Assembly: GCA_022647575.1 (NCBI GenBank)
Contig: JALCKY010000004.1
Coordinates: forward strand, 62,001-126,000
Direction: 5' to 3'
Source: Lachnospiraceae bacterium
GTDB taxonomy: Bacteria > Bacillota > Clostridia > Lachnospirales > Lachnospiraceae
Length of the DNA stretch: 64,000 nucleotides
Shown: piece after piece, positions 1 to 64,000 of the stretch
Numbering within the stretch: position 1 is the first letter of the stretch
How the letters are laid out: every line of letters begins with the position of its first letter
Program-made: the position numbers and the translations under genes
The notes under the pieces: model-generated
Told to the model about the DNA's origin: nothing
Database searches by the model: none
The model's input: the letters and a program-made list of their open reading frames with translations, nothing else

Positions 1-1
1 C

Positions 2-1132
2 GTGACGGACCCCTGGATTGCCGGGAAATCAGACCGCTGCAGAAGCAGGCTCGGACGCCGCATTCCTTTCATGCGCGCGGCAGCGATTCCACTCGGCATT
101 GTCACCGTGCTGATTTTCTTCTCCCCTGTCAGCGGGACGAGCGGCATCAACGGTATCTTCCTTCTGATCATGGACCTGCTCTTCTATCTCTTCATGACCA
201 TTTACTGCACGCCTTTCAATGCCCTGATTCCGGAACTGGGACGCACGCAGGAAGCCCGCGTCAACGTTTCCACTTACATTTCCTTTACCTTCATCATCGG
301 TACGGCCACTGCATACCTTCTTCCGAATATTGCCGGATTCATGCAGCCTTCCCTCGGATACACGGGAAGCATCCGTGCTGCTGTCGGTATCCTTGCCGCC
401 ATCGGCGTCGTCTGCATGCTGATCCCTGCATTTGCCATTAAGGAAGCCGATTATGCGGATACGACGCCCAGCGATACGCCGGCGTTCCGTTCGCTGGCAA
501 AGACCTTCTCAAACAAAGAGTTCCAGAAATTCGTAGGATCCGATGTTCTCTACTGGATTGCCCTGACGCTGTTCCAGACCGGACTTCCGTTTTACATCAC
601 CGTCCTGATGAAGCTTCCGGACAGCATGTCCTTCGCCCTGTTTGCACTGATGACCGGCGTGTCCGTCCTCTTCTATGTGCCTGTCAACTTCCTTGCGCGC
701 AAGGTCGGAAAAAAGCGCCTGGTCACGGCTGCTTTCATTTTCTTCGCCTGCGTCTTCCTGCTGACATCCGTCTGCGGACTTTTCGGCATCTCCGGAATCG
801 TCTGGGGCATCCTCATTTCATTTCTTGCTGCTGTTCCCATGGCCGTCCTCGGCATCCTGCCGCAGGCCATCGTCGCGGATATTGCGGAAGCCGACGGAAA
901 GACAACCGGCGAGAACCGTCAGGGCATGTTCTATGCAGCCCGCACCTTTGCCTTCAAGCTCGGCCAGTCTGCCGCGATGCTGCTTTTCACAAGTCTGGCC
1001 CTGATCGGAACGAACGGCTTCGGCTACCGCGTGACAGCCGTTGTCGCCGCCGTGCTCTGCGTCCTCGGAGGAATCGTCCTCTTCTCCTACAACGAAAAGA
1101 AAGTGCTTTCAGTGATCGGAGCCGGGAAATAA
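2..1132 (+). CDS. GPH/MFS-family sugar:cation symporter, 5'-truncated
   Basis: C-terminal 376 residues of a multi-pass permease; the true start lies outside the window. The first residues carry the DPW(I/L)G-(K/R)-SDR...GRR loop typical of the glycoside-pentoside-hexuronide (MFS_2, MelB-like) family. About nine to ten hydrophobic segments follow. Near residue 300 is a conserved EADGKTTGENRQGMFYA-type stretch, also family-typical. It probably imports a sugar or glycoside with a cation. It ends just before a hairpin terminator. The substrate cannot be read from the sequence, and upstream partners are not visible. The family call is firm; the substrate is unknown. Confidence 0.8.
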   Translation: MTDPWIAGKSDRCRSRLGRRIPFMRAAAIPLGIVTVLIFFSPVSGTSGINGIFLLIMDLLFYLFMTIYCTPFNALIPELGRTQEARVNVSTYISFTFIIGTATAYLLPNIAGFMQPSLGYTGSIRAAVGILAAIGVVCMLIPAFAIKEADYADTTPSDTPAFRSLAKTFSNKEFQKFVGSDVLYWIALTLFQTGLPFYITVLMKLPDSMSFALFALMTGVSVLFYVPVNFLARKVGKKRLVTAAFIFFACVFLLTSVCGLFGISGIVWGILISFLAAVPMAVLGILPQAIVADIAEADGKTTGENRQGMFYAARTFAFKLGQSAAMLLFTSLALIGTNGFGYRVTAVVAAVLCVLGGIVLFSYNEKKVLSVIGAGK

Positions 1133-1154
1133 ACCTTCTCTCCAAACAGCCGAT

Positions 1155-1183
1155 AAAAAAAGGACCCGTCCGGGCCCTTTTTT
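1155..1183. terminator. Bidirectional rho-independent terminator
   Basis: GGACCCG-TC-CGGGCCC hairpin flanked by an A-run on the left and a T-run on the right. It sits between the convergent permease (plus) and small membrane protein (minus). One position is A-C on the plus strand but G-U on the minus strand, so pairing is slightly better for the minus transcript. Confidence 0.75.
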
Positions 1184-1212
1184 CATACGCAGAAGCATGC
1201 AGTTTTCAATCG

Positions 1213-1419
1213 TTATTTTTTGTTTTTGGAAACCAGCAGGATAGCGACCGCCGCTGCAGCGACGCAGGCTGCGACAATCAGGATCACGGTGACCATCGGT
1301 ACCCCGGCGGAGGAAGAAGATGTCGGCTTGCTTTCCGGCAGGAGATCCGCAAACACATTCATGGCACTAAGTGCAAAAAGAGCAACGGAAGAAAAAAGCA
1401 TTGTGAGAATTTTTTTCAT
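1213..1419 (-). CDS. Small secreted/membrane protein with signal peptide and C-terminal TM helix
   Basis: This 68-residue protein starts with a signal-peptide-like segment (MKK, hydrophobic core, AxA-type end near residue 24). A short Ser/Pro-rich ectodomain of about 15 residues follows, then a Val/Ala-rich membrane helix and a KNKK tail. The start is supported by AAGGAG about 7 bases upstream and by a good sigma-A promoter at 1467-1495, so it is likely a real gene despite its size. The end (TM plus positive tail) resembles a membrane anchor without a visible LPxTG motif. No family is recognised and the function is unknown. It is transcribed alone and convergent to the upstream permease. Confidence 0.6.
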   Translation of the reverse strand: MKKILTMLFSSVALFALSAMNVFADLLPESKPTSSSSAGVPMVTVILIVAACVAAAAVAILLVSKNKK

Positions 1420-1466
1420 TTTTATACTCCTTATCTGATTGCTGCTGCCTGATTTAAAGCATTTTC

Positions 1467-1495
1467 ATTATACATGACTTTCCGTCATTTTACAA
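1467..1495 (-). promoter_or_regulatory. Sigma-A promoter of the small membrane protein gene
   Basis: On the minus strand, TTGTAA (1490-1495), a 17-base spacer and TATAAT (1467-1472). The spacer contains the inverted repeat ATGAC-GGAAA-GTCAT (1473-1487), which could be an operator. No regulator is assigned. Confidence 0.6.
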
Positions 1496-1498
1496 TTT

Positions 1499-1607
1499 CC
1501 GGACAGACAGCGGATTCAGTTTGGGCAGACAGTGGATTCAGTCCGGGCAGACAGCGGATTCAGTCCGGGCAGACAGCGGATTCAGTTCAGGCAGCCAGTG
1601 GATGCAC
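1499..1607. repeat. 22-bp tandem repeat, about 4.5 copies
   Basis: Four full units at 1511-1532, 1533-1554, 1555-1576 and 1577-1598, with partial units on both sides. The core reads GGATTCAGTCCGGGCAGACA. It lies directly upstream of the promoter of the small membrane protein gene and downstream of the next minus-strand gene. The units are near-identical, so the array is recent or maintained. No function is evident. Confidence 0.85.
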
Positions 1608-1630
1608 TTCGCAATTCATTCAGGTTTTCT

Positions 1631-1987
1631 TCAGAGCATCCGGATTCCGTAAAGGATCAGCGTTCCGGCGGCATAGGAAATCAGGTTGAAGAAAAAAGAA
1701 CAGCGCCACGGATGAGGAAAATGCTCTCCCGCTTTCCGATAAACGGCACCTTCTGTCAGGATGACCGCCGCTTCGACGGCCAGAATAAAAAGGATGCGTC
1801 CGATTCCTTCATCCGGTTCCAGGCAGATGGCCAGCAGTACGGCCGGAGGATTCGTCAGGATATTGACGAGAAGCACCAGAAGATAATTCCGTGCCCCGCG
1901 GATACGGAAGAAAAAAGCTGCGCCTTCCTCCAGAAGGACGGTCAGTGCAAGGCAGATCAGAAGGGTACCGGGTACTCCGGAATTCAC
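1631..1987 (-). CDS. Small integral membrane protein, uncharacterised
   Basis: This 118-residue protein is mostly hydrophobic, with about four predicted membrane segments and a short His/Pro/Trp-containing loop near residue 90. It starts at GTG (1985-1987), whose last two bases are shared with the TGA stop of the upstream permease. It is therefore translationally coupled to that gene. The tight link to an MFS permease and metY suggests an accessory or membrane partner role, but this is only inference. I do not recognise the family. Confidence 0.55.
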   Translation of the reverse strand: MNSGVPGTLLICLALTVLLEEGAAFFFRIRGARNYLLVLLVNILTNPPAVLLAICLEPDEGIGRILFILAVEAAVILTEGAVYRKAGEHFPHPWRCSFFFNLISYAAGTLILYGIRML

Positions 1988-3054
1988 GATGCTGCCCCGT
2001 TTTCTTTTTTCAGTCCAATTATCAAAAGGACCGCCGAGAGAAGACTGGCCAGAATGGAGAATCCCGCAAAAGGAGAAATTCCTCCGAGCAGATAGCGGTC
2101 AAGGAACATTCCCAGGAAAAGACCGAATGAGAGGAATCCAAAGGATGTTCCTTCTCTTCCCGGCAGCCATTCCGCCGCGCCGCGCATCGTGACCGGCATC
2201 GTCATATTGAAGAGAAAGACGGCTGCCAGTCCGAAAATTTCCAATCCGGAAAAAGCAAAGAAGACAGCAGCTGCCGCAAGCGAAATAACGGAAAATGCTT
2301 TCTTTCCGATTCTGTCCGCAAAGATTCCGCCGAAGGCCTTGCCCAGAACCAGTGCCGCGAGCACGCAGGCGCTGTCGGATATCGTTTTCTTCCAGGCAAA
2401 ATCCTGATGGGCTCCCATATAGGAGCGAAGGATCACGACCGCCAGAAGGCACAGGAGGGGAATCAGGACTGCCGCAGGACGGAACCCTGAGGCCGGGACG
2501 GCTGCAGCATGCGTACCGGATGTTCCGGCTTCTGCAGGTTCATTTCCAGCGGCAGGACCCGGATTCTGCCGATACACCTGCCAGGCAAAAAAAGCACCGG
2601 CTGCCGCAAGGATTCCCAGGACCCATAAAGAAATCAGATGACCGTTTCCGGCTATGACACCGAGGAAGATTCCGACAGCTCCCGGACAGATGAAAATTCC
2701 GAGCGGCGTGCAGTTCTTCCGGTCCCGCAGCAGAATGTCGCGGCCTGCTCCGACATGGAAAAGACTGTTCCCGATTCCGGCTGCGGCGGCCGCAGCATAA
2801 GGGATATCCTTCAGCACGAAAGATGCCGTGAGGACAAAGAAGGCGGCAACAGCTCCTCCGGAAGAAATCCCGCGCACGTCAAACAGGGCTCCGACGACAA
2901 ACTGCAGCGCAAACGCACACAGATTGTAAATCAGGACCGTGTACAGGTCCGCACCGTTCTGAACGAGCGTTCCGGTCACGAATGCCGCGCACAGAAAATC
3001 CGTTAAAAAATGCAGGACCGCATAATATGCGATCCTGTACTTTAATTTACTCAT
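1984..3054 (-). CDS. MFS-like permease
   Basis: This 356-residue protein has about ten to twelve hydrophobic segments arranged in two halves. Between them is an Ala/Pro/Gly-rich loop near residues 165-190. Loops such as FDVRG (first half) and FADRIGKKAF (second half) occupy the positions of major facilitator motif A. It overlaps the metY stop by ATGA at 3051-3054, so it is co-translated with metY. The following membrane gene overlaps it in turn. The context suggests export or import of a sulfur-containing metabolite or amino acid, but no substrate can be read. It is shorter than the usual 400-residue MFS protein. Confidence 0.6.
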   Translation of the reverse strand: MSKLKYRIAYYAVLHFLTDFLCAAFVTGTLVQNGADLYTVLIYNLCAFALQFVVGALFDVRGISSGGAVAAFFVLTASFVLKDIPYAAAAAAGIGNSLFHVGAGRDILLRDRKNCTPLGIFICPGAVGIFLGVIAGNGHLISLWVLGILAAAGAFFAWQVYRQNPGPAAGNEPAEAGTSGTHAAAVPASGFRPAAVLIPLLCLLAVVILRSYMGAHQDFAWKKTISDSACVLAALVLGKAFGGIFADRIGKKAFSVISLAAAAVFFAFSGLEIFGLAAVFLFNMTMPVTMRGAAEWLPGREGTSFGFLSFGLFLGMFLDRYLLGGISPFAGFSILASLLSAVLLIIGLKKENGAAS

Positions 3055-4346
3055 ACTTTCTCCAATGCCTGCCGGACGTCATTGACGAGGTCTTCGGTAT
3101 TTTCAAGACCGCAGGACATGCGGACCAGATTTCCCGGAATGCCGGCTGCCGTCAGTTCTTCTTCCGTCAGCTGACGGTGCGTGGAGCTTGCCGGATGCAG
3201 ACAGCAGGATCTGGCATCCGCCACATGCGTCTCAATCGCAAAGATCTTCAGGTTCTTCATGAACTCTTCAGCTGCTGCCCTGCCGCCCTTCACGCCGAAG
3301 GAAACGACGCCGCAGCTGCCGTTCGGCAGATATTTCATGGCACGTTCGTAATACTTGTCACCCTTCAGCGACGGATAATTGACAAATTCCACCTTGGGAT
3401 TTCCGGACAGGAACTCTGCCAGCGCCAGCCCGTTCTTGCAGTGCTGCTTCATGCGGACATGCAGGCTCTCCAGGCCGAGGTTGAGAAGGAAGGCATTCTG
3501 CGGGCTCTGGATGGAACCGAAATCCCTCATCAGCTGGGCAGTTGCCTTGGTGATGAAGGCGCCTCCGAGTCCGAATCTTTCCGTGTAGGTAATGCCGTGA
3601 TAGCTCTCGTCCGGTGTCGTAAGTCCCGGGAATTTGTCTGCGTACCGGTTCCAGTCAAACTTTCCGGAATCCACGATGCATCCGCCTACGCCCGAGCCGT
3701 GGCCGTCCATGTACTTCGTTGTCGAATGCGTCACGATATCCGCTCCCCATTCAAACGGGCGGCAGTTCACCGGCGTCGCGAATGTATTGTCTATGATCAG
3801 CGGCACGCCATGCGCATGGGCTGCCTTGGAGAATTTTTCGAAATCACATACCGTCAGGGCAGGATTGGCAATCGTCTCGCCGAAGACGGCTTTTGTATTC
3901 GGGCGGAATGCCGCCTCCAGTTCTTCCTCCGAAGCATCCGGAGATACGAAGGTGAAGTCGATTCCCATTTTCTTCATCGTCACATTGAAGAGATTGAACG
4001 TGCCTCCGTAGATTGAAGATGAGGAAACGATATGATCTCCGCAGGAAGCGATATTGAAAACACTGTAGAAGGAAGCCGCCTGTCCGGACGACGTCAGCAT
4101 CGCTGCTGTTCCGCCTTCCATCGCTGCAATCTTTGCCGCCACATAATCGTTGGTCGGATTCTGCAGACGCGTATAGAAATATCCCTCTGCTTCCAGATCG
4201 AACAGCTTTCCCATATCCGCACTCGTGTTGTACTTAAAGGTCGTGCTCTGCACGATCGGCACTTCACGCGGCTCTCCGTTTTCCGGACGATAGCCCGCCT
4301 GCACGCATTTTGTTTCAATACTGATATTTTCAGGAAGTTCACTCAT
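3051..4346 (-). CDS. metY: O-acetylhomoserine sulfhydrylase
   Basis: This 431-residue Cys/Met-metabolism PLP enzyme matches the usual length of MetY. Seen: the QSTTF motif near residue 33, YTRLQNPTND near 58, the TSSGQAA cofactor region near 86, the D187NTFATP strand, and the PLP lysine in HSTTKYMDGHG (about Lys211). The C-terminal SSTHRQL and VRMSCGLEN blocks are also present. The family joins sulfide to O-acetylhomoserine, forming homocysteine in the cytoplasm. The start at 4346 has GAGG about 10 bases upstream. A candidate promoter (TTCAAC, 16 bases, TAAAAT) lies just before it. It is followed without a gap by an MFS permease. No S-box or T-box leader is visible upstream. Confidence 0.93.
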   Translation of the reverse strand: MSELPENISIETKCVQAGYRPENGEPREVPIVQSTTFKYNTSADMGKLFDLEAEGYFYTRLQNPTNDYVAAKIAAMEGGTAAMLTSSGQAASFYSVFNIASCGDHIVSSSSIYGGTFNLFNVTMKKMGIDFTFVSPDASEEELEAAFRPNTKAVFGETIANPALTVCDFEKFSKAAHAHGVPLIIDNTFATPVNCRPFEWGADIVTHSTTKYMDGHGSGVGGCIVDSGKFDWNRYADKFPGLTTPDESYHGITYTERFGLGGAFITKATAQLMRDFGSIQSPQNAFLLNLGLESLHVRMKQHCKNGLALAEFLSGNPKVEFVNYPSLKGDKYYERAMKYLPNGSCGVVSFGVKGGRAAAEEFMKNLKIFAIETHVADARSCCLHPASSTHRQLTEEELTAAGIPGNLVRMSCGLENTEDLVNDVRQALEKV

Positions 4347-4473
4347 GCTTTATCTGCCTCTTTTCTGTAATGGACTTCCTTTATTTTATCATACTTCTCC
4401 GGCTGTTGAAGGATATTTTGCAGCCATTTCCGAATGACATTTCCGGTTCGTTCCGTCAAAGGTTCCGTTCCTG

Positions 4474-4668
4474 CTATCTTAAACTTTCTTTTTCAGATTC
4501 CTCATCCGCATATTTCCATCCGTATCCGCCGTCCGTCTTTCTCTTTTTACGGCAAACGCTGGAAATGTGGGTAATCTTAAAAAAGTCCTGTGCTTCGCGG
4601 ATGCTGCTGTAGGTATGGAGCGGATTGCCTTTCCTGTCATACTGAATGATTTGTCTCTGGGCACTCAC
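4474..4668 (-). CDS. Stand-alone NUMOD1-like domain protein
   Basis: A 64-residue protein starting at GTG (4666-4668), with a strong AAGGAGG seven bases upstream. This choice differs from an overlapping 61-residue frame that starts at 4664. The body reads as a DNA-binding helical repeat found beside homing endonucleases: IIQYDRKGN, then TYSSIREAQDFF, then ISSVCRKKRKTDGGYGWKY. These match the NUMOD1 pattern (a beta strand, a helix-turn-helix-like SSIxEA, and the G-Y-x-W-K/R-Y end). No nuclease domain is nearby. It lies between the terminator of the sigH operon and metY and is probably transcribed separately. Function unknown; small DNA-binding protein or relic of a mobile intron endonuclease. 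Confidence 0.6.
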   Translation of the reverse strand: MSAQRQIIQYDRKGNPLHTYSSIREAQDFFKITHISSVCRKKRKTDGGYGWKYADEESEKESLR

Positions 4669-4788
4669 TGTGTTTCCTCCTTGATCAGAAGATGGGATTT
4701 TAAATGATTGGATTGTAAAAGATGGGACTGTGAAAGAATCCGATGATAAAAAATGAGATGATAGAATGAAGTATAAGAAGATGAGATG

Positions 4789-4809
4789 AAAAAAGGGCAT
4801 GAACATGCC
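4789..4809 (-). terminator. Terminator of the cysE-sigH operon
   Basis: Perfect GGCATG-TT-CATGCC hairpin followed by six Ts on the minus strand, about 125 bases after the sigH stop. The interval 4669-4788, from here to the NUMOD1-like gene, is A/T-rich with repeated GATGGGA-like words and no clear promoter. Confidence 0.8.
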
Positions 4810-4933
4810 GTACTGTAAATGAGAACAGTAAAAAAACAGAACGGAAAGCTTTGGACCGGAACGGCCCGGAAACCCGCCGAATCGGACGGGCAATGTTCAG
4901 TATAATCCGAACGGATTGGATTTGTAAATAGTA

Positions 4934-5515
4934 TTAAATTACCTTCTTTACCTTCATGCGGATCCGCTGAAGCGCGTTGTCAATCGATTTCGGCTCACGC
5001 CCCATCTTTGAAGCAATTTCAATATAATCCATCCCGGAAAGGTAAGCATCCAGGACTTTTCGCTCCATCGGGCTCAGGGCACCGCGGATCTTTTTCATGG
5101 TTTCCGCCGCCTCTTCCTGCCCGATCAGGATGTTCTCAGGTGAAACCGCATTCGGCGTCATGAAGACCGCAGCTTCGCGCTCTTCGTCCGAAAGGGACAC
5201 ATAGGTATTGAGCGGACGGTTCTTGTTCCGGTTCGAGGATTCAATGGCCGTGCTCTGCTGACGGCCGATGCATAAAATTGCAAAGGTCCTGAAGGATGCC
5301 TCTTTGTCCTCTTCATAATCACGGATTGCCTTATAGAGCCCGATCATGCCTTCCTGGATCAGATCATCCGTCTCTCCGCCGATCAGGAAACGGGCACGGG
5401 CCAGAGAGCGTACATACGGCTTGTATTTCTCCATTAAAAAATCGCCGGCGTCTTCATCGCCGGCACGGAATGCCCTCACAAGTTCTTCATCCGTCATTTT
5501 TTCGTGCTGCTTCAT
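4934..5515 (-). CDS. sigH: RNA polymerase sigma factor, SigH (Spo0H) family
   Basis: This 193-residue sigma-70-family protein has region 2 (DEELVRAFRAGDEDA, then DLIQEGMIGLYKAIRDY) and a region 4 helix-turn-helix (LSPMERKVLDAYLSGMDYIEIASKMGREPKSI, residues about 148-180). The SFRTFA segment after region 2 is typical of SigH rather than of ECF factors. The position downstream of cysS-mrnC-rlmB is the classical location of sigH in Clostridia and Bacilli. ATG overlaps the rlmB stop (ATGA, 5512-5515), so the two are coupled. It directs stationary-phase or early sporulation genes in relatives; whether this organism sporulates cannot be told here. Confidence 0.8.
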   Translation of the reverse strand: MKQHEKMTDEELVRAFRAGDEDAGDFLMEKYKPYVRSLARARFLIGGETDDLIQEGMIGLYKAIRDYEEDKEASFRTFAILCIGRQQSTAIESSNRNKNRPLNTYVSLSDEEREAAVFMTPNAVSPENILIGQEEAAETMKKIRGALSPMERKVLDAYLSGMDYIEIASKMGREPKSIDNALQRIRMKVKKVI

Positions 5516-6315
5516 TTCTGCAGTCTCTGTCTCACGGTTTCATACATCAGGACTCCCGCCGCCACTGATGCGTTCAGGCTTTCGATTTCACCCTTCATCG
5601 GCACCTTGGCGACATAGTCGCAGTTTTCCTTTACGAGCCGGCTGACGCCTTCTCCTTCTGATCCTACGATGAGGCAGATCGGACCGGTCATATCGATCTG
5701 ATACATGCTCTCGCCGTCCATATCGGCGCAGACGAACCACAGTCCTTTTTCCTTCAGTTCCTCAATCGTCCTGGAAAGATTCGTGACCTTCGCCACCGGC
5801 ATGTAGTTCAGGGCTCCTGCCGACGCCTTCATGACTGTTGCCGTCAGTCCCGAAGAACGTCTTTTCGGAATGATGACTCCGTGCGCCCCGGCCACTTCCG
5901 CTGTCCGGATGATGGCTCCGAGATTATGCGGATCCTCGATTCCGTCCAGGATCACAAGGAACGGCTTCTCGCCTTTCTCTTCCGCCCAGGCCAGCATATC
6001 GTCAATTTCGACATACGGAAATGCCGCCGCACAGGCGATGACGCCCTGATGACGGTGCGTCTCCGACATCTCGTTCATTTTTTCTTTGGAAATGAAGCTG
6101 ACGACGCAGCCCGCTTCCTTTGCTTTGGAAAGGATGGTGCGGATCGGTCCGTCATTGATATTTTCCTGAACGTACAGCTTGTCGATCGTCCTTCCGGCGC
6201 GCAGAGCTTCCAGCACCTCGTTGCGTCCCTCGATTTTCAGACTGTCTTCATTTTCCTGTTCACGGCTCTGTTCATGGTTCTGATCATGATTCTGTTCATG
6301 GTTCTGATCTTTCAT
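5512..6315 (-). CDS. rlmB: 23S rRNA (guanosine-2'-O-)-methyltransferase, TrmH/SpoU family
   Basis: 267 residues. After an unusual N-terminal stretch (residues 1-25, repeated QNH-E/D and charged residues) comes the substrate-binding domain (IEGRNEVLEALRAG). The SPOUT methyltransferase domain follows with all three motifs: DPHNLGAIIRTAEVAG near residue 125, VGSEGEGVSRL near 217, and IESLNASVAAGVLMYE near 244. The last forms the knotted AdoMet site. It methylates a guanosine of 23S rRNA (G2251 in E. coli numbering, from family knowledge). The start overlaps the mrnC stop by ATGA. The N-terminal tail is encoded by near-perfect 12-base repeats and is absent from typical family members. Confidence 0.88.
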   Translation of the reverse strand: MKDQNHEQNHDQNHEQSREQENEDSLKIEGRNEVLEALRAGRTIDKLYVQENINDGPIRTILSKAKEAGCVVSFISKEKMNEMSETHRHQGVIACAAAFPYVEIDDMLAWAEEKGEKPFLVILDGIEDPHNLGAIIRTAEVAGAHGVIIPKRRSSGLTATVMKASAGALNYMPVAKVTNLSRTIEELKEKGLWFVCADMDGESMYQIDMTGPICLIVGSEGEGVSRLVKENCDYVAKVPMKGEIESLNASVAAGVLMYETVRQRLQK

Positions 6316-6704
6316 AAAAGTTCGGATCTCCCTTCGACCGCAGCTGCGATCAGTTCCTTCATTCTTTCCTTCTGACCGGACAGATACAGGTATCCGATCA
6401 GGGCTTCAAAACCGGTCGCACGGCGGTAATCGGCAACACTCTGGTTCTTGGCCATCGTCGGTGAATTGGCATTCCGCCCTCTGCGCAGGATGGAGACTTC
6501 CTCCTCCGTCAGAAGAGGAAGAATCTTCTCTGCCATGTCCGACTGGGATGAAGCACAGACCAGGGCACTCGCCTTGCGGTTCAGGATGTTCGGACGGCTG
6601 TTGGATTTCTCCACCAGTCTCGCGCGGATCTCCAGCTCAAAAACCGCATCCCCGAGATAGGCAAGGACCAGCGGCGAGTAGGCATTTACTGCTTCTTTTT
6701 CCAC
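6312..6704 (-). CDS. mrnC: Mini-ribonuclease III
   Basis: This 130-residue protein is a single RNase III catalytic domain without a dsRNA-binding domain, as expected for Mini-III. The signature LAYLGDAVFELEIRARLV lies near residues 13-31, with acidic residues for metal binding. ATGFEALIGYLYLSGQ lies near residues 97-112. It matures 23S rRNA ends in Firmicutes. It starts inside the 3' end of cysS (19-base overlap) and is coupled to rlmB by ATGA. This arrangement (cysS-mrnC-rlmB) is conserved in Firmicutes and supports the call. Confidence 0.9.
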   Translation of the reverse strand: MEKEAVNAYSPLVLAYLGDAVFELEIRARLVEKSNSRPNILNRKASALVCASSQSDMAEKILPLLTEEEVSILRRGRNANSPTMAKNQSVADYRRATGFEALIGYLYLSGQKERMKELIAAAVEGRSELL

Positions 6705-8095
6705 TTTACGCCCTCTTTGGTATCCATCAGCTCAATGCCCTTTTCCAGCAGTTCATCACGGATGGCATCCGCACGGGCAAAATTTTTCGACCGGCGCGCT
6801 TCCTGTCTTTCTTCAATCATTTTTTCAATGTCGGCATCCAGCATTTCCGATTTGACATCGGCAATGATTCCGAGGACGCCGCAGAGCTGAGCCTGCTCCT
6901 CATGGAGAAGCGTGCAGAATTCTTTCGAACTGCTTTCATCGACATGCGTATTGGCAAACTTCACCAGATCAAAAACGACAGACAGGGCATCCGCTGTATT
7001 GAAGTCATCATCCATGTCTTCTTCAAACCGGTTGACATAAGATTTTGCTTCTTCCGCATCCGCCTTTTCTTTTTCGGACATGGCATATGCAGAAGCACGG
7101 GAAATGCGGTCTGTCAGATTCCCCGCCGCAGTCCTGATCCTCTCCAGCGAATTCTTCGCAGCTTCCATGAGATCATCCGAGAAATTCAGCGGGCTCCTGT
7201 AATGGGCACTCAGCATGAAAAGACGCAGCACCTGCAGATCATATTTCCTGCTGATGTCGCGGACCGTAAAGAAATTGCCGAGCGACTTGCTCATTTTCCG
7301 ATTGTCTATGTTGAGGAAAGCATTGTGCATCCAGTAATGCGCGAACGGAACTCCGTTGCAGCACTCAGACTGGGCAATCTCATTTTCATGATGCGGGAAA
7401 ACCAGATCCTCGCCGCCGGCATGGATGTCGATTTCCTCCCCGAGATAGCGCTTGGCCATGACCGAGCACTCAATGTGCCAGCCCGGACGTCCTTCGCTCC
7501 ACGGAGATTCCCAGAAAGGCTCGCCTTCCTTCTTCGGCTTCCACAGGACGAAGTCCAGCGGATCTTCCTTGTCTTCCTCGCCGGTCACCTTGATGTCGCG
7601 GAAACCGCTGCGCAGGTCGTCAAGATTTTTATGCGAAAGCTTGCCGTAGTCGCGGAAACTTCTGGTCTTGAAATAAACCGTTCCGTTCTTCTCATAAGCA
7701 TGCCCGCCGTCAATCAGGGTCTGAATCATTTCAATCATGCCGCTGATTTCCTGCGTTGCCTGCGGATGGGTCGTCGCCGGAAGCACGTTCATCCCGGCCA
7801 TGTCTTTCTTGCATTCTTCGATATAGCGCTTCGAAATCTCTTCGGCGCTGACGCCTTCTTCATTTGCCGCCTTGATGATCTTGTCATCGACGTCGGTAAA
7901 GTTCGAGACGTAATTGACCTTCCAGCCCTTGTATTCAAAATAGCGGCGCACGGTATCGAAAACGATCATCGGACGCGCATTGCCGATATGGATGAAGTTA
8001 TAGACCGTCGGGCCGCAGACATACATGCGGACCTTTCCGGGCTCGATCGGTAAGAATTCTTCTTCTTTCATGGAAAGGGTATTGAATATTTTCAT
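6686..8095 (-). CDS. cysS: Cysteinyl-tRNA synthetase
   Basis: 469 residues, the normal length. It charges tRNA-Cys with cysteine using ATP. Seen: C27GPTVYNFIHIGN with the HIGH-type motif (residues 36-39) and the first zinc Cys. Also WHIECSVMAKRYLG with the second zinc Cys, the HHENEIAQSE zinc/histidine segment, and KMSKSLGNFFTVRD near residue 267. The C-terminal helical anticodon region ends MDTKEGVKWKKKQ. The start ATG overlaps the cysE stop (ATGA, 8092-8095). Pairing with cysE joins cysteine synthesis with its use in translation. Confidence 0.96.
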   Translation of the reverse strand: MKIFNTLSMKEEEFLPIEPGKVRMYVCGPTVYNFIHIGNARPMIVFDTVRRYFEYKGWKVNYVSNFTDVDDKIIKAANEEGVSAEEISKRYIEECKKDMAGMNVLPATTHPQATQEISGMIEMIQTLIDGGHAYEKNGTVYFKTRSFRDYGKLSHKNLDDLRSGFRDIKVTGEEDKEDPLDFVLWKPKKEGEPFWESPWSEGRPGWHIECSVMAKRYLGEEIDIHAGGEDLVFPHHENEIAQSECCNGVPFAHYWMHNAFLNIDNRKMSKSLGNFFTVRDISRKYDLQVLRLFMLSAHYRSPLNFSDDLMEAAKNSLERIRTAAGNLTDRISRASAYAMSEKEKADAEEAKSYVNRFEEDMDDDFNTADALSVVFDLVKFANTHVDESSSKEFCTLLHEEQAQLCGVLGIIADVKSEMLDADIEKMIEERQEARRSKNFARADAIRDELLEKGIELMDTKEGVKWKKKQ

Positions 8096-8772
8096 GATGG
8101 GTTCTCTTCTTTTCCTTTCACTTCCTGCATTTCTTTTTCAAGTTCCAGCACGCGGTTCACCAGTTCCGAATTTTCTCTCTGCAGCGTCCGCAGATCATCC
8201 AGCACAGGATCCGGCAAATGCATCTGATCCATATCCGCACACGGTGTTTTCCGGTTCGCCCTCCGGACGACACGTCCGGGTACGCCGACGACCGTGCAGT
8301 TCGGCGGAATCTCGTCGAGCACGACCGACCCTGCACCGATTTTCGAATTTTCTCCCACGGTAAAAGATCCCAGCAGTTTGGCTCCGGCAGAGACCATGAC
8401 GCCGTCCTTCAGCGTCGGATGACGCTTGCCGTGTTCCTTTCCGGTGCCTCCCAGAGTCACTCCCTGATACAGCGTGCAGTTGTCTCCGATGACCGTTGTT
8501 TCGCCGATGACGACGCCGGCTCCGTGGTCAATGAAAAGACCCTTCCCGATCGTTGCACCGGGATGGATCTCAATTCCTGTTTTTCTCGCTGCTTTCTGTG
8601 AAATCAGACGTGCGCGGAAGCATTTGCCCTGAAGCCAGAGCTTATGAGCCTTCCGGTAAGCCTTCAGTGCATGATGGCACGGATAAAGGAGGACGTCCCA
8701 GTAGGAGCGGAGCGCCGGATCGCGGTCTTTGTACAGTTCATATTCTTCTTTGAGTTCTTTTATCAGGCTCAT
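8092..8772 (-). CDS. cysE: Serine O-acetyltransferase
   Basis: 226 residues, the shorter Firmicute form. It acetylates L-serine to O-acetylserine, the first committed step of cysteine synthesis. Seen: N-terminal helical region (RDPALRSYWDVLLYPCHHALKAYR), then left-handed beta-helix hexapeptide repeats (IHPGATIGKGLFIDHGAGVVIGET and following). The catalytic HPTLKDGVMVSAGAKLLG block and the GNDGE-like C-terminal turn follow. A Glu-rich coiled tail (residues about 195-226) extends beyond the usual end. No Shine-Dalgarno is visible before ATG at 8772. A consensus TTGACA promoter places the transcription start within a few bases of the ATG. Confidence 0.92.
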   Translation of the reverse strand: MSLIKELKEEYELYKDRDPALRSYWDVLLYPCHHALKAYRKAHKLWLQGKCFRARLISQKAARKTGIEIHPGATIGKGLFIDHGAGVVIGETTVIGDNCTLYQGVTLGGTGKEHGKRHPTLKDGVMVSAGAKLLGSFTVGENSKIGAGSVVLDEIPPNCTVVGVPGRVVRRANRKTPCADMDQMHLPDPVLDDLRTLQRENSELVNRVLELEKEMQEVKGKEENPS

Positions 8773-8779
8773 GGAAATA

Positions 8780-8807
8780 AGTCTAACAGAACTCGTTTAA
8801 TTGTCAA
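8780..8807 (-). promoter_or_regulatory. cysE promoter, possibly giving a leaderless mRNA
   Basis: TTGACA at 8802-8807, 16-base spacer and TAGACT at 8780-8785 on the minus strand. Transcription should begin around 8773-8774, one or two bases before the cysE ATG (8772). Confidence 0.55.
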
Positions 8808-8816
8808 GAAATGGCT

Positions 8817-9668
8817 TTAAAAATGCGCCGCAAGAAGCTCTGCGGCCTCATTGATCGGGATGCACATGCCGATTCCCTCCAGCTGCGTATCCGAAGCCGC
8901 GGTGCTGATGTATTTCCTGGAAATGATGCCGACGAGTTTTCCGTCGGTGCTGAAGACTCCTCCCCCGCTGCTGCCGCCGTTGATGGCCGCATCGGTCTGG
9001 AACATCTTCACGTATTTCCCTTCCGCATTTGCAGACTGCATCGTCCGGTTCAGTCCGGAGACGACACCCGTGCTGACGGAGGCCGCCAGTTTTCCGGATG
9101 CCGGATTGGCAATGCAGATCAGCTGGTCCCCGGCCTGCAGCTGATCGCTGTCGCCGATTTCAACGGGCTTTGCATCGAGTCCGGGTACGGACAGGATTGC
9201 CAGGTCCCGCACCTCATCCGCATCCAGAAGCGTTCCGTCAAAAGACTTCGCTTCCTCTTCCGATCCGGCAGGAATCGAGACCGCAATCCGGTCCGTATCA
9301 CTGACCACGTGATAGCAGGTCAGCACAAGTTCCCTGCCGATCACGACACCCGTCGCTTCTCCGGCCTCCAGCTCCTCCTCGGAATCGGAATCATCCTGTT
9401 CCTGAAAAGTCGTGCCGGAAGAATGGACGGTCATGTTCTTGTAAATGGAGATTCCCGCAATGCTCCCGCGGACTGCCGACACCGTTTCCGTAAACGGGCT
9501 GCTGCCTCCGCTGCCCGCTGATTCCGAAAGCGACGCGATTTCAGCTGCCTGCCTGGCTATTTCCCTCTGCTGAATCACAGCTGCAGCAATCAGGGAAATA
9601 ACCAGGATCAGCAGTACGGCATCCATTGCCCGAAAGCGTTTCGGCTTCTGTTTCTCTTCTTCCATCAC
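8817..9668 (-). CDS. Membrane-anchored trypsin-like serine protease (S1C, HtrA-like without PDZ)
   Basis: 283 residues. An N-terminal membrane segment (about 16-34) is followed by a coiled linker and an HtrA-type protease domain. The catalytic triad is visible: His120 (LTCYHVVSD), Asp155 (VRDLAIL) and Ser234 (GGSSGGGV). An acidic loop (residues 90-104, DDSDSEEELEAGE) interrupts the early domain. The protein ends after the protease domain, so there is no PDZ domain. It would face outside the membrane. Translation starts at GTG (9668) or ATG (9665), both overlapping the TGA of the giant lipoprotein, so the two are coupled. Trimming or folding control of that surface protein is a reasonable inference, not shown. 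Confidence 0.8.
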   Translation of the reverse strand: MMEEEKQKPKRFRAMDAVLLILVISLIAAAVIQQREIARQAAEIASLSESAGSGGSSPFTETVSAVRGSIAGISIYKNMTVHSSGTTFQEQDDSDSEEELEAGEATGVVIGRELVLTCYHVVSDTDRIAVSIPAGSEEEAKSFDGTLLDADEVRDLAILSVPGLDAKPVEIGDSDQLQAGDQLICIANPASGKLAASVSTGVVSGLNRTMQSANAEGKYVKMFQTDAAINGGSSGGGVFSTDGKLVGIISRKYISTAASDTQLEGIGMCIPINEAAELLAAHF

Positions 9669-12600
9669 GTACCTGCTTCCGTTTTATCCGTTCCCTCTGC
9701 CGCCGGCGGCAGAGTCAGTTCTTCCACGGGCTGCTCCGATGATTCTTCCTTCTTTTCCTCCGATGCTTCGGAAGACGGAGTTTCAGCCGCCGGTGCTTCC
9801 GCTGCAAGAGTATCCGCTGTTGATGTCTCCGCCGCCGTTTCACCCTGCTCCTCCGCCGGTATGACAGCAGGGCTTGTCTCGGTCCCTGCTGCCTGTACAC
9901 CCGCTGCATTTCCGCTCACTTCCTCAGCCGGCACTTCGGAAACCGTACCGGTATCAGCTGTCGGAGCCGGTGCCGCGGACATCAGTACCGGTGCCGCAAG
10001 TGACCTCATACTAAGCTGACTCGGATCAGCTGAGTTAACTTCCATTTTTAAGCTGACAGTTACAATATTAATTGTACCATCATATTTTGGGTTGGCCAAA
10101 TTCGTAGTTGGATCCATATCGTTTCCCGTATAAGTTTTATCTCCAATCGTATATGTTATGCCTTCCTGCTGCAAAGATTCTGCTTTGTTTGTACCGACAG
10201 TAACTCTCCATACCTGTACTGTAGGATACGAATCACCCTTTTCCAACGTAAACTCTATCGTTGGATTAGCGATATATATGTTATCTGGAGTCTTCGGCAG
10301 TTCTTCCCCGATTTTAGAAATACCAAAGAAAGTTGTCTCACTCTGTACCGTATCCGTAAAAGTATACGTAACCTTCCCAGCCGTCGCTATTGTAAGCTGC
10401 CCCGTCTGATATTTCACTTCATAATTGGCTGTCACGTCCACTTCTGCAGAGTTCTTGATTGTTATATCTGTCCCGGAAGGAGTGATGGTATATGTTCCGT
10501 TTATTTTCTCTGTTGCTATGCTGTAGCTGAACGTTCCTGTCAGGCTGTCTCCTTCCGCCAGTCCTGTCACGGTATTGCTCCATGCCGGATCTTCCGTCGC
10601 ACCATCGACCTTGCTCTTATCATCCGCCTTGACGGTAACCTCTTTCTTCGTAATCTCGATGGTCGCGGCAGCTGTCCCCGACTGCGGATAACCTGCCGCC
10701 GCAGCACGGACATAAACGTTCACCTTTCCGTCTGTCACATTGGTATAGGTCGGTGCCGTATCTGACCAGGTCTTCTGATCCGTCGAATATTCCACTGTTG
10801 CATACCAAGGTGAAACCGAAACGCTGATGCCGTGAGGCGATCCGTCGTAAGCACCGCTGTAAGAGGTGGCACTGACGGATACGCTCGGGATTTCATCGTA
10901 AACAGCCATCAGATAATTCCCTGCCTTGTACCCTGCCTCGATAACCTTGCCTTCCGTATAGATAGAAACGGAATCCCCGGTATTGTTCGACCATGCCCAG
11001 TGACTGAATGTATATCCCGGAGGCGGAGTCGGCGTTTCGTAGTCATACTGTGCGCTCAGCTGAGCATCGACATTAAAACGATCAATCGTCAGACTGCCCG
11101 TCCGGTTGCTGAAGGTACCGCCGTTCGCCTGCAGGGTGATGGAAATGAACCTGTATTTCTTCCCGGTCGCTTTCCACTGTGCCGTTGCATTTTCCCCGTA
11201 ATGAATCGAAGTCACGATCGTGTCAGTCTTGGAAGATTTCCATCCGTCAAATGCATACTCCACCTGATAGCCTTCGGCATCCGTTACATAATTCGGCGTG
11301 ACCGGCTGGTAATAGCTCAGATCGATCGTGTCCTCCGGATTGCCGGTCAGCGTTTTCTTGACTGAGCCGTCTGCCAGCCTGCCTCCGTTCAGATCCAGGA
11401 TGGAAGCAGACTTGCCTTTCCAGTTGATTTCAATGCTGTCCACCAGCAGGATTCCGTTTTCCGTATCGCCGCTTCCGAACGTATACGTAAGCGGAGCTTC
11501 ATCCGGGATTGCTATCACGTCAGCGAAATGATCTTCGCCGTGCTTATAAGAAACATAGCCCGGACGTTCATGGATATAGCTGAAGATATCCGCTGCCGTC
11601 AGTTTTTCTCCGACCTTTCCGTAAACCGTGAAGCTGAGATCTTCTCCGAGCTTGAAGGCTTCCGCAGAATCTTTGAGCGTAATGATGACGCCGCGCTCTT
11701 CAAAGACCGGTTCAAACGTGATGCTCCCGCCGCCGGCAGCAGCCAGTCCGTCAAGGTCTGCATAGCTTCCGTTTTTCAGGGTAATGTAATCCCCGCCGAT
11801 TTTTTCGGTCGATTTCCAGTAATAATTGTCAAATGCAAGGCTGCTCCGGTCTCTGTCCGCCGCGATGATTTTCGGCGGGAAGAAGCTCAGGGAGCGGTTG
11901 GCTTTATTGACTGTATCGGAGGAAGCATAATCCACTTCCAGTTTCGTATTGTTCTCCGAAAGAGTATAGACATTGGCACCGTTCCAGGACTGCTGCGACG
12001 TGCCGTTTGAGGAATTGTCGATCGTGCCTGCACCTTTTGCATTGAAGAAAAGCTTATTGACCGGCGATGCCGTATAGACCGCCAGCAGCGGATAGCTCTC
12101 TCCTTCATCCAAAAGAACCTTCGAGCCCTTTTGGGAAATGGAAGCCAGATCCGCATAATCGGCTGTGACGGTTCCGTACTCGAAATCTTCCCGGGTCGGA
12201 ATCTTCCAGCCGGCGAAGCTGTAGACCGCTGCCCGTTCCGCTGCCGTTTTGGATGTATCCGTCACCAGAAGCATGTCCGCATCCGGCAGAGCCACGCCCT
12301 TCAGGAAATCCTGAAGACCGTCATAAGTCATCCCGATCCGGTTGTCGTCCACATGTCCGAAAGCCTTGTATTTCCCGTCACTGTCCTGGGTCACAGCCCT
12401 GCAGAAAACATTGATCTCAGTGCCGCTGCGGTCCAGGCCGTAGTAGGTAATCGTCTGATCCTGCTCCGTGAGGGCCGGCAGTTCTTTATAAAAGGATGTT
12501 TCATTTTTCACATTTGAATAACTGACATTTTCCGAAACCGCATACTGGACTGCCCTCGACCAGCCCATGATGCTGTCCAGCCTGAACTCTTCCGGAACAG

Positions 12601-15600
12601 CCGGGACTTCGCCGATATTGGTCCGTGCGGCAACCTTCTTCCCATTGTAGACAAAGTAGACATTTTTCCAGACATTCTTTATCACCGGAGCTGCCGTAGC
12701 GTAGACAAGATCCGGCTGCATTTTCCGCCTCGTCACTTCATGGCTGTCCTTCGTCTGATGATAGTAGTATCTTTCTCCCTCCACGTATTCATCGTCATGA
12801 ATGACCGTAATCGTGGCCTTGGATGTCGCGTTCACGTCTTCTGTCTTCGTCCAGTCTGTGAAGCTTTCTTTCGTTCCGATTTCAGTTCCGTCATTCAGCC
12901 GGCTGTAGGAAACCAGATCCGGATTCTGCTTCTCAAGCTGATTCTCCGTTCCGTACTGATAAGTAACCGTCTTGATTGTCTGGGGCGAATCGGACCAGTT
13001 CAGTACCCATGAGGCTTTCATGTCCTTCGCCGGGTTCATGTGCAGATAGACATTGACATCTTCTTTCATCACTCCGATGTCCTCTGCCGTCATTACTTTT
13101 CCGTCTTTTCCGGACGACATCGGCACATCCGACCAGAAAGCGGTATTGACATCCCAGTCGCTCGGTGAGTAGCCCCAGTAGTCCTTAATGGTTGTATCCC
13201 AGCCTTTGTAATATTTCGCTGCCCTGACCTTCTCTGCTTCTTCCCTGTAATTTCCGTCTCCCAGTTCAAGTGCCACCGACAGCCAGATCTTGACATCCCC
13301 TTCGCACTGATATCCCGGCTTTGCAAATGCAACAGGCGTCGCTCCGGCAGGGTACGTATCCTGAGTCAGAAGATTGCCGTCCGTATCATAGAAGTTGATA
13401 TGGTACTGCGTCTTTGTATTTCCGGTCGCACTGTAATTGATATAGAAAGTCTTGGTCGGATTTTCTGCCGTAAAGACATCCTGTACCTTCGACGCCTTGG
13501 CAACAACCTTGATCGTCATGTCCTGACTGAGTGCGCCGTTCCGTACGACGACATACCCGCCGTCCAGTACTCCGTTTAAGGCAACGGCATATTTCGCAAT
13601 TTCTTCCGGTTTACTATAAGTAATGCTCTGCTTGCGGAGCCCGCCGTCCAGTCCGCGGACATTGCTGATTTTGCTGTCCGCCAGGGTGATTTCCGCTATC
13701 TCAAAGTCATAGTCCTCCCGGTTGAACGTCACCGCCGAAACCTTATCATCATCCGAATAGGCTACGGAGCTCGTTTTCATATTTCCGCGAAGAACTTTCA
13801 GGCAGGAGGAATTCTTATCCCCGATGTCTGTTTCCAGTTTATAAGGCGCAGCGGAATCCGTGCTGCGGATCTTGTTTTCAAGCTTCACGGTATTCCCGTT
13901 CTTATCCTTCATATCCGTAAGATCGACCAAATTGCTCGAAAGGGCTATAGTCTCGGTCGAGTCTACGAAGCCTCCGTAGATATCCTCGGCGCTGGAGCTG
14001 AAGGCTCCCAGTTCCTGCTGCCAGAGCGGGAATTTCCAGTCAGCCAGTCCTATTTCCCATTCTTTTACAATCTTGATAGTCGCCTTCAACTCCACAAAAA
14101 TTCCTACCGAAACTCTTGCGCCTCCGGCAAATGTAGAGACGGATGATTCATATTCCTCCCCTTCTTTATTCAGCATGTCCGTGAAATACTGTCCGCTTGA
14201 TTTATTGAAATTATAGGCGAAATAACCGGTCAGTTCCCCGTAAGGGCCGGCACCGGCTTCCAGGCCGACGTGAAGAAGATCATTCATCTGGAAACCGCTC
14301 AGGTTCAGTCCGAGTTTAATGCCGAATTTCACTCCGATGCCGCCCTGCAGCACGACTCCCACATTCAGGTCGCTTGCAAGCGTGCGGGCGCCTGTCTTAA
14401 AGGAAGAAAGACTGCTGCTGCTTCCGTAGGTTTCGATATCCTTGATGATTCCCTTATCATAGATGCATTTTCCGTTGCTGATATAATAATCGCCTTTGTG
14501 CTCATAGCTTATTTTCGCCGTAAGGCTGACCTGAGCCGCAATGCTGAATGTTATGCCGAACGTTATCTGAACCGAATCGACGCCGCTGAAAGTCAGATTG
14601 ATTTTCCCGAGTTCCTTGTCGACGAGGTCGACGTAATTCAGGTCCACATCGTACAGTTCATTGTTATCCGCCATCAGCGAATGCATCTGATCGACGTATT
14701 TCCAAAGGTCGCGTGTCTGCTTGGCGACTGAAATGACGACTTCGGAATCTTCGGAAGTGTCAATGTCGATTCCCAGTTCGCTTTCCAGTTTCTTCGAAGA
14801 ATCATCCTTGCTGTTTTCAGCTACTGTCTCATTTCCGGCAGCTCCGGCACCTCCGCCGACTCCGCCCAGCGCGCTGCTGTTCGTACTCCCGGAGGATGTG
14901 CTGTTTGAGCTGCTCCCCGAGCTTGTGCTGTGACTTGAGGTTCCCGAATTCGTACTGCCGTTCGAACTGCTTCCCGAGTTCGTGCTGTGACTTGAAGTTC
15001 CCGAATTCGTGCTGCCGTTCGAGCTGCTTCCCGAGTTCGTGCTGTGACTTGAAGTTCCCGAATTCGTACTGCCGTTCGAGCTGCTCCCCGAGTTCGTGCT
15101 GTGACTTGAGCTTCCCGAATTCGTACTGCCGTTTGAGCTGCTTCCCGAATTCGTGCTGCCGTTTGAGCTGCTTCCCGAACTCGTGCTGTTCGAGCTGGTT
15201 CCGGAACTGCTGCTGTCCGTCCCGGACTCATCATCATCCTTCTCTTCCTTCCCGAGTTCCAGCGTAGCATTGAAGCTGAATTCCGTCGTGCTGTCGGGAA
15301 CAATTCCGACCATGACGAAGTCATCCTTCATAGAAGCATACTTTGCATTCTTGGCAATGGTCTTGCCATAGACAGATACCGGGCAGGACTCGCTGATATG
15401 GAACTTCAGCTTGACGGTACCCTGCAGTCCGGTCTTTTCATTCTTGCCGAAATCCCACTCAAATTCTTTGCTTTCAAATTCAATCCCGACATAGGGAATC
15501 TTCTGCTCAGAAAGACCGATGTCAAAATTGATCTCGCCGTATTTCTCACCGCTGATGCTGAGCGTATTGACATCCTGCAGTTCTTCCGGTCCGATTCCGA

Positions 15601-16963
15601 GATCGACCGCCGTCATTTCCATGAAACGGTCATAATTTTCTTTCGACACATACTGCAGCTGCTCCTGGATTTCAGGAGATTCCCTGACTCCGTCCATGAC
15701 GGCATCCACATAGGCAGCAAAACCGATGCTGGTCCCGATTTCCTTCGCCAGCTCATCCTGTACATTTTCATCAAATTCAACTGAATAATTTTCCAGGTCT
15801 CCGCTGTCAAAGGAATAGGCATATTCATCCCAGAGATCGGAAGTGGAGGCGATTTCCATGGTGCAGGGCCTCCCCTGTCCGGAGCTTTCCCCCACGGTAA
15901 GCACTTTGTAGTGTACGCCTTTGCCTTCCTCTCCTCCGTCCGGGAGGTAAATGACGTCCCCTTCCTTGACCGGTGCCGTCGAAGACAGGACGGCAGTATA
16001 TTCATTGTCGCCGGTCTTTTTGATTTCCTGCACATCCTTTGCCGCGACATTGATGATGCCTGCCTTCGCGACCTGCGTATCCATCTTTTCTTCTGCAATC
16101 TTAAAATTCAGCTGTACGGCATCATTGCCGATGAGGGAAATGCTGCCGGCAGATTCGAATCTTTCCGCTTCCGGTTTCAGGATTGTAAGACTGTAAAGCT
16201 GTCCGGCTGCAAACCCGCCTTCCGCATACAGGCGATAGCGGAATGAACCTGCGGTAACAGATTTTGTAAAATCAATGCCTTCCTGTTTCAGCTCTTCCGT
16301 CAGTTCCGAATCCGTATCTTCCGGAATGTCCGGATTTGATTCGATGTCTTTCATGGAGATGCTGATTTTGCCGTTGTAGACATCTTCGAATTTAATATAT
16401 TCCGCCAGCGTTTCCGCTGTGATTTTCTCCGTTGAATAAAGTACAAACTCCGTATCCGCAGGCATGTCCGCCTGATAGGAGGCAAAGGTCGTTCCGTTGG
16501 AACGGTAGCCCGCATACAGCGTCGTATCTTTCGAGAAAGTCATATCCTCCTCGTAAGGCGTCGACAGATATTTATCCAGATACCAGCCGGTGAATTCGCA
16601 TCCTGCCATGCTCGGAGGTACCATTTCCGAAAGATCCAGCTTCGTATCCGGATAGACTTTCATCGTATCTTCTTCCGCACCGCCTCCGGTAACAAAAGTC
16701 AGAATAATGCTGCCGTCTGCATTCCCGGATGAAGACACTTTAATGTTCTTTCCCGTTTCTCCGGCAGCTGTAGTGTCCGTATTGCCGGAATCTTTCTGTC
16801 CGTCCGCGGCAGAATCCGATGCTGAGGAATCCGCCGGTGAGGCAGTGCTGTCTGCATTTCCCGCGGAAGAAGAACTGCTGCCGTTTGATCCGCAGGCCGC
16901 AAGGCCGAGTACCAGAGTCAGTACGCATAACAGGGCAATCACTTTTTTGAATTTCTTCATCAT
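9665..16963 (-). CDS. Giant surface lipoprotein with InlB-like and MBG-like domains
   Basis: 2432 residues. A lipoprotein signal (KK, hydrophobic core, LAAC with Cys near 24) is followed by a Ser/Ala/Asp-rich linker. An InlB/Flg_new-type beta-grasp repeat follows near residues 80-150 (FTGWYLD...TLYAGY). Middle regions are uncharacterised, with a Ser/Gly/Asn/Thr linker at about 577-700 made of 19-residue repeats. More InlB-like units lie near 1880-2010 (FDGWKS...ATAQW). MBG-type Ig-like domains lie near 2025-2195 (YDGSPHGISVSVS, then KVDGATEDP). The tail (about 2300-2432) is Ala/Glu/Thr-rich with no LPxTG. Anchoring is thus by lipid at the N terminus. A large extracellular adhesin or scaffold is likely. 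RBS GGGGAGG precedes ATG at 16963. It is coupled to the downstream protease. Confidence 0.82.
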   Translation of the reverse strand: MMKKFKKVIALLCVLTLVLGLAACGSNGSSSSSAGNADSTASPADSSASDSAADGQKDSGNTDTTAAGETGKNIKVSSSGNADGSIILTFVTGGGAEEDTMKVYPDTKLDLSEMVPPSMAGCEFTGWYLDKYLSTPYEEDMTFSKDTTLYAGYRSNGTTFASYQADMPADTEFVLYSTEKITAETLAEYIKFEDVYNGKISISMKDIESNPDIPEDTDSELTEELKQEGIDFTKSVTAGSFRYRLYAEGGFAAGQLYSLTILKPEAERFESAGSISLIGNDAVQLNFKIAEEKMDTQVAKAGIINVAAKDVQEIKKTGDNEYTAVLSSTAPVKEGDVIYLPDGGEEGKGVHYKVLTVGESSGQGRPCTMEIASTSDLWDEYAYSFDSGDLENYSVEFDENVQDELAKEIGTSIGFAAYVDAVMDGVRESPEIQEQLQYVSKENYDRFMEMTAVDLGIGPEELQDVNTLSISGEKYGEINFDIGLSEQKIPYVGIEFESKEFEWDFGKNEKTGLQGTVKLKFHISESCPVSVYGKTIAKNAKYASMKDDFVMVGIVPDSTTEFSFNATLELGKEEKDDDESGTDSSSSGTSSNSTSSGSSSNGSTNSGSSSNGSTNSGSSSHSTNSGSSSNGSTNSGTSSHSTNSGSSSNGSTNSGTSSHSTNSGSSSNGSTNSGTSSHSTSSGSSSNSTSSGSTNSSALGGVGGGAGAAGNETVAENSKDDSSKKLESELGIDIDTSEDSEVVISVAKQTRDLWKYVDQMHSLMADNNELYDVDLNYVDLVDKELGKINLTFSGVDSVQITFGITFSIAAQVSLTAKISYEHKGDYYISNGKCIYDKGIIKDIETYGSSSSLSSFKTGARTLASDLNVGVVLQGGIGVKFGIKLGLNLSGFQMNDLLHVGLEAGAGPYGELTGYFAYNFNKSSGQYFTDMLNKEGEEYESSVSTFAGGARVSVGIFVELKATIKIVKEWEIGLADWKFPLWQQELGAFSSSAEDIYGGFVDSTETIALSSNLVDLTDMKDKNGNTVKLENKIRSTDSAAPYKLETDIGDKNSSCLKVLRGNMKTSSVAYSDDDKVSAVTFNREDYDFEIAEITLADSKISNVRGLDGGLRKQSITYSKPEEIAKYAVALNGVLDGGYVVVRNGALSQDMTIKVVAKASKVQDVFTAENPTKTFYINYSATGNTKTQYHINFYDTDGNLLTQDTYPAGATPVAFAKPGYQCEGDVKIWLSVALELGDGNYREEAEKVRAAKYYKGWDTTIKDYWGYSPSDWDVNTAFWSDVPMSSGKDGKVMTAEDIGVMKEDVNVYLHMNPAKDMKASWVLNWSDSPQTIKTVTYQYGTENQLEKQNPDLVSYSRLNDGTEIGTKESFTDWTKTEDVNATSKATITVIHDDEYVEGERYYYHQTKDSHEVTRRKMQPDLVYATAAPVIKNVWKNVYFVYNGKKVAARTNIGEVPAVPEEFRLDSIMGWSRAVQYAVSENVSYSNVKNETSFYKELPALTEQDQTITYYGLDRSGTEINVFCRAVTQDSDGKYKAFGHVDDNRIGMTYDGLQDFLKGVALPDADMLLVTDTSKTAAERAAVYSFAGWKIPTREDFEYGTVTADYADLASISQKGSKVLLDEGESYPLLAVYTASPVNKLFFNAKGAGTIDNSSNGTSQQSWNGANVYTLSENNTKLEVDYASSDTVNKANRSLSFFPPKIIAADRDRSSLAFDNYYWKSTEKIGGDYITLKNGSYADLDGLAAAGGGSITFEPVFEERGVIITLKDSAEAFKLGEDLSFTVYGKVGEKLTAADIFSYIHERPGYVSYKHGEDHFADVIAIPDEAPLTYTFGSGDTENGILLVDSIEINWKGKSASILDLNGGRLADGSVKKTLTGNPEDTIDLSYYQPVTPNYVTDAEGYQVEYAFDGWKSSKTDTIVTSIHYGENATAQWKATGKKYRFISITLQANGGTFSNRTGSLTIDRFNVDAQLSAQYDYETPTPPPGYTFSHWAWSNNTGDSVSIYTEGKVIEAGYKAGNYLMAVYDEIPSVSVSATSYSGAYDGSPHGISVSVSPWYATVEYSTDQKTWSDTAPTYTNVTDGKVNVYVRAAAAGYPQSGTAAATIEITKKEVTVKADDKSKVDGATEDPAWSNTVTGLAEGDSLTGTFSYSIATEKINGTYTITPSGTDITIKNSAEVDVTANYEVKYQTGQLTIATAGKVTYTFTDTVQSETTFFGISKIGEELPKTPDNIYIANPTIEFTLEKGDSYPTVQVWRVTVGTNKAESLQQEGITYTIGDKTYTGNDMDPTTNLANPKYDGTINIVTVSLKMEVNSADPSQLSMRSLAAPVLMSAAPAPTADTGTVSEVPAEEVSGNAAGVQAAGTETSPAVIPAEEQGETAAETSTADTLAAEAPAAETPSSEASEEKKEESSEQPVEELTLPPAAEGTDKTEAGT
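14941..15168 (-). repeat. 57-bp coding tandem repeat in the giant lipoprotein
   Basis: Units begin at 14941, 14998, 15055 and 15112 (period 57 bp) and encode the 19-residue repeat GSSSNGSTNSGTSSHSTNS. Degenerate copies lie on both sides. It forms a flexible, probably disordered linker, and copy number could vary between strains. Confidence 0.85.
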
Positions 16964-17020
16964 TCCATTCCTCCCCGAATCTTTTTGCGGCCGGCATGCC
17001 GCCTGGATAATCTGCCGTTT

Positions 17021-17104
17021 TGAATCTCCGTTTTCCGTGAATCTCAGTTTTCCGTGAATCTCCGTTTTCGTGAATCTCAGTTTTCCGTGAATCTCAGTTT
17101 TCTG
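17021..17104. repeat. 17-bp tandem repeat, five copies
   Basis: Units TGAATCTC(C/A)GTTTTCCG at 17021, 17038, 17055 (16 bp), 17071 and 17088. It fills the gap between the small membrane protein gene (17111-17431) and the start of the giant lipoprotein gene, so it would be in the leader of the latter. A CGGCATGCCG palindrome lies just downstream of it (about 16992-17001). Confidence 0.85.
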
Positions 17105-17110
17105 TGGATT

Positions 17111-17431
17111 TCATTTCTTTCTGAAGTGTTTTTTCTTCTGATACCGGATGCACACTACCGTTATGACGACGCCCGCGAGGAAGGAAATGACCCCCGCAAG
17201 CGCATACCCGCCGAATTCTTCTCCGGCCATCATGGCCCCGTAGGCATCCTCCGGATCAGAAGCAAATCCTGAAAAGGATCCTGCCAGGAGCACTGCTGCC
17301 GCAGCAACCGCTCCGGAAAGGGCTGCCGAAGCTGATGCCAGCAGAACGGTCACCAGACGGTCCCTTTTCTTTACGAGGACTGCTGCGCGTCTTCGGACTT
17401 CAAAAACCGCGTCATTTGGATGATTTCTCAT
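17111..17431 (-). CDS. Small two-TM membrane protein, uncharacterised
   Basis: 106 residues. A basic cytoplasmic N terminus (MRNHPNDAVFEVRRRAAVLVKKRDR) precedes a first membrane segment (about 27-50). A short outer acidic loop (about 51-70) precedes a second segment (about 75-95) and a Lys-rich tail. GAGGGG lies eight bases before ATG. It follows the terminator of the ECF sigma/PrsW operon and precedes the giant lipoprotein gene, so it starts a new transcription unit. The size and topology match the small membrane protein at 18875-19201. An accessory or anti-sigma-like role is possible; no motif proves it. Confidence 0.55.
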   Translation of the reverse strand: MRNHPNDAVFEVRRRAAVLVKKRDRLVTVLLASASAALSGAVAAAAVLLAGSFSGFASDPEDAYGAMMAGEEFGGYALAGVISFLAGVVITVVCIRYQKKKHFRKK

Positions 17432-17514
17432 GGCTTTTTCCCCTCTTCTGCTGAAAATTTATGTTTCTACCTGTTAGTTCCATTTTTCGTGAAAAGTTCG
17501 CAGTAAAAATTTAA

Positions 17515-17546
17515 CAAAAATAAAGCATGCTGTTTGTGCAGCATGC
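17515..17546 (-). terminator. Terminator after the PrsW-type gene
   Basis: GCATGCTG-CACAAA-CAGCATGC hairpin followed by TTTATTTTTG on the minus strand, about 90 bases after the PrsW stop. It separates the sigma/PrsW operon from the surface protein operon. Confidence 0.8.
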
Positions 17547-17637
17547 CCAATTTTTAGGGATTTCAGGATATCCGGGAAGTGTCTGGGAAGGGATTCCGAT
17601 TCGGAATTATTTCAGATTATTCACATTACCGGTTTTT

Positions 17638-18267
17638 TTACGCTTCATCAGCCTGCCTCCGGTGAAGGACCAGGACGAAAATAAAAATCGTCAGCAGGGG
17701 GAGGGCGTACCCGATCTGCCGCGAAATTCCGGCAGTTGAAACAAGAAGGTTGTAGATCGCGTGAAAAGATACGACAAAGGAAAAAATGCCGAGTGCTCCG
17801 ATTGCCGCCAGATGACGGTATCGGCAGACAAGATTCAGACCGTGGCCGTCCGCAGTCGTACAGACGATATGCATGACTCCGACAGCAAGGGCACGGACCA
17901 GAATGTTCGTCAGATCCCCGGCATCTCCCGATAGCAGATAGAAGCAGTTTTCAAAAAGTGCAAATCCGACACCGACTGTAACCGCCGCCGTCAGGACCTG
18001 CTCTTCCGTCGGATTGAATACCATGAAATAAAAAAGCAGGGGCAGAAGCTTCATGGCCTCTTCACTGATCGGAGTGATATAAATCGCCGTCTCATCCACC
18101 GTCATCTCCGTCACCGCCATCAGAAAACTGTTGATATAGGCGGACAGCAGACAGACGCACATTCCCGACAGAAGGAACATGCAGAATCGCCGGGCGGAAC
18201 CCTTCAGCAGAAAGAGGGAAATCGCCAGCGGAATCGCGATGCAGATAAAGAGATTCTCTACGTACAT
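17638..18267 (-). CDS. prsW: PrsW-family intramembrane protease
   Basis: 209 residues when started at ATG 18267, chosen because AGGGAG lies eight bases upstream (a longer frame to 18303 has no RBS). It has seven to eight membrane segments. The family's active-site motifs are visible: PISEEAMK (EExxK) near residue 58, GVGFALFEN (FAxxEN) near 90, RALAVGVMH near 114, and SFHAIYN (HxxxN) near 165. In B. subtilis, PrsW makes the first cut in the anti-sigma factor RsiW. Here it is encoded in one operon with an ECF sigma factor, so a similar role against one of the small membrane proteins is likely. It overlaps the upstream gene by 10 bases. Confidence 0.75.
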   Translation of the reverse strand: MYVENLFICIAIPLAISLFLLKGSARRFCMFLLSGMCVCLLSAYINSFLMAVTEMTVDETAIYITPISEEAMKLLPLLFYFMVFNPTEEQVLTAAVTVGVGFALFENCFYLLSGDAGDLTNILVRALAVGVMHIVCTTADGHGLNLVCRYRHLAAIGALGIFSFVVSFHAIYNLLVSTAGISRQIGYALPLLTIFIFVLVLHRRQADEA

Positions 18268-18824
18268 GCAGAATTCTCCCTGTAAAAAAAGATTCCCATG
18301 CAAAACATGACAACTGTTATCAGTGCATCAGAAAGAACATATCCGATGCCCCAGGACAGAAAGAGCGCACATTCCGCGACAAGAAAAGCACAGAGTGAGA
18401 AATAATACGGCCGCAGCTTTTCCTTGCCTTTTTCTCTACCCGCTGCATCCATTCCCTTTCCGCAGAACCAGGAAAGGATCAGTATCGGCACGCCCCAGAA
18501 AATGTTGAGAAAGACATCTCCGTATAGAAAGATCAGATGCGCAAAGACCGTCACGATCATTGCGGCAAGCACCCACGATTTCCATGAGGCCTTCCGTTTT
18601 TCCCACTGCAGCAGCTGATGGGCTCCGATGAAAAAGAAAAAGGCACCGATCCAGGCAATGTCGGATGCGGACATGTTCCGGTTGATTTTTCCGAGCAGAA
18701 CATAATGCAGAACATAGAAAAGATTTCCGAAAGAAAAGCAAAGAAACCCGCCGCCCAGAAAAGTAACAGCCGCCGGGTTTACTGTCCGCTTTGCACGGGC
18801 AATCAGCACAATCCCCATCCCCAT
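18258..18824 (-). CDS. Multi-pass membrane protein, uncharacterised (start uncertain)
   Basis: 188 residues from ATG 18824, with about six membrane segments and no recognised family. No Shine-Dalgarno precedes this ATG, and it begins in the middle of a hydrophobic helix. The open frame continues 18 codons upstream to ATA at 18876-18878. That ATA overlaps the preceding gene's TAA as ATAA and has a purine-rich AGGGAGAGGCAGG before it. The longer form would begin INLDDIDNLIS and complete the first helix. A rare AUA start, or a mutated ATG, is therefore plausible. It sits between the small membrane protein and PrsW genes, so it is part of the sigma operon. Confidence 0.6.
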   Translation of the reverse strand: MGMGIVLIARAKRTVNPAAVTFLGGGFLCFSFGNLFYVLHYVLLGKINRNMSASDIAWIGAFFFFIGAHQLLQWEKRKASWKSWVLAAMIVTVFAHLIFLYGDVFLNIFWGVPILILSWFCGKGMDAAGREKGKEKLRPYYFSLCAFLVAECALFLSWGIGYVLSDALITVVMFCMGIFFYRENSACT

Positions 18825-18874
18825 GAAAAGCAGGATCTGAAGGATGCTGATCAGATTATCGATGTCGTCAAGGT

Positions 18875-19201
18875 TTATGACTCTTTGTCCTGCCTCTCCC
18901 TGTTATTCCGGATTCTGATTCCCAGAAGCGTCACGCAGATTCCGAGCGCGAAAGCAAGCACAACGATCACGGCAAACCCGACCATCGGATTTGCAGAGAA
19001 AATAGTTCCGTAATACGGCGGCACTTCATTCCGGATGCCGTTTTCCAGTGCCGGAAGCGTACGGATAAGCACTAAGATCAATACAGCCGATATTCCGCAG
19101 GACAGCACCGAGAAAAACACAGCCTCCCGCGTATTCTGTTTTTTCCTGATCTTTGCTTCCCGGGAACGGATCTCGGCAGCCTGTTCATCAAATGTCCGCA
19201 T
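18875..19201 (-). CDS. Small two-TM membrane protein, candidate anti-sigma factor
   Basis: 108 residues from ATG 19201 (GAGAGG eight bases upstream; an alternative GTG at 19210). A charged cytoplasmic N-terminal helix (RTFDEQAAEIRSREAKIRKKQ) is followed by a membrane segment (about 27-48), an outer loop of about 20 residues, a second segment (about 68-92) and a basic tail. It begins inside the 3' end of the ECF sigma gene, the usual place for an anti-sigma factor, and a PrsW-type protease is encoded two genes on. No ZAS zinc motif or known anti-sigma domain is seen. The anti-sigma role is inference from position and topology only. Confidence 0.6.
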   Translation of the reverse strand: MRTFDEQAAEIRSREAKIRKKQNTREAVFFSVLSCGISAVLILVLIRTLPALENGIRNEVPPYYGTIFSANPMVGFAVIVVLAFALGICVTLLGIRIRNNRERQDKES

Positions 19202-19763
19202 TCCGAACACCTCTCTTTTCCAAAACGGTTTTCAGCGACTGCCGGCTCCGGTACAGCAGATCCGAAATCTGTTTCCTGGTCCTGCCCATTGCCTCGGCAG
19301 TCTCTTCCCGATTCATTTCCTCGAAATAAGTCAGATACAGGCATTCGCAGTATTCCGTCTTCAGTTCTTTCATGGCGTCAAAAAGCACCTGCGATTTTTC
19401 TTCCCGGAGAATCCTGAATTCCGGCAGCGGCTCCGGGGAATTCTTCCCTTCGGCCTCCGGATTCTTTTCTTCTTCCGAAGCGGCCGTTCTGATATGAGGA
19501 AGCCTTTTTCTGACCGACCTTAAAGCTAACTTGCGGCCGATGGCAAACAGCCAGGTCTTGAAGGAAGAACGTCCGCGGAAGCGTGCCGTGCCGGAAACGG
19601 CTGCGGCAAATGTATCCAATTCAAGTTCTTCAGCGTCTTCATAGTTACCGACGATCGTGCGGAGAAACAGAATCAGGCTTTCGCCGTAACGCGAAAGCAG
19701 TTCCTTCAGGGCCGCGTCGTCTCCGTCGACGCTCAGTTCATAAAGTTCTTCATCCGTCTGCAT
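19188..19763 (-). CDS. ECF-type RNA polymerase sigma factor
   Basis: 191 residues. Region 2 (AALKELLSRYGESLILFLRTIVGNYEDAEEL, then FRGRSSFKTWLFAIGRKLAL) spans about residues 17-82. An acidic Glu/Pro-rich linker (about 95-112) follows. Region 4 (ECLYLTYFEEMNREETAEAMGRTRKQISDLLYRSRQSLK) ends near 180. Region 3 is absent, as in ECF factors. It is the first gene of an operon with two membrane proteins and a PrsW-type protease, and the only gene downstream of the c-di-GMP-I riboswitch. A promoter with an extended -10 lies 35 to 45 bases upstream. The Shine-Dalgarno is weak. Confidence 0.88.
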   Translation of the reverse strand: MQTDEELYELSVDGDDAALKELLSRYGESLILFLRTIVGNYEDAEELELDTFAAAVSGTARFRGRSSFKTWLFAIGRKLALRSVRKRLPHIRTAASEEEKNPEAEGKNSPEPLPEFRILREEKSQVLFDAMKELKTEYCECLYLTYFEEMNREETAEAMGRTRKQISDLLYRSRQSLKTVLEKRGVRNADI

Positions 19764-19805
19764 CGGTCTGTGCTCAAGACTTTCTCTTTTTCTGTCTGCC
19801 GTATT

Positions 19806-19814
19806 ATTATAACA
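19806..19814 (-). promoter_or_regulatory. Extended -10 promoter of the sigma operon
   Basis: TGTTATAAT on the minus strand (TATAAT at 19806-19811) with only a weak -35. It lies downstream of the second riboswitch terminator, so the sigma operon has a riboswitch-independent promoter as well. The start would be near 19799. Confidence 0.5.
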
Positions 19815-19847
19815 TAGGACTGCCGGAAACCGGAATCCTTAAAATAC

Positions 19848-19873
19848 AAAAAAGCAGGCCTTTCAGCCTGCTT
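19848..19873 (-). terminator. Second terminator in the riboswitch leader
   Basis: AAGCAGGC-TGAAAG-GCCTGCTT hairpin followed by TTTT on the minus strand. It follows the riboswitch terminator by about 28 bases and precedes the extended -10 promoter of the sigma gene. Confidence 0.75.
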
Positions 19874-19900
19874 TCAAGGTGCCCTCGTCCACATAGTTTC

Positions 19901-19932
19901 AAAAAAAGAGGGTACCCCGTCGGGCACCCTCT
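19901..19932 (-). terminator. Riboswitch expression-platform terminator
   Basis: AGAGGGTGCCC-GACG-GGGTACCCTCT hairpin directly followed by seven Ts on the minus strand, right after the aptamer. The GGTGCCC of its 5' arm could also pair with GGGCACC further downstream (about 19877-19883), giving an alternative fold. Confidence 0.85.
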
Positions 19933-19934
19933 GA

Positions 19935-20030
19935 AAACCGTTAGAAACGGGCAACCGGCTGGCATTCCGTCGTTAAGACGGGTTAGCCCCTTTGGCTTTG
20001 CGCAACTGTCTTTCAACAGTCCTGCCATGT
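19935..20030 (-). ncRNA. Cyclic di-GMP-I riboswitch (GEMM-I)
   Basis: Read on the minus strand. A P2 stem ACTGTT-GAAA-GACAGT with a GNRA tetraloop is followed by the near-invariant CGCAAAGCC and GGGGCTAA. A CCGTC-TTAAC-GACGG stem and AATGCCAGCCGGTTGCC come next. These elements, in this order, are those of the GEMM-I class, which binds c-di-GMP; a cGAMP-binding variant cannot be excluded. A promoter (20049-20076) precedes it and a strong terminator follows. The next gene on the strand is the ECF sigma factor, so the riboswitch likely gates read-through into the sigma/PrsW operon. Confidence 0.85.
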
Positions 20031-20048
20031 ATTAAACTATGCATTTAA

Positions 20049-20076
20049 ATCATAACATTTTAGGTTCATTTGTCAA
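20049..20076 (-). promoter_or_regulatory. Promoter of the riboswitch leader
   Basis: TTGACA at 20071-20076, a 16-base spacer and TATGAT at 20049-20054 with an extended TG, on the minus strand. The expected start near 20042 is about 10 bases before the aptamer. Confidence 0.8.
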
Positions 20077-20121
20077 GTACCGCACCTGTGAAAAAGTGCT
20101 GAATCATGCTCCGGTGCGCGT

Positions 20122-20595
20122 TCATTTTCCTTCAATCAGACAGACCGCCGACGCAGCGATTCCCTCACCCGTTCCGGTAAATCCCATTCCCTCTTCCGTC
20201 GTGGCCTTGACGCTGACATCCTCTGTCTTCATTTTCAGGGCAGCGGCAATATTTTCCCGCATCCTGTCGATGTAAGGCCTCAGTTTGGGGGCCTGCGCAA
20301 TGACCGTCGCATCCACGTTGACGATCCGGTACCCTTTGTCTTCCAGTATTTCCATCGTCTTTTCCAGCAGCGTCATGGACGAAATGCCTTTATAGGCATC
20401 ATCCGAATCCGGGAAATGAAGCCCGATGTCGCCGAGCGCTGCCGCACCGAGCAGGGCATCCATCACGGCGTGCAGAAGCACGTCCGCATCCGAATGGCCG
20501 AGCAGACCTTTTTCATACGGAATTTTCACGCCGCCCAGGACCAGGTCACGTCCTTCTGTCAGGCGGTGCGCATCGTATCCAGAACCGATTCTCAT
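20122..20595 (-). CDS. ispF: 2-C-methyl-D-erythritol 2,4-cyclodiphosphate synthase
   Basis: 157 residues from ATG 20595, chosen because GGAGAGG lies about eight bases upstream and the protein then begins with the family's MRIGxGYDxHR motif (zinc-binding D and H). Other marks: [27 protein letters not shown] (zinc His), [22 protein letters not shown], and the [18 protein letters not shown] terminus. It cyclises CDP-ME 2-phosphate in the non-mevalonate isoprenoid pathway. It ends about 45 bases before the riboswitch promoter and appears to be transcribed alone in this window. No hairpin terminator is obvious. Confidence 0.95.
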
Positions 20596-20770
20596 CCTGT
20601 TCACCTCTCCGGATGATTCTATCATATTTCCCGGCGGCAGTCATTCTCTTTCGTCAGATGAAATCCCCTGCAGAACCGGTGGAAAAACCAGCACGAAACA
20701 AGACAGGGAACCCACACAATATCAACAGAAGATCCCACACGCACCGGCCAGAAAACCCGCACGGAGCCGC

Positions 20771-20809
20771 AAAAAAACTGCCGCGTTCTGCACAGGGCAG
20801 ACGCGGCAG
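20771..20809 (-). terminator. Terminator of the Gld-type ABC operon
   Basis: CTGCCGCGT and ACGCGGCAG arms with a 14-base loop, followed by seven Ts on the minus strand, about 20 bases after the DUF4340 gene stop. Confidence 0.85.
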
Positions 20810-20830
20810 TCATTACGGCTGTAAATTTTT

Positions 20831-21529
20831 TCAGGATGCTGACGATGAAACCGTCGAGTCCGCTGCGGACGCAGCCGTCGAATCTGCTGTCGATGCAGCC
20901 GTCGAAGCTGCTGTCGATTCGGCCGTCGAAGCCGCTGCTGAATCAGCCGCCGCGGCAGCTGACGACGTATCTGTCGAAGAATCCGTGGACTTGAAATCAT
21001 CCTGCGTCTTGTAGAAGTTTGAACTGATGCTTGTAGCCGTCACATAAACGGTCGATGTATCGCCGTTCAGATAGACGTAAGTCTTGCTGGTCGCATCGTT
21101 GGAACTTCCGATGGAGATCGTTGTCGTATTTCCGTCCGTATCGGTAATGGTTGCCTGAACCACCGGGCTGTCCAGACCGTACTGGGACAGGTCCGTCACA
21201 CCGGTCAGTGTCTGGTAGACCGAAACACCCGTAACGCCGGATGCCAGTGTGCTGACGGCATCCTGGTCAAGCGCAAAGCTTGAGTCCGAATCCAGAGCCC
21301 AGGTTCCGTCCGTCCTTGTAAAGGAAAGATCCGCCGAGTTATCGGAATTCGTATAGGCAATCGTCTTGATGTCATCTGCAGTCAGCGTCAGCAGGTTATC
21401 ATAGGTGACCGACTGGTCTGCCTCGTACTGCGCGGCCTTGGCCTTGACCCCGAAATAAACCGCTACCAGGGCTGCCAGAAGTCCGACGCATACCAGCAGG
21501 ATAATCATTTTCTTTTTGCTCTTAGCCAT
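20831..21529 (-). CDS. DUF4340-type membrane-anchored protein
   Basis: 232 residues. Lys-rich start and one membrane segment (about 8-28), then an outer domain with repeated short beta-type units (TWALDSDSSFALDQDAVSTLASGVTGV, LSQYGLDSPVVQATI) typical of DUF4340 proteins encoded with Gld-like ABC systems. The C-terminal 50 residues are a low-complexity Ala/Ser/Thr stretch. ATG shares one base with the stop of the GldG-like gene (TGATG). It is the last gene of a four-gene ABC operon. It probably acts outside the membrane with the transporter; its job is unknown. Confidence 0.75.
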   Translation of the reverse strand: MAKSKKKMIILLVCVGLLAALVAVYFGVKAKAAQYEADQSVTYDNLLTLTADDIKTIAYTNSDNSADLSFTRTDGTWALDSDSSFALDQDAVSTLASGVTGVSVYQTLTGVTDLSQYGLDSPVVQATITDTDGNTTTISIGSSNDATSKTYVYLNGDTSTVYVTATSISSNFYKTQDDFKSTDSSTDTSSAAAAADSAAASTAESTAASTAASTADSTAASAADSTVSSSAS

Positions 21530-23313
21530 CAGCGGGACCTCCTCCTGAACCAGAACACGAATCCGAGAATCAGGACGCAGGCCGGAAGAACATACATGAA
21601 GATTGCGCGTGTCGCTGTTCCGATTGTTTCCGATACCGTGTTGTATGTAACAGCCGTCGATTTCGCATCAACCGTCACATTTGTCTCCGTATCCGTCAGG
21701 TAGGTGATGGAGTTGGAAAGAAGTTTCGTATCGCCTTCCGGCATGGAGACGTTGGCATTCAGCAGTGAAGAAAGTGCCGTCGAACTGAATGCGCACGGTG
21801 TCGTATAATACAGAAGTTTTGTATTGTTATCGCCGCCTGTCACGCTGACTGCCAGGTCAAACGGTCCCTGCGGGTCGCCGTCTTCCTTCGTTCCGGTCGT
21901 CGTATCCAGACTGATTGAATAGGAATCCGAAGAGCTCTGGAGAATCGGGGAAACCGTGTAGCTTCCGGTGTCGTCCGCTGTCTTGATTCCCTGTGCAAAT
22001 GCATAGACCAGGTTCAGGTCCGAAAGCCCGTCATAGACCACTGAAGAGCTTACCTTATCCGGCATCAGAAGAACCGGAGCCTGCGTATAGTGCGCAGAAT
22101 CGTTGTCGATGACATAACCGTCAATCCTGCTGATTCCGAACGCTGCCAGAATGCTGTCGAAATTCGGCATTTCCGTCGTCGAGGCAACGGATACGATCAT
22201 GGCATGTCCGCCATTCTGAAGATAGGTAATGACTTTCTGTGCCTCTTCCGCCGTGAAGTCGGAACTCGGTGCAAAGATCATCAGCGTCTTGCAGTCATCC
22301 GGGATATCCGTACTCAGAAGGTTCAGGTCCGACGTCGTGACATTTGCTTTTGTGAGGAGCTTCGTGATGGAATCATCCAGCGAAATCTCATTGTGTCCGG
22401 ATGTGACGTACATCGTCGTTTCCGTACTGTTGGTCACATAGGCAATGGCGCTTGTGATCTGGCCTTCTCCGTCGAAGCTCTGGCTGCTGCTGTAGCTGTA
22501 GGACGAGGAATCCGTATCGTTGATCTCATCATTGGAAATGTACCGGCTCTTGTCGCCGCATACGACGATGATCGAATTGTCCTGCACCGTTTCGTCGGTG
22601 TACTGTTTGGCAAAGGTCGGATTCGTATTGAGGTCTTTCTCTTCAACCTTGATATGAGAGGATGCCGCTGAATAGGAATCCAGCAGTCTCTTGATCGTGT
22701 CGTTCTCTTTCCCCGACTGCGCCAGGTAATAGATGTCGATATCCTGATCCAGGCCGGAAAGGACGCCCTTCGTCACATTGCCGATGGAATAAAGCTTGTT
22801 GTCGGTAATATCGATTTTCGTGAAGGTGGACGGGATGGCTCCGACGATCATGTTGATGATGATTATGGCCGCGATGGCAACCACCGTGATCGTCAGGAAA
22901 TAAGACCCGTTCTTCAGGCTCTTCTTATCGACCGGTTCGCCCGGTTTCTTTGCTTTTTTCTTTTTGACTTTCTTCTCCGGCGTTTCGGACTTTTCTTCCG
23001 TCTTGGATTCCGGTTTTTCCGTTTCCGCAGACGCTGTTTCTGCTGCAGCATCCGCTGCTCCGGCAGCTGTTTCCGCATCATTTTCCGCTGCGGTCTCTGC
23101 TGCTTTTTCGGTCTGCTCCGCTGCGGATTCCGTCACTTTTTCAGTCTGTTCCGCCGCATCTTCGGCTTTATCTTCTGGTGTCTTTTCCGCTTCGGAAGTT
23201 TTCTCTTTCAGTCCGTTCGTAATCTCTACACCGTCCGCATTCAGTTCTTTGGCGGCATCTTCGATAATGTCGCCGTCTGTATGAATGATATTCTTCTCAT
23301 CAAATAAACTCAT
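21529..23313 (-). CDS. GldG-like ABC-type auxiliary membrane protein
   Basis: 594 residues. A Glu/Ala/Lys-rich cytoplasmic region (about 1-115) is unusual for the family. A membrane helix (about 133-155) leads to the ABC_transp_aux/GldG-type outer domain: FTKIDITDNKLYSIGNVTKGVLSGLDQDIDIYYL, then YLQNGGHAMIV and YVIDNDSAHYTQAPVLLMPD. A C-terminal helix and RRRSR tail close it. It works with the adjacent permease and ATPase in a multi-protein export or envelope system; in Bacteroidetes, GldG is linked to gliding, but Firmicute homologues have no known substrate. It follows the permease gene by 16 bases. Confidence 0.8.
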   Translation of the reverse strand: MSLFDEKNIIHTDGDIIEDAAKELNADGVEITNGLKEKTSEAEKTPEDKAEDAAEQTEKVTESAAEQTEKAAETAAENDAETAAGAADAAAETASAETEKPESKTEEKSETPEKKVKKKKAKKPGEPVDKKSLKNGSYFLTITVVAIAAIIIINMIVGAIPSTFTKIDITDNKLYSIGNVTKGVLSGLDQDIDIYYLAQSGKENDTIKRLLDSYSAASSHIKVEEKDLNTNPTFAKQYTDETVQDNSIIVVCGDKSRYISNDEINDTDSSSYSYSSSQSFDGEGQITSAIAYVTNSTETTMYVTSGHNEISLDDSITKLLTKANVTTSDLNLLSTDIPDDCKTLMIFAPSSDFTAEEAQKVITYLQNGGHAMIVSVASTTEMPNFDSILAAFGISRIDGYVIDNDSAHYTQAPVLLMPDKVSSSVVYDGLSDLNLVYAFAQGIKTADDTGSYTVSPILQSSSDSYSISLDTTTGTKEDGDPQGPFDLAVSVTGGDNNTKLLYYTTPCAFSSTALSSLLNANVSMPEGDTKLLSNSITYLTDTETNVTVDAKSTAVTYNTVSETIGTATRAIFMYVLPACVLILGFVFWFRRRSR

Positions 23314-23329
23314 TTTTCGGCCTCCTCCT

Positions 23330-24196
23330 TTAGCTCCAGCGTCTCTTCTGGATAGAAACGATCGACAGGATGATGCCGATTGCTATAAACGACAGGAAAC
23401 GGACATACCCGGTAATGTCCAGCGTGCCTCCGGAAAAGCTCGACAGCGTTGAACTGAAGTCCAGAACACCCAGGATGTCGCCGGCCTTTCCGGCAAACCA
23501 GGAACTGTTGAAATGATAGAAGACGCAGGCCCCGATGATCAGCACGCAGGCTGAAATCAGGCTGATCCAGTAATTCTTCGTCATCAAGTAGATAATCAGT
23601 CCGAGGATAGCCAGAAGTACCACGATGAAGACCAGGGAAACGAAAGAACCGCTGCTCATGAGGTTCGTCACATTTGTCACCATCTGCGTCACAAAGACAA
23701 ACAGGATGGACAGGATGACGGCAATGATCTGGCTCTCGGTCAGTGTCGAGAAAAACATGCCGATGGAAAGATAAGCGCAGCCCATCAGGAAGAAGGCGAT
23801 GATCGTCACGTAGTCGCGGAGGAACGTCGTCGATCCGAAAGCTTTCACGATAATCGGAAGTGCGCACATGATTGCCGTCGGAATTGCGAACACCGTGATC
23901 AGGGCGAGATATTTACCCATGACGATCGACGGAATCGAAACCGGCGATGTCAGAAGGATCTGGTCCGTCTTCTGTTTCTTTTCTTCCGAGAAGCATCTCA
24001 TCGTAAGAACCGGAACAACCGCATAAAAGAGAAGCGCGGCGCCGGAGACGGAATACTCCCCGTAGGAAGCGACCTGATAATAGACATTGTAAACCCAGAA
24101 CATCAGACCTACGACGAAGAGCATGACCGCGATGGCGATCGGGCCGGACATATTTACGAAATAGGATTTGAGTTCGCGTTTATAGATTGCTTTCAT
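23330..24196 (-). CDS. ABC-2-type transporter permease (GldF-like)
   Basis: 288 residues with six to seven membrane segments. It starts MKAIYKRELKSYFVNMSGPIA, the usual N terminus of ABC-2 permeases. The cytoplasmic EEKKQKTDQILLTSPVSIPSIVMGKYLA motif is near residues 70-97. It overlaps the ATPase stop by ATGA (24193-24196). Together with the ATPase, GldG-like and DUF4340 proteins it forms a Gld-type export complex in the cytoplasmic membrane. The substrate is not known. Confidence 0.85.
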   Translation of the reverse strand: MKAIYKRELKSYFVNMSGPIAIAVMLFVVGLMFWVYNVYYQVASYGEYSVSGAALLFYAVVPVLTMRCFSEEKKQKTDQILLTSPVSIPSIVMGKYLALITVFAIPTAIMCALPIIVKAFGSTTFLRDYVTIIAFFLMGCAYLSIGMFFSTLTESQIIAVILSILFVFVTQMVTNVTNLMSSGSFVSLVFIVVLLAILGLIIYLMTKNYWISLISACVLIIGACVFYHFNSSWFAGKAGDILGVLDFSSTLSSFSGGTLDITGYVRFLSFIAIGIILSIVSIQKRRWS

Positions 24197-25314
24197 TTCG
24201 TCTCATCTCCTTCCGTTTTTTCAGAAGCCTTTTCGTCCGCCGGTGTTTCTTCCGCATCTGCTTTTGCCGAAGCATCTGCTTTTGCCGAAGCATCCGTTTC
24301 CGCCGGAGCGCTTCCCACTTCATCCGCCATCAGTTCGCTGTAGTCTTTTTCATTGACGGAATCATCAGCCGGCATCGGAGCTTCTTCCTGCTGAGTCAGC
24401 TCAAGGAAGATGTTCTCAAGGCTTGCCTTCTCAAGGTTCATTTCATAGATCATGCAGCTGCGGCCGAAGAGTGCCTGGCTGACAGCCGGACGGATATCCT
24501 CGTCGCCCGGAAGCGTGATCCGCACATGAACCAGCCCCTGCTCATCCGTCGAGACTTCCGAATTCTGTGCCTGCGGCACCGTAGAAAGAGCGCTGCGGAC
24601 ATTGTCTTCCGTGCCCTGCACCGTGATGACCAGATAAGAAGTCTCATTGGTCGATTTGCCGAGGTTTTCCGGAGTATCCAGAGCCACCAGCTTTCCTTTG
24701 GAAATGATCAGGACTGTATCGCAGATTTCGGAAACTTCCGAAAGGATATGGGAGCTCAGGATTACGGTATGATCCTTCCCGAGGCTCTTGATCAGCTCGC
24801 GGATCTCAATGATCTGCTGCGGGTCCAGACCGACGGTCGGCTCATCAAGGATCAGGGTCTCCGGATTTCCAAGCAGAGCCTGGGCAAAGCCGACCCTCTG
24901 ACGGTATCCTTTCGACAGGTTGCGGATCAGTCTTCCCTGCACGCCGTCGATTGCCAGCTTCTGCATGACCTCATCGATCTGACTTTTTCTCTCCGCCTTC
25001 GGAACTTTTTTCAGTTCCGCGACGAATTTCAGATATTCCAAAACAGTCATATCCGTGTAGAGAGGAGGAATTTCGGGCAGATACCCTATCGTCTTCTTTG
25101 CCTCTTCCGGTTCCTCAAGAATATTGTGTCCATTGATGATGACATCGCCTTCCGTGGATGCGATGTAGCCGGTCATGATGTTCATGGTCGTTGATTTTCC
25201 TGCGCCGTTCGGTCCCAGGAAACCATAGACCTGACCTTCATCGACCGTAAAGCTCAGATGATCGACCGCGGTAATGTCGCCGTATCGCTTGGTCAGATTC
25301 TTTACTTCAATCAA
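24193..25314 (-). CDS. ABC transporter ATP-binding protein (GldA-like)
   Basis: 373 residues from TTG 25312-25314, chosen because GAGGAGG lies seven bases upstream and the product begins IEVKNLTKRYG. Walker A GPNGAGKST (about 35-43), signature LSKGYRQRVGFAQ (about 134) and Walker B TLILDEPTVGLDP (about 153) are present, followed by the H-loop in SSHIL. After the DrrA-type C-terminal region there is an extra acidic/Ala-rich tail (about 310-373, SAKADASAKADA). It drives the adjacent permease. It starts the four-gene operon. Confidence 0.88.
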   Translation of the reverse strand: MIEVKNLTKRYGDITAVDHLSFTVDEGQVYGFLGPNGAGKSTTMNIMTGYIASTEGDVIINGHNILEEPEEAKKTIGYLPEIPPLYTDMTVLEYLKFVAELKKVPKAERKSQIDEVMQKLAIDGVQGRLIRNLSKGYRQRVGFAQALLGNPETLILDEPTVGLDPQQIIEIRELIKSLGKDHTVILSSHILSEVSEICDTVLIISKGKLVALDTPENLGKSTNETSYLVITVQGTEDNVRSALSTVPQAQNSEVSTDEQGLVHVRITLPGDEDIRPAVSQALFGRSCMIYEMNLEKASLENIFLELTQQEEAPMPADDSVNEKDYSELMADEVGSAPAETDASAKADASAKADAEETPADEKASEKTEGDETK

Positions 25315-25395
25315 TTCTATGCCTCCTCTTGATTTTTCGATTTACACACTTTTCCAAATATAGACGGTAAATGTGTTGAACTTGTGAACGAACTG

Positions 25396-25423
25396 AAAAA
25401 AGCGCCGGCTGCCCGACGCTTTT
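25396..25423 (-). terminator. Terminator after the ACT-domain gene
   Basis: AGCGTCGG-GCAG-CCGGCGCT hairpin with one G-U pair, followed by six Ts on the minus strand. It separates the paaK-ACT pair from the ABC operon. Confidence 0.75.
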
Positions 25424-25444
25424 CTGTTTTCCGCTTATTCCTTT

Positions 25445-25885
25445 TCAGTCCGTAAAGAGTTCCTTCAGGTCATCCTGGCAAATGGTGCTGATTCCGCCCT
25501 TCTGCAGAATCGCGACCGCCTTGTCATTGTCCGAGGCCTTGAGGATGATGTAAGCCTTGTCCTTCCTCTTTGAAAGGAAGGCATAGGAATACTCAAGGTT
25601 GACTCCCGCCTCTCCCAGAAGATCCAGGATTTTGACCAGAGAGCCCGGCTTGTCTTCCAGCTCGATGGTCAGGACTTTTGTGATCTGGCAGACATAGCCG
25701 GCATCCTTGAGAACCGTCATGGTATTCAGGACGTCGTCCACGATGATGCGGAGAATGCCGAAGTCCTGGGCATCCGCCATGCACATCGCACGCATGTCGA
25801 TATCATTTGCCTGCAGCACCCGGCAGAAATCAGCCAGCGTGCCCGGTTTATTTTCAAGAAAAACAGAAATCTGTTTCGTCGTCAT
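25445..25885 (-). CDS. Tandem ACT-domain protein
   Basis: 146 residues, two ACT domains. The first begins QISVFLENKPGTLADFCRVL (residues 5-24). The second begins LTIELEDKPGSLVKILDLL (about 71-89). Both show the ligand-binding KPG(T/S)L turn. AAGGAGG lies seven bases before the ATG. It follows paaK by 12 bases. Such ACT proteins often sit beside phenylacetate-CoA ligase in anaerobes and may sense aromatic amino acids or related acids, acting as an allosteric partner. No catalytic domain is present. Confidence 0.85.
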   Translation of the reverse strand: MTTKQISVFLENKPGTLADFCRVLQANDIDMRAMCMADAQDFGILRIIVDDVLNTMTVLKDAGYVCQITKVLTIELEDKPGSLVKILDLLGEAGVNLEYSYAFLSKRKDKAYIILKASDNDKAVAILQKGGISTICQDDLKELFTD

Positions 25886-25897
25886 GATGGATCCTCC

Positions 25898-27205
25898 TTA
25901 TTTCTTATAAAGATTGCGGCGGTCAATAACACGGACGGCCTTGCCTTCGGAACGTTCGATGCTCTTGGGTGCGACCAGCTTCACTTCTGCATAAATGCCG
26001 AGCATGGCCTTGAGATCGCCCACCAGAGCCTTTTCTTTCTTTGAGATTTCGGAAAGTTCGTCGGAGAACATTTCCGGAGTCATCTCCACGCGCACTTCGA
26101 TGCGGTCGGAATTGTTCTGACGGTCGACGACGATCTGATAATTCGCCGCGTAGCCGTTGTTGAGCAGGACCGTTTCGATCTGACTCGGGAAGACGTTGAC
26201 GCCCTTGACGATCAGCATGTCGTCCGAACGGCCGAGCGGCTTCGACATTTTCACGAAGGTCCGTCCGCAGGAGCATTTCTCGTGGTTCAGGATGCAGATG
26301 TCCTTCGTACGGTAGCGGATCAGCGGGAAGGCTTCTTTGTCGATGGCCGTAAAGACCAGCTCCCCTTTTTCTCCGTCCGGAACCGCCTTGCCGGTCTGGG
26401 GGTTGATGCATTCCGCTATGAAATGATCCTCGTTGATGTGCATTCCGGACTGCTCTTCGCATTCAAAGGAAACGCCCGGCCCGGAAATTTCCGTCAGACC
26501 GTAAATATCATATGCCTTCAGGCCGAGAGCGTTCTGGATATCCTGTCTCATTTCCTCCGTCCAGGCTTCGGCTCCGAAGATGCCCGCCTTGAGTTTAATC
26601 TGGTCGCGGAAGCCCTGTTCCTTGATTGACTCCCCCAGATACGCCGCATAGGAAGGCGTACAGCAAAGGATCGTGGAACCCAGATCGCACATGAACTGAA
26701 TCTGACGGTCCGTATTTCCCGAAGACATCGGCAGCGTCAGGGAGCCGACCTTATGGGAACCGCCGTGAAGTCCGGCGCCGCCGGTAAAGAGTCCGTAGCC
26801 GTAGCAGACCTGCACGACGTCATCCGGCGTGCATCCGGCTGCAACAAGCGCCCGGGCGCAGCAGTCCTCCCAGAGATCGATGTCATGCGGGGTATAGAAA
26901 GCGACGACGCGGCGGCCGGTCGTGCCCGAAGTGCTCTGGATCCGGACGCAGTCGCGCAGCGGAACAGCCAGCAGACCGAACGGATAGGCATCCCTCAGGT
27001 CATCCTTCGTCAGGAGCGGAAGCTTGTCCAGGTCATCAATGGAACGGATGTCTCCCGGCTCCACGCCTGCCTTCTGCATCAGGTTCCTGTAATAAGGAAC
27101 ATTCTCATAGACCCTCTTCACGGTCTTCACGAGCCCTTCATTCTGCCAGGCCGTGATCTGGTCCCGTGAGGCGGTTTCCCGGTCCTCCTGATAGTATCTT
27201 CCCAT
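25898..27205 (-). CDS. paaK: Phenylacetate-CoA ligase (aryl-CoA ligase family)
   Basis: 435 residues from ATG 27205, chosen over a longer frame to 27244 because AAGGAGG lies five bases upstream. Adenylate-forming enzyme. Motifs seen: SIDDLDKLPLLTKDDLRDAYPFG near residue 50, the P-loop STSGTTGRRVV near 90, DIYGLTEISGPGVS near 220, and the GRSDDMLIVKGVNVFPSQIE hinge near 315. It activates phenylacetate or a related aryl acid with ATP and CoA. It is followed by an ACT-domain gene, an arrangement common in amino-acid-fermenting Clostridia. Physiological direction and substrate are inferred from family only. Confidence 0.9.
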   Translation of the reverse strand: MGRYYQEDRETASRDQITAWQNEGLVKTVKRVYENVPYYRNLMQKAGVEPGDIRSIDDLDKLPLLTKDDLRDAYPFGLLAVPLRDCVRIQSTSGTTGRRVVAFYTPHDIDLWEDCCARALVAAGCTPDDVVQVCYGYGLFTGGAGLHGGSHKVGSLTLPMSSGNTDRQIQFMCDLGSTILCCTPSYAAYLGESIKEQGFRDQIKLKAGIFGAEAWTEEMRQDIQNALGLKAYDIYGLTEISGPGVSFECEEQSGMHINEDHFIAECINPQTGKAVPDGEKGELVFTAIDKEAFPLIRYRTKDICILNHEKCSCGRTFVKMSKPLGRSDDMLIVKGVNVFPSQIETVLLNNGYAANYQIVVDRQNNSDRIEVRVEMTPEMFSDELSEISKKEKALVGDLKAMLGIYAEVKLVAPKSIERSEGKAVRVIDRRNLYKK

Positions 27206-27362
27206 GCTGCCCTCCTTCGCATTGCTTGTAAACAGATCTTTCAAACAGATTATGGTTTATTTTATCACATTAAAGTGAAAAAGCAACCGGATACGGCCCG
27301 GAAAGCGGATATTTACCTACAAATCGAATAATATTGAATATACAGAAAAAAGAGGCCGGTGC

Positions 27363-27368
27363 TATAAT
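27363..27368 (+). promoter_or_regulatory. -10 element of the Ldh2-type dehydrogenase promoter
   Basis: TATAAT 49 bases before the ATG at 27417. The matching -35 is poor (ATACAG at 17 bases), so the promoter may need an activator. The intergenic region 27206-27416 is shared with the divergent paaK gene; nothing else is recognisable in it. Confidence 0.4.
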
Positions 27369-27416
27369 AATGTTGCTTTATTGAGCAAATCTATCACGAA
27401 AGGCAAGGTAAATCTC

Positions 27417-28547
27417 ATGGGATATGTTAAATGGTCATATGACCTGCTTCATGATTTCTGCATGGATGTTTTCCAGAAATTCGGTTTCACGGAAAAGGAG
27501 GCAGATATCATCCAGGACGTCCTGCTCTCCGCTGACCTCGACGGCATCGAAAGCCACGGCATGCAGCGCATGGTCCGCTATCACAAATGCATTCAGAACG
27601 GAATGATTCATATCGATGCAAAGCCGGAAGTGATTTTTGAAACGCCTGTTACCGCCGTCATCGACGGACATGCCGGCATGGGCCAGCTGATCGGCCACAC
27701 GGCTATGGAAATGGCTATCGAAAAAGCAAAGAACAACGGCGTCGGCATCGTTTCCGTACGCAATTCCAATCATTACGGCATCGCCGGATATTATGCAAGA
27801 ATGGCCGTCAAGGAAGGCCTGATGGGCTTCTCCTGCACGAACTCCGAAGCAATCGTCGTCCCGACCTACGGCAAGAAAGCCATGATCGGCACGAACCCGC
27901 TTGCATTTGCCATGCCTGCAGAACCTTACAACTTCAGTTTCGACGCCGCGACATCCGTCGTGACCAGAGGCAAGCTGGAAATGTACAACAAGGCCCAGAA
28001 GCCGCTTCCGATCGGCTGGGCTCTCGATGAGAACGGAACCGACAGTTCCGACGCACCCAGGGTGCTTTCGAACATCGTGCACAAGGCCGGCGGCGGCATC
28101 CTTCCTCTGGGCGGATCCACCGAACAGCTCGGCAGCCACAAGGGATACGGATACGGCATCGTCTGCGAGATCATGGCGGCAATCCTTTCCCAGGGCGAGA
28201 CTTCAAACTACTGCATGACCGGCGGACAGGGACGCATCTGCCACGGCTTCATGGCCATCAATCCGGCTTATTTCGGAGATCCGAAGGCAATTGAGGCCGG
28301 ACTCTCCAAATATCTGCAGGAACTCCGCGATTCACCAAAGGCCGACGGACAGGAGCGTATCTATACGCAGGGCGAGAAGGAATACGCAGCAATCGCCGAC
28401 CGCATGGAAAACGGCATCCCGGTCAACGACAACACGATGGTCGAAGTCAAGGATCTCTGCGACTATCTGTCGATTGATTTCAAGTCCTATTTCAAGGATT
28501 ATCAGCTTCCGGAAGAAAGCAACAAGGTCTTCCATGAGAATTATTGA
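27417..28547 (+). CDS. Ldh2-family NAD(P)-dependent malate/L-lactate dehydrogenase
   Basis: 376 residues from ATG 27417 (AAGG eight bases upstream; a TTG further up at 27381 is less likely). Family marks: SADLDGIESHGMQRM near residue 38 (catalytic His), VRNSNHYGIAGYYA near 115, and TNPLAFAMPA near 162. GSHKGYGYGIVCEIMAA near 239 and the GQGRICHGFMAINP segment near 268 follow. It reduces or oxidises 2-hydroxy acids with a nicotinamide cofactor, most likely malate given that a malic enzyme gene follows. The pair would connect oxaloacetate, malate and pyruvate. Confidence 0.88.
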   Translation: MGYVKWSYDLLHDFCMDVFQKFGFTEKEADIIQDVLLSADLDGIESHGMQRMVRYHKCIQNGMIHIDAKPEVIFETPVTAVIDGHAGMGQLIGHTAMEMAIEKAKNNGVGIVSVRNSNHYGIAGYYARMAVKEGLMGFSCTNSEAIVVPTYGKKAMIGTNPLAFAMPAEPYNFSFDAATSVVTRGKLEMYNKAQKPLPIGWALDENGTDSSDAPRVLSNIVHKAGGGILPLGGSTEQLGSHKGYGYGIVCEIMAAILSQGETSNYCMTGGQGRICHGFMAINPAYFGDPKAIEAGLSKYLQELRDSPKADGQERIYTQGEKEYAAIADRMENGIPVNDNTMVEVKDLCDYLSIDFKSYFKDYQLPEESNKVFHENY

Positions 28548-28617
28548 TTCTTGCGAAAAATGTCCCGGCAATGTACACTGATATTCAGTAAATATTTTAA
28601 GAAAGGAAGTTACATAA

Positions 28618-29790
28618 ATGAATTACGCAGAAGAATCCTTAAAGCTTCACGCTCAGTGGAAAGGCAAGATTGAGGTTATCGCTACGGTTCCGGTCAAGAC
28701 AAAAGACGATCTGTCCCTGGCTTATACACCGGGCGTTGCTCAGCCGTGCCTGGAAATTCAGAAAGACATCAACAAGAGCTATGAACTGACACGCCGCTGG
28801 AATATGTGCGCAGTCATCACGGACGGCACCGCAGTCCTCGGACTGGGCGATATCGGCCCGGAAGCCGGCATGCCGGTCATGGAAGGCAAATGCGTGCTTT
28901 TCAAATCTTTCGGCAACGTCGATGCTTTCCCGCTCTGCATCAAATCCAAGGATGTCGATGACATCGTCAATACCGTCTACCTGATCTCCGGCTCCTTCGG
29001 CGGCGTCAACCTGGAAGACATCGCGGCTCCGCGCTGCTTCGAGATTGAAAGAAAGCTGAAAGAGAAATGCGATATCCCCATTTTCCACGATGATCAGCAC
29101 GGCACCGCCATCATCACCCTGGCCGGCCTGACAAATGCACTGAAGGTCGTCGGCAAGAAGAAGGAAGATGTCAAGGTCGTCACTTCCGGCGCAGGCGCAG
29201 CTGCCATTTCCATCACGAAGCTGCTGCTTTCCGCAGGATTCAAGAACATCGTCATGACAGACCGTCACGGCGCCATCTACAAAGGCCGCGACAACCTGAA
29301 CTGGATCAAGGAAGAAATGGCAAATGAGACCAACCTCGACGGCGAGAAGGGTTCTCTGGCTGACGTGCTGAAGGGCGCAGATGTCTTCATCGGCGTTTCC
29401 GCACCGGGCCTGGTCACGACGGAAATGGTCAAGACCATGAACAAGGATGCCATCATCTTCGCCTGCGCAAACCCGACTCCGGAAATCTTCCCGGACGATG
29501 CAAAAGCCGGCGGAGCAGCGGTCATTTCCACAGGCCGTTCAGACTTCCCGAACCAGATCAACAACGTGCTCGCATTCCCGGGCGTCTTCCGCGGAACGTT
29601 CGATGTCCGTGCAAGCGAAATCAATGAAGCCATGAAGATGGCTGCAGCGAAGGCTCTTGCCGGCCTGATTCCGGAGAATGAGCTCAGCGCTGAGAACATC
29701 ATCCCGAAGGCTTTCGATCCGAAGGTCGGCCCGACAGTCGCTGCTGCGGTTGCACAGGCTGCAAGGGATTCCGGCGTCGCAAGAATCTGA
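28618..29790 (+). CDS. NAD(P)-dependent malic enzyme
   Basis: 390 residues, the short bacterial form without a phosphotransacetylase domain. Decarboxylates malate to pyruvate and CO2. Seen: LAYTPGVAQPCLEI near residue 36, TDGTAVLGLGDIGPEAGMPVM near 61 and FKSFGNVDAFPLCI. The metal-binding FHDDQHGTAI is near 160, and the Rossmann GAGAAAISITKLLL near 192. It is preceded by AAAGGAAG and is probably co-transcribed with the Ldh2-type gene 70 bases upstream. It ends before a strong terminator. Confidence 0.93.
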   Translation: MNYAEESLKLHAQWKGKIEVIATVPVKTKDDLSLAYTPGVAQPCLEIQKDINKSYELTRRWNMCAVITDGTAVLGLGDIGPEAGMPVMEGKCVLFKSFGNVDAFPLCIKSKDVDDIVNTVYLISGSFGGVNLEDIAAPRCFEIERKLKEKCDIPIFHDDQHGTAIITLAGLTNALKVVGKKKEDVKVVTSGAGAAAISITKLLLSAGFKNIVMTDRHGAIYKGRDNLNWIKEEMANETNLDGEKGSLADVLKGADVFIGVSAPGLVTTEMVKTMNKDAIIFACANPTPEIFPDDAKAGGAAVISTGRSDFPNQINNVLAFPGVFRGTFDVRASEINEAMKMAAAKALAGLIPENELSAENIIPKAFDPKVGPTVAAAVAQAARDSGVARI

Positions 29791-29818
29791 GATTTCCCCT
29801 GAACTTCCCGTATATAAA

Positions 29819-29860
29819 GAATCCCCTCTCCTGCGGAACTGCAGGAAGAGGGGATTTTTT
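29819..29860 (+). terminator. Strong terminator after malic enzyme
   Basis: AATCCCCTCT and AGAGGGGATT arms plus an inner CCTGC/GCAGG stem, followed by six Ts on the plus strand. The minus side ends TTCTTTATAT, so it may also serve the convergent MOSC gene. Confidence 0.9.
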
Positions 29861-29923
29861 ATGCCGTCTTTTGTATGACATGCCGCAAGGCGGTTCCGTC
29901 CGGTGACGGCATGCGCAGGCGGC

Positions 29924-30373
29924 TCAGTCCGGTGCTTTCTCCGGAGCGAGAATATTCAGTTCGTCTCCTTCGTGGATCGTCCCGCCACGGATGACGCGCG
30001 TAAAGACTCCTTCGCGCGGCATGATGCAGTCTCCCATGATCTTATAGATCTCGCAGCCGCTGTGGCATTCCTTCCCGATCTGGGTCATTTCCAGAATCAC
30101 GTCTCCGCAGGAAAATCTTGTCCCGATCGGAAGCGTCTTGAAATCATAGCCCGACACCAGAAGATTTTCTCCGAAAGAACCCGGATGGATCGGCGCCCCC
30201 TTCTGCTGGAAGGCAAAGAAAGGCCCGAAGGACAGAATGCTGACCTGACGGTGCCATTTGCCCGCGTGGGCATCTCCTTCGATTCCCCAGTCCGTGATCA
30301 GCTTCGCGCTTTTCACCGGCTGCTTCTGCGTTCCTTTTTCCTTGCTGACATTGATGGCGATAACCTTACCCAT
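29924..30373 (-). CDS. MOSC-domain protein
   Basis: 149 residues forming one MOSC domain, related to the C-terminal part of molybdenum cofactor sulfurases. Seen: ITDWGIEGDAHAGKWHRQVSIL near residue 27, PGSFGENLLVSG near 64, LPIGTRFSCGD, then the conserved cysteine in GKECHSGCEIYK near 101. It likely handles sulfur or metal-sulfur transfer on molybdenum cofactor. It is the last gene of a moaC-moaA-moaB/mog cluster, in keeping with that role. Two hairpins separate it from the mog-like gene, so it may be partly uncoupled in expression. Confidence 0.85.
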   Translation of the reverse strand: MGKVIAINVSKEKGTQKQPVKSAKLITDWGIEGDAHAGKWHRQVSILSFGPFFAFQQKGAPIHPGSFGENLLVSGYDFKTLPIGTRFSCGDVILEMTQIGKECHSGCEIYKIMGDCIMPREGVFTRVIRGGTIHEGDELNILAPEKAPD

Positions 30374-30391
30374 ATTTTCCTCCTCGAAAAA

Positions 30392-30449
30392 GAACCACTA
30401 CCCCCGTCCCGGTGGTTCCGGAACCACCACCCCCGTCCCGGTGGTTCGG
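30392..30449 (-). terminator. Twin hairpin, 29-bp repeat, between moaB/mog and MOSC genes
   Basis: Two copies of a 29-base unit, each with arms AACCAC(C) and (G)GTGGTT around a GGGACGGGGG loop. On the minus strand the second hairpin is followed by TTTTT, which makes it a likely attenuator or terminator. It sits about 20 bases before the MOSC start codon. Confidence 0.6.
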
Positions 30450-30457
30450 CGGTCTTT

Positions 30458-30952
30458 TTATTTTCTGGCGCACTCATGCGCGGAGCCGGTCAGGATTTCC
30501 AGCCCGTGCTGCAGAGCCGGAAGCAGGAATTCCAGACATTCCCCGACTGCCTTTGGACTGCCCGGAAGATTGACGATCAGCGTCCCTTTCCGGATGCCCG
30601 CAGCAGCCCTGGAAAGCATCGCGCGCGGCGTATATTTCATGCTGTCGGCACGGATGGCTTCCGGAATGCCCGGCGTTTCTTTTTCTATGATGTCTTTCGT
30701 CGCCTCGGGCGTTACATCCGACGGGGCGAACCCGGTACCGCCGGTCGTGAGGATCAGCTCCGCTTCCTGCTCATCGCAGATTTTCCGCATGGCTTCCGAA
30801 AGCTTCTCCCTGTCGTCCGGGAGCATCTGATACCCGGCATATTCATATCCGGCTTCTTCGCAGAGCTTCCGGACCAGCGGTCCGCTTTCATCCGTCCGCT
30901 CGCCTCTCGACCCGGAATCACTTGCCGTAATCACATAAAACCGTATTGCCAT
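30458..30952 (-). CDS. moaB: MoaB/Mog-type molybdopterin adenylyltransferase
   Basis: 164 residues, one MoCF-binding domain. Seen: ITASDSGSRGERTDESGPLV near residue 7, LILTTGGTGFAPSDVTPEATKDII near 61 (the TTGGTG signature), and VNLPGSPKAVGECLEFLLPAL near 127. It adenylates molybdopterin before metal insertion. It follows moaA by about 10 bases. MoaB and Mog cannot be told apart safely from the sequence. Confidence 0.88.
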   Translation of the reverse strand: MAIRFYVITASDSGSRGERTDESGPLVRKLCEEAGYEYAGYQMLPDDREKLSEAMRKICDEQEAELILTTGGTGFAPSDVTPEATKDIIEKETPGIPEAIRADSMKYTPRAMLSRAAAGIRKGTLIVNLPGSPKAVGECLEFLLPALQHGLEILTGSAHECARK

Positions 30953-30962
30953 AGCTGCCTCC

Positions 30963-32003
30963 TTAACCTCCGATTCCGCTCATGGTTCCGCGTTCTTCCT
31001 GTTCGATGGAACGCTCCAGGAAGCTGTGCTCCCTGGGCTTTGAAAAGACCGTCTTCCTCAGGACTTCTTCAATCTCCCGGTCATCCGCTCCGCCTCTCAG
31101 AAGACTGCGCAGGTCGGCGCCCTCGCTGTACTGCAGGCAGGTTTTCAGGAAGCCCTGGGAGGTCAGCCTGACCCGGTTGCAGGTGCCGCAGAATTTGTGG
31201 GAAATCGCGCCGATGAATCCGATTTTCCCCCGGAATCCCGGCAGTGCATAATATTCAGCCGGTCCGTTCCCAAGTGTTATGTCAACCTTTTCGAGGGGTC
31301 CGAATTTCTTCTCCAGAATTTCCGCCGCCGTCCGGCAGCTTACGAAATGTCCCTCCGCTGCCAGAGCGTCCGATTCATTTCCCGGAAGGAATGCATCGCC
31401 GCAGTCGTGAAAAAGCATTTTCTTCCCGAGCCCGATCGGCATCATTTCAATGAAGCGCACATGCACCGGCCGGTTCTCCGCAAAAGCTGCAATATCCGTC
31501 AGCTTCTGTTCCTTCATTCCCAGAAGGACGCAGTCGATCTTGCATACGATGCCGGGAAATGAAAGCGCTGCATCGAGTCCGTCCAGTACGTCCTGAAGCC
31601 TGCCGCCCCTGGTGATGTTCCGGTAAAGTTCCGGGTCCGCCGTATCCAGACTGACATTGACCGCATCCAGTCCGGCATCTGCCAGCTCCTTCATCTGTCC
31701 GGAAAGCAGGGAGCCGTTTGTCGTCAGCGTCACCTGACCGACTCCCGGGATCCGCTTCATTTCCCCGACAAGGGAAGGCAGGCCGCGGCGGACCAGCGGT
31801 TCGCCTCCCGTCAGCTTGAACTTGGTAAATCCCAGGCCTGCCGCGATACGCACGAGCCGCAGGATTTCATCAAAAGTCAGAATCGAAGCATGCGGCACCG
31901 AGGGCACTCCTTCGGGCGGCATGCAGTAGACGCACCGCTCATTGCAGCGATCCGTCACGGAAATGCGGAGATAATCAATTTTTCTTGCGAAGCTGTCTTC
32001 CAT
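30963..32003 (-). CDS. moaA: GTP 3',8-cyclase
   Basis: 346 residues from ATG 32003, chosen because GGAG lies about nine bases upstream and the product then begins MEDSFARKIDYLRISVTDRC. Radical SAM enzyme making the first intermediate of molybdenum cofactor from GTP. The radical SAM cluster motif CNERCVYC is near residue 20. The second cluster cysteines lie in CGTCNRVRLTSQGFLKTCL near 280. The C terminus ends GTMSGIGG, the essential Gly-Gly-type tail. The frame runs upstream to 32144 without a start signal and overlaps moaC; that part is not used here. Confidence 0.93.
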   Translation of the reverse strand: MEDSFARKIDYLRISVTDRCNERCVYCMPPEGVPSVPHASILTFDEILRLVRIAAGLGFTKFKLTGGEPLVRRGLPSLVGEMKRIPGVGQVTLTTNGSLLSGQMKELADAGLDAVNVSLDTADPELYRNITRGGRLQDVLDGLDAALSFPGIVCKIDCVLLGMKEQKLTDIAAFAENRPVHVRFIEMMPIGLGKKMLFHDCGDAFLPGNESDALAAEGHFVSCRTAAEILEKKFGPLEKVDITLGNGPAEYYALPGFRGKIGFIGAISHKFCGTCNRVRLTSQGFLKTCLQYSEGADLRSLLRGGADDREIEEVLRKTVFSKPREHSFLERSIEQEERGTMSGIGG

Positions 32004-32049
32004 TTCGTCCGTCTCCGGCTGTTTGCTTTCTGTTAGATGTGCAGATGTT

Positions 32050-32526
32050 TCAGAAGCAGAAGTCCCCGCTCTTGCCGCCGGTTTTCTTAAGCAGGTGGAT
32101 ATCGCTGATGACCATGCGTTTGTCGATTGCCTTGCACATGTCATAAATGGTCAGAAGTGCCGTGGAAACGCCGGTCAGGGCTTCCATTTCCACGCCCGTG
32201 CGCCCGTGGTTCCAGGCCGAGCAGACGGCATCGACCGTCAGGTCTTCTTTCCTGCAGTGAAAATCGATGCTGCATCCGTCGAGCGGAAGCGTATGGCAGA
32301 GGGGAATCAGCTCCTGCGTCTTTTTGACCGCCATGATTCCCGCGATGCGGGCAACGCCGAGGACGTCGCCTTTTTTCACCGTGCCCTGAAGGATTGCATC
32401 CATCACCTGACGGTTCACGCGGATCGATCCGGTCGCCTCCGCCCTGCGGGCGGTGATTTCCTTCTGCGAGACGTCGACCATGACGGCTTTTCCGTCGTTG
32501 TCGAAATGAGTGAGGCCGTTCTCCAT
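32050..32526 (-). CDS. moaC: Cyclic pyranopterin monophosphate synthase
   Basis: 158 residues from ATG 32526 (GGGAGG eight bases upstream), matching the usual length. Seen: [20 protein letters not shown] at the start, [37 protein letters not shown] near residues 48-85, and [27 protein letters not shown] near 110-136, ending [12 protein letters not shown]. It acts with MoaA in the first step of molybdenum cofactor synthesis. It opens the moaC-moaA-moaB-MOSC cluster and is divergent from aldA. No Moco riboswitch is visible upstream (32527-32700). Confidence 0.95.
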
Positions 32527-32709
32527 TTCATCTTCCTCCCGGCCGCCCGGCATCTGTTTCCAGCACGGCATCATACGAATTATAACATAAAACAAATCGC
32601 CTTTCCATGCATCGGGAAACTTCCGTTTTTCACGGCTGACAGTCCCGGATTCACCTCCCCAAGCCGCGAATTTTTACCATTTTCCGTATTATCTTAACGG
32701 TTCGAAACC

Positions 32710-32738
32710 TTGCACGCTTCCGGCGTTTGTATTACAAT
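32710..32738 (+). promoter_or_regulatory. aldA promoter
   Basis: TTGCAC (32710-32715), a 17-base spacer and TACAAT (32733-32738), 99 bases before the aldA start. An operator-like palindrome follows at once. Confidence 0.6.
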
Positions 32739-32744
32739 ATTAAC

Positions 32745-32763
32745 AGAAATTTTTAAAATTTCT
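32745..32763. promoter_or_regulatory. Operator-like palindrome at the aldA start site
   Basis: AGAAATTTT-T-AAAATTTCT, a perfect 9-base inverted repeat around one base. It covers the expected transcription start of aldA. Binding protein unknown. Confidence 0.45.
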
Positions 32764-32836
32764 TTCATTTTTTAACAGTTCTGCTGAATCAGTTTAGTAA
32801 TCAGTATCAACAATTTTCCATATAAGGAGGCAATGA

Positions 32837-34291
32837 ATGAAACAGTACAAGCTTTTCATTGACGGAAAATTCGTTAATGGCAAACGGGAAATGATTCAGG
32901 TCATCAATCCCTCCACAGAAGAGGTCATCTCCGAAGTCCCGAAGGCTACGGCCAAGGATGTCCAGGCTGCTGTCGATGCAGCTGCCAGGGCTGAAGTATC
33001 CTGGAAAAAGACACCTGCGATTGAACGTGCCGGCTATGTAAAGGAAATCGCTGCCCTTGTTCGCAAGAATGCAGATTTCCTCGCACAGATCATCATGGAA
33101 GAGCAGGGCAAGACATGGGGACTTGCTCATGTAGAAGCAAACTTCACCGCTGATTATATGGATTACATGGCTGAGTTCGCACGCCGTATCGAAGGCGAAG
33201 TCGTACAGTCGGATGCCCCGAATGAGAATATCTTCCTGAAGAAAGAGCCGATCGGCGTTGCTGCCGGCATCCTTCCGTGGAACTTCCCGTTCTTCCTGAT
33301 TGCAAGAAAAATGGCACCGGCCCTGGTTGCCGGCAACACCATCGTCATCAAACCGAGCTCCGATACGCCGAACAACGCATTTGAGTTTGCAAAACTCGTT
33401 GCCAAGAGCCATCTGCCTCACGGCGTCTTCAACCTGATCTCCGGCTCCGGCTCAACAGTCGGAAGCGGACTTGCGGGCAACCCGAAGGTCGGCATCGTTT
33501 CCATGACAGGCTCCGTCGAAGTCGGCGAGAAGATCATGGAAGCTGCAGCAAAGAATGTCACGAAGGTTTCTCTTGAGCTCGGCGGCAAGGCTCCGGCCAT
33601 CGTCATGGCGGATGCGGATCTTGATCTGGCAGCCAAGGCCATCTTCGACAGCCGTGTCGACAACTCCGGACAGGTCTGCAACAATGCTGAGCGTGTCTAT
33701 GTTCAGGAATCCGTTGCTGAAGAATTCACGAAGAGAATCGTCAAGCTGATGAAGGCTACGAAATACGGCCCGGTCTTCAAGAGCAAAGATTACGACATGG
33801 GACCGCTGATCAACAAGAAGCAGCTGGAAAATGTCGATGCAGCAGTCAAGAATGCCGTTAAGCAGGGCGCTAAGGTTCTCTGCGGCGGTTCACCGGATAC
33901 CAAGGTCGGCGGCGGCAAGGGCTATTTCTACAAACCGACTGTCCTTAGCGACTGCAAGCAGTCCATGGACATCATGCATTACGAGACATTCGGACCGGTC
34001 CTTCCGATCTGCACGTTCAAGACAATGGATGAAGCCATCAAGGATGCCAATGACTGCGAATACGGTCTGACCTCTTCCATCTTTACATCCAACACCGATT
34101 ATATGATGCGGGCATGCAACGAGCTGGAATTCGGCGAGACCTACGTCAACAGATGGCATTTCGAGGCAATGCAGGGCTTCCACGCCGGCGTCAAGAAATC
34201 CGGCATCGGCGGCGCAGACGGCAAGCACGGCTTCGAGGAATATCTGCAGACACATATCTGCTACATCGATTACAACCTGAAGAAACAGTAA
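32837..34291 (+). CDS. aldA: Lactaldehyde dehydrogenase-like aldehyde dehydrogenase
   Basis: 484 residues. NAD-dependent aldehyde dehydrogenase with PWNFPFFLIARKMAPAL near residue 150, KPSSDTPNNA near 176, catalytic Glu in LELGGKAP near 246 and catalytic Cys in NSGQVCNNAERV near 281. The C-terminal block FEAMQGFHAGVKKSGIGGADGKHGF closely resembles E. coli AldA, which oxidises L-lactaldehyde to L-lactate. The fucose genes follow on the opposite strand, and lactaldehyde is a fucose product, so the role fits. AGGAGG lies six bases before the ATG. It has its own promoter and a strong terminator. Confidence 0.85.
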   Translation: MKQYKLFIDGKFVNGKREMIQVINPSTEEVISEVPKATAKDVQAAVDAAARAEVSWKKTPAIERAGYVKEIAALVRKNADFLAQIIMEEQGKTWGLAHVEANFTADYMDYMAEFARRIEGEVVQSDAPNENIFLKKEPIGVAAGILPWNFPFFLIARKMAPALVAGNTIVIKPSSDTPNNAFEFAKLVAKSHLPHGVFNLISGSGSTVGSGLAGNPKVGIVSMTGSVEVGEKIMEAAAKNVTKVSLELGGKAPAIVMADADLDLAAKAIFDSRVDNSGQVCNNAERVYVQESVAEEFTKRIVKLMKATKYGPVFKSKDYDMGPLINKKQLENVDAAVKNAVKQGAKVLCGGSPDTKVGGGKGYFYKPTVLSDCKQSMDIMHYETFGPVLPICTFKTMDEAIKDANDCEYGLTSSIFTSNTDYMMRACNELEFGETYVNRWHFEAMQGFHAGVKKSGIGGADGKHGFEEYLQTHICYIDYNLKKQ

Positions 34292-34332
34292 TCCGTCAAA
34301 TGAAACAGACGGATGCTCAATCCGTAAAACAG

Positions 34333-34367
34333 GCGGGTGCGCGGCGATTGCCGCACACCCGCTTTTT
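34333..34367 (+). terminator. Terminator after aldA
   Basis: GCGGGTG and CACCCGC arms with an inner GCGGC/GCCGC stem, then five Ts. The convergent FGGY kinase gene ends 47 bases further on; a weaker hairpin (CTGACGG/CCGTCAG) lies just after its stop at about 34382-34401. Confidence 0.85.
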
Positions 34368-34413
34368 AATTCCCAGTCAGGACTGACGGTTCTTTCCGTC
34401 AGAATTGTTCCAG

Positions 34414-35817
34414 TCAGGGTTTATAGATCTTGATTCCGAAAGAAGCATGAACCGCGTCACGGGCCTCTTCCTTATTTTTGAATTCACCCTGCGCAATCAT
34501 CTGCGCCAGGATGTTGCCGATGGCTGTTGCCTCGCCCGGGCCCGCGTGTACTTCCTTGCCGGTGATCTTTGCCGTCAGCTCATTGAGATAGGCCGCATTC
34601 GATCCGCCGCCCACGACATGGATCCGGCTGTAGGTGCGTCCCGTCGCTTCCTCGATTCCGCGAATCGTGCGTCCGTAGCATTCCGCAAGGGAAGCATAGA
34701 CGACCGTCGCGATCTCGCCGAGCGTCTCCGGCACCTTCTGTCCGGTCTTCAGGCAGTAGCCTTTAATCGCTTCGACCATGTTGTCGGGTGCCATGAAGCA
34801 GTGGTCATTAACATCGATCCTCGACGGGAAATCCTTGCAGGCTTCCGCCTGTTCGCAGATTTCCGCAAAGCCGTACCGGTCATCGAAATTGTGACGGACT
34901 GACTGGATGATCCACAGTCCCATGATGTTGCGGAGATACTCGATCTTGTTGTCGTATCCGCCCTCATTCGTAAAGGAATGCTCCAGGCTGACCTCCGAGC
35001 AGTCCGGCCTGTCTCTTTCAATTCCCAGCAGGGACCAGGTACCCGAACTGATATAGACGAAATCATCATCATTCGAAGGCACGGCCAGTACTGCCGACTC
35101 CGTATCGTGCGTGCAGGGAACGACCAGATGCAGATCGTATCCGATTTCATTTTTCACGTCTTCCCTGAGAGACCCCAGGTCCTCGCCCGGCATGGCAATC
35201 CTCTGGAAAATTTCCCTCGGAAATCCGAGCTTTTCAATCAATTCCGTATCCCAGTCTTTCTTTTCCGGATTGAGAAGGACGCTCGTCGAAGCTTCGGAAT
35301 ATTCATTTGCCTTATTTCCTGTCAGAAGGAAATTGAAGAAGTCCGGCACGAACAGCAGCGACTTCGCCTTCTTCAGGTCTTCCGGCTGCGTTTCCTTCAC
35401 CGCCATCAGCTGATAGATCGTGTTGAACATTTCCTTCTGGATGCCGGTGCGGCCGTAAAGCTCCTTCAGCGGAATGATTTCCTCCGCTTTGTCATCCATC
35501 CCGTCCGTACGCTTGTCACGGTAGCCGTACATCCGGGAAATGACGCTGTCCTTCTCATCGAGCAGCACGTAGTCGACGCCCCAGGTATCGATGCCCATGG
35601 ACGTCGGAATCTTTCCGATTTCCCTGCATTTCTTCATGCCGGCCTTGATATTTTCAAAAAGCTTCTGCCAGTCCCAGATCAGATGGCCGTCCGCCTTCGT
35701 CATTCCGTTTTCAAAGCGGTAAACTTCTTCCAGAACGATCTTCCCGTTCTCGACGCTTCCGAGTATGTGACGGCCGCTCGATGCGCCGATATCTACCGCA
35801 AGATAATAATTTCCCAT
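34414..35817 (-). CDS. FGGY-family deoxy-sugar kinase (RhaB-like, probable L-fuculokinase)
   Basis: 467 residues. The N-terminal phosphate loop VDIGASSGRHILG and the following ENGMTKADGHLIWDWQKLFENI match the rhamnulokinase branch of the FGGY family. MGIDTWGVDYVLL is near residue 73, CTHDTESAVLAVPS near 230, SSGTWSLLG near 251 and the HVVGGGSNAAYLNEL adenosine site near 395. No rhamnose genes are near, but fucU and fucI lie directly upstream, so phosphorylation of L-fuculose is more likely than of L-rhamnulose. This is inference; the sequence family alone says rhamnulokinase. A hairpin lies in the 80-base gap after fucU. Confidence 0.82.
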   Translation of the reverse strand: MGNYYLAVDIGASSGRHILGSVENGKIVLEEVYRFENGMTKADGHLIWDWQKLFENIKAGMKKCREIGKIPTSMGIDTWGVDYVLLDEKDSVISRMYGYRDKRTDGMDDKAEEIIPLKELYGRTGIQKEMFNTIYQLMAVKETQPEDLKKAKSLLFVPDFFNFLLTGNKANEYSEASTSVLLNPEKKDWDTELIEKLGFPREIFQRIAMPGEDLGSLREDVKNEIGYDLHLVVPCTHDTESAVLAVPSNDDDFVYISSGTWSLLGIERDRPDCSEVSLEHSFTNEGGYDNKIEYLRNIMGLWIIQSVRHNFDDRYGFAEICEQAEACKDFPSRIDVNDHCFMAPDNMVEAIKGYCLKTGQKVPETLGEIATVVYASLAECYGRTIRGIEEATGRTYSRIHVVGGGSNAAYLNELTAKITGKEVHAGPGEATAIGNILAQMIAQGEFKNKEEARDAVHASFGIKIYKP

Positions 35818-35850
35818 GAGAATCCCTCCGTATCCAGTTTCTCCGAAAAT

Positions 35851-35879
35851 GAGGCCATCCCGATAAACGGAACGGCCTC
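35851..35879 (-). terminator. Intra-operon hairpin between fucU and the kinase
   Basis: GAGGCC(G)TTCCG and CGGGA(T)GGCCTC arms followed by ATTTTC on the minus strand. The T-tract is weak, so it may stabilise the upstream mRNA or attenuate rather than fully terminate. Confidence 0.45.
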
Positions 35880-35897
35880 GTCTTCATTTGTCACAGT

Positions 35898-36341
35898 TTA
35901 TTTCTCGGTAACGACACCCTTCTGCAGGATGATGTTCGCATACAGGGCTTTCTCTCCTGTCGCTACGATGCAGTAGGTCTTCTTTGCTTCCTCATAGAAA
36001 GCAAACCGCTCGATGTTGCCGACCGCCTTCGCTCCGCGCTTGTCGTGCTTTGCGATGATCTTTTTGTATTCATTCCAGATCGGGGTCTTGACCGGATCGC
36101 CGGGAACGACTTCCATCAGCGTGACCGGTTTTTCAACATACGGATCCAAAGGCATGACCGTCAGGATGGCATCCAGAAGTTCCGGTACGCCGTGTCCGTC
36201 AGCACGGATAACGATGCAGTCCTTTCCCATTGACTCAGCCGGGAAATTTCCGTCGCCCAGGCAGATGCGGTCGCCATGTCCCATTTCATCGAGGACCATC
36301 AGCAGTTCCGGGGAAATAATTTTCGGTACTCCGTTCAGCAT
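35898..36341 (-). CDS. fucU: L-fucose mutarotase (RbsD/FucU family)
   Basis: 147 residues. Seen: LLMVLDEMGHGDRICLGDGNFPAES near residue 14 (catalytic His and Asp of the family), IVIRADGHGVPELLDAI near 43, and a C-terminal ATGEKALYANIILQKGV. It interconverts alpha- and beta-L-fucose before isomerisation. It follows fucI by about 20 bases. Confidence 0.9.
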   Translation of the reverse strand: MLNGVPKIISPELLMVLDEMGHGDRICLGDGNFPAESMGKDCIVIRADGHGVPELLDAILTVMPLDPYVEKPVTLMEVVPGDPVKTPIWNEYKKIIAKHDKRGAKAVGNIERFAFYEEAKKTYCIVATGEKALYANIILQKGVVTEK

Positions 36342-36361
36342 AATTTCGATCTCCTTTTCAA

Positions 36362-38155
36362 TTATTTATACATCGGGCCGAAGTTCTTGCATGCCCTGAA
36401 GTCAGCGCCTTCTTTATCCATTCCGAATGCATTCCATGCCGCCGGGCGATAGATCTTGTCATCCGGTACGTTGTGCATGCAGACCGGGATGCGAAGCATC
36501 GAAGCCATCGTGATGATGTCCGCGCCAATATGGCCGTAGCTGATAGCGCCGTGGTTGGCTCCCCAGTTGTTCATCATCGTATAGGCATCCTTGAATGCGC
36601 CTTCGCCGGTCACTCTCGGTGTAAACCATGTGCACGGCCATGTGTAGTCGGTTCTCTTCCAGAGCTTGTCCGTTACCTCATCCGGAAGCTTGACTGACCA
36701 GCCTTCGGCAATCTGGAGCACCGGGCCGAGACCCTGGACTCTGTTCAGACGAAGCATTGTCATCGGCATTTCGTAATTGGTCAGGAACCTTGAAGAGAAG
36801 CCGCCGCCTCTGAAATAGCCGTTATCGGCTGCGCACCACTCGGTTGCCTTGAGCATAGCCTTCTGATCTTTTTCCGTTACTTCATACCACGGTTTGATGA
36901 CTGCGTTTCCGTCTTTGTCTTTCGAAGCGCCGGAAGCATCCAGGCAGCATGCGCCGGAGTTGATCAGATGAATGAAGCCGTCAGCTTCTTTTGCCTTGCC
37001 TTCGATTTCATAGCCGGTCACTCTCTTGACGGCAGCGCCGCTCCAGTAGGTACGGACATCCGCAAACATCTGTGCGCGGTTTGTCAAAAGTTTCATGAAC
37101 AGCATGCCGAGGCCGTTGAGCGTATCATTTTCCGTTGCCAGGATGTACGGTTCACGTGCTCCGTTCCAGTCGAAGGAAGAGTTCAGCAGGGCTTCTGAAT
37201 AATCGCCGTTCGGATAGAAGTCTGTCCACTGTCTCTGTCCCTGGAAGCCTGCGCAGATTGCATTGTGGCCGATCATTTCCTCGCCGCAGTTCTTCGGAAG
37301 GTTCTTGTTGCCGTTCAGCATGTCTTTGATGATGACCATCATCTTGACGACGAACTCCCAGTCTTTCTTCTTCTGAGCCGGGCTCTTCTTGATGAATGCC
37401 GGGTTCTTGTCGAGGCCTTCCGGGCAGTTCTTCTTGGTCCATGCGAGGGCTTTCTTGAATTCTTTCTCGTCATAGATGCCTTCTGACATGCGGCGGATGA
37501 TTTCGACTTCATCAACAGATTCCACTCTCATGCCGAGATATTTCTCGATGAATTCCGGAGAGATCATGGATCCGCCGATACCCATCGTGACGGAGCCGAT
37601 CTGCAGATAGGACTTGCCTCTCATCGTTGCAACGGCAACCGCTGCACGGCCGAAGCGAAGCATCATTTCCTGTACGTCTGCCGGAATCTTTCCGTCATCT
37701 GCTTCCTGGACATCGCGTCCGTAGATGCCGAATGCCGGAAGTCCTTTCTGTGCATGCGTCGCCAGGACGGATGCCAGATAGACTGCGCCCGGACGCTCGG
37801 TTGCATTGAGGCCCCAGACTGCCTTGATGGTATTCGGATCCATATCCATTGTCTCGGAGCCGTAGCACCAGCACGGCGTGACGGTCAGGGTAATCGCGAC
37901 ACCGTTCTTGCGGAACTTCTCTTCACATGCTGCTGCCTCGCCGACACGGCCGATCGTCGTATCTGCGATAATGACTTTAACCGGTTCCCCGTCGGAATAC
38001 TTCAGATTGTCTTTAAAAAGCTTCGCTGCAGACTTTGCCATTCCCATTGTCTGCTCTTCCAATGACTCACGGACCTTCAGCGGTCCTCTGCGTCCGTCGA
38101 TAACCGGACGGATACCGATAACCGGATAATCTCCTACATACCTGTTTGCTGCCAT
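36362..38155 (-). CDS. fucI: L-fucose isomerase
   Basis: 597 residues, normal FucI length. It converts L-fucose to L-fuculose with Mn2+. It starts [23 protein letters not shown]. The metal and active-site region includes [31 protein letters not shown] near residues 190-217 and [18 protein letters not shown] near 300. [33 protein letters not shown] closes the C-terminal domain. It is the first gene of fucI-fucU-kinase and is divergent from an AraC regulator. A hairpin-forming CGGTTC-GCCT-GAACCG repeat lies in its leader (about 38191-38206). Confidence 0.95.
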
Positions 38156-38342
38156 AGATCGTTTCCTCCGTTTCTGAACTTGATTTTTTAAGCCGGTTCG
38201 CCTGAACCGCTCTGTTAACTGCAGTATAATGCTTTCTTTTCCGGATTACTTGTGCTAAAATAACTAAAAGTAGTACAAAATTCACTTTTTTTGTTTTATT
38301 TACCGATGATGAGCCCTCCGTGGCGGGACAGGAGTCTAAAAA
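38156..38342. promoter_or_regulatory. Divergent fucI / AraC regulatory region
   Basis: TATACT on the minus strand (38223-38228) could be the fucI -10; the -35 is poor, as for an activated promoter. The next bases (about 38250-38276) hold repeated CTAAAAT/CTAAAAG words, a candidate AraC-family site. The RBS for fucI (GGAGG) and for the regulator (AGGAG) both lie within. Confidence 0.5.
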
Positions 38343-39197
38343 ATGCAGTTTCTCGACTATCATGAGAACAAACAGCACGGAACCTATGACTTTCCGTTCG
38401 AATTCTATCACGTGGACCAGAACCATCCGCAGTACATCATGTCCTATCACTGGCACTCCGAGTATGAAATCATCCGCATCCTGACCGGTGAACTCCGCGT
38501 GACGCTGGATGAAAAAACCGTTGAGGCAAAAGAAGGGGATATCCTTTTCGTCAACGGCGGTGTCCTGCATGCCGCGATGCCTGCCGCCTGCGTCTATGAA
38601 TGCCTGGTCTTCGATCTGGATTCCTTCCAGCACAGCACGACGGTCTGCCGCACCATGATGCAGGAAATTGCCGACCATACCATCCTGGTCGATGATTTCT
38701 TTCCGCCGGAAGCAGCCGGCATCCATCAGACGGTCTGGAACATTTTCGATACGATGAAAGAACGGGCGGAAGGATACGAGCTTTCCGTTTTCGGGCTGCT
38801 CTATGCTTTCTTCGGGCAGATCTACAGCACGCACAGCTATCATGAAGATACCGGAAGCAGCCGCCGCAACTACAAGCGACTGACCCAGATGCGCTCCGTC
38901 CTCGAACTGATTGAATCGCACTATCATGAGCCTCTGACGCTTCCGATGATTGCCAACGCCGCCGGTATGTCCCCGAAATATTTCTGCCGTTTCTTTGCGG
39001 CGATGACGCACCGCAAACCGATGGAATACCTGAATCATTACCGCATCGAAAAAGCCTGCTACGAGCTTTCTTCTTCCGATACTTCCGTCACGGAAATCGC
39101 CTATGACTGCGGCTTCAGCGATCTCTCCTATTTCATCAAGACGTTCAAGCGCTACAAGGGGATCACGCCCGGAAAATACAAGCGTCACCCGGCGTGA
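38343..39197 (+). CDS. AraC-family regulator, probable activator of the fucose genes
   Basis: 284 residues. An N-terminal cupin sensing domain (SYHWHSEYEIIRILTGELRVTLDEKTVEAKEGDILFVNGGVLHAA, residues about 37-80) is followed by a C-terminal double helix-turn-helix. The first helix-turn-helix is LPMIANAAGMSPKYFCRFFAA near 200; the second is VTEIAYDCGFSDLSYFIKTFKRYKGITPGKYK near 247-278. It is divergent from fucI with 187 bases between, so it likely responds to fucose or fuculose. AGGAG lies eight bases before the ATG. Confidence 0.88.
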   Translation: MQFLDYHENKQHGTYDFPFEFYHVDQNHPQYIMSYHWHSEYEIIRILTGELRVTLDEKTVEAKEGDILFVNGGVLHAAMPAACVYECLVFDLDSFQHSTTVCRTMMQEIADHTILVDDFFPPEAAGIHQTVWNIFDTMKERAEGYELSVFGLLYAFFGQIYSTHSYHEDTGSSRRNYKRLTQMRSVLELIESHYHEPLTLPMIANAAGMSPKYFCRFFAAMTHRKPMEYLNHYRIEKACYELSSSDTSVTEIAYDCGFSDLSYFIKTFKRYKGITPGKYKRHPA

Positions 39198-39319
39198 CCC
39201 TTCTTCCGGAATCCGTCTGCACTTCCCGTGAAACTTTCCCTTCCCCTTTCCCGGAAACCGCGTTAAAATAGAAGAGTTTTACAGGCAGTTTTCACGAAAG
39301 GAAAAGGTTCCGCAGTAAA

Positions 39320-41227
39320 ATGAAGAAGTTCCGCAGTATTGTTTTTCCTGATCCCTCCAATACAAAACGATCCGTGCGAATCCTGCACTGGGTATTCAAT
39401 CTTGTTCTTCTCCTGATCTGGTGTGCCGGTCTTACGGCCATGAGCCTTTGGTTTTCAGGTGCCAACTACGGTCCGGAGCTCTATCAGAGCTATTTTAAAT
39501 ATCCGCTGATTTTCTTCCTGAACTTTCTTCCGGTCGTCATCATTGCCCTCCTGTTTTTTCTGATCATCAACCGGATGTGGCCGGCCGTCCTGATCAGTGC
39601 GGTCCTGGTGCTGAGTCCTTCCGTCGCAGAATATTTCAAGGTTCTGTACCGCGGCGATCCGCTCATGGCTTATGACTTTTTCCTGATCGGGGAAGCCTTC
39701 AATATGTCCGGCGACAATTATTCCATCGCGCCGACCCCGGTCATGTGGATCTTTTTTATCCTTTCCGCTTTATTTGCCGTATTTGCCTTCTTCTTCATGA
39801 AGGCAAAGATCAGCAGGCGTTTCGTCTGGATCCGTCCGGTCGGAGCTGCCGCCCTGATCCTGCTCTGCTTCCCGCTGTATAAAAATGTCTATACGGATGC
39901 AGCCGTCTACAACAAGACGATCCATGAAGCGGACATCAAATTTTCCGACGGCTATGTCCTGAATGAAACGTGGAATGCGGCAGACCGCTGGTGCAGCCGC
40001 GGCGTCCTCTATCCCCTGATCTATACAACAACGTATATCACGAATGAGAAACCCGAAGGCTATAACAAAACAGAAGCGAAAGAAGCCCTCGCTTCCTACG
40101 CTTCCGGAGACATTGAGGAAGATAAAAAGGTCAACGTCATCTGCATCATGCTGGAGTCCTTCAGCGATTTCTCGGAATACAGCGATACGCTTGAGTTCGA
40201 GGAAGATCCCTACGAAACCTTCCATGAACTGCAGTCGGAAGGCGTTTCCGGAAGCCTCGTCGTCAACGTCTTTGCGGGCGGAACCTACAACACGGAACGC
40301 TGCTTCATTACCGGCGATACGAAAATGTTCGCCCAGTACCGCGAACCGACTTCCTCGTATGCACGCTATTTCAAAAGTCAGGGATATTATACGGAATACT
40401 GTCATCCGTACTACGGATGGTTTTATGCCCGGCAGGCTGTTGAGAATTATTTCGGCTTCGATGCCTTCCATTTCCTGGACGAGACATTCGAAGAACCTAC
40501 GGAGACGCAGTTCTATCAGGACAGCGACCTCTTCCCGCAGATTCTTGACTATATGGAAGATGCCAATGAGAACGGCATGCCTTATTTCAATCAGACCGTC
40601 ACGATGCAGAACCACGGCCTCTACAATTCAACGGAGCTGAAGAATCCGGATCATGAATATATCGCGAAGGGCGATCTCAGCAGCGACGTCTACTATGTCA
40701 TTAACAATTATTTCGAAGGACTGAATCAGACCAGCCAGGCACTCTCTTCCCTGCTCGACGGCCTGAGGAGCAGCGACTCGCCGACGGTCGTCGTCTTCTT
40801 CGGCGACCACAAGCCTTATCTCGGGAGCAGCTGGAGCGACGGTACGGAAGGGGTTTACGATGCCCTGGGCATCGACATCGACGAGAGTACGGACGAGGGA
40901 TTCCTCAGCCACTACACGACTCCCTGGACGATCTGGGCAAATGATTCCGCCAAGGAAACGCTGGGGACCGACTTTTCCGACGAAGACGGCGAATCGTTCT
41001 CACCGTGCTTCCTGATGATGAAGCTTTTCGATGAATGCGGCTACACCGGCGATTCCAACATCAACGCGCTGCGCGAACTGTACGGCTATACGGATGTCAT
41101 CAGCGACAGCGGCGAATTCCGGGTAAACGGAGAACTTACCGATACGCTCCCGGACGAAGCCCAGGCCGTATACGATAAGTTCCTGAAAATGCAGTACTAT
41201 CGGTTTGCGGATTACGAAGAAGAGTGA
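39320..41227 (+). CDS. LTA-synthase-family membrane phosphotransferase/sulfatase
   Basis: 635 residues. Five N-terminal membrane helices (within about 20-190) are followed by an extracellular alkaline-phosphatase/sulfatase-fold domain: ICIMLESFSDF near residue 273, FAGGTYNTERCFITG near 317 with the likely nucleophile Thr, and VVVFFGDHKPYLGSSW near 493 with metal-binding Asp and His. The order matches LtaS and related enzymes that move glycerol-phosphate groups onto cell-wall polymers. The ESFSDF and GGTYNTE motifs differ from classical LtaS (ESL / TxSE), so a relative acting on other glycopolymers is possible. It seems to be a single-gene unit. Confidence 0.8.
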   Translation: MKKFRSIVFPDPSNTKRSVRILHWVFNLVLLLIWCAGLTAMSLWFSGANYGPELYQSYFKYPLIFFLNFLPVVIIALLFFLIINRMWPAVLISAVLVLSPSVAEYFKVLYRGDPLMAYDFFLIGEAFNMSGDNYSIAPTPVMWIFFILSALFAVFAFFFMKAKISRRFVWIRPVGAAALILLCFPLYKNVYTDAAVYNKTIHEADIKFSDGYVLNETWNAADRWCSRGVLYPLIYTTTYITNEKPEGYNKTEAKEALASYASGDIEEDKKVNVICIMLESFSDFSEYSDTLEFEEDPYETFHELQSEGVSGSLVVNVFAGGTYNTERCFITGDTKMFAQYREPTSSYARYFKSQGYYTEYCHPYYGWFYARQAVENYFGFDAFHFLDETFEEPTETQFYQDSDLFPQILDYMEDANENGMPYFNQTVTMQNHGLYNSTELKNPDHEYIAKGDLSSDVYYVINNYFEGLNQTSQALSSLLDGLRSSDSPTVVVFFGDHKPYLGSSWSDGTEGVYDALGIDIDESTDEGFLSHYTTPWTIWANDSAKETLGTDFSDEDGESFSPCFLMMKLFDECGYTGDSNINALRELYGYTDVISDSGEFRVNGELTDTLPDEAQAVYDKFLKMQYYRFADYEEE

Positions 41228-41235
41228 CGGGTCTA

Positions 41236-41895
41236 TTATTTCAGCATTGATGCCAGTTCTTCGCTGTCAGGGAATACGACGCGGTAGGCATCGTCCACTG
41301 CTTTCGTCAGAATCCGGCATTCTTCCGTGAGACCGAGAGAATCCGGCATGGTGTGTGCAATGGCAGCCGCTTCCGCCGCCGCTTTGCCCGCCACGGAATC
41401 TTCGCTCATGTGTCCCAGTCCGAGAATATAAGAGCCGTACTGTTTATCTTCCTTGCAGAGATAGAAATACAGCGTTCCCAGATGCTTGATTTCCAGATAG
41501 AGGAGATCCTCCCCTTTCTGTCCGTGGGCCTTCATCTTTTCGAATCCCATGTTGATCAGCTCTTTCTTCACTTCCCGGATATGCCCGCGTTTGGAGAACG
41601 GCTGATTGACGGCATTCCCGACAAATCTTAAATTGATCCAGGCGGTCAGGTAAACATCCTTCGTTACCTCCGCCTTCTTTTTTCCGTATTCCGGATAGCG
41701 GATCTCAAAAAGCTCTTCCCGGATTTTATCTTCTTCCGGGCACAGGCCTCTCTCAACGGCCAGATCCAGCATTTCCTTTCTCAGCGCCGGTTCCCGTTCA
41801 TTGTAATAGCAGTCCGGCCACGCAAGCAGCTTTTCCTCTGCGGGAGCACTGTTCGTCATCACGCTCTTTTTCTTTTCCTGATTGAAAAATGACAT
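41236..41895 (-). CDS. Uncharacterised cytoplasmic protein
   Basis: 219 residues, no signal peptide or membrane segment. Features: a Lys-rich start, a helical region (EPALRKEMLDLAVERGLCPEEDKIREELFEIRYPEY), and a conserved-looking block ending FYLCKEDKQYGSYILGLGHMSEDSVAGKAAAEAAAIAHTMP. GAGAGG lies eight bases before the ATG. It follows the FSA gene across a short repeat array and is convergent with the LTA-synthase gene, eight bases away. I do not recognise the family with certainty. Its link to the sugar genes may be only positional. Confidence 0.65.
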   Translation of the reverse strand: MSFFNQEKKKSVMTNSAPAEEKLLAWPDCYYNEREPALRKEMLDLAVERGLCPEEDKIREELFEIRYPEYGKKKAEVTKDVYLTAWINLRFVGNAVNQPFSKRGHIREVKKELINMGFEKMKAHGQKGEDLLYLEIKHLGTLYFYLCKEDKQYGSYILGLGHMSEDSVAGKAAAEAAAIAHTMPDSLGLTEECRILTKAVDDAYRVVFPDSEELASMLK

Positions 41896-41967
41896 TCGCG
41901 GTTCCTCTCTTTTCCTGGATTCCTGTCTGCGGTGTCTATAACTGTTTTATTTCACCAGCTTATTCCT

Positions 41968-42019
41968 GCTGTTCGCTTCTGTTGTTCATTTCTGTTGTTC
42001 ATTCTTGTTGTTCATTTCT
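41968..42019. repeat. 13-bp tandem repeat, four copies
   Basis: GTTGTTCATTTCT-type units at 41968, 41981, 41994 and 42007, with a further degenerate copy running into the fsa stop codon. It fills the gap between fsa and the next minus-strand gene. Confidence 0.75.
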
Positions 42020-42024
42020 GCAGC

Positions 42025-42729
42025 TTATTTCCGTTTTCTGTCCTGCTTTTTCGCCAGATCTGCCCAGGTGACGTCTCCCTGCGTGGAGACCCAGTCTTCC
42101 TCAAAATCATCGACGGCTTTCTTGACCGCCGCCATCTGGAATGCCGAGGAAATGAGCGCCGGCTGCACGGTCGCCGCCTGTGCTCCCGCCAGATACGCCC
42201 TGACCACCTGATCGACGTTCTTGAAGCTTGCTGCCAGAATCGTGCAGTCTGCTTCATTTTCATCAATCATGTCACGGAACGCGGAAATCGTATCTTCAAA
42301 ATCAACGTCCAGGCTGCACATGCGGTTGCAGTACGGAGCGATGAAATCCGCTCCCGCCATGATGGCCATGAATCCCTGGATCTTCGTATAAATTGCCGTC
42401 GCCGTGACATTGACGTCCTGAGACTTCAGGATCTGCATCGCCTTGAGTCCTTCTTCAGTCGTCGGGATCTTGATATAGACGTTCTCGTCTACCTTGTTGA
42501 GAATGGCAATGGCATCTTCCACCATTCCCTTCGCATCCTCCGCGACGACCTGCGCATGCAGGGTCCTGTCCGGACCGATGATCTTCCGGATTTCCCTGAG
42601 CCGTTCGAAGGCATCGATTTTTCCTTCCGCCTTCAGAATGCTGGGGTTGCTCGTCACGCCCGTAATCGGATAGATCTGAAGATATTTCTCAATCAGTTCC
42701 GTATTCGCACAGTCAAATAATAATTCCAT
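42025..42729 (-). CDS. fsa: Fructose-6-phosphate aldolase / transaldolase-like
   Basis: 234 residues, the short TalC/FSA type. Seen: the N-terminal FDCANTELIEKYL, GVTSNPSIL near residue 24 and the Schiff-base lysine in VYIKIPTTEEGLKAM near 89. NVTATAIYTKIQGFMAIMAGADFIAPYCNRM (about 107-137) and AASFKNVDQVV near 167 follow. It cleaves or forms fructose-6-phosphate-like ketose phosphates with glyceraldehyde-3-phosphate in the cytoplasm. It follows a PfkB kinase by about 27 bases, in the operon carrying a CGAAACGTTTCG operator. Confidence 0.88.
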   Translation of the reverse strand: MELLFDCANTELIEKYLQIYPITGVTSNPSILKAEGKIDAFERLREIRKIIGPDRTLHAQVVAEDAKGMVEDAIAILNKVDENVYIKIPTTEEGLKAMQILKSQDVNVTATAIYTKIQGFMAIMAGADFIAPYCNRMCSLDVDFEDTISAFRDMIDENEADCTILAASFKNVDQVVRAYLAGAQAATVQPALISSAFQMAAVKKAVDDFEEDWVSTQGDVTWADLAKKQDRKRK

Positions 42730-42756
42730 CTTTTCCTTTCTGAAAATGAATCCGTC

Positions 42757-43692
42757 TCAGCCGTCGATTTTTTCAATCTGAATCTGCGGCAGCAGATTCT
42801 CCATATCGCTCATGACAAAGAATCCTGTCTCTTCCCTCATCGCGGACGCCGCCGAAATCGCGCTGGCCTTCCTCAGCACTTCCGCAATCGGAAGCTTCTC
42901 GGAAAGACCGATGGCATAGCCGGCAATCATGGAATCGCCGCAGCCTACGGTGTTGACGGCATTGATCTTCGGTACCCTTGCCCGGAAAATGCCTTCTTCA
43001 CACACCACAAAAGAACCGTCTGCACCAAGGGAAACCGCCACAATCGGAATTCCTTTTTTGTGGACTTCCTCTGCAGCCTCGACCATCCTGTCAAAATCCG
43101 TGCAGTTTTTACCCGTCAGCATCTGAATCTCATCGATATTCGGCTTGATCATGGTCGGAAGAGCTTCTATTCCCATTGTAAGCAGTTTGCCGGATGTGTC
43201 AAGAATCACCTTTTTTCCTGCCTCCCTGACAATGGCGATCAGTTTCTGATACGCCGCTCCGTCAAGTCCTTTCGGAACGCTCCCGGATATCTCCACGATA
43301 TCCGCCTGCTTCACAAGCTCCCTGTAATGCTCCGTAAATTTTTCAAACTCATCCGGGGTCACGGTAAAGCCCGGTTCCAGAAACTCCGTCTGTTCTTTGT
43401 TCTTCTCATCCCAGATATTGATGCAGGAACGGCTTTCATCCTGCAGATGATAGAATGCCGAACGGATTCCCATCGGCTTCAGCTTCTCTTCAATGTAATT
43501 TCCGGCATGTCCGCCGACAAAGCCGGTGGCCGTGACATCGGCTCCGTAAATGGCTGCCGGCTTGGATACATTCAGGCCTTTCCCGCCGGGCGTATAGGTA
43601 CATTCCTTTACCCGGTTCACTTCTCCTTTTCGGAATTCTTCGACTACATATCTTTTATCAATTGCCGCATTCAGTGTCGTTGTCAGGATCAT
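42757..43692 (-). CDS. PfkB-family 1-phosphofructokinase / tagatose-6-phosphate kinase
   Basis: 311 residues. It has TLNAAIDKRYVVEEF at the start, TPGGKGLNVSKPAAIYGADVTATGFVGGHAG near residue 33 (PfkB signature 1) and the catalytic NTVGCGDSMIAGYAIGLSE near 245 (signature 2; GCGDS in place of GAGDS). Family choices are 1-phosphofructokinase or tagatose-6-phosphate kinase (LacC). A GatD-like dehydrogenase and a class II aldolase in the same regulon make a ketose-1,6-bisphosphate route likely. GAGGAG lies six bases before the ATG. Its promoter carries the LacI-type operator at 43718-43729. Confidence 0.85.
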   Translation of the reverse strand: MILTTTLNAAIDKRYVVEEFRKGEVNRVKECTYTPGGKGLNVSKPAAIYGADVTATGFVGGHAGNYIEEKLKPMGIRSAFYHLQDESRSCINIWDEKNKEQTEFLEPGFTVTPDEFEKFTEHYRELVKQADIVEISGSVPKGLDGAAYQKLIAIVREAGKKVILDTSGKLLTMGIEALPTMIKPNIDEIQMLTGKNCTDFDRMVEAAEEVHKKGIPIVAVSLGADGSFVVCEEGIFRARVPKINAVNTVGCGDSMIAGYAIGLSEKLPIAEVLRKASAISAASAMREETGFFVMSDMENLLPQIQIEKIDG

Positions 43693-43717
43693 TTTCTTCT
43701 CCTCTTCCGTGTTTATC

Positions 43718-43729
43718 CGAAACGTTTCG
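43718..43729. promoter_or_regulatory. LacI-type operator at the pfkB-family gene
   Basis: CGAAACGTTTCG, a perfect 12-base palindrome, just downstream of the expected start site. Two identical copies flank the fba promoter. The LacI-family protein encoded at 57034-58098 is the likely binder. Confidence 0.75.
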
Positions 43730-43739
43730 CTTTTATTTC

Positions 43740-43767
43740 ATTATACATGTCTCCGCAGAAAAATCAA
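43740..43767 (-). promoter_or_regulatory. Promoter of the pfkB-fsa operon
   Basis: TTGATT at 43762-43767, 16-base spacer and TATAAT at 43740-43745 on the minus strand. The operator at 43718-43729 covers the early transcribed region. Confidence 0.7.
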
Positions 43768-43810
43768 GACTGCAGAGGACAATTACAGAAACGGAAGCGG
43801 ATTATTTTAT

Positions 43811-43845
43811 AAAAAAAGGAGCTGCCCTTCCGGGCAGCCCCTCCT
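43811..43845 (-). terminator. Terminator of the sugar ABC operon
   Basis: AGGAG-(GG)-GCTGCCC, a GGAA loop, and GGGCAGC-TCCT followed by seven Ts on the minus strand. It separates the ABC operon from the pfkB-fsa operon. Confidence 0.85.
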
Positions 43846-43872
43846 GATTCATTTTCCCGTATGTCTTAAAGA

Positions 43873-45156
43873 TTAGTCGTAAAGGTTCGGGCTGATCTGC
43901 GGATCTGACATATTGGTGCTGTCGTACCAATAGCCGTCCATCGGCATATCTTTGATTGTGGAGCCATTAGCGCAAGCTGTCAGAGCGTAGATGCAGTAGT
44001 AGCCCATCAGCAGCGGAGACTGTGTAACAGCGCCTGCCATCGTTCCGTCTGTGATAGCGCCCTTGATCGTTGAGCCGGCATCGAATCCGATTGCGATCAT
44101 GCCCTTTGTTGCATCAGAGCTCAGGACGGAAAGGTTGCTGTTAGCTGCAAGGACACCTTCTGCAGATGTCTGGTTGGATCCGAAGATACCGATTGTATCG
44201 GACTTGCTCATGATCTTGGAAGCTTCTGTTGAGCAAAGGTCAACTGTTGTCTGAGCCGGAACTGCGACTTCGATAACGACGTTAGCATCTGCTTCTTTGC
44301 CGTTAGCGCCTTCAGCTGCGTTGACATAGTACTCATTGCCTGTAACTGCGACTGTCTTGCCATCAGCGATGACGAGCTTGATCATCTCATTGATGAATCC
44401 AAGACCACGCTGCTGGATGTTCGTAGCGGTTGCATCCTGGTTGATTTCACCAATTCTGACCTGAGCGGTTGCAGAAGTGATCTTGTCTTTCAGGATTTCA
44501 TGCATCTTGTCAGCTGCAAGCTGGCCGGCCTTGCTGTTATCCGTTGCAATTGTAGCTGCGACAGATCCGTCCGGAGCTCCTGCAACACCTGTATCGAAGA
44601 GGACGACCGGAAGCTTAGCTGCCATTGCCTGTGACAGAGAATCCTTAACGGATTCAGCATCGCATGCTGCAAGGGCAATGCCGTTCGGCTTAGCGGAAAT
44701 AGCGCTGTTCAGCATGTTGACCTGATCGGCGATATCGGACTCACTGTTCGGGCCCTGTGCCGTGTAGGAAACCTTGTCGGATCCGAGTTCGGAAACTGCC
44801 TGATCCATGCCCTTCAGGGCTGCCTGCCAGTAAGTTGACTGGAAGCTCTTGACGATGACGTTGAATGTGTAGGTTCCTTTAGCTGTAACACCTTCGAATT
44901 CCGTTCCCGTCAGCAGGTCTGAGCTGGATCCGGATGTGGAAGCTGCCGTAGAAGCTGCTGTGGAAGCTGCTGTAGAAGCTGCCTTGGAAGCTGCTGTGGA
45001 AGCCGCTGTGGAAGCTGCCGTGGAAGCCGCTGTAGAAGCTGCCTTGGAAGCTGCTGTTGAAGCTGCTGTGGAAGCTGTTGAAGAGCCGCCGCAGCCTGCA
45101 AGCATTGTAGCTGCCATTGCTGCACTTAAAACCATAGCCAAAATCTTCTTTTTCAT
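43873..45156 (-). CDS. Sugar ABC transporter substrate-binding lipoprotein
   Basis: 427 residues. Lipoprotein signal with LAGC near residue 21, then a long Ala/Ser/Thr/Lys linker (about 25-72, built from TAAS/KAAS units). A type I periplasmic-binding fold follows (VIVKSFQSTYWQAALKGMDQAVSELGSD near 88). Later parts include QVNMLNSAISAKPNGIALAACDAES, ATDNSKAGQLAADKMHE and GFDAGSTIKGAITDGTMAGAVTQSP. It binds a sugar or related compound outside the membrane and delivers it to the two permeases. It is the last gene of permease-ATPase-permease-SBP and has AAGGAGG upstream. The linker, repeated at 12-base period, is unusually long. Confidence 0.9.
   Translation of the reverse strand: MKKKILAMVLSAAMAATMLAGCGGSSTASTAASTAASKAASTAASTAASTAASTAASKAASTAASTAASTAASTSGSSSDLLTGTEFEGVTAKGTYTFNVIVKSFQSTYWQAALKGMDQAVSELGSDKVSYTAQGPNSESDIADQVNMLNSAISAKPNGIALAACDAESVKDSLSQAMAAKLPVVLFDTGVAGAPDGSVAATIATDNSKAGQLAADKMHEILKDKITSATAQVRIGEINQDATATNIQQRGLGFINEMIKLVIADGKTVAVTGNEYYVNAAEGANGKEADANVVIEVAVPAQTTVDLCSTEASKIMSKSDTIGIFGSNQTSAEGVLAANSNLSVLSSDATKGMIAIGFDAGSTIKGAITDGTMAGAVTQSPLLMGYYCIYALTACANGSTIKDMPMDGYWYDSTNMSDPQISPNLYD
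44937..45076 (-). repeat. 12-bp coding repeat in the binding-protein linker
   Basis: About eleven near-identical 12-base units encode alternating TAAS and KAAS. It gives the lipoprotein a flexible tether. The antisense reading frame is open throughout only because of the repeat. Confidence 0.8.
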
Positions 45157-45238
45157 TTTTTTCCTCCTTGTTTGTGTAAAAATGAAATTATATAAAGTCC
45201 GGACTTGCCGGAATCTTTATCACTATGAGGGAACTGCC

Positions 45239-46246
45239 TTATGCTGCTGCCTGGCCTGTTGCAACGGCCCTGCGTTTCTTGACGATATCGATCATGACTG
45301 CGCCGATCAGGATGGCTCCTGTAATCACCTGCTGCCAGTTTGCCTGAAGCCCGATGAACGGAAGTCCTACCTTCAGGAGGCAGATGACATAGACACCGAA
45401 GAAGGTACCTTCAATCGAACCGCTGCCGCCTGTAGCTGAAACGCCGCCGACGATTGCTCCGCCGATTGCATCCAGTTCCACGCCTGCTCCTGTGCCCGGC
45501 TGGATAGTCGGAATAGCCGATGCATACGGGATTGCCGCAAGTCCTGCAAACAGTCCGCAGACGACGTAAGCCATGATGTGGAAGAACTTCACATTGATGC
45601 CGGAAAGAATCGTTGCTTCCTTATTGCTGCCGATGGCGATGACATAACGTCCGAACTTCGTATGCTTTAAAACGAATGCCATGATGATGGTCAGGATGAT
45701 GACCCACAGGAAGCCCAGCGGAATCTTTGTGTTATTTGCGAGCGTAATCTTGAAAATGGTATGGAACCATCCGCCCGCCTGTTTATCTGTCGGCCACGGA
45801 ACCGTGCTCTTGAATGTCAGAAGCGAGCCGAGTCCTCGTGTGATCATGCAGGTACAAAGTGTTGCCAGGAATGCCGGAAGATCCATGACTGCAACCAGCA
45901 CGCCGTTGAGTGCTCCGATGCCGATTCCGAAAAGCAGTGCTACCAGAATGCCTACGATAACCGGAACCCCTGCATTGCGGACCAGATAGCCTCCGACCAG
46001 TGCATAGCAGACCATTCCTGTTCCGATACTCAGGTCAACACCGCCTGTAATCAGGGGGAATGCTACGCCGATACCCATCAATACATAATAGTAAGACATA
46101 TCCAGCAGTGTCACGAAGGTCGTATATTTCCTGAAGTCTGCGCTGGCAATCATGAAGATTGCAGCCAGCAGGATAACGACCAGGATGACAATGTACTTCT
46201 GATTGCTGAATAACGATAATACCGATTTCTTCTTGGTCTTTTCCAT
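45239..46246 (-). CDS. Sugar ABC transporter permease (RbsC/AraH type)
   Basis: 335 residues with eight to ten membrane segments. Seen: PLITGGVDLSIGTGMVCYALVGG near residue 58, GLGSLLTFKSTVPWP near 138, and the EAA-like loop GRYVIAIGSNKEATILSGINVKFFHIMAYVVCG near 194. The C-terminal AIGGAIVGGVSATGGSGSIEGTFFGVYVIC is near 252. This is the branched permease family of monosaccharide importers. AGGAGG lies six to seven bases before the ATG. The operon holds a second permease of the same family (47801-48772), so the channel is probably a heterodimer. Confidence 0.9.
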   Translation of the reverse strand: MEKTKKKSVLSLFSNQKYIVILVVILLAAIFMIASADFRKYTTFVTLLDMSYYYVLMGIGVAFPLITGGVDLSIGTGMVCYALVGGYLVRNAGVPVIVGILVALLFGIGIGALNGVLVAVMDLPAFLATLCTCMITRGLGSLLTFKSTVPWPTDKQAGGWFHTIFKITLANNTKIPLGFLWVIILTIIMAFVLKHTKFGRYVIAIGSNKEATILSGINVKFFHIMAYVVCGLFAGLAAIPYASAIPTIQPGTGAGVELDAIGGAIVGGVSATGGSGSIEGTFFGVYVICLLKVGLPFIGLQANWQQVITGAILIGAVMIDIVKKRRAVATGQAAA

Positions 46247-46256
46247 TTCTTCCCTC

Positions 46257-47753
46257 CTACTTGATATCCCGTGTTGCCTTATCCATGATCTTCTCCTGCG
46301 TAGCTTCTTCGATCTTCAGCTCGCCGGTCTTCTTGCCCTCGCACATGATCACGATTCGGTCGCTCATCCTGAGGATTTCCTGCATTTCGGAAGAAATCAT
46401 GATGATTGATTTTCCTTCGGATGCCAGGCGGTTCATCAGTTTGTAGATTTCATTCTTGGCACCGACATCAATGCCTCTGGTCGGTTCGTCGAAAATCAGG
46501 ATATCGCAGTTCTTGACCAGCCATTTTGCAATGACGATCTTCTGCTGATTGCCGCCGGAAAGATTTACGACCAGCTGGTCTGCTGAAGGTGTCTTGGTAT
46601 CCAGTTCCTTGATATAGGTTTCAGCAGCTTCCTTCTCTTTTGCCTTGTTGATGAAGATTCCGCTGATGTAATCATCGAGGCAGGCGAGCGTGGAGTTCTC
46701 GGTAATCGACTTCTGAACCACGACGCCGTATCTCTTGCGGTCTTCGGAAAGATATCCGATTCCGTGATGCACGGCATCTTCCGGAGAATTGATTTCCACT
46801 TTCTTGCCGTTGATGTAGATGTCTCCGGACTGTTTCGGGTCTGCACCGAAGACGGCTCTTGCTGTCTCTGTACGCCCGGCGCCCATCAGTCCTGAGAAGC
46901 CGAGGATCTCGCCCTTGTGAAGCTCGAAGCTGACATCCTGGACCATCTTGCCTGCATTCAGGTGGTCAACCTTCAGTACGACCGGAGCATCGTCCGGAAC
47001 AAGGCTCTTCTCTTTCGGCTGCTCGTAAATGACACGGCCGACCATCATCTTGACGATATCGTCCTTCGTGCAGTCCTTGGTGATCAGGGTTCCGACGTAA
47101 GTACCATCTCTCATGACCGTGACGCGGTCCGTGATAACCTTGATTTCATCCATACGATGGGAGATGTAAATGATTCCCATGTTCTGTTCGCGAAGGTCGC
47201 GGATGATGGTAAACAGATCATCGATTTCCTTTTCCGTAAGTGCTGCGGACGGCTCATCGAAAATAATAACCTTGCATTCGTGGGAAATGGCTTTCGCGAT
47301 TTCGCACATCTGCTGCTTGCCGACTGTCAGGTTGCTCATTTTCTCGGTCGGATTGATTTCAATATGAAGACGGTCAAACAGCTTCTTGGATTCCTCTACC
47401 ATTTTCCTGTCGTTGATCTTGATGCCGCTCATGAACTCACGTCCGATGAAAATGTTCTGGGCAACCGTCAGATCTCCGACCATGTTCAGTTCCTGATGCA
47501 CGATGACGATTCCGGCATCCTGAGCTTCTCTGGTGTTGTGGAATTCCACTTCTTTTCCTTCATAGATGATCTTGCCGGAATCCTTGGAATAAATTCCCGT
47601 CAGGACCTTCATCAATGTTGATTTACCGGCACCATTCTCACCCATGAGGGCATGGACTTCACCGCGGTTCAGGTTGAAATGAACGTGGTCCAGGGCATGC
47701 ACGCCGGGGAATGATTTGTCGATTTCTTCCATTCTTAATATTTCTTCGCCCAT
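46257..47753 (-). CDS. Sugar ABC transporter ATP-binding protein (MglA/RbsA type)
   Basis: 498 residues with two fused ATPase domains. First: Walker A GENGAGKST near residue 38, signature NLTVGKQQMCEIAKA near 143, Walker B VIIFDEPSAAL near 162. Second: GLMGAGRTETAR near 289 (degenerate Walker A), signature NLSGGNQQKIVIAKWL near 397 and Walker B CDILIFDEPTRGIDVGAKNEIY near 417. It powers monosaccharide import through the two adjacent permeases. It lies between them in the operon, 10 bases before permease 1. Confidence 0.95.
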   Translation of the reverse strand: MGEEILRMEEIDKSFPGVHALDHVHFNLNRGEVHALMGENGAGKSTLMKVLTGIYSKDSGKIIYEGKEVEFHNTREAQDAGIVIVHQELNMVGDLTVAQNIFIGREFMSGIKINDRKMVEESKKLFDRLHIEINPTEKMSNLTVGKQQMCEIAKAISHECKVIIFDEPSAALTEKEIDDLFTIIRDLREQNMGIIYISHRMDEIKVITDRVTVMRDGTYVGTLITKDCTKDDIVKMMVGRVIYEQPKEKSLVPDDAPVVLKVDHLNAGKMVQDVSFELHKGEILGFSGLMGAGRTETARAVFGADPKQSGDIYINGKKVEINSPEDAVHHGIGYLSEDRKRYGVVVQKSITENSTLACLDDYISGIFINKAKEKEAAETYIKELDTKTPSADQLVVNLSGGNQQKIVIAKWLVKNCDILIFDEPTRGIDVGAKNEIYKLMNRLASEGKSIIMISSEMQEILRMSDRIVIMCEGKKTGELKIEEATQEKIMDKATRDIK

Positions 47754-47800
47754 TGTCTTCTCCTTTATCTTTCTGCTTCCGATTTACAGAAGTGCGGTCA

Positions 47801-48772
47801 TTATTTCCTTCTGCGTCTAGCCAGGACATCGGCGTAGACTGCAACGATGACGATGACACCGGTAATGATCAGCTGGACATCCTTTGCAAGGCCGAGGGCC
47901 AGGATGCCTTCCTGAAGAAGGGCAATGATGAAGACGCCGATGACCGTGCCGCCGATGGAGGCAAGTCCGCCTGCCATGGAAGTTCCGCCCATGACGCATC
48001 CGGCGATTGCTTCATTGTTGTACTGATCGCCGTAGTTCGGCTGTACCGTTGTATAGGTTGCAACAAAGAAGAGAGCTGCGATGCCGACCAGAATGCCGCA
48101 GATGACATAGGCAAGCATCAGCCATTTTTTGACATTGACGCCGGAAAGCCTGACGGCTTCCTTATTGCTGCCGAGGCAGAGGATGTAGCGTCCGATTCTC
48201 GTATTATTGAGGATGACGGCACAGATCGCTGCTCCGACCAGGAAGAGGATCAGTCCCATGGGGAACTCCCCGACCTTGACGATGCTCCTGAACCAGCCGC
48301 CTGCCTCTTCGGCTCTCGGCCAGCTGATGGACTGCGTCTTCGTGAAAATAGAAGCGACGCCTTTCGCGATATTCATGGATGCCATGGATACGATGAACGG
48401 CGGGACATCCCAGTAAGCAACCAGATATCCGTTGAACATACCGAAGAGAAGTCCGACGAGGATGCAGAGGATGACTGCGACTGCCATCGGTACGTGATAG
48501 GTTCCGAAGCAGTAGCCCGAGATCAGGGCGCAGCAGAACATGACAGGCCCGATACTGAAATCAATGCCGCCGGTCGCAATAACAAACGTAACGCCCAGTG
48601 ACAGGAAGCCAAGGAAATAAACATAGTTCAGTGTTCCCATCAGATGGGAGCTTCCGAGAAATCCCTTGATTGCCACACAGAAGATGACATACATCAGGAT
48701 CAGAACGCCGATCAGAACGATCCGGTTGAAACCTACTTTCTTGACAAAAGCAGAGTTCTTGAATTTTTCCAC
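47801..48772 (-). CDS. Second sugar ABC transporter permease (RbsC type)
   Basis: 323 residues from GTG 48770-48772, chosen because GGAGGG lies seven bases upstream; an ATG at 48787 would put that GGAGGG inside the gene. About nine membrane segments. Family marks: TFVIATGGIDFSIGPVMFCCALISGYC near residue 60, GRYILCLGSNKEAVRLSGVNVKKWLMLAYVICG near 195, and GCVMGGTSMAGGLASIGGTVIGVFIIALLQEG near 253. It opens the ABC operon. Its promoter has a TATAAT at 48852-48857 but no good -35. Confidence 0.88.
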   Translation of the reverse strand: MEKFKNSAFVKKVGFNRIVLIGVLILMYVIFCVAIKGFLGSSHLMGTLNYVYFLGFLSLGVTFVIATGGIDFSIGPVMFCCALISGYCFGTYHVPMAVAVILCILVGLLFGMFNGYLVAYWDVPPFIVSMASMNIAKGVASIFTKTQSISWPRAEEAGGWFRSIVKVGEFPMGLILFLVGAAICAVILNNTRIGRYILCLGSNKEAVRLSGVNVKKWLMLAYVICGILVGIAALFFVATYTTVQPNYGDQYNNEAIAGCVMGGTSMAGGLASIGGTVIGVFIIALLQEGILALGLAKDVQLIITGVIVIVAVYADVLARRRRK

Positions 48773-48851
48773 TTCTATTCCCTCCATCTTTGCAGAGTTT
48801 CTGTGAAGAATACCTTAGAATCTGCGGAGGCACCCTATCACAACCATGAAC

Positions 48852-48857
48852 ATTATA
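48852..48857 (-). promoter_or_regulatory. -10 element of the sugar ABC operon
   Basis: TATAAT on the minus strand about 80 bases before the GTG start. The -35 region is poor, consistent with activation by the adjacent YesN-type regulator. A GCCCCCGT/ACGGGGGC hairpin (48929-48955) closes the upstream operon. Confidence 0.45.
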
Positions 48858-48928
48858 TGTCCTGACTGTGAACGAATAGAATTGAAAATCGTCCTGAAAA
48901 TGGTTAAATTTTTCTTCGGCGTAAGAAC

Positions 48929-48955
48929 GCCCCCGTAAATGGTTTTCACGGGGGC
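48929..48955 (-). terminator. Hairpin after the binding protein-kinase-regulator operon
   Basis: GCCCCCGT and ACGGGGGC arms, 11-base loop, followed by TTCTT on the minus strand. Strong stem, modest T-tract. Confidence 0.6.
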
Positions 48956-48970
48956 CAAAGACCCGTCCGG

Positions 48971-49948
48971 TCAGTTTTCCGTAAACGGGAAGAGAAGTTT
49001 CTGGTTTTCTTCTGAATAGAGATTATCAACCGTGACCAGTTTGGAACCGGATTCCAGATTGGCCGTCACTGTGCCGTGATGGAGAAGGTTCCATGCCTGC
49101 TGGATTCCGAGATAGCCCATATTGTAGGGCTTCTGAATGACGATGCCGCTGAAAACCCCTTCCTCCATCATGCGGATTTCTTCCAGAGAGCTGTCAAAGC
49201 CTACGATCTTCACCGCACCGGTCTTGCCCGCGGTGCGGATGGCTTTTGCCGCCCCTACTGCGGACGGTTCATTTAAGCCGATGATCATGGAAAGATCGGG
49301 ATATTTCGCCAGAAGATCCATCGTCAGCGAATAGGCCTTGTCTGCAGAGGAACCGCTGTATTCAATATCCGTGATATTGTCCGCCTTGCTGCCGAGACCT
49401 TCCCGGACTCCCTTTTCACGGTCGATGGCCGTCGAAGCTCCCTTGACGTGTTCCACCAGAGCAATCTTTGCATCATCGGTCAGAAGTCCCGCCGCATATT
49501 CCCCGAGCAGTTTCCCCGCTTCGACATTGTTGGTGGCCACGATGGCATCCTGAACATCCCGGTCGACGATCGAGTCGATCAGCACGACTTTGATCCCCGC
49601 ATTTTTCGCCTTTTCAAGAAGATCCGTCGTCTCCGTATAGCTGCAGGGCGCAACCAGCAGGGCATCCGGTTTTTCTTCGATGGCTTTCTCAATCAGCGCA
49701 TTCTGGCTGGCCCAGTCCTCTTCATCCGGCCCCGCTTCGATGGTCAGATCCACGTCATATTCCTTGGCACCCATCTGGGCACCGGCAATCAGCGATTTCC
49801 AGAAATCATTGCTTTCATCAATGATTTTCGGAATAAAAATCATCCGGTATTTCTTGGTTCCGGAAGAAAAGGACATGAAAAGAACCGCCGCAGCTGCTGC
49901 CGCCGCAACCAGAATCATGATAAGAATCCGGGTTTTCTTATTCTTCAT
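48971..49948 (-). CDS. Membrane-anchored sugar-binding protein of a two-component triad
   Basis: 325 residues. One N-terminal membrane segment (about 8-27), no lipobox Cys, then a type I periplasmic-binding domain: IPKIIDESNDFWKSLIAGAQMGAKEYDVDL near residue 38, KPDALLVAPCSYTETTDLLEKAKNAGIKVVLIDS near 89, ATNNVEAGKLLGEYAAGL near 138, and AVKIVGFDSSLEEIRMMEEGVFSGIVIQKPYNMGYLG near 244. It overlaps the kinase gene by 11 bases. Being anchored and encoded with the kinase, it probably detects sugar and informs the kinase rather than feeding the importer. Confidence 0.85.
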   Translation of the reverse strand: MKNKKTRILIMILVAAAAAAAVLFMSFSSGTKKYRMIFIPKIIDESNDFWKSLIAGAQMGAKEYDVDLTIEAGPDEEDWASQNALIEKAIEEKPDALLVAPCSYTETTDLLEKAKNAGIKVVLIDSIVDRDVQDAIVATNNVEAGKLLGEYAAGLLTDDAKIALVEHVKGASTAIDREKGVREGLGSKADNITDIEYSGSSADKAYSLTMDLLAKYPDLSMIIGLNEPSAVGAAKAIRTAGKTGAVKIVGFDSSLEEIRMMEEGVFSGIVIQKPYNMGYLGIQQAWNLLHHGTVTANLESGSKLVTVDNLYSEENQKLLFPFTEN

Positions 49949-51737
49949 GCGCCTCTCCTCCTTCCATCGGAATGGTCACGGTCGCCGTCGTCCCTTTTCC
50001 GGGCTCACTTTCATAGGAAATTCCGTAGGCTTCCCCGTAGTAAAGCTTCAGACGTCTCTGTACATTATAGATGCCGACCCCGTTCTTGGAACGGTTGACA
50101 TGATGATGTTCAAAAATATGCAGCAGAGTATCCCTGTCCATGCCGACACCGTCATCAGCGACGGTAATGACGGCATTTTTGCCGTCGCGGAAGGCATGAA
50201 CCTTCAGCTTGCCGATTCCTTCCCGCACCTTGATGCCGTGGTTGATGGAATTTTCGATGATCGGCTGAAGGACCATTTTTACGATTTTAACGTAGCGGAC
50301 ATCATCATCGATCGTGACTTCATAATCCAGCTTATCCTGGAAACGGTATTTCTGGATCAGCAGGTAGCTTCTGCAGTAATCAATCTCCTGCGGAAGAGAG
50401 ATTTCCTCGTCTTCGACGCTGATGCCCTGGCGGAACAGCCGCGAAAGGGCAGCTGTCATCTGCACGACTTCCTCGTTCTTGCCGGCTTCCGCCATCCAGA
50501 TGATGGAGTCCAGCGTATTGTACAGGAAATGAGGATTGATCTGGGACTGAAGCGCTTTCAGTTCGCTCTTTCTCTTTTCTTCCTGCTCGCGGTTATTTTC
50601 CTGCACCAGCTGGTCGATGCGCTCCGTCATCGTATTGAAGCCCTTCGTCAGCTGGCCGATTTCATTGTCGCTTACGACCGGAACGATTGCTTTTTTGAAT
50701 TCGCCCCGTTCGGCTTCCTTCATCGAATTCAGGAGATTGAAGACAGGGCTGGTGATGCCCCGGGAAATATAATCCGAAAGCAGAAGGGCAAGCAGGAGGA
50801 TGCCGCCGGACAGCAGGATGTACATGCCCAGCGTCCGGTTGTCATTTCTTGTCAGTTCCGAAGTATAGGCGACCCCGACCGTTGTCCATCCCGTCATCTT
50901 CGAGGTGGATTTCGTATAGAGGCGGCTGTCGCTGCCGCTGCCGATCGTGAAGCTGCTGTTCTGCGCGTTCCTGACTTCTTCCGTTCTTTCATTCTTCAGT
51001 CCGCCGTAGATCAGCTGCTGCTGCGGATGATAAATCAGGTTCCCGGAATCATCCATGATGAAGACGTATCCCTTGTCCCCGATCTTATTGTCGTTGCAGA
51101 GGTTGCTGATGACGGAATAATTCAGGTCGATGAAAAAGATGCCGTGGACTTTGCCGGTACTGCTGTCCGTAATCGGACGGCTGAGAGTAATGACCCACTG
51201 GTAGGAAGTCGTTATTGCATTCTGGACATGCGATGCGGAAATGGAGATTCCGTCCGGATTGGCCATCGTGTTCCGGAACCATTCCTGCCTGGCCATCTGT
51301 GCATACGGAATCAGGGAACTGTCTCCGCGGTTCACGACGCTCTGGTCCGTATCGGATACGGCTGCGATGTTGTAGATATCCGAACGGCTGTCCAGGACGG
51401 CTGAGAACTCGGAAATCATGCGGGCATATTCTTCTTCCCGGATTTCCTGTATCTGGTCCGTGCGGAACAGATACTTCTGAAGATCCGAACTGGTCGAAAC
51501 GATATCCGAGATATTCTGCATGTTCTCGATATAGGAATCGATGTTGGAATTGACCTGCGCCGTGATGTGATCGGAATAAGTGATGGCATTGTCGATTGCC
51601 GTCGTATAGGTATAATTCAGGGAAATCAGCGCAAAAAGAACCATGGCTGCCGCAATCAGGACTGTAAAAGAGAACATGATCGATGCCCTGATCGTCCGGA
51701 ACCGGTTCAGGAAAAACAGCAGCGGCTGTTTCTTCAT
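49938..51737 (-). CDS. YesM-type sensor histidine kinase
   Basis: 599 residues. First membrane helix (about 17-38), extracellular sensory domain (about 39-295, dCache-like; ends GWTTVGVAYTSELTRN), second helix (about 303-322), HAMP-like segment, then the His_kinase family core. The phosphorylated His is about 401 in QINPHFLYNTLDSIIW. The ATPase part has VLQPIIENSINHGI near 470 and VADDGVGMDRDTL. It overlaps the regulator's stop by ATGA and the binding protein by 11 bases, so the three are made together. It likely signals sugar availability to the YesN-type regulator. Confidence 0.92.
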   Translation of the reverse strand: MKKQPLLFFLNRFRTIRASIMFSFTVLIAAAMVLFALISLNYTYTTAIDNAITYSDHITAQVNSNIDSYIENMQNISDIVSTSSDLQKYLFRTDQIQEIREEEYARMISEFSAVLDSRSDIYNIAAVSDTDQSVVNRGDSSLIPYAQMARQEWFRNTMANPDGISISASHVQNAITTSYQWVITLSRPITDSSTGKVHGIFFIDLNYSVISNLCNDNKIGDKGYVFIMDDSGNLIYHPQQQLIYGGLKNERTEEVRNAQNSSFTIGSGSDSRLYTKSTSKMTGWTTVGVAYTSELTRNDNRTLGMYILLSGGILLLALLLSDYISRGITSPVFNLLNSMKEAERGEFKKAIVPVVSDNEIGQLTKGFNTMTERIDQLVQENNREQEEKRKSELKALQSQINPHFLYNTLDSIIWMAEAGKNEEVVQMTAALSRLFRQGISVEDEEISLPQEIDYCRSYLLIQKYRFQDKLDYEVTIDDDVRYVKIVKMVLQPIIENSINHGIKVREGIGKLKVHAFRDGKNAVITVADDGVGMDRDTLLHIFEHHHVNRSKNGVGIYNVQRRLKLYYGEAYGISYESEPGKGTTATVTIPMEGGEAHEE

Positions 51738-53359
51738 GCCTTCGTCTCCCTCGAGTAGTCAGAAGGCGACTGTCCCGTAGCCTTCTTGAATACGATGCTG
51801 AAATAATGCGGATCCAGGTAGCCGACCCGCTCCGCGATTTCATAATTCCGCAGCGTCGTATCCGTCAGCAGTTCCTTGGCTTTCTCAATACGGATTGCCG
51901 TCAGTTTTTCCATAAAAGTCATTCCCGTATACTCTTTGAACAGCGAGCTGAAATGACTGGCGCTGATGCCCAGATAGGAGCAGAGGCCGTTCAGGTTCAG
52001 CTCGGGCTCTGCATAATGCTCATTCAGATAATCAATCGCCAGGATGGCCTGCAGCTGTCCGTTTGAGGAGACCAGGCTGCGCATGGTCTCAGCGCTCCGG
52101 TACGCATAGGAGCGGAGTGCCGTCAGTCCTTCATTCAGGCACTGGCTTTTTGCGATTTCATCCAGTTGCTTCTTTTCCTCCGGATGGAGATCCTCTCCCG
52201 GCTGTGCCGTGAGCTTCCTCATTTCCATGATGGTCCTGAAGATCTGCTGCAGGTACAGGCGGCAGCGATTTTCACTGACCTTCTTTCTCCCCAGCGTCTC
52301 GGCGATCTCTTCAAAGAGCAGCGCGATTTTTTCATGGCTGCAGCTCTTGATGGCAACGGTAAGCTTTGAAAGATAATCGCCCAGGTCGACGTCCTGGTCA
52401 AGATCTCCTGCATCCGTTTCCATATCCAGGAAATAGCCCTCTCCGAGGACATAGTGGTAATCCATCGATTCCATGGCATTCCTGTACGAAATGCCGAAGT
52501 CCCTGACCGTCCGTACGCTCTTTCCGATTCCGAGAGACGTTCCCAGATGCATGACATTGCTGATGGTATCCTGGCACAAATGGCACAGGCGCACGGCTTC
52601 CTTCCGGAAATCCGCGGCCTTTTTGGTATAAAGCAGCAGAAGGATATAGCGGTCACGGCTCTGGAATGCCAGTCCTTTTTCCTCATTTTTCAATATTTCC
52701 GAGCAGATGTTCTCAATCGCGAAGGAATACAGGGAATCATCCTGGCTCTCTCCCGTGCGGATCCTGTTCGGGTCGTTCCAGCTGTCGACCCGGATGCAGG
52801 CAACACAGTAAGCCTGATAGTTGAAAATGATGCCGGCCTCTTTCAGCTCATTCAGCGTGCTGCTGTTGTCTCCGCTGTCCAGCATGAGATCTCCGAGGAG
52901 TCTGGAAGTGATTGCCGTCTGGTTCTTCCGGTAATTCTGGTACACTTCCGTGAGCTCATTCATTTTCCGGGCATTGCTTTCGGACTCCTCGAGCCGCTTG
53001 TGGACCTTGACCAGGACCTCCGTCAGCTCGCTTGCCGTCACAGGCTTTAAGATATATTCGACGACTTTGTACTGAATCGCCTTCTGGGCATATTCAAATT
53101 CAGAGAAGCCTGAAAAGATCACGATTGCCGTATCCGGATAGCGTGTATAAAGATAGCGTGAAAGCTCCATGCCGTCCATATAGGGCATGTTGATGTCTGT
53201 GATGACCAGGTCGACAGGCCGGTGCTCGATGAATTCCACTGCCTGTTTCCCGTTCTCACAGTCTCCTGCAAACTCGAAGCCGAGTTCATTCCATTTAATC
53301 TTATCCCGGATGACCGTCCTTACGAGAGGTTCATCATCAACCAAAAGAACGCTGAACAT
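51734..53359 (-). CDS. YesN-type response regulator (receiver + AraC HTH)
   Basis: 541 residues. Receiver domain at the N terminus (DDEPLVRTVIRDKI, phospho-Asp in LVITDINMPYMDGMEL near residue 55, Lys in YILKPVTASELTEVL near 105). A long middle region (about 130-430) follows. The C-terminal AraC-type DNA-binding domain has LNLNGLCSYLGISASHFSSLFKEYTG near 449 and IRIEKAKELL, then YEIAERVGYLDPHYFSIVFKKATGQSPSDYR-like residues. It is the first gene of the triad. The nearby ABC operon with a poor -35 is the likely target. Confidence 0.93.
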   Translation of the reverse strand: MFSVLLVDDEPLVRTVIRDKIKWNELGFEFAGDCENGKQAVEFIEHRPVDLVITDINMPYMDGMELSRYLYTRYPDTAIVIFSGFSEFEYAQKAIQYKVVEYILKPVTASELTEVLVKVHKRLEESESNARKMNELTEVYQNYRKNQTAITSRLLGDLMLDSGDNSSTLNELKEAGIIFNYQAYCVACIRVDSWNDPNRIRTGESQDDSLYSFAIENICSEILKNEEKGLAFQSRDRYILLLLYTKKAADFRKEAVRLCHLCQDTISNVMHLGTSLGIGKSVRTVRDFGISYRNAMESMDYHYVLGEGYFLDMETDAGDLDQDVDLGDYLSKLTVAIKSCSHEKIALLFEEIAETLGRKKVSENRCRLYLQQIFRTIMEMRKLTAQPGEDLHPEEKKQLDEIAKSQCLNEGLTALRSYAYRSAETMRSLVSSNGQLQAILAIDYLNEHYAEPELNLNGLCSYLGISASHFSSLFKEYTGMTFMEKLTAIRIEKAKELLTDTTLRNYEIAERVGYLDPHYFSIVFKKATGQSPSDYSRETKA

Positions 53360-53377
53360 ACTGATTCTCCGTATAAT

Positions 53378-53414
53378 AAAAAATCTCAGCAGGAAAATTC
53401 TTCCTGCCGAGATT
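53378..53414 (-). terminator. Terminator after the aldo/keto reductase
   Basis: AATCTCGGCAGGAA and TTCCTGCTGAGATT arms with a five-base loop, followed by TTTTATTA on the minus strand, about 30 bases after the reductase stop. It closes the fba-lacI operon. Confidence 0.85.
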
Positions 53415-53442
53415 GATTATAACACATTATCCCCTCTGCACG

Positions 53443-54450
53443 CTATTTTACAATGAAGCCGTTTTCATCCCACAGATCATGCCAGTCATTCGCACCCGGC
53501 CACAGGAAAACCTGTCCCTTGACGAGACGGTTGCCGCATTCCAGTTTCGAGATCTTCTCCATTTCCTCGTCGGTCAGCGGATCTTCCGTAAAGGCCCTCA
53601 GATTGCTCATGTACTCATTTTCATGGACAGAGAACGGGATTGGGATCTGGCCGTGCTTCTGCGCCCATTTCAGGGCAATGATTGCCGGATGGACTCCGTG
53701 CGCCTGCGCGATTTCCTTCATCGTCGGCGTCTGCAGATCCGCGACGTCTTCCGCGCACATATCCCTCTCCGGTCTCTGCGGAGAACCCAGCGGCATGAAG
53801 CCGACCGGCTGGATGCCCTCTTTTACAAGATAGTCAAACAGCTCCTGCTGCTGGAAGCAGACGTGGCATTCCAGTTCGCAGGCTGCCGGCTTGACCGAAA
53901 GCTTCGGCAGGACGGCATCCAGTTTCGGGATCGTCATGTTGGAAATGCCGATGTTGCGGACAAGTCCTTCTTTTTTCAGATCCGCGATCTGCTCATAGGT
54001 GTCGACGAATTCATCGACGGAGAACGGCTTGGAATCCGGATTGCGGGAATCCACGTCGCAGTGCGGTGCATGGTAGTTCGGGAACGGCCAGTGGATGTAA
54101 TACATATCCACGTAATCGCACTTCAGGTCCTGAATGCTCTTCGTGCAGGCCTCGCGGACCTTCCTGTGCATATCGTTCCAGACCTTCGTCATGATGAAGA
54201 GATCTTTTCTCGTGACGGTTCCTGCGTCAAATGCGGACTGGAAGACTTCGCCGATCTCGTCTTCATTTCCATAGCAGGCTGCGCAGTCGAACATGCGGTA
54301 GCCGCCCCGGATTGCCCCCGCGACAGCTCCGGAAACTTCCTCGGACGTAAAACGGTCCGAACCGAAAGTTCCCATGCCGACGCACGGAATTTCCTCGCCT
54401 GTGTAAAGCTTTTTCTTTGGAACCATTGCCGGATCAATAAAATCAGTCAT
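53443..54450 (-). CDS. Aldo/keto reductase
   Basis: 335 residues. NAD(P)H-dependent reductase barrel with catalytic Asp and Tyr in MFDCAACYGNEDEIGEVF near residue 53, Lys in FIMTKVWN near 87 and His in DMYYIHWPFPN near 118. The cofactor end GNRLVKGQVF... is near 305. The usual FD(T/S)A motif is FDCAACYG here. AGGAGG precedes the ATG. It is the last gene of fba-lacI-kinase-gatD-like, so it likely interconverts a sugar and its polyol. Substrate not readable. Confidence 0.88.
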   Translation of the reverse strand: MTDFIDPAMVPKKKLYTGEEIPCVGMGTFGSDRFTSEEVSGAVAGAIRGGYRMFDCAACYGNEDEIGEVFQSAFDAGTVTRKDLFIMTKVWNDMHRKVREACTKSIQDLKCDYVDMYYIHWPFPNYHAPHCDVDSRNPDSKPFSVDEFVDTYEQIADLKKEGLVRNIGISNMTIPKLDAVLPKLSVKPAACELECHVCFQQQELFDYLVKEGIQPVGFMPLGSPQRPERDMCAEDVADLQTPTMKEIAQAHGVHPAIIALKWAQKHGQIPIPFSVHENEYMSNLRAFTEDPLTDEEMEKISKLECGNRLVKGQVFLWPGANDWHDLWDENGFIVK

Positions 54451-54464
54451 CTTCGCTTTCCTCC

Positions 54465-55514
54465 TTATTCTTCACTGCTGATCAGGATCTTGCCCTTGAC
54501 AAGTCCGGGCGTCTTAAACATTTCAAAAGCATCCGCGATTTTCGAAAGCGGCACTTTCTTAAAAATAAACGAATCATCGAACTTCAGCTGGCCGGTCTTG
54601 AAGTAATGGGCGGTAAGCTCCCATTCATGTCCCGGGAACGGTGCCGAATAGGACATCCAGGAACCGGTGACGGTCATTTCCTTGCGGTTGAGGTTCTCCC
54701 ACTCCGCAACCGTGAAGGTCATTTCCTTCTTCGGCGTTCCGATAAAGCACACCTGGGCTTTATTGGCAGCGAGCTGATAAGCCATCTTCATCGTGATGGT
54801 ATTGCCGGCCGTCTCATAGACATAGTCAAATCCCCTTCCGTCCGTGATGGCCATGGCCTGATCCATGAAGTCGGCATCCAGCGTATTGATTCCCGCCGTC
54901 GCACCGAGCCTCATGCCCAGATCCAGACGCTCTTTGACGATATCGAAAACAACAACCTTGGCTGCTCCGAAAATCTTCGCAAACTGCATCGTGAACATGC
55001 CGACCGTGCCGCCGCCCAGGATTGCCACCGTGCCGCCGCCTTTGTAATCCAGCCTTTCCAGGCCGTGCAGGGCTACGGTCGCCGGTTCAAACAAGGCGCC
55101 CTGTTCAAAGGAAACGTCATCTGAAAACGGAACTGCATTTTTCTCCGGAACGGCTACGTATTCCGCAAATGAACCAAACTGTCTGGAACCGATGAAACTG
55201 TAATGTTTGCACAGGGAATAGTTCCCTTTCTGACAGTCCTCGCACTGCATGCAGGGAACCAGCGGCACGCCGGCCACTCTCTGTCCCTTTGCGACTTTTG
55301 TGACGCCTTCGCCGACTTCCTCGACGACGCCCGAGAATTCATGTCCGAGCACATTCGGGAAGAAATGGCAGGCATCTCCGTTGACACGCGGAACATCCGA
55401 ACCGCAGATGCCGGTGTATTTTACCTTGATCAGGACCTCTCCGGCCTTGGGAACCGGTTTTTCAATCTCCTCATAGCGTATGTCATTTTTTGCATGTACA
55501 ACTCCTGCTTTCAT
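54465..55514 (-). CDS. Zinc-dependent polyol dehydrogenase, GatD-like
   Basis: 349 residues, medium-chain zinc alcohol dehydrogenase. Catalytic zinc: Cys in GICGSDVPRVNG near residue 37 and His-Glu in LGHEFSG near 59. Structural zinc cysteines in PCMQCEDCQKGNYSLC near 87-102. NAD-binding GGGTVGM near 170. The blocks FFPNVLGHEFSG, YSFIGSRQFGSFAEY and RKEMTVTGSWMSYSAPFPGHEWE closely resemble E. coli galactitol-1-phosphate 5-dehydrogenase. It probably oxidises a (phosphorylated) polyol to a ketose. It overlaps the FGGY kinase stop by ATGA and is 14 bases before the reductase gene. Confidence 0.85.
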   Translation of the reverse strand: MKAGVVHAKNDIRYEEIEKPVPKAGEVLIKVKYTGICGSDVPRVNGDACHFFPNVLGHEFSGVVEEVGEGVTKVAKGQRVAGVPLVPCMQCEDCQKGNYSLCKHYSFIGSRQFGSFAEYVAVPEKNAVPFSDDVSFEQGALFEPATVALHGLERLDYKGGGTVAILGGGTVGMFTMQFAKIFGAAKVVVFDIVKERLDLGMRLGATAGINTLDADFMDQAMAITDGRGFDYVYETAGNTITMKMAYQLAANKAQVCFIGTPKKEMTFTVAEWENLNRKEMTVTGSWMSYSAPFPGHEWELTAHYFKTGQLKFDDSFIFKKVPLSKIADAFEMFKTPGLVKGKILISSEE

Positions 55515-57037
55515 TTCCTGCTGCCTCCGTCTTTCTTCATCAGATCTTTCAGATTCTCATATAGCTGAAGATAAATCTCATAATTCTTTTCATATACTTC
55601 CTGCATGGCCGGATTCGGTTCATGCCTTCGCGTGATTTTCACGGTCCGGTTCACGGCTTCGCGGTAATCTGCATACATCCCTGTTCCGACTCCGGCAAGC
55701 AGAGCGGCTCCCAGCGTCGTCGCGGTATCGGATGAGGGAACGGCAATCGGCCTCCCCGTGACGTCGGATTTGATCTGCGTCCAGAGAATAGAATTGGCCG
55801 AGCCTCCCATCGCACGCAGCTCGCCGGCCTTTGCGCCCGCCTTTTCCGCCGTGTCCAGATTGTGGCGCAGGGCAAATGCGACTCCTTCCATCGCGGCACG
55901 GATCAGATGGCCTTTCGTCTTGGAAAAATCAAGTCCGAAATAAACACCTTTCGCATCCGGGTCCCAGATCGGCGACCGCTCCCCCGCCATGTACGGCAGG
56001 AAAATAAGTCCTTCCGAACCTGCCGGCACCTTCTCCGCCAGATCATTGAACTGCTGAAGAGAGCTCTTTCCGTTTTCCGCCGACTTCATGCGTTCGGCTT
56101 CTCCCAGCTGCTGCTCCAGCCAGCGCATGACGCCGCCTCCGCCGGTAGTGCCTCCCTGCAGAAGCCATTTCCCGGGAACGACATGGAAGCTCAGGATCAG
56201 CTTCGGATCCGCTTTCGGCGTGTCCAGGCAGATGCTCATGCCTCCCGCCTGACCGCCCTGTTCCTGCGTTTCGCCTTCGGAAACCACTCCGGCCCCCAGG
56301 GTTCCGCAGCAGGCATCAAGTCCTCCGGCTACGACCGGGACTCCTTCCGGAATGCCCGTCTCCTCAGAAGCCTTCTTCGTTACGCCGCCGGCCACATGGT
56401 CGCAGGGAACGATGTCCGGCAGGAAGCTCATCGGGATTCCGAGTTCTTCAGCCATCGCCGCGTCCCATTTTCCGGCAGCGGCATTGAAGCAGTGAAGACC
56501 GTACCCCTGGCTCAGGTCCTGCGTGATCTGTCCGGTCAGCCGGTAGCAGATGTACGCATTTGACTGCAGGATCTTATCGATTTTTCCGAAAATCTCCGGC
56601 CGGTTCTGCCTGTACCAGATGATTTTCGGCGTCGTATACGAAGGGGAAAGCGGATTGCCTGCCACAGCGAAAATCCTGTCTTTTCCGATACGGCTGTTCA
56701 GTTCCTCACAGATTCCGGCCGCACGCATGTCGAACCAGATCGGCGTTTTCGCAAGAACATTTCCTTCCGAGTCAACCGGAATGGCACTCCAGCTCTGCCC
56801 GTCGATGCCGATTCCCGAAATATCCTGCGGTTTCAGCCGTCCTCTTGCAAAGATCCGGCGGACTGCGCCGCAGACGGCTGTCCACCATTCATCCGGATCC
56901 TGCTCGGCCCATCCGGGATTGGGATAATAAACGGCATAATCGCCGCTTTCGCTGTCGATGACCGTGCCGTCCTCTGCAAAGACCGCAATCTTGCAGGCAG
57001 ATGTTCCGATATCGATTCCCATCAGATATTCGATCAT
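55511..57037 (-). CDS. FGGY-family carbohydrate kinase (xylulokinase type)
   Basis: 508 residues. The phosphate loop GIDIGTSACKIAVFAEDG is near residue 6, GIGIDGQSWSAIPVD near 80, GGLDACCGTLGAG near 236 and FLPYMAGERSPIWDPDAKGVYFGL near 340. MEGVAFALRHNLDTAEKAG, MGGSANSILWTQI and ATTLGAALLAGVG complete the family set. It transfers phosphate to a ketose or polyol; the exact sugar (xylulose, ribulose or another) cannot be told. It overlaps lacI by ATGA and the GatD-like gene by ATGA, so all three are coupled. Confidence 0.9.
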   Translation of the reverse strand: MIEYLMGIDIGTSACKIAVFAEDGTVIDSESGDYAVYYPNPGWAEQDPDEWWTAVCGAVRRIFARGRLKPQDISGIGIDGQSWSAIPVDSEGNVLAKTPIWFDMRAAGICEELNSRIGKDRIFAVAGNPLSPSYTTPKIIWYRQNRPEIFGKIDKILQSNAYICYRLTGQITQDLSQGYGLHCFNAAAGKWDAAMAEELGIPMSFLPDIVPCDHVAGGVTKKASEETGIPEGVPVVAGGLDACCGTLGAGVVSEGETQEQGGQAGGMSICLDTPKADPKLILSFHVVPGKWLLQGGTTGGGGVMRWLEQQLGEAERMKSAENGKSSLQQFNDLAEKVPAGSEGLIFLPYMAGERSPIWDPDAKGVYFGLDFSKTKGHLIRAAMEGVAFALRHNLDTAEKAGAKAGELRAMGGSANSILWTQIKSDVTGRPIAVPSSDTATTLGAALLAGVGTGMYADYREAVNRTVKITRRHEPNPAMQEVYEKNYEIYLQLYENLKDLMKKDGGSRK

Positions 57038-58098
57038 TGACTGACCTCTTTCAGTTTCTTCGGATAAAGGCTGCGTACGGATTTTCCCTCTTCGATCTCC
57101 GTTTTCAGCGTAATGTCATGGCGAAGATACGAACCGTCTTCCTTCGCACCTTTTGCCTTCTCATCTTTCGGTTCTTCCAGATGCTTCAGGATCATCTGCG
57201 CCGCTTTTTTCCCGATCTCCGCCGTCGGCTGCACGACGATCGTCAGGGACGGGCTGCAGGCCTTCGCAAAAGAAAGATTGTCAAAGCCGATGAAAGACAG
57301 ATCCTGCGGAATCCGGATGCCGAGTTCATTGACGGCAATCATGGCGCCCATCGTCATTTCATAGTTTGTCGCAAAAACCGCCGTCATGTCAGGGCAGTTC
57401 TTTACCAGGGTTTTCAGGCCGTCGATTCCGCTCTGGATGGTATGGTCTCCGTGGTAAATGAACCTGTCTTCCTGCCGGATGCCTGCCTCTTTCAGTTTTT
57501 TCAGGCACCCTTTCAGACGTTCATCTGCCGTGTAAAGTCCTTCCGGTCCGGCAATGATGCCGATCCGGTCATGTCCGTTTTTCAGGAATTCGCCGACGGC
57601 ATTTTCAGCCGCCTCGCGGTTATTGACGCAGATGGAGTTGCAGTGCATCGTCCTGATCCGGCGGTCGATCAGGATAATCGGTTTGCCGGAGTCCACAAAG
57701 GCCTCCAGATTTTTCCCCGACGTATCCACCGGCATGTTGATGATGCCGTCTACCCGCTTCCGGAGCAGGAAGTCAATCGCTTCTTTTTCCAGTTTCTGAT
57801 CGGTGCGGCAGTCGCAGATGATGGTGGCGTAGCTGTGCCTGCGCAGGACATCCTCCATGCTCGTCAGGACTTCGGCGCAGAAGGTATTGTTCAGTTCGGG
57901 AATGACCACGCCGATGGTTTTCGTCCGGTTGGTCTTCAGCCCCCTTGCCGTCTCATTGACTTCGTAATGCAGTTTCTTTATGGCTTCTTCAATGCGGACG
58001 CGGTTTTTTTCACGTAAATGACCGCCGTTGATGTAGGAAGAGATCGTAGCAAGTCCCAGTCCTGTCTCTTCCGCGATATCTTTGATTGTTGCCGCCAT
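57034..58098 (-). CDS. LacI-family transcriptional repressor
   Basis: 354 residues. N-terminal helix-turn-helix ATIKDIAEETGLGLATISSYINGGHLREKNRVRIEEAIKKL (about 2-43), with the hinge LNxxARGLK as VNETARGLKTNRTKTIGVVIPEL. The C-terminal sugar-binding domain includes CDCRTDQKLEKEAIDFLLRKRVDGIINMP near 97 and TNYEMTMGAMIAVNELGIRIPQDLSFIGFDNLSFAKACSPSLTIVVQPT near 246. It is encoded within the operon it likely controls: two CGAAACGTTTCG operators flank the fba promoter, and one lies at the pfkB operon. GGAGG precedes the ATG. Confidence 0.92.
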   Translation of the reverse strand: MAATIKDIAEETGLGLATISSYINGGHLREKNRVRIEEAIKKLHYEVNETARGLKTNRTKTIGVVIPELNNTFCAEVLTSMEDVLRRHSYATIICDCRTDQKLEKEAIDFLLRKRVDGIINMPVDTSGKNLEAFVDSGKPIILIDRRIRTMHCNSICVNNREAAENAVGEFLKNGHDRIGIIAGPEGLYTADERLKGCLKKLKEAGIRQEDRFIYHGDHTIQSGIDGLKTLVKNCPDMTAVFATNYEMTMGAMIAVNELGIRIPQDLSFIGFDNLSFAKACSPSLTIVVQPTAEIGKKAAQMILKHLEEPKDEKAKGAKEDGSYLRHDITLKTEIEEGKSVRSLYPKKLKEVSQ

Positions 58099-58118
58099 AT
58101 TCAGTCCTCCGTCACGTC

Positions 58119-58183
58119 TGCTGGTCTTCTGCTTTGCGCCTGCTGGTTTCTGCTTTGCGCCTGCTGTTCTTCTGCTTTCCGCC
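58119..58183. repeat. 22-bp tandem repeat, three copies
   Basis: TGCTGGT(C)TTCTGCTTTGCGCC units at 58119, 58141 and 58162. It lies between the end of fba and the start of lacI, in the leader of lacI within the operon. Confidence 0.85.
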
Positions 58184-58201
58184 TGCTTTTTTCAGATCCG
58201 T

Positions 58202-59053
58202 TTATGCTTTTCCGTCGCAGCCGCAGACCTTCATTCTGCCTTCGACAAGTTCCGTCACGGCAGCCATTCCGGCCTTTCCGAATTTCTTCGGATCAAATGT
58301 ATCCGGCTGTTCCGCATAAAGGGCTTTCTCTGCATCCGTATAAGCCTTGCGGAGTTCCGTCGCAAAGTTGACCTTGCAGATGCCGCGCTTCACGCACTCC
58401 GTCACCTGCTCCGACGTCAGTCCGGACGCACCGTGCAGAACCAGGGGAATGGAAACCGTCTTGCGGATTTCAGAAAGGCGGTCAACATCCAGGACAGGCG
58501 TTCCGACGTAGAATCCATGGGCCGTTCCGATGGCGACTGCCAGGGAATCAATTCCCGTACGCTCCGCGTAATCCTGTGCCTGCTTCGGGTCGGTATTCGT
58601 ATCGACATCCTTCACGACAAGATCATCTTCCTTGCCGCCTACTTTTCCAAGTTCCGCTTCCACCGGCACGCCGTAGTTCTTTGCTTCTGCAACCACTTTC
58701 TGTGCCAGTGCGATATTTGCTTCATAATCCAGCTTCGATCCGTCGATCATGACGGAGGTATAGCCGTTTTTCAGGCATTCGCAGGCCAGTTCATAGCTGT
58801 CGCCGTGATCAAGGTGAAGACAGACCGGAACGGAAGTATTCTCGGCCTCTGCTTTGACAATCGCCGCATAAGTGGCGCTCGTTCCGTATTTAATGGTTCC
58901 CGGCGTAGTCTGCAGCATGACCGGAGCCTTCAGTTCTTCCGCGGCGCGGATGACTGCCTTGACCATTTCCATGTTTTCAACGTTAAAAGCTCCTACGGCA
59001 TAATGGCCTTCCTGGGCTTTAAGAAGCATTTCTTTCGACGTGACAAGTGGCAT
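58202..59053 (-). CDS. fba: Class II fructose/tagatose-bisphosphate aldolase
   Basis: 283 residues from ATG 59053 (AGGAGG eight bases upstream); longer frames to 59140 run into the operator and are rejected. It begins PLVTSKEMLLKAQEGHYAVGAFNVENMEM. Zinc and active-site marks: VCLHLDHGDSYELACECLKNGYTSVMIDGS near residue 77, AELGKVGGKEDD near 130, GTAHGFYVGTPVLD near 175 and LVLHGASGLTSEQV near 204. It splits ketose-1,6-bisphosphate to DHAP and glyceraldehyde-3-phosphate. With a GatD-like dehydrogenase and PfkB kinase in the same regulon, tagatose or another ketose bisphosphate is as likely as fructose. Confidence 0.9.
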   Translation of the reverse strand: MPLVTSKEMLLKAQEGHYAVGAFNVENMEMVKAVIRAAEELKAPVMLQTTPGTIKYGTSATYAAIVKAEAENTSVPVCLHLDHGDSYELACECLKNGYTSVMIDGSKLDYEANIALAQKVVAEAKNYGVPVEAELGKVGGKEDDLVVKDVDTNTDPKQAQDYAERTGIDSLAVAIGTAHGFYVGTPVLDVDRLSEIRKTVSIPLVLHGASGLTSEQVTECVKRGICKVNFATELRKAYTDAEKALYAEQPDTFDPKKFGKAGMAAVTELVEGRMKVCGCDGKA

Positions 59054-59089
59054 CTTTTTTTCCTCCTGAGAGATTGGGTGTAAGCAATT

Positions 59090-59101
59090 CGAAACGTTTC
59101 G
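59090..59101. promoter_or_regulatory. LacI-type operator, proximal fba site
   Basis: CGAAACGTTTCG, perfect palindrome just downstream of the fba -10, over the start site. Confidence 0.85.
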
Positions 59102-59111
59102 CTTTTCCTTT

Positions 59112-59140
59112 ACTATATTCCTGCCCGGGCGGTTTGTCAA
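59112..59140 (-). promoter_or_regulatory. fba operon promoter
   Basis: TTGACA at 59135-59140, a 17-base spacer and TATAGT at 59112-59117 on the minus strand. It lies between two identical operators whose centres are 59 bases apart. Confidence 0.85.
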
Positions 59141-59148
59141 GCGGTATC

Positions 59149-59160
59149 CGAAACGTTTCG
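59149..59160. promoter_or_regulatory. LacI-type operator, distal fba site
   Basis: CGAAACGTTTCG, perfect palindrome upstream of the fba -35. Together with the proximal site it would allow looping or cooperative binding. Confidence 0.8.
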
Positions 59161-59200
59161 ATTATTTTTATTCATTCTTCTCTCTGCCCCGGAGACGCAC

Positions 59201-59226
59201 AGAAGCCGGCCTCCCGGCCGGCTTCT
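59201..59226. terminator. Strong hairpin between the GGDEF gene and fba promoter
   Basis: GAAGCCGGCC and GGCCGGCTTC arms with a four-base loop, a perfect 10-base stem. The flanking T-tracts are weak, so termination efficiency is uncertain. Confidence 0.55.
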
Positions 59227-59244
59227 TACTTTCCCCAATTTCTC

Positions 59245-61116
59245 TCAGCTTTTCCCGCGCTCCATTTTTCTTGTCTGCTTCTCTTCGTACATCCTCTGGT
59301 CCGCAATCCGCACGCATTCCCCGAGGGAGCGGCTGTCATCAGCCGGTGAGAAACAGAACCCGATGCTCATCCCCAGAGCCAGGGAAATCGGGCTGCTCCT
59401 GTTGAATTCGCTGAGTGCGTCCATGATTCTTCCCTTCAGGACTTCCTTGTCGCTCTCACAGCTGCAGCTGCCGAGCAGAAGGAATTCGTCCCCGCCGTAG
59501 CGGACGGCGATCTGCCTGCTGCTGCAGACCTTTTTCAGGATATCGGCAATGACCTTGATCGCATAGTCGCCCAGGTCATGTCCGAGACTGTCGTGATTTC
59601 CTTCAGCCTGTCCATATCCGCAAAGGCAATCAGCATGGGTTTCTTCTCTTCCCGGTTCCTGCCGAACAGCTCCTCTCCGAAGCGTTCGTACCCGAACGGT
59701 TGTAAAGCCCTGTCAGCGGATCATGCACATAGAGTTCATCCAGTTTTTTATTGTAATCGTGCAGCACTTTCTTCGTGCGCAGGTTTTCAATCGCCAGGTC
59801 GATCAGCGTCAGCGTTCCGTGCAGCATATCCCGGTCAACTGCCTGTGAATAGCCGTTCAGCAAAAAGAAGCCGAAGGACCGCGACTTGAAATGCAGGGGA
59901 TAGCACATCACGATTTCGCCGCCGTTCGGACTGCTCGCATGGAAATCCAGGATTTCCTTCCTCGTCATGATCTTTTCATCCGAATTCATGGCGACAAACT
60001 CTTCCGGATAGCCGTTCTCCCCGGTATTCTCTCACGCCCGTGCGCACCGAGTCATAGAAATCCCTGTTCAGAAAGACTTCGACTCCCCTGGCATCCGAAC
60101 ATGCTCTCATTCTTCTTGAGTGAATCCGTTAATTCCCGGAGCGTCGAAGCTTCCAGGATCTGCTCGTGAAGGATTTCCTGCTTTTCAAGATACTCCTGCT
60201 TGTAGTATTCTTCATGGAAATGACGCACGCGCAGGGAACGGTCGAACTCGTCCCTGTTCGAAGCACATCCGCAGCTCTCCGTTTTTTCAAGACGGTATTC
60301 GGAGTCCATCTGCTTCGGAATGTCAAAGCCCTGGATCCGCCGCAGGATCATCCGCATCGCTTCATAGCCCTGACCGTTATGATAGCGGTAGATGGTCGTG
60401 ATGGACGGAGAATAATCCTGTGCGCTTTTAATGCCGTCGAAGCCGGTAATCCGGATATCGCCCGGCACCTGGATGCCATGGTTCTTCAGGGCTTCACACG
60501 CCCCGATGGCCATCTCATCGTTCGAGCAGACGATGGCATCCGGCATCGCTTTTCTTTCAATGATCTCATCGACAGCCTTCATTCCGGCCTCTATCTGGAA
60601 ATTTCCGCCATGGATCATGGAATCGTCAAGCGGCAGGCTGAACTTTTTCAGCGTATCCCGGTAGGCTCTCAGTCTTTCCTGATTTTCCAGATGCCAGTCC
60701 GGCCCGCTGATGAAATGGATAATATGGCAGTTGTGCTGCGTGATCAGATGCTCCACGATTTCGCACATCGCCTTATAGTTGTTGACGCCTATGAAAGGAC
60801 ATCCTTCCAGAGGATAATCCGCCACGACCGCCGGCACGCCGGAGGCCCGTACGTCCTTCCAGACCTTCTGCCTGATTTCATCGCTCATCAGCAGATTGCC
60901 TTCGATAATGACCCCGTCGAAATCTTTCCAGTTCGGCAGTTCAAAAATATTGTATTCTCCGATATAGTTCGGACTTTTGCTGTCAATGCCTCCGAAGGAA
61001 TTGAAGACAAAAACGGAAGTCGTTCCCTGCATGGCGAAGCGGTTGATGCCGTGCAGAAATTCGACCATGATGCCGGGTGTCCAGTAACCGGTTAAGACCG
61101 CAATCTTATAGTTCAT
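59245..61116 (-). pseudogene. Diguanylate cyclase with LacI-like sensor domain, frameshifted
   Basis: One gene of about 623 codons, split by four apparent one-base shifts. From 61116 to about 60085 it encodes a LacI-type ligand-binding domain without a DNA-binding head (NYKIAVLTGYWTPGIMVEFL, then VCSNDEMAIGACEALKNHGI and RITGFDGIKSAQDYSP), then a linker helix. The frame changes near 60085, 60030, 59695 and 59590. Joining the pieces restores a linker, LYVHDPLTGLYNRFGYERF, ADMDRLKEIN and RYGGDEFLLLG (GGDEF near 59482-59499), ending at TGA 59245-59247. No membrane segment is seen. It ends the nucleoside salvage operon. Either a decayed diguanylate cyclase or clustered sequencing errors. Confidence 0.75.
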
Positions 61117-61153
61117 GCTGCTCCCCTCTGATGCCGCCGTACGCTTTTGATAA

Positions 61154-61591
61154 TCAGGAAATTTCAGACGGACCGAAACCTTCCGGCAGAAGTTCCCGCA
61201 AAGTGAACTCCTTCATCTGACCGTCGCTTCTCGTCAGCAGGATCCGGAAACTGTCCGGGCTGCAGAACTCCTCCAGAACCTGACGGCACACGCCGCAGGG
61301 CGGACAGAATTCCGTCGCTTTTCCGTCTTTTCCTCCGGCAATGCAGATGGCCGCAAAATCCTTTTCTCCTTCACTGACTGCTTTGAAGACTGCCGTCCTC
61401 TCCGCACAGTTCGACGGGGTAAAAGCTGCATTCTCTACATTGCATCCGGTGTAGATCTTTCCGTCCCTGCACAGAAGCGCCGCTCCCACATGGAAATGCG
61501 AATACGGTGCATAGGAACGGGAAAGCATTGCAATTGCCTTTTCCTGCAGTTCCTTACGGACCTCAGCAGGTATTCCGGAATCCTCTTTCAT
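61154..61591 (-). CDS. cdd: Cytidine deaminase
   Basis: 145 residues. Zinc-dependent deaminase with active-site Cys-Ala-Glu in NVENAAFTPSNCAERTAVFKAV near residue 50 and PPCGVCRQVLEEF near 97. The start SYAPYSHFHVGAALLCRDG is the usual substrate-binding region. It deaminates cytidine and deoxycytidine to uridine forms. It follows deoD by about 12 bases in an operon with udp. The ribosome binding site is weak. Confidence 0.95.
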   Translation of the reverse strand: MKEDSGIPAEVRKELQEKAIAMLSRSYAPYSHFHVGAALLCRDGKIYTGCNVENAAFTPSNCAERTAVFKAVSEGEKDFAAICIAGGKDGKATEFCPPCGVCRQVLEEFCSPDSFRILLTRSDGQMKEFTLRELLPEGFGPSEIS

Positions 61592-61603
61592 TTTCCGACA
61601 GCC

Positions 61604-62314
61604 TCACGCAAGTTCCAGTGCCAGTTCCATCATCTTCCCGAAACCTACCTCGCGGTCCTTGGAAGACAGACATTTCCCGGTCAGAATCTCATCCGATATC
61701 GAGAACATGGCAAGCGCATTCTTCCCGAGCTTCGCCGCGTTCATGTAGAGGGCAGCTGATTCCATTTCCAGGCAGATGATACCGAGGTTCTGCCATTTCC
61801 TCACGTTCTCCGGATCCTCGCTGTAGAAGACGTCTTCTGACAGAACGTTTCCGACGACAACCTTCGTCTTCAGCTTCTCCGAAGCCTTGACGGCCTTGTA
61901 GAGAAGATTCCAGGAAGCAATCGGAGCAAAGGTTCCGTAGAGATGGAACTGATCCTGCCAGGAAGAAGTCGTGCTGGCTCCCTCCGCCAGGACAATATCC
62001 TTAAGCTGCACGTCTTTGCGGATAGAACCCGCCGAGCCGATGCGCACGATGTTCTCCACGCCGTAGAACTGATAAAGTTCATAGGAATAAATGCCGATGG
62101 AAGGCATGCCCATTCCCGAAGCCATGACGGAAATTTTCTTTCCGTTATATGTTCCGGTATAGCCCAGGACATTCCGGACATCCGTCACGAGCTTTGCATC
62201 CTTCAGATAATTCTCCGCGATGTATTTCGCTCTCAGGGGATCGCCCGGCATCAGAACAGTTTTTGCAAAATCGTTTTTTTTCGCCCGGATATGGGGTGTC
62301 GGAATGTTTGCCAT
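61604..62314 (-). CDS. deoD: Purine-nucleoside phosphorylase
   Basis: 236 residues, the hexameric bacterial type. Seen: TPHIRAKKNDFAKTVLMPGDPLRAKYIAENYL at the start, GMGMPSIGIYSYELYQFYGVENIVRIGSAGS near residue 66 and CLEMESAALYMNAAKLGKNALAMFSISDEI near 176. It splits purine nucleosides with phosphate into base and (deoxy)ribose-1-phosphate. AAGGAG lies about eight bases before the ATG. Confidence 0.95.
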   Translation of the reverse strand: MANIPTPHIRAKKNDFAKTVLMPGDPLRAKYIAENYLKDAKLVTDVRNVLGYTGTYNGKKISVMASGMGMPSIGIYSYELYQFYGVENIVRIGSAGSIRKDVQLKDIVLAEGASTTSSWQDQFHLYGTFAPIASWNLLYKAVKASEKLKTKVVVGNVLSEDVFYSEDPENVRKWQNLGIICLEMESAALYMNAAKLGKNALAMFSISDEILTGKCLSSKDREVGFGKMMELALELA

Positions 62315-62371
62315 CTTCTTCTCCTTTTTTTGGTTTGCTGGTTGACGGTACTGTCAGGACATGCTGCTTTC

Positions 62372-63151
62372 TTACTGTTTTTCCCTGTCGCTGCGTATCA
62401 GTTCCCGGACTGCTTCCACGGCAATCCGTATCGCCGCATCCGTATCGTGGACAACAGGATTCTCCAGGCCTTTCTTTTCCCGCTCCTGGTTCGCCATGAC
62501 CAGGAACAGCGAGCCGACGCGTACGCGAAGGAAAGAGCCTGCGATAAATAAGGCTGCCGATTCCATTTCAGAAGCAAGGCATCCCATGCGGATCCATGCT
62601 TCCCACTTGTTCTGAAGTTCATAGGAAACCGGCATGATTTCAGGATTGTGCTGGCCGTAAAAAGCATCCTTGCATTCCACGACCCCGACATGATAAGTCT
62701 GCTTTAATTTCACCGATGCGGAAATAATGGCATTCAGGACGTCGATATCCGGAACCGCAGGATATTCGATCGGAGCGTATTCCTTGCTGGTTCCTTCCAT
62801 GCGGACGGCACCGGAAGCGATGACGATATCACCTGATTTGACATCGGTCTGCATGCCCCCGCAGGTGCCGATCCGGATAAAGGTCTTCGCTCCGCATTTC
62901 GTAAGCTCCTCAAGGGCAATGGAAGCCGACGGACCGCCGATTCCTGTGGAAGTAACCGAAACCTTCGTGCCGTCCAGCGTTCCGCTGTAGGTCATGAACT
63001 CACGGCTGTCTGCTATTTTTACCGGATTGTCGAAATACTGAGCAATCTTGACGCATCGCTTGGGATCGCCGGGCAGAATGACGTACTGACCGATTTCCTC
63101 CGGTGACGTCTGGATGTGATACTGCCTGTTCGGGTCTTCAGAATAATGCAT
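62372..63151 (-). CDS. udp: Uridine phosphorylase
   Basis: 259 residues, nucleoside phosphorylase-1 fold. Seen: [20 protein letters not shown] near residue 28, [33 protein letters not shown] near 67, [14 protein letters not shown] near 158, and [30 protein letters not shown] near 190. The QHNPE loop and the length favour uridine over purine substrates. AAGGAGG lies seven bases before the ATG. It begins the intact part of the nucleoside salvage operon. Confidence 0.93.
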
Positions 63152-63191
63152 AAGCTTTGCCCTCCTTTAGACCTTGTTATTATATCATGCC

Positions 63192-64000
63192 TCATGCCCT
63201 GCTGTCGCCGGAATTCAGCACTTTTTCCGGTTTGACCAGATGCCCGAAAGTAACCGGATGCACGGTCGCCGTCACAGAAGTGCTGATGATATCCTTCACG
63301 CCGTTTTCCATCAGGGACTTGACGAAAGTCAGATTCAGATAGCCCGGCGATTTATTGACAAAATCCAGTCCGTCCTCGATGATGTCCTCGCCGGGTGATT
63401 CGTTCCAGCGCACCTCAAGGTCATCCCCCTCGAAATAAAGCTTGATCTTGCGGGTTCCGGCTTCTTCCAGGAAATCCGCTTTCAGGATCAGCGTGAGCCT
63501 CTCCTTTTCATCGCGGGCAATCGTCCCCTGCGTTCCCACATAATAAGGTTCGCCGTGAACCGTGATTTCCGAAATCTCCGCGGAACCTATGCCGACCTTC
63601 AGGGTATGCACTTCTTCGCCTTCATGGAAGTCCACTGCCAGATGGCGGTCTTCTTCCCGGAAGTCGATCTGCGAAATGCCGTCCGTGAAATTATTGTGGA
63701 ATACCTGCATGACCAGCGGGAAAAGACCGACCTGCTTCTGATCAAGTTCGTATTTCCTTCCCTTCAGCATGGAAATGAGATCTGCCTCTCCGACTTCCGG
63801 ACGGTACGCACTCCGCCTCTCTCCCCAGCCTCCGCGCACGATGCAGGGCAGATGGACCTCTTTCCCTTCCAGTCTCCGGACCGTGCTCCTCAGCTCCAAT
63901 GCTCCGGCGGTGTCCTCAGGCAGCGCCTCCTCTGAAGGTTCATAGCCCGCACCGAAATACCCGCGGATGATATCCGTCAGATTTCCTTCCTGGGTCATTT
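63192..64000 (-). CDS. C-terminal part of an unidentified protein, runs off the window
   Basis: Open to the right edge; the ATG at 63998 need not be the start. The 268 visible residues have no signal peptide or membrane segment. They look like a predominantly beta C-terminal region (KVGIGSAEISEITVHGEPYYVGTQGTIARDEKERLTLILKADFLEEAG), preceded by a charged helical part. The layout resembles the C-terminal extension of serine hydrolases of the beta-lactamase/penicillin-binding type, but the catalytic part is outside the window. The ending HPVTFGHLVKPEKVLNSGDSRA is followed by udp 40 bases on. Confidence 0.5.
   Translation of the reverse strand, partial: MTQEGNLTDIIRGYFGAGYEPSEEALPEDTAGALELRSTVRRLEGKEVHLPCIVRGGWGERRSAYRPEVGEADLISMLKGRKYELDQKQVGLFPLVMQVFHNNFTDGISQIDFREEDRHLAVDFHEGEEVHTLKVGIGSAEISEITVHGEPYYVGTQGTIARDEKERLTLILKADFLEEAGTRKIKLYFEGDDLEVRWNESPGEDIIEDGLDFVNKSPGYLNLTFVKSLMENGVKDIISTSVTATVHPVTFGHLVKPEKVLNSGDSRA

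Follow-up and report, generated by a model that had tools for sequence, protein, structure and literature searches.

A putative sigma factor–PrsW module for a giant surface protein, preceded by a GEMM-I riboswitch, in a Lachnospiraceae bacterium

Results

The window analysed here is a 64,000-nt stretch of the genome of a Lachnospiraceae bacterium (GenBank assembly GCA_022647575.1, contig JALCKY010000004.1, positions 62,001 to 126,000). Its minus strand carries the features listed in Table 1, and the promoter, GEMM-I aptamer, sigma factor, two-TM protein, multi-pass protein and PrsW gene that a preliminary description had placed in one run are all present there according to Rfam, Pfam and the open reading frames. 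A terminator does follow the aptamer as described, but there are two of them instead of one. The range then considered (17111..20076) also includes a second 2TM gene, 2TM-b, which had not been named, and the gene of the 2432-aa lipoprotein, just outside this range, is part of the same arrangement.

Table 1. Features of the locus, in order of their position on the minus strand (coordinates of the window)
Feature	Position	Strand	Basis or remarks
P1, sigma-A type promoter of the riboswitch leader	20049..20076	-	TTGACA-16-TATGAT, extended -10
GEMM-I (c-di-GMP-I) aptamer	19947..20036	-	covariance-model match; G at the Vc2 G20 equivalent
T1, terminator-like hairpin	19907..19932	-	11-bp stem into T's, -21.8 kcal/mol
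T2, terminator-like hairpin	19850..19875	-	11-bp stem into T's, -16.4 kcal/mol; 31 nt after T1
P2, extended -10 TGTTATAAT	19806..19814	-	begins 51 nt ahead of the ATG of sigma; follows T1 and T2; -35 poor
ECF sigma factor, 191 aa	19188..19763	-	Pfam and NCBIfam matches
2TM-a, candidate anti-sigma	about 18875..19201	-	overlap with the sigma gene; two TM helices (by eye) behind a short, charged N-terminal tail
Multi-pass (7TM-like) protein	about 18258..18881	-	start codon unclear
PrsW-type intramembrane protease	about 17638..18270	-	PF13367, 1.6e-15
T3, terminator-like hairpin between PrsW and P-ECF	17523..17548	-	hairpin scan
P-ECF, CTGCGAACTT-N11-TGGAACTAAC, candidate cognate promoter of the locus sigma	17473..17503	-	element search
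2TM-b, relative of 2TM-a, first gene behind P-ECF	17111..17431	-	sequence comparison
Giant secreted lipoprotein, 2432 aa, Listeria-Bacteroides repeat	9665..16963	-	ORF and domain match (lipobox by eye)

A covariance search with the Rfam model RF01051, suggested in that description as a check on the aptamer, gave the only Rfam match in the whole window (61.4 bits against a gathering threshold of 35, E 1.4e-9), and this match is full length (model positions 1–87). At the place which, by our own mapping of the alignment column, corresponds to G20 of Vc2, the window copy has G, whereas the four other GEMM-I copies of the genome have A. The G20A form of GEMM-I is described as binding cGAMP (PMC6274999). 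The window aptamer looks, from its sequence, to be of the c-di-GMP type and the other four copies of the cGAMP type. Promoter P1 is the sole promoter-like site in 16500–20500, although shuffled sequences yield 2.8 such sites on average, so that its significance comes from its location. Since the aptamer is intact and P1 agrees with the consensus at 11 of 12 bases, the leader has probably been kept by selection.

Within 4 kb around the locus eight terminator-like sites were found, as compared with 4.4 ± 2.7 in shuffled sequences. The 5′ arm of T1 with its first loop base (19929–19921) can pair with the 3′ strand of the aptamer (19957–19949) to form a competing antiterminator. In folds computed on whole RNAs of set lengths, and not co-transcriptionally, the free fold of the 118-nt RNA ending in the T1 loop, which contains this antiterminator, was better than the forced native aptamer by 5.4 kcal/mol. 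The advantage was 2.5 kcal/mol at 115 nt and 1.4 kcal/mol at 123 nt, a length at which the antiterminator has disappeared, and the completed T1 was more stable than the antiterminator by about 15 kcal/mol. This modelling suggests that T1 closes with c-di-GMP, i.e., that the leader would be an OFF-type switch. T2 is without a competing antiterminator and was folded in all modelled states, with a mean pairing probability of 0.90–0.97 whether the RNA was folded freely or with the aptamer or the antiterminator forced. Two terminators within 160 nt were found in 4 of the 84 other GEMM-I leaders that a simple finder could parse out of 102 loci tried (the 18 unparsed ones include the window's own), one terminator in 55 and none in 25.

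The sigma protein is small and contains only the Sigma70 regions 2 (PF04542, 41.4 bits against a cut-off of 24, 1.3e-10) and 4 (PF08281, 25.9 bits against 25.7, about 8e-6), which places it among the ECF factors; it also matches TIGR02937 (3.2e-23). P2 lies at the distance at which the relatives have a promoter before sigma, and its score of 9, reached without a good -35, is equalled by 16.5% of shuffles. Sigma-A like promoters scoring at least 10 stand upstream of sigma in 23 of the 77 sufficiently long upstream sequences (out of 80; the window included), against 2.5% of shuffles.

Only about 28 residues precede the first helix of 2TM-a, the helices of the locus proteins being assigned by eye. 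Neither 2TM-a nor 2TM-b of the window matched an anti-sigma domain in Pfam or NCBIfam, so that the gene after sigma does not encode a recognizable RsiW-type anti-sigma factor; for 40 members, no known anti-sigma family was among the 25 Pfam families examined out of 27. The multi-pass protein of the window has no Pfam family above the cut-off; a weak 7TMR-DISM match occurs in 4 of 46 members of its family, the window's member not being among them. A search for relatives of known structure gave nothing convincing for the multi-pass and 2TM proteins. PrsW is the only PF13367 match found in the genome (57.6 bits against a cut-off of 23.5). The motifs EExxK, FxxxE, H and HxxxN, as defined in PMC12943098 and represented here by E70 E71 K74, F103 E107, H134 and H170 N174, are all invariant in a four-row alignment, and by this measure the protease is intact.

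For comparison, 83 relative loci of 3.5–20.6 kb, mostly from rumen and gut Clostridia, were chosen by the presence of PrsW. All 83 encode the multi-pass protein and, because 80 of them also encode sigma, PrsW is on this comparison genetically tied to the sigma factor. 2TM-b follows PrsW in 67 loci; 2TM-a is full in 50, short in 6 and absent from 27, some of the contigs ending within the locus. A long ORF (700 aa or more) lies within 4.5 kb downstream in 47 loci, of which three (L115, L122 and L131) look like non-coding frames. Of the conserved arrangement of riboswitch, sigma and PrsW that the preliminary description proposed to look for in relatives, the two genes are shared but not the aptamer: model R1 (E up to 1) detected it in no relative locus, 76 of the 83 retaining 300 nt or more ahead of sigma. 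Rfam at gathering thresholds, applied to 57 of the loci, placed no riboswitch immediately upstream of sigma in any of them; the full set of matches was tmRNA (L063 and L064, the former ending 200 nt upstream of sigma), TwoAYGGAY and tRNA (L073), SAM (L057) and TPP (L066). The three genomes of the same genus that have the module (G004, G010 and G028) gave zero GEMM-I under strict filters. Among the examined loci GEMM-I stands in front of the module only in the window, and because of its absence from the 83 relatives the riboswitch, judged by locus comparison, is not part of the module's design.

The GEMM-I copies examined in related genomes precede other genes, which is half of what the preliminary description had named as speaking against gating, namely a riboswitch located away from this operon and unlinked to sigma factors. 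In this genus, 6 of 14 other copies examined are followed by a protein that, on visual inspection, appears secreted. Among 114 fetched GEMM-I stretches, several of them overlapping and most covering only 1.5–3.5 kb on the examined side, three have ORFs matching the sigma profile (L207, 2.8e-13; L011, 2.1e-10; L209, 4e-6), a profile that scores the window's sigma at 1e-64. By eye these three are small region-4-like regulators and were rejected as ECF factors.

Upstream of 2TM-b, 54 of 72 relatives carry the element GTGAGTAAAA-N11-TGCAAYTAA with in-sample scores of at least 16.6, the top score among 72 shuffled sequences being 13.2; the spacing is 11 in 51 of the 54. The window, which was excluded from training, has a divergent copy at the equivalent place, 72 nt ahead of 2TM-b, and this is the highest-scoring site in 64 kb on both strands. 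Its score of 10.9 is modest and, because 29 of 30 random Markov windows hold a higher one somewhere, P-ECF owes its credibility entirely to its position, spacing and strand. In the sigma tree, promoter class A and promoter class B are each set apart from the other rows by a single branch (support 94/83 and 100/100), and none of 500 shuffles gave a value as low for class against tree, with 68 of 71 labelled rows entered (L040 of G010 absent), L113 and L124 left unlabelled and seven rows (L066, L088, L096, L098, L100, L101 and L110) relabelled by eye; common descent can account for part of this agreement. An own promoter of fixed spacing that agrees with the sigma phylogeny, as looked for in an ECF factor, was found for the family, the window's site being divergent and low-scoring. 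The exact words of the element stand upstream of sigma itself in 4 of 80 sequences. An IUPAC pattern search of the window's own genome (up to 3 mismatches) hit a single place besides the window site and, because the reversed control gave 3, is uninformative on a wider regulon.

Discussion

We consider it probable that this locus forms an envelope-signalling module, complete in itself, for one giant surface protein, on which the GEMM-I riboswitch in front has little effect. Unit 1 (sigma, 2TM-a, the multi-pass protein and PrsW) would be transcribed mainly from its own sigma-A promoter P2, and 2TM-a would tether sigma to the membrane. In response to a surface signal, probably received via the multi-pass protein or the 2TM loop, PrsW would cleave 2TM-a, and the freed sigma would act at P-ECF to produce 2TM-b as a feedback brake together with the giant lipoprotein. 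The anti-sigma may instead be the multi-pass protein or 2TM-b, because full 2TM-a is absent from 33 of the 83 loci. The leader transcribed from P1 would be an OFF-type switch acting on T1, while T2 would stop most of the read-through regardless of the ligand, so that c-di-GMP would alter the sigma supply little or in special conditions only. What the sequences themselves show is the order and conservation of the genes, the hairpins, and the promoter element with its fit to the sigma tree; the use of the promoters, the anti-sigma role, the cleavage, the direction of the switch and the small effect of the riboswitch are inferred. An aptamer upstream of an operon need not gate this operon.

The module resembles the sigW-rsiW and prsW system of Bacillus subtilis, in which the ECF sigma factor SigW is held at the membrane by the anti-sigma RsiW and PrsW is the first protease, prsW being located away from the sigW operon. 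Here, in contrast, PrsW lies inside the sigma operon, the 2TM proteins match no RsiW-type domain, every locus encodes the multi-pass protein, and a single giant surface protein next to the operon appears to be the target. What is known of PrsW comes mainly from stress sigma factors; in the present locus it would be a component of a cassette with its own promoter code, seemingly for the control of one very large surface protein. The cassette appears portable, occurring in Clostridia of the rumen and gut as well as in bins of Fibrobacter, and such a switch of sigma factor and membrane protease is apparently widespread yet undescribed. The promoter element makes the link between sigma and its target directly testable in commensals available in culture, Anaerobutyricum hallii and Oliverpabstia intestinalis being examples of such carriers of the module. 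In C. difficile, PrsW is described as acting with the ECF sigma factors of this species (PMC12943098).

The preliminary description proposed that c-di-GMP, via the riboswitch, sets the amount of sigma and PrsW its release, the 3′ strand of the aptamer pairing with the T1 5′ arm at low c-di-GMP to permit read-through. Such gating of sigma is possible, and the full-length aptamer with G at position 20, the better free fold of the 118-nt RNA, the secreted-looking proteins behind other GEMM-I copies of the genus and 17 GGDEF matches in the genome are in line with it. The case is nevertheless weak: the finished T1 outcompetes the antiterminator, T2 persists in every modelled state, P2 lies below both terminators and the aptamer is missing from the relatives. 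We regard this reading as unlikely, and the best-supported one lies elsewhere. Its extension to a two-layer switch of a giant adhesin, in which low c-di-GMP would let transcription pass T1 and sometimes T2 and so enlarge a sigma pool that only PrsW can release, seems quite unlikely; if true, it would mean that the organism has wired an otherwise autonomous sigma–PrsW surface-protein module to its second-messenger network.

It is also conceivable, if somewhat unlikely, that the leader has been orphaned, being a terminated RNA that outlasted the loss of its gene or was brought by rearrangement, with sigma unaffected. The dual terminator followed by a separate promoter, the rarity of this layout among GEMM-I leaders and the occurrence of the aptamer in the window alone fit such an origin, and one such orphan of the c-di-GMP-I class has been listed in C. 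difficile (PMC11477304); the probable maintenance of aptamer and P1 by selection argues the other way, as does the position of the leader directly upstream of an operon that would serve a surface protein, a common kind of GEMM-I target. Very improbable, in our opinion, is a direct action of PrsW and the multi-pass protein on the giant protein or 2TM-b (cutting, release or anchoring), with sigma regulated otherwise. For PrsW domains fused to polymorphic toxins, a role as processing peptidases has been proposed (PMC3482391), and a long ORF often follows the module; however, PrsW belongs to the sigma unit ahead of T3 and P-ECF, apart from the giant gene, 2TM-a overlaps sigma, and the one characterised PrsW cleaves an anti-sigma factor (PMC12943098). 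PrsW as a part of a polymorphic toxin was rejected as the main reading.

The little effect that we ascribe to the riboswitch has a parallel in the Bc1 leader of the Bacillus cereus group, where two intrinsic terminators 28 bp apart follow a GEMM-I aptamer, T2 masks the c-di-GMP response and the leader with both terminators does not respond to c-di-GMP (PMC11218506); T1 and T2 of the window are similarly close. Bc1 precedes the chemotaxis gene mcpE and its T1 opens with rising c-di-GMP, whereas folding suggests that the window's T1 closes. A sigma gene behind a c-di-GMP riboswitch is known from the flgB operon of C. difficile, whose GEMM-I leader Cdi-1-3 (Cd1) is an OFF switch at a terminator and which contains sigD (PMC6200980, PMC11477304, PMC6366702). 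SigD is a flagellar sigma factor, and the excerpts of these papers mention neither a second promoter nor a dual terminator nor a layer of PrsW control. Finally, although the excerpt of PMC12943098 mentions no riboswitch or sigma operon for it, LIC_20173 of Leptospira, judged there from sequence and a structural model to be a fusion of PrsW to a PilZ domain, offers another link between a c-di-GMP-type domain and PrsW.

Structure of the locus and conservation of the module

In the preliminary description, a promoter, a GEMM-I aptamer and a terminator led in one run into an ECF sigma gene and the genes of a two-TM protein, a multi-pass protein and a PrsW-type protease. This was correct: the whole series was found on the minus strand, and the covariance-model search of the window for c-di-GMP-I returned a full GEMM-I aptamer. 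The elements named were all present, while a second terminator (T2), a second two-TM gene (2TM-b) and a giant gene had been left out. Over the 4 kb scanned (16500-20500), the promoter scan gave 1 promoter-like site vs 2.8 in shuffles and the terminator scan 8 terminator-like sites vs 4.4 ± 2.7; by themselves these scans would be weak support for the leader promoter P1 and the hairpins, and it is the order around the aptamer that counts.

Features of the leader and the module
Feature	Position	Strand	Basis or place
P1, sigma-A type promoter	20076-20049	minus	after ispF
GEMM-I aptamer, full	20036-19947	minus	61.4 bits, E 1.4e-9
T1, terminator-like hairpin with T run	19932-19907	minus	terminator scan
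T2, terminator-like hairpin with T run	19875-19850	minus	terminator scan
P2, putative extended -10, TGTTATAAT	19814-19806	minus	below T2
Genes: ECF sigma, 2TM-a, multi-pass protein, PrsW protease, 2TM-b, 2432-aa lipoprotein		minus	in this order past T2
T3, hairpin	17548-17523	minus	between PrsW and P-ECF
P-ECF, candidate promoter, CTGCGAACTT-N11-TGGAACTAAC	17503-17473	minus	before 2TM-b; model score 10.9

A PrsW profile search of GTDB genomes gave 269 relatives, the best 80 of which were kept and joined by three same-genus loci. These 83 loci were chosen by PrsW, and two of them (L054 and L127) start inside the module. By profile search, all 83 have both PrsW and the multi-pass protein, and 80/83 have the sigma factor. 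By position rules, 2TM-b followed PrsW in 67/83, and 2TM-a stood near the sigma end in full in 50, in short form in 6 and in none of the other 27. In 47/83 (L115, L122 and L131 being doubtful) an ORF of 700 aa or more started no further than 4.5 kb downstream, and most of these opened, by eye, like a signal peptide; other loci reached the contig edge or possessed a shorter lipoprotein. In five of the loci (L066, L100, L101, L107 and L110) the longest ORF past the module encoded a 528-529-aa lipoprotein which, by eye, looked like a transporter binding protein and not a giant surface protein. All four catalytic motifs of PrsW were retained in four aligned rows. Five Fibrobacter MAGs (L103, L115, L122, L123, L129) had genes for sigma, the multi-pass protein and PrsW, together with a divergent 2TM gene and the promoter element seen in other loci; either horizontal transfer or contaminated bins would account for this.

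In the open-access literature surveyed, PrsW, ECF sigma factors, c-di-GMP and riboswitches come up together in three papers (PMC12943098, PMC7438776 and PMC6311696), the portions available of which describe no system that joins them. Within the same scope, no paper was found on PrsW, a sigma factor and Lachnospiraceae together, and the titles and abstracts listed gave no description of the module itself, which is a limited absence.

Relation of the riboswitch to the sigma factor

The GEMM-I leader is real and probably binds its ligand. The 3' strand of the aptamer (19957-19949) is predicted to be able to pair with the 5' arm of T1 (19929-19921). In computed folds of a 118-nt RNA ending in the T1 loop, the free fold with this pairing was 5.4 kcal/mol better than the forced native aptamer; the gap was 2.5 kcal/mol at 115 nt and 1.4 kcal/mol at 123 nt, where the pairing was gone. 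On this modelling, the arrangement of aptamer and T1 is an OFF-switch layout. In C. difficile, those class I riboswitches that function are reported to be OFF switches (PMC6366702), a behaviour qualified elsewhere as 'generally' so (PMC6200980).

The preliminary description had gone further and proposed that c-di-GMP sets the amount of sigma factor made. T2, in contrast, had a computed mean pairing probability of 0.90-0.97 with the aptamer forced, the antiterminator forced or nothing forced, and the putative promoter P2 lies below it. Sigma-A like promoters were enriched at the distance of P2 in relatives (23/77 rows scoring at least 10, vs 2.5% of shuffles); P2 of the window scores just 9, a level that 16.5% of shuffles attain. 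No conserved riboswitch-sigma-PrsW order was seen in relatives: the GEMM-I model R1 found the aptamer at 0/83 relative loci, 76 of which retain 300 nt or more before the sigma gene. Two terminators after a GEMM-I aptamer also occur in the Bc1 riboswitch of B. thuringiensis, where, in the part of the source available, they are 28 bp apart and T2 masks the c-di-GMP response (PMC11218506). Taken together, T2 folding, the position of P2, the relatives and the Bc1 precedent make control of sigma levels by the leader a possible reading, but not the simplest one. Between T1 and T2, a six-codon frame with a stop (ATGTGGACGAGGGCACCTTGA; 19894-19874, minus strand) is probably due to chance.

The window's genome (3.03 Mb, 11 contigs) contains five GEMM-I copies, 17 GGDEF matches and one PrsW. 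By our reading of the ORFs, the four other aptamers are followed by the gene of a secreted protein of 1356 aa, by two genes for WYL-like regulators and by a cluster that includes type IV pilus-like genes. The module's PrsW occurs in 4/42 genomes of the genus, the window's own counted; the other three (G004, G010, G028) gave zero GEMM-I matches under strict filters. Ten GEMM-I copies examined elsewhere in the genus, in six genomes, stand before surface-type proteins, pilus-type genes and others, and none before this module. All four other copies of the window's genome have A at the Vc2 G20 position, a change that makes GEMM-I bind cGAMP (PMC6274999); across alignment A3, A stands there in 10/32 aptamers.

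The promoter element before 2TM-b and a probable mechanism

A bipartite element upstream of 2TM-b was first picked out through word counts. A two-block model, trained on relatives with the window excluded, found it in 54/72 sequences with in-sample scores of at least 16.6, the best score of 72 shuffled sequences being 13.2, and the spacing was 11 in 51 of the 54. Sixteen further loci, sorted by eye, had a second form, GTGGAAG...TGTCTTT. In a tree of 68 sigma factors a branch set each form apart, with support of 94/83 and 100/100 (0/500 shuffles as low), an agreement that relatedness alone could in part produce. The window's sigma, on a long branch, is near those of L058 and L059 and apart from that of same-genus G004 (L039), and therefore the module was probably acquired separately. 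The L058/L059 element, CTGCGAGAAT-N11-TGCGACTAAT, resembles P-ECF of the window, which has the top score in the 64 kb, a score exceeded somewhere in 29/30 random windows; place, strand and spacing argue for this candidate. T3, lying between PrsW and P-ECF, suggests two transcription units.

We infer the following mechanism as the most likely. P2 would drive production of sigma, which 2TM-a would then hold. The 2TM-a gene overlaps the sigma gene, and the protein has a short tail with positive charge, two helices and a conserved motif, YGS...GGYV, all of which would fit an anti-sigma factor that PrsW cleaves; domain searches of 2TM-a gave no match to a known anti-sigma domain. The multi-pass protein may be a sensor: 4/46 members of its family matched 7TMR-DISM (best 5.9e-5), with no match in the window's own protein. 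Cutting by PrsW would let sigma read P-ECF, by which 2TM-b and the giant protein would be made, and 2TM-b would act as a brake.

The multi-pass gene of the window has ATA and no ATG at 18878-18876, at the overlap with 2TM-a where the L059 gene, for example, begins; the next ATG is 54 nt on, at 18824. Past 2TM-b and before the giant gene, at 17000-17110, the sequence GAATCTCAGTTTTCCGT recurs with variants as short direct repeats, read by eye on the plus or minus strand.
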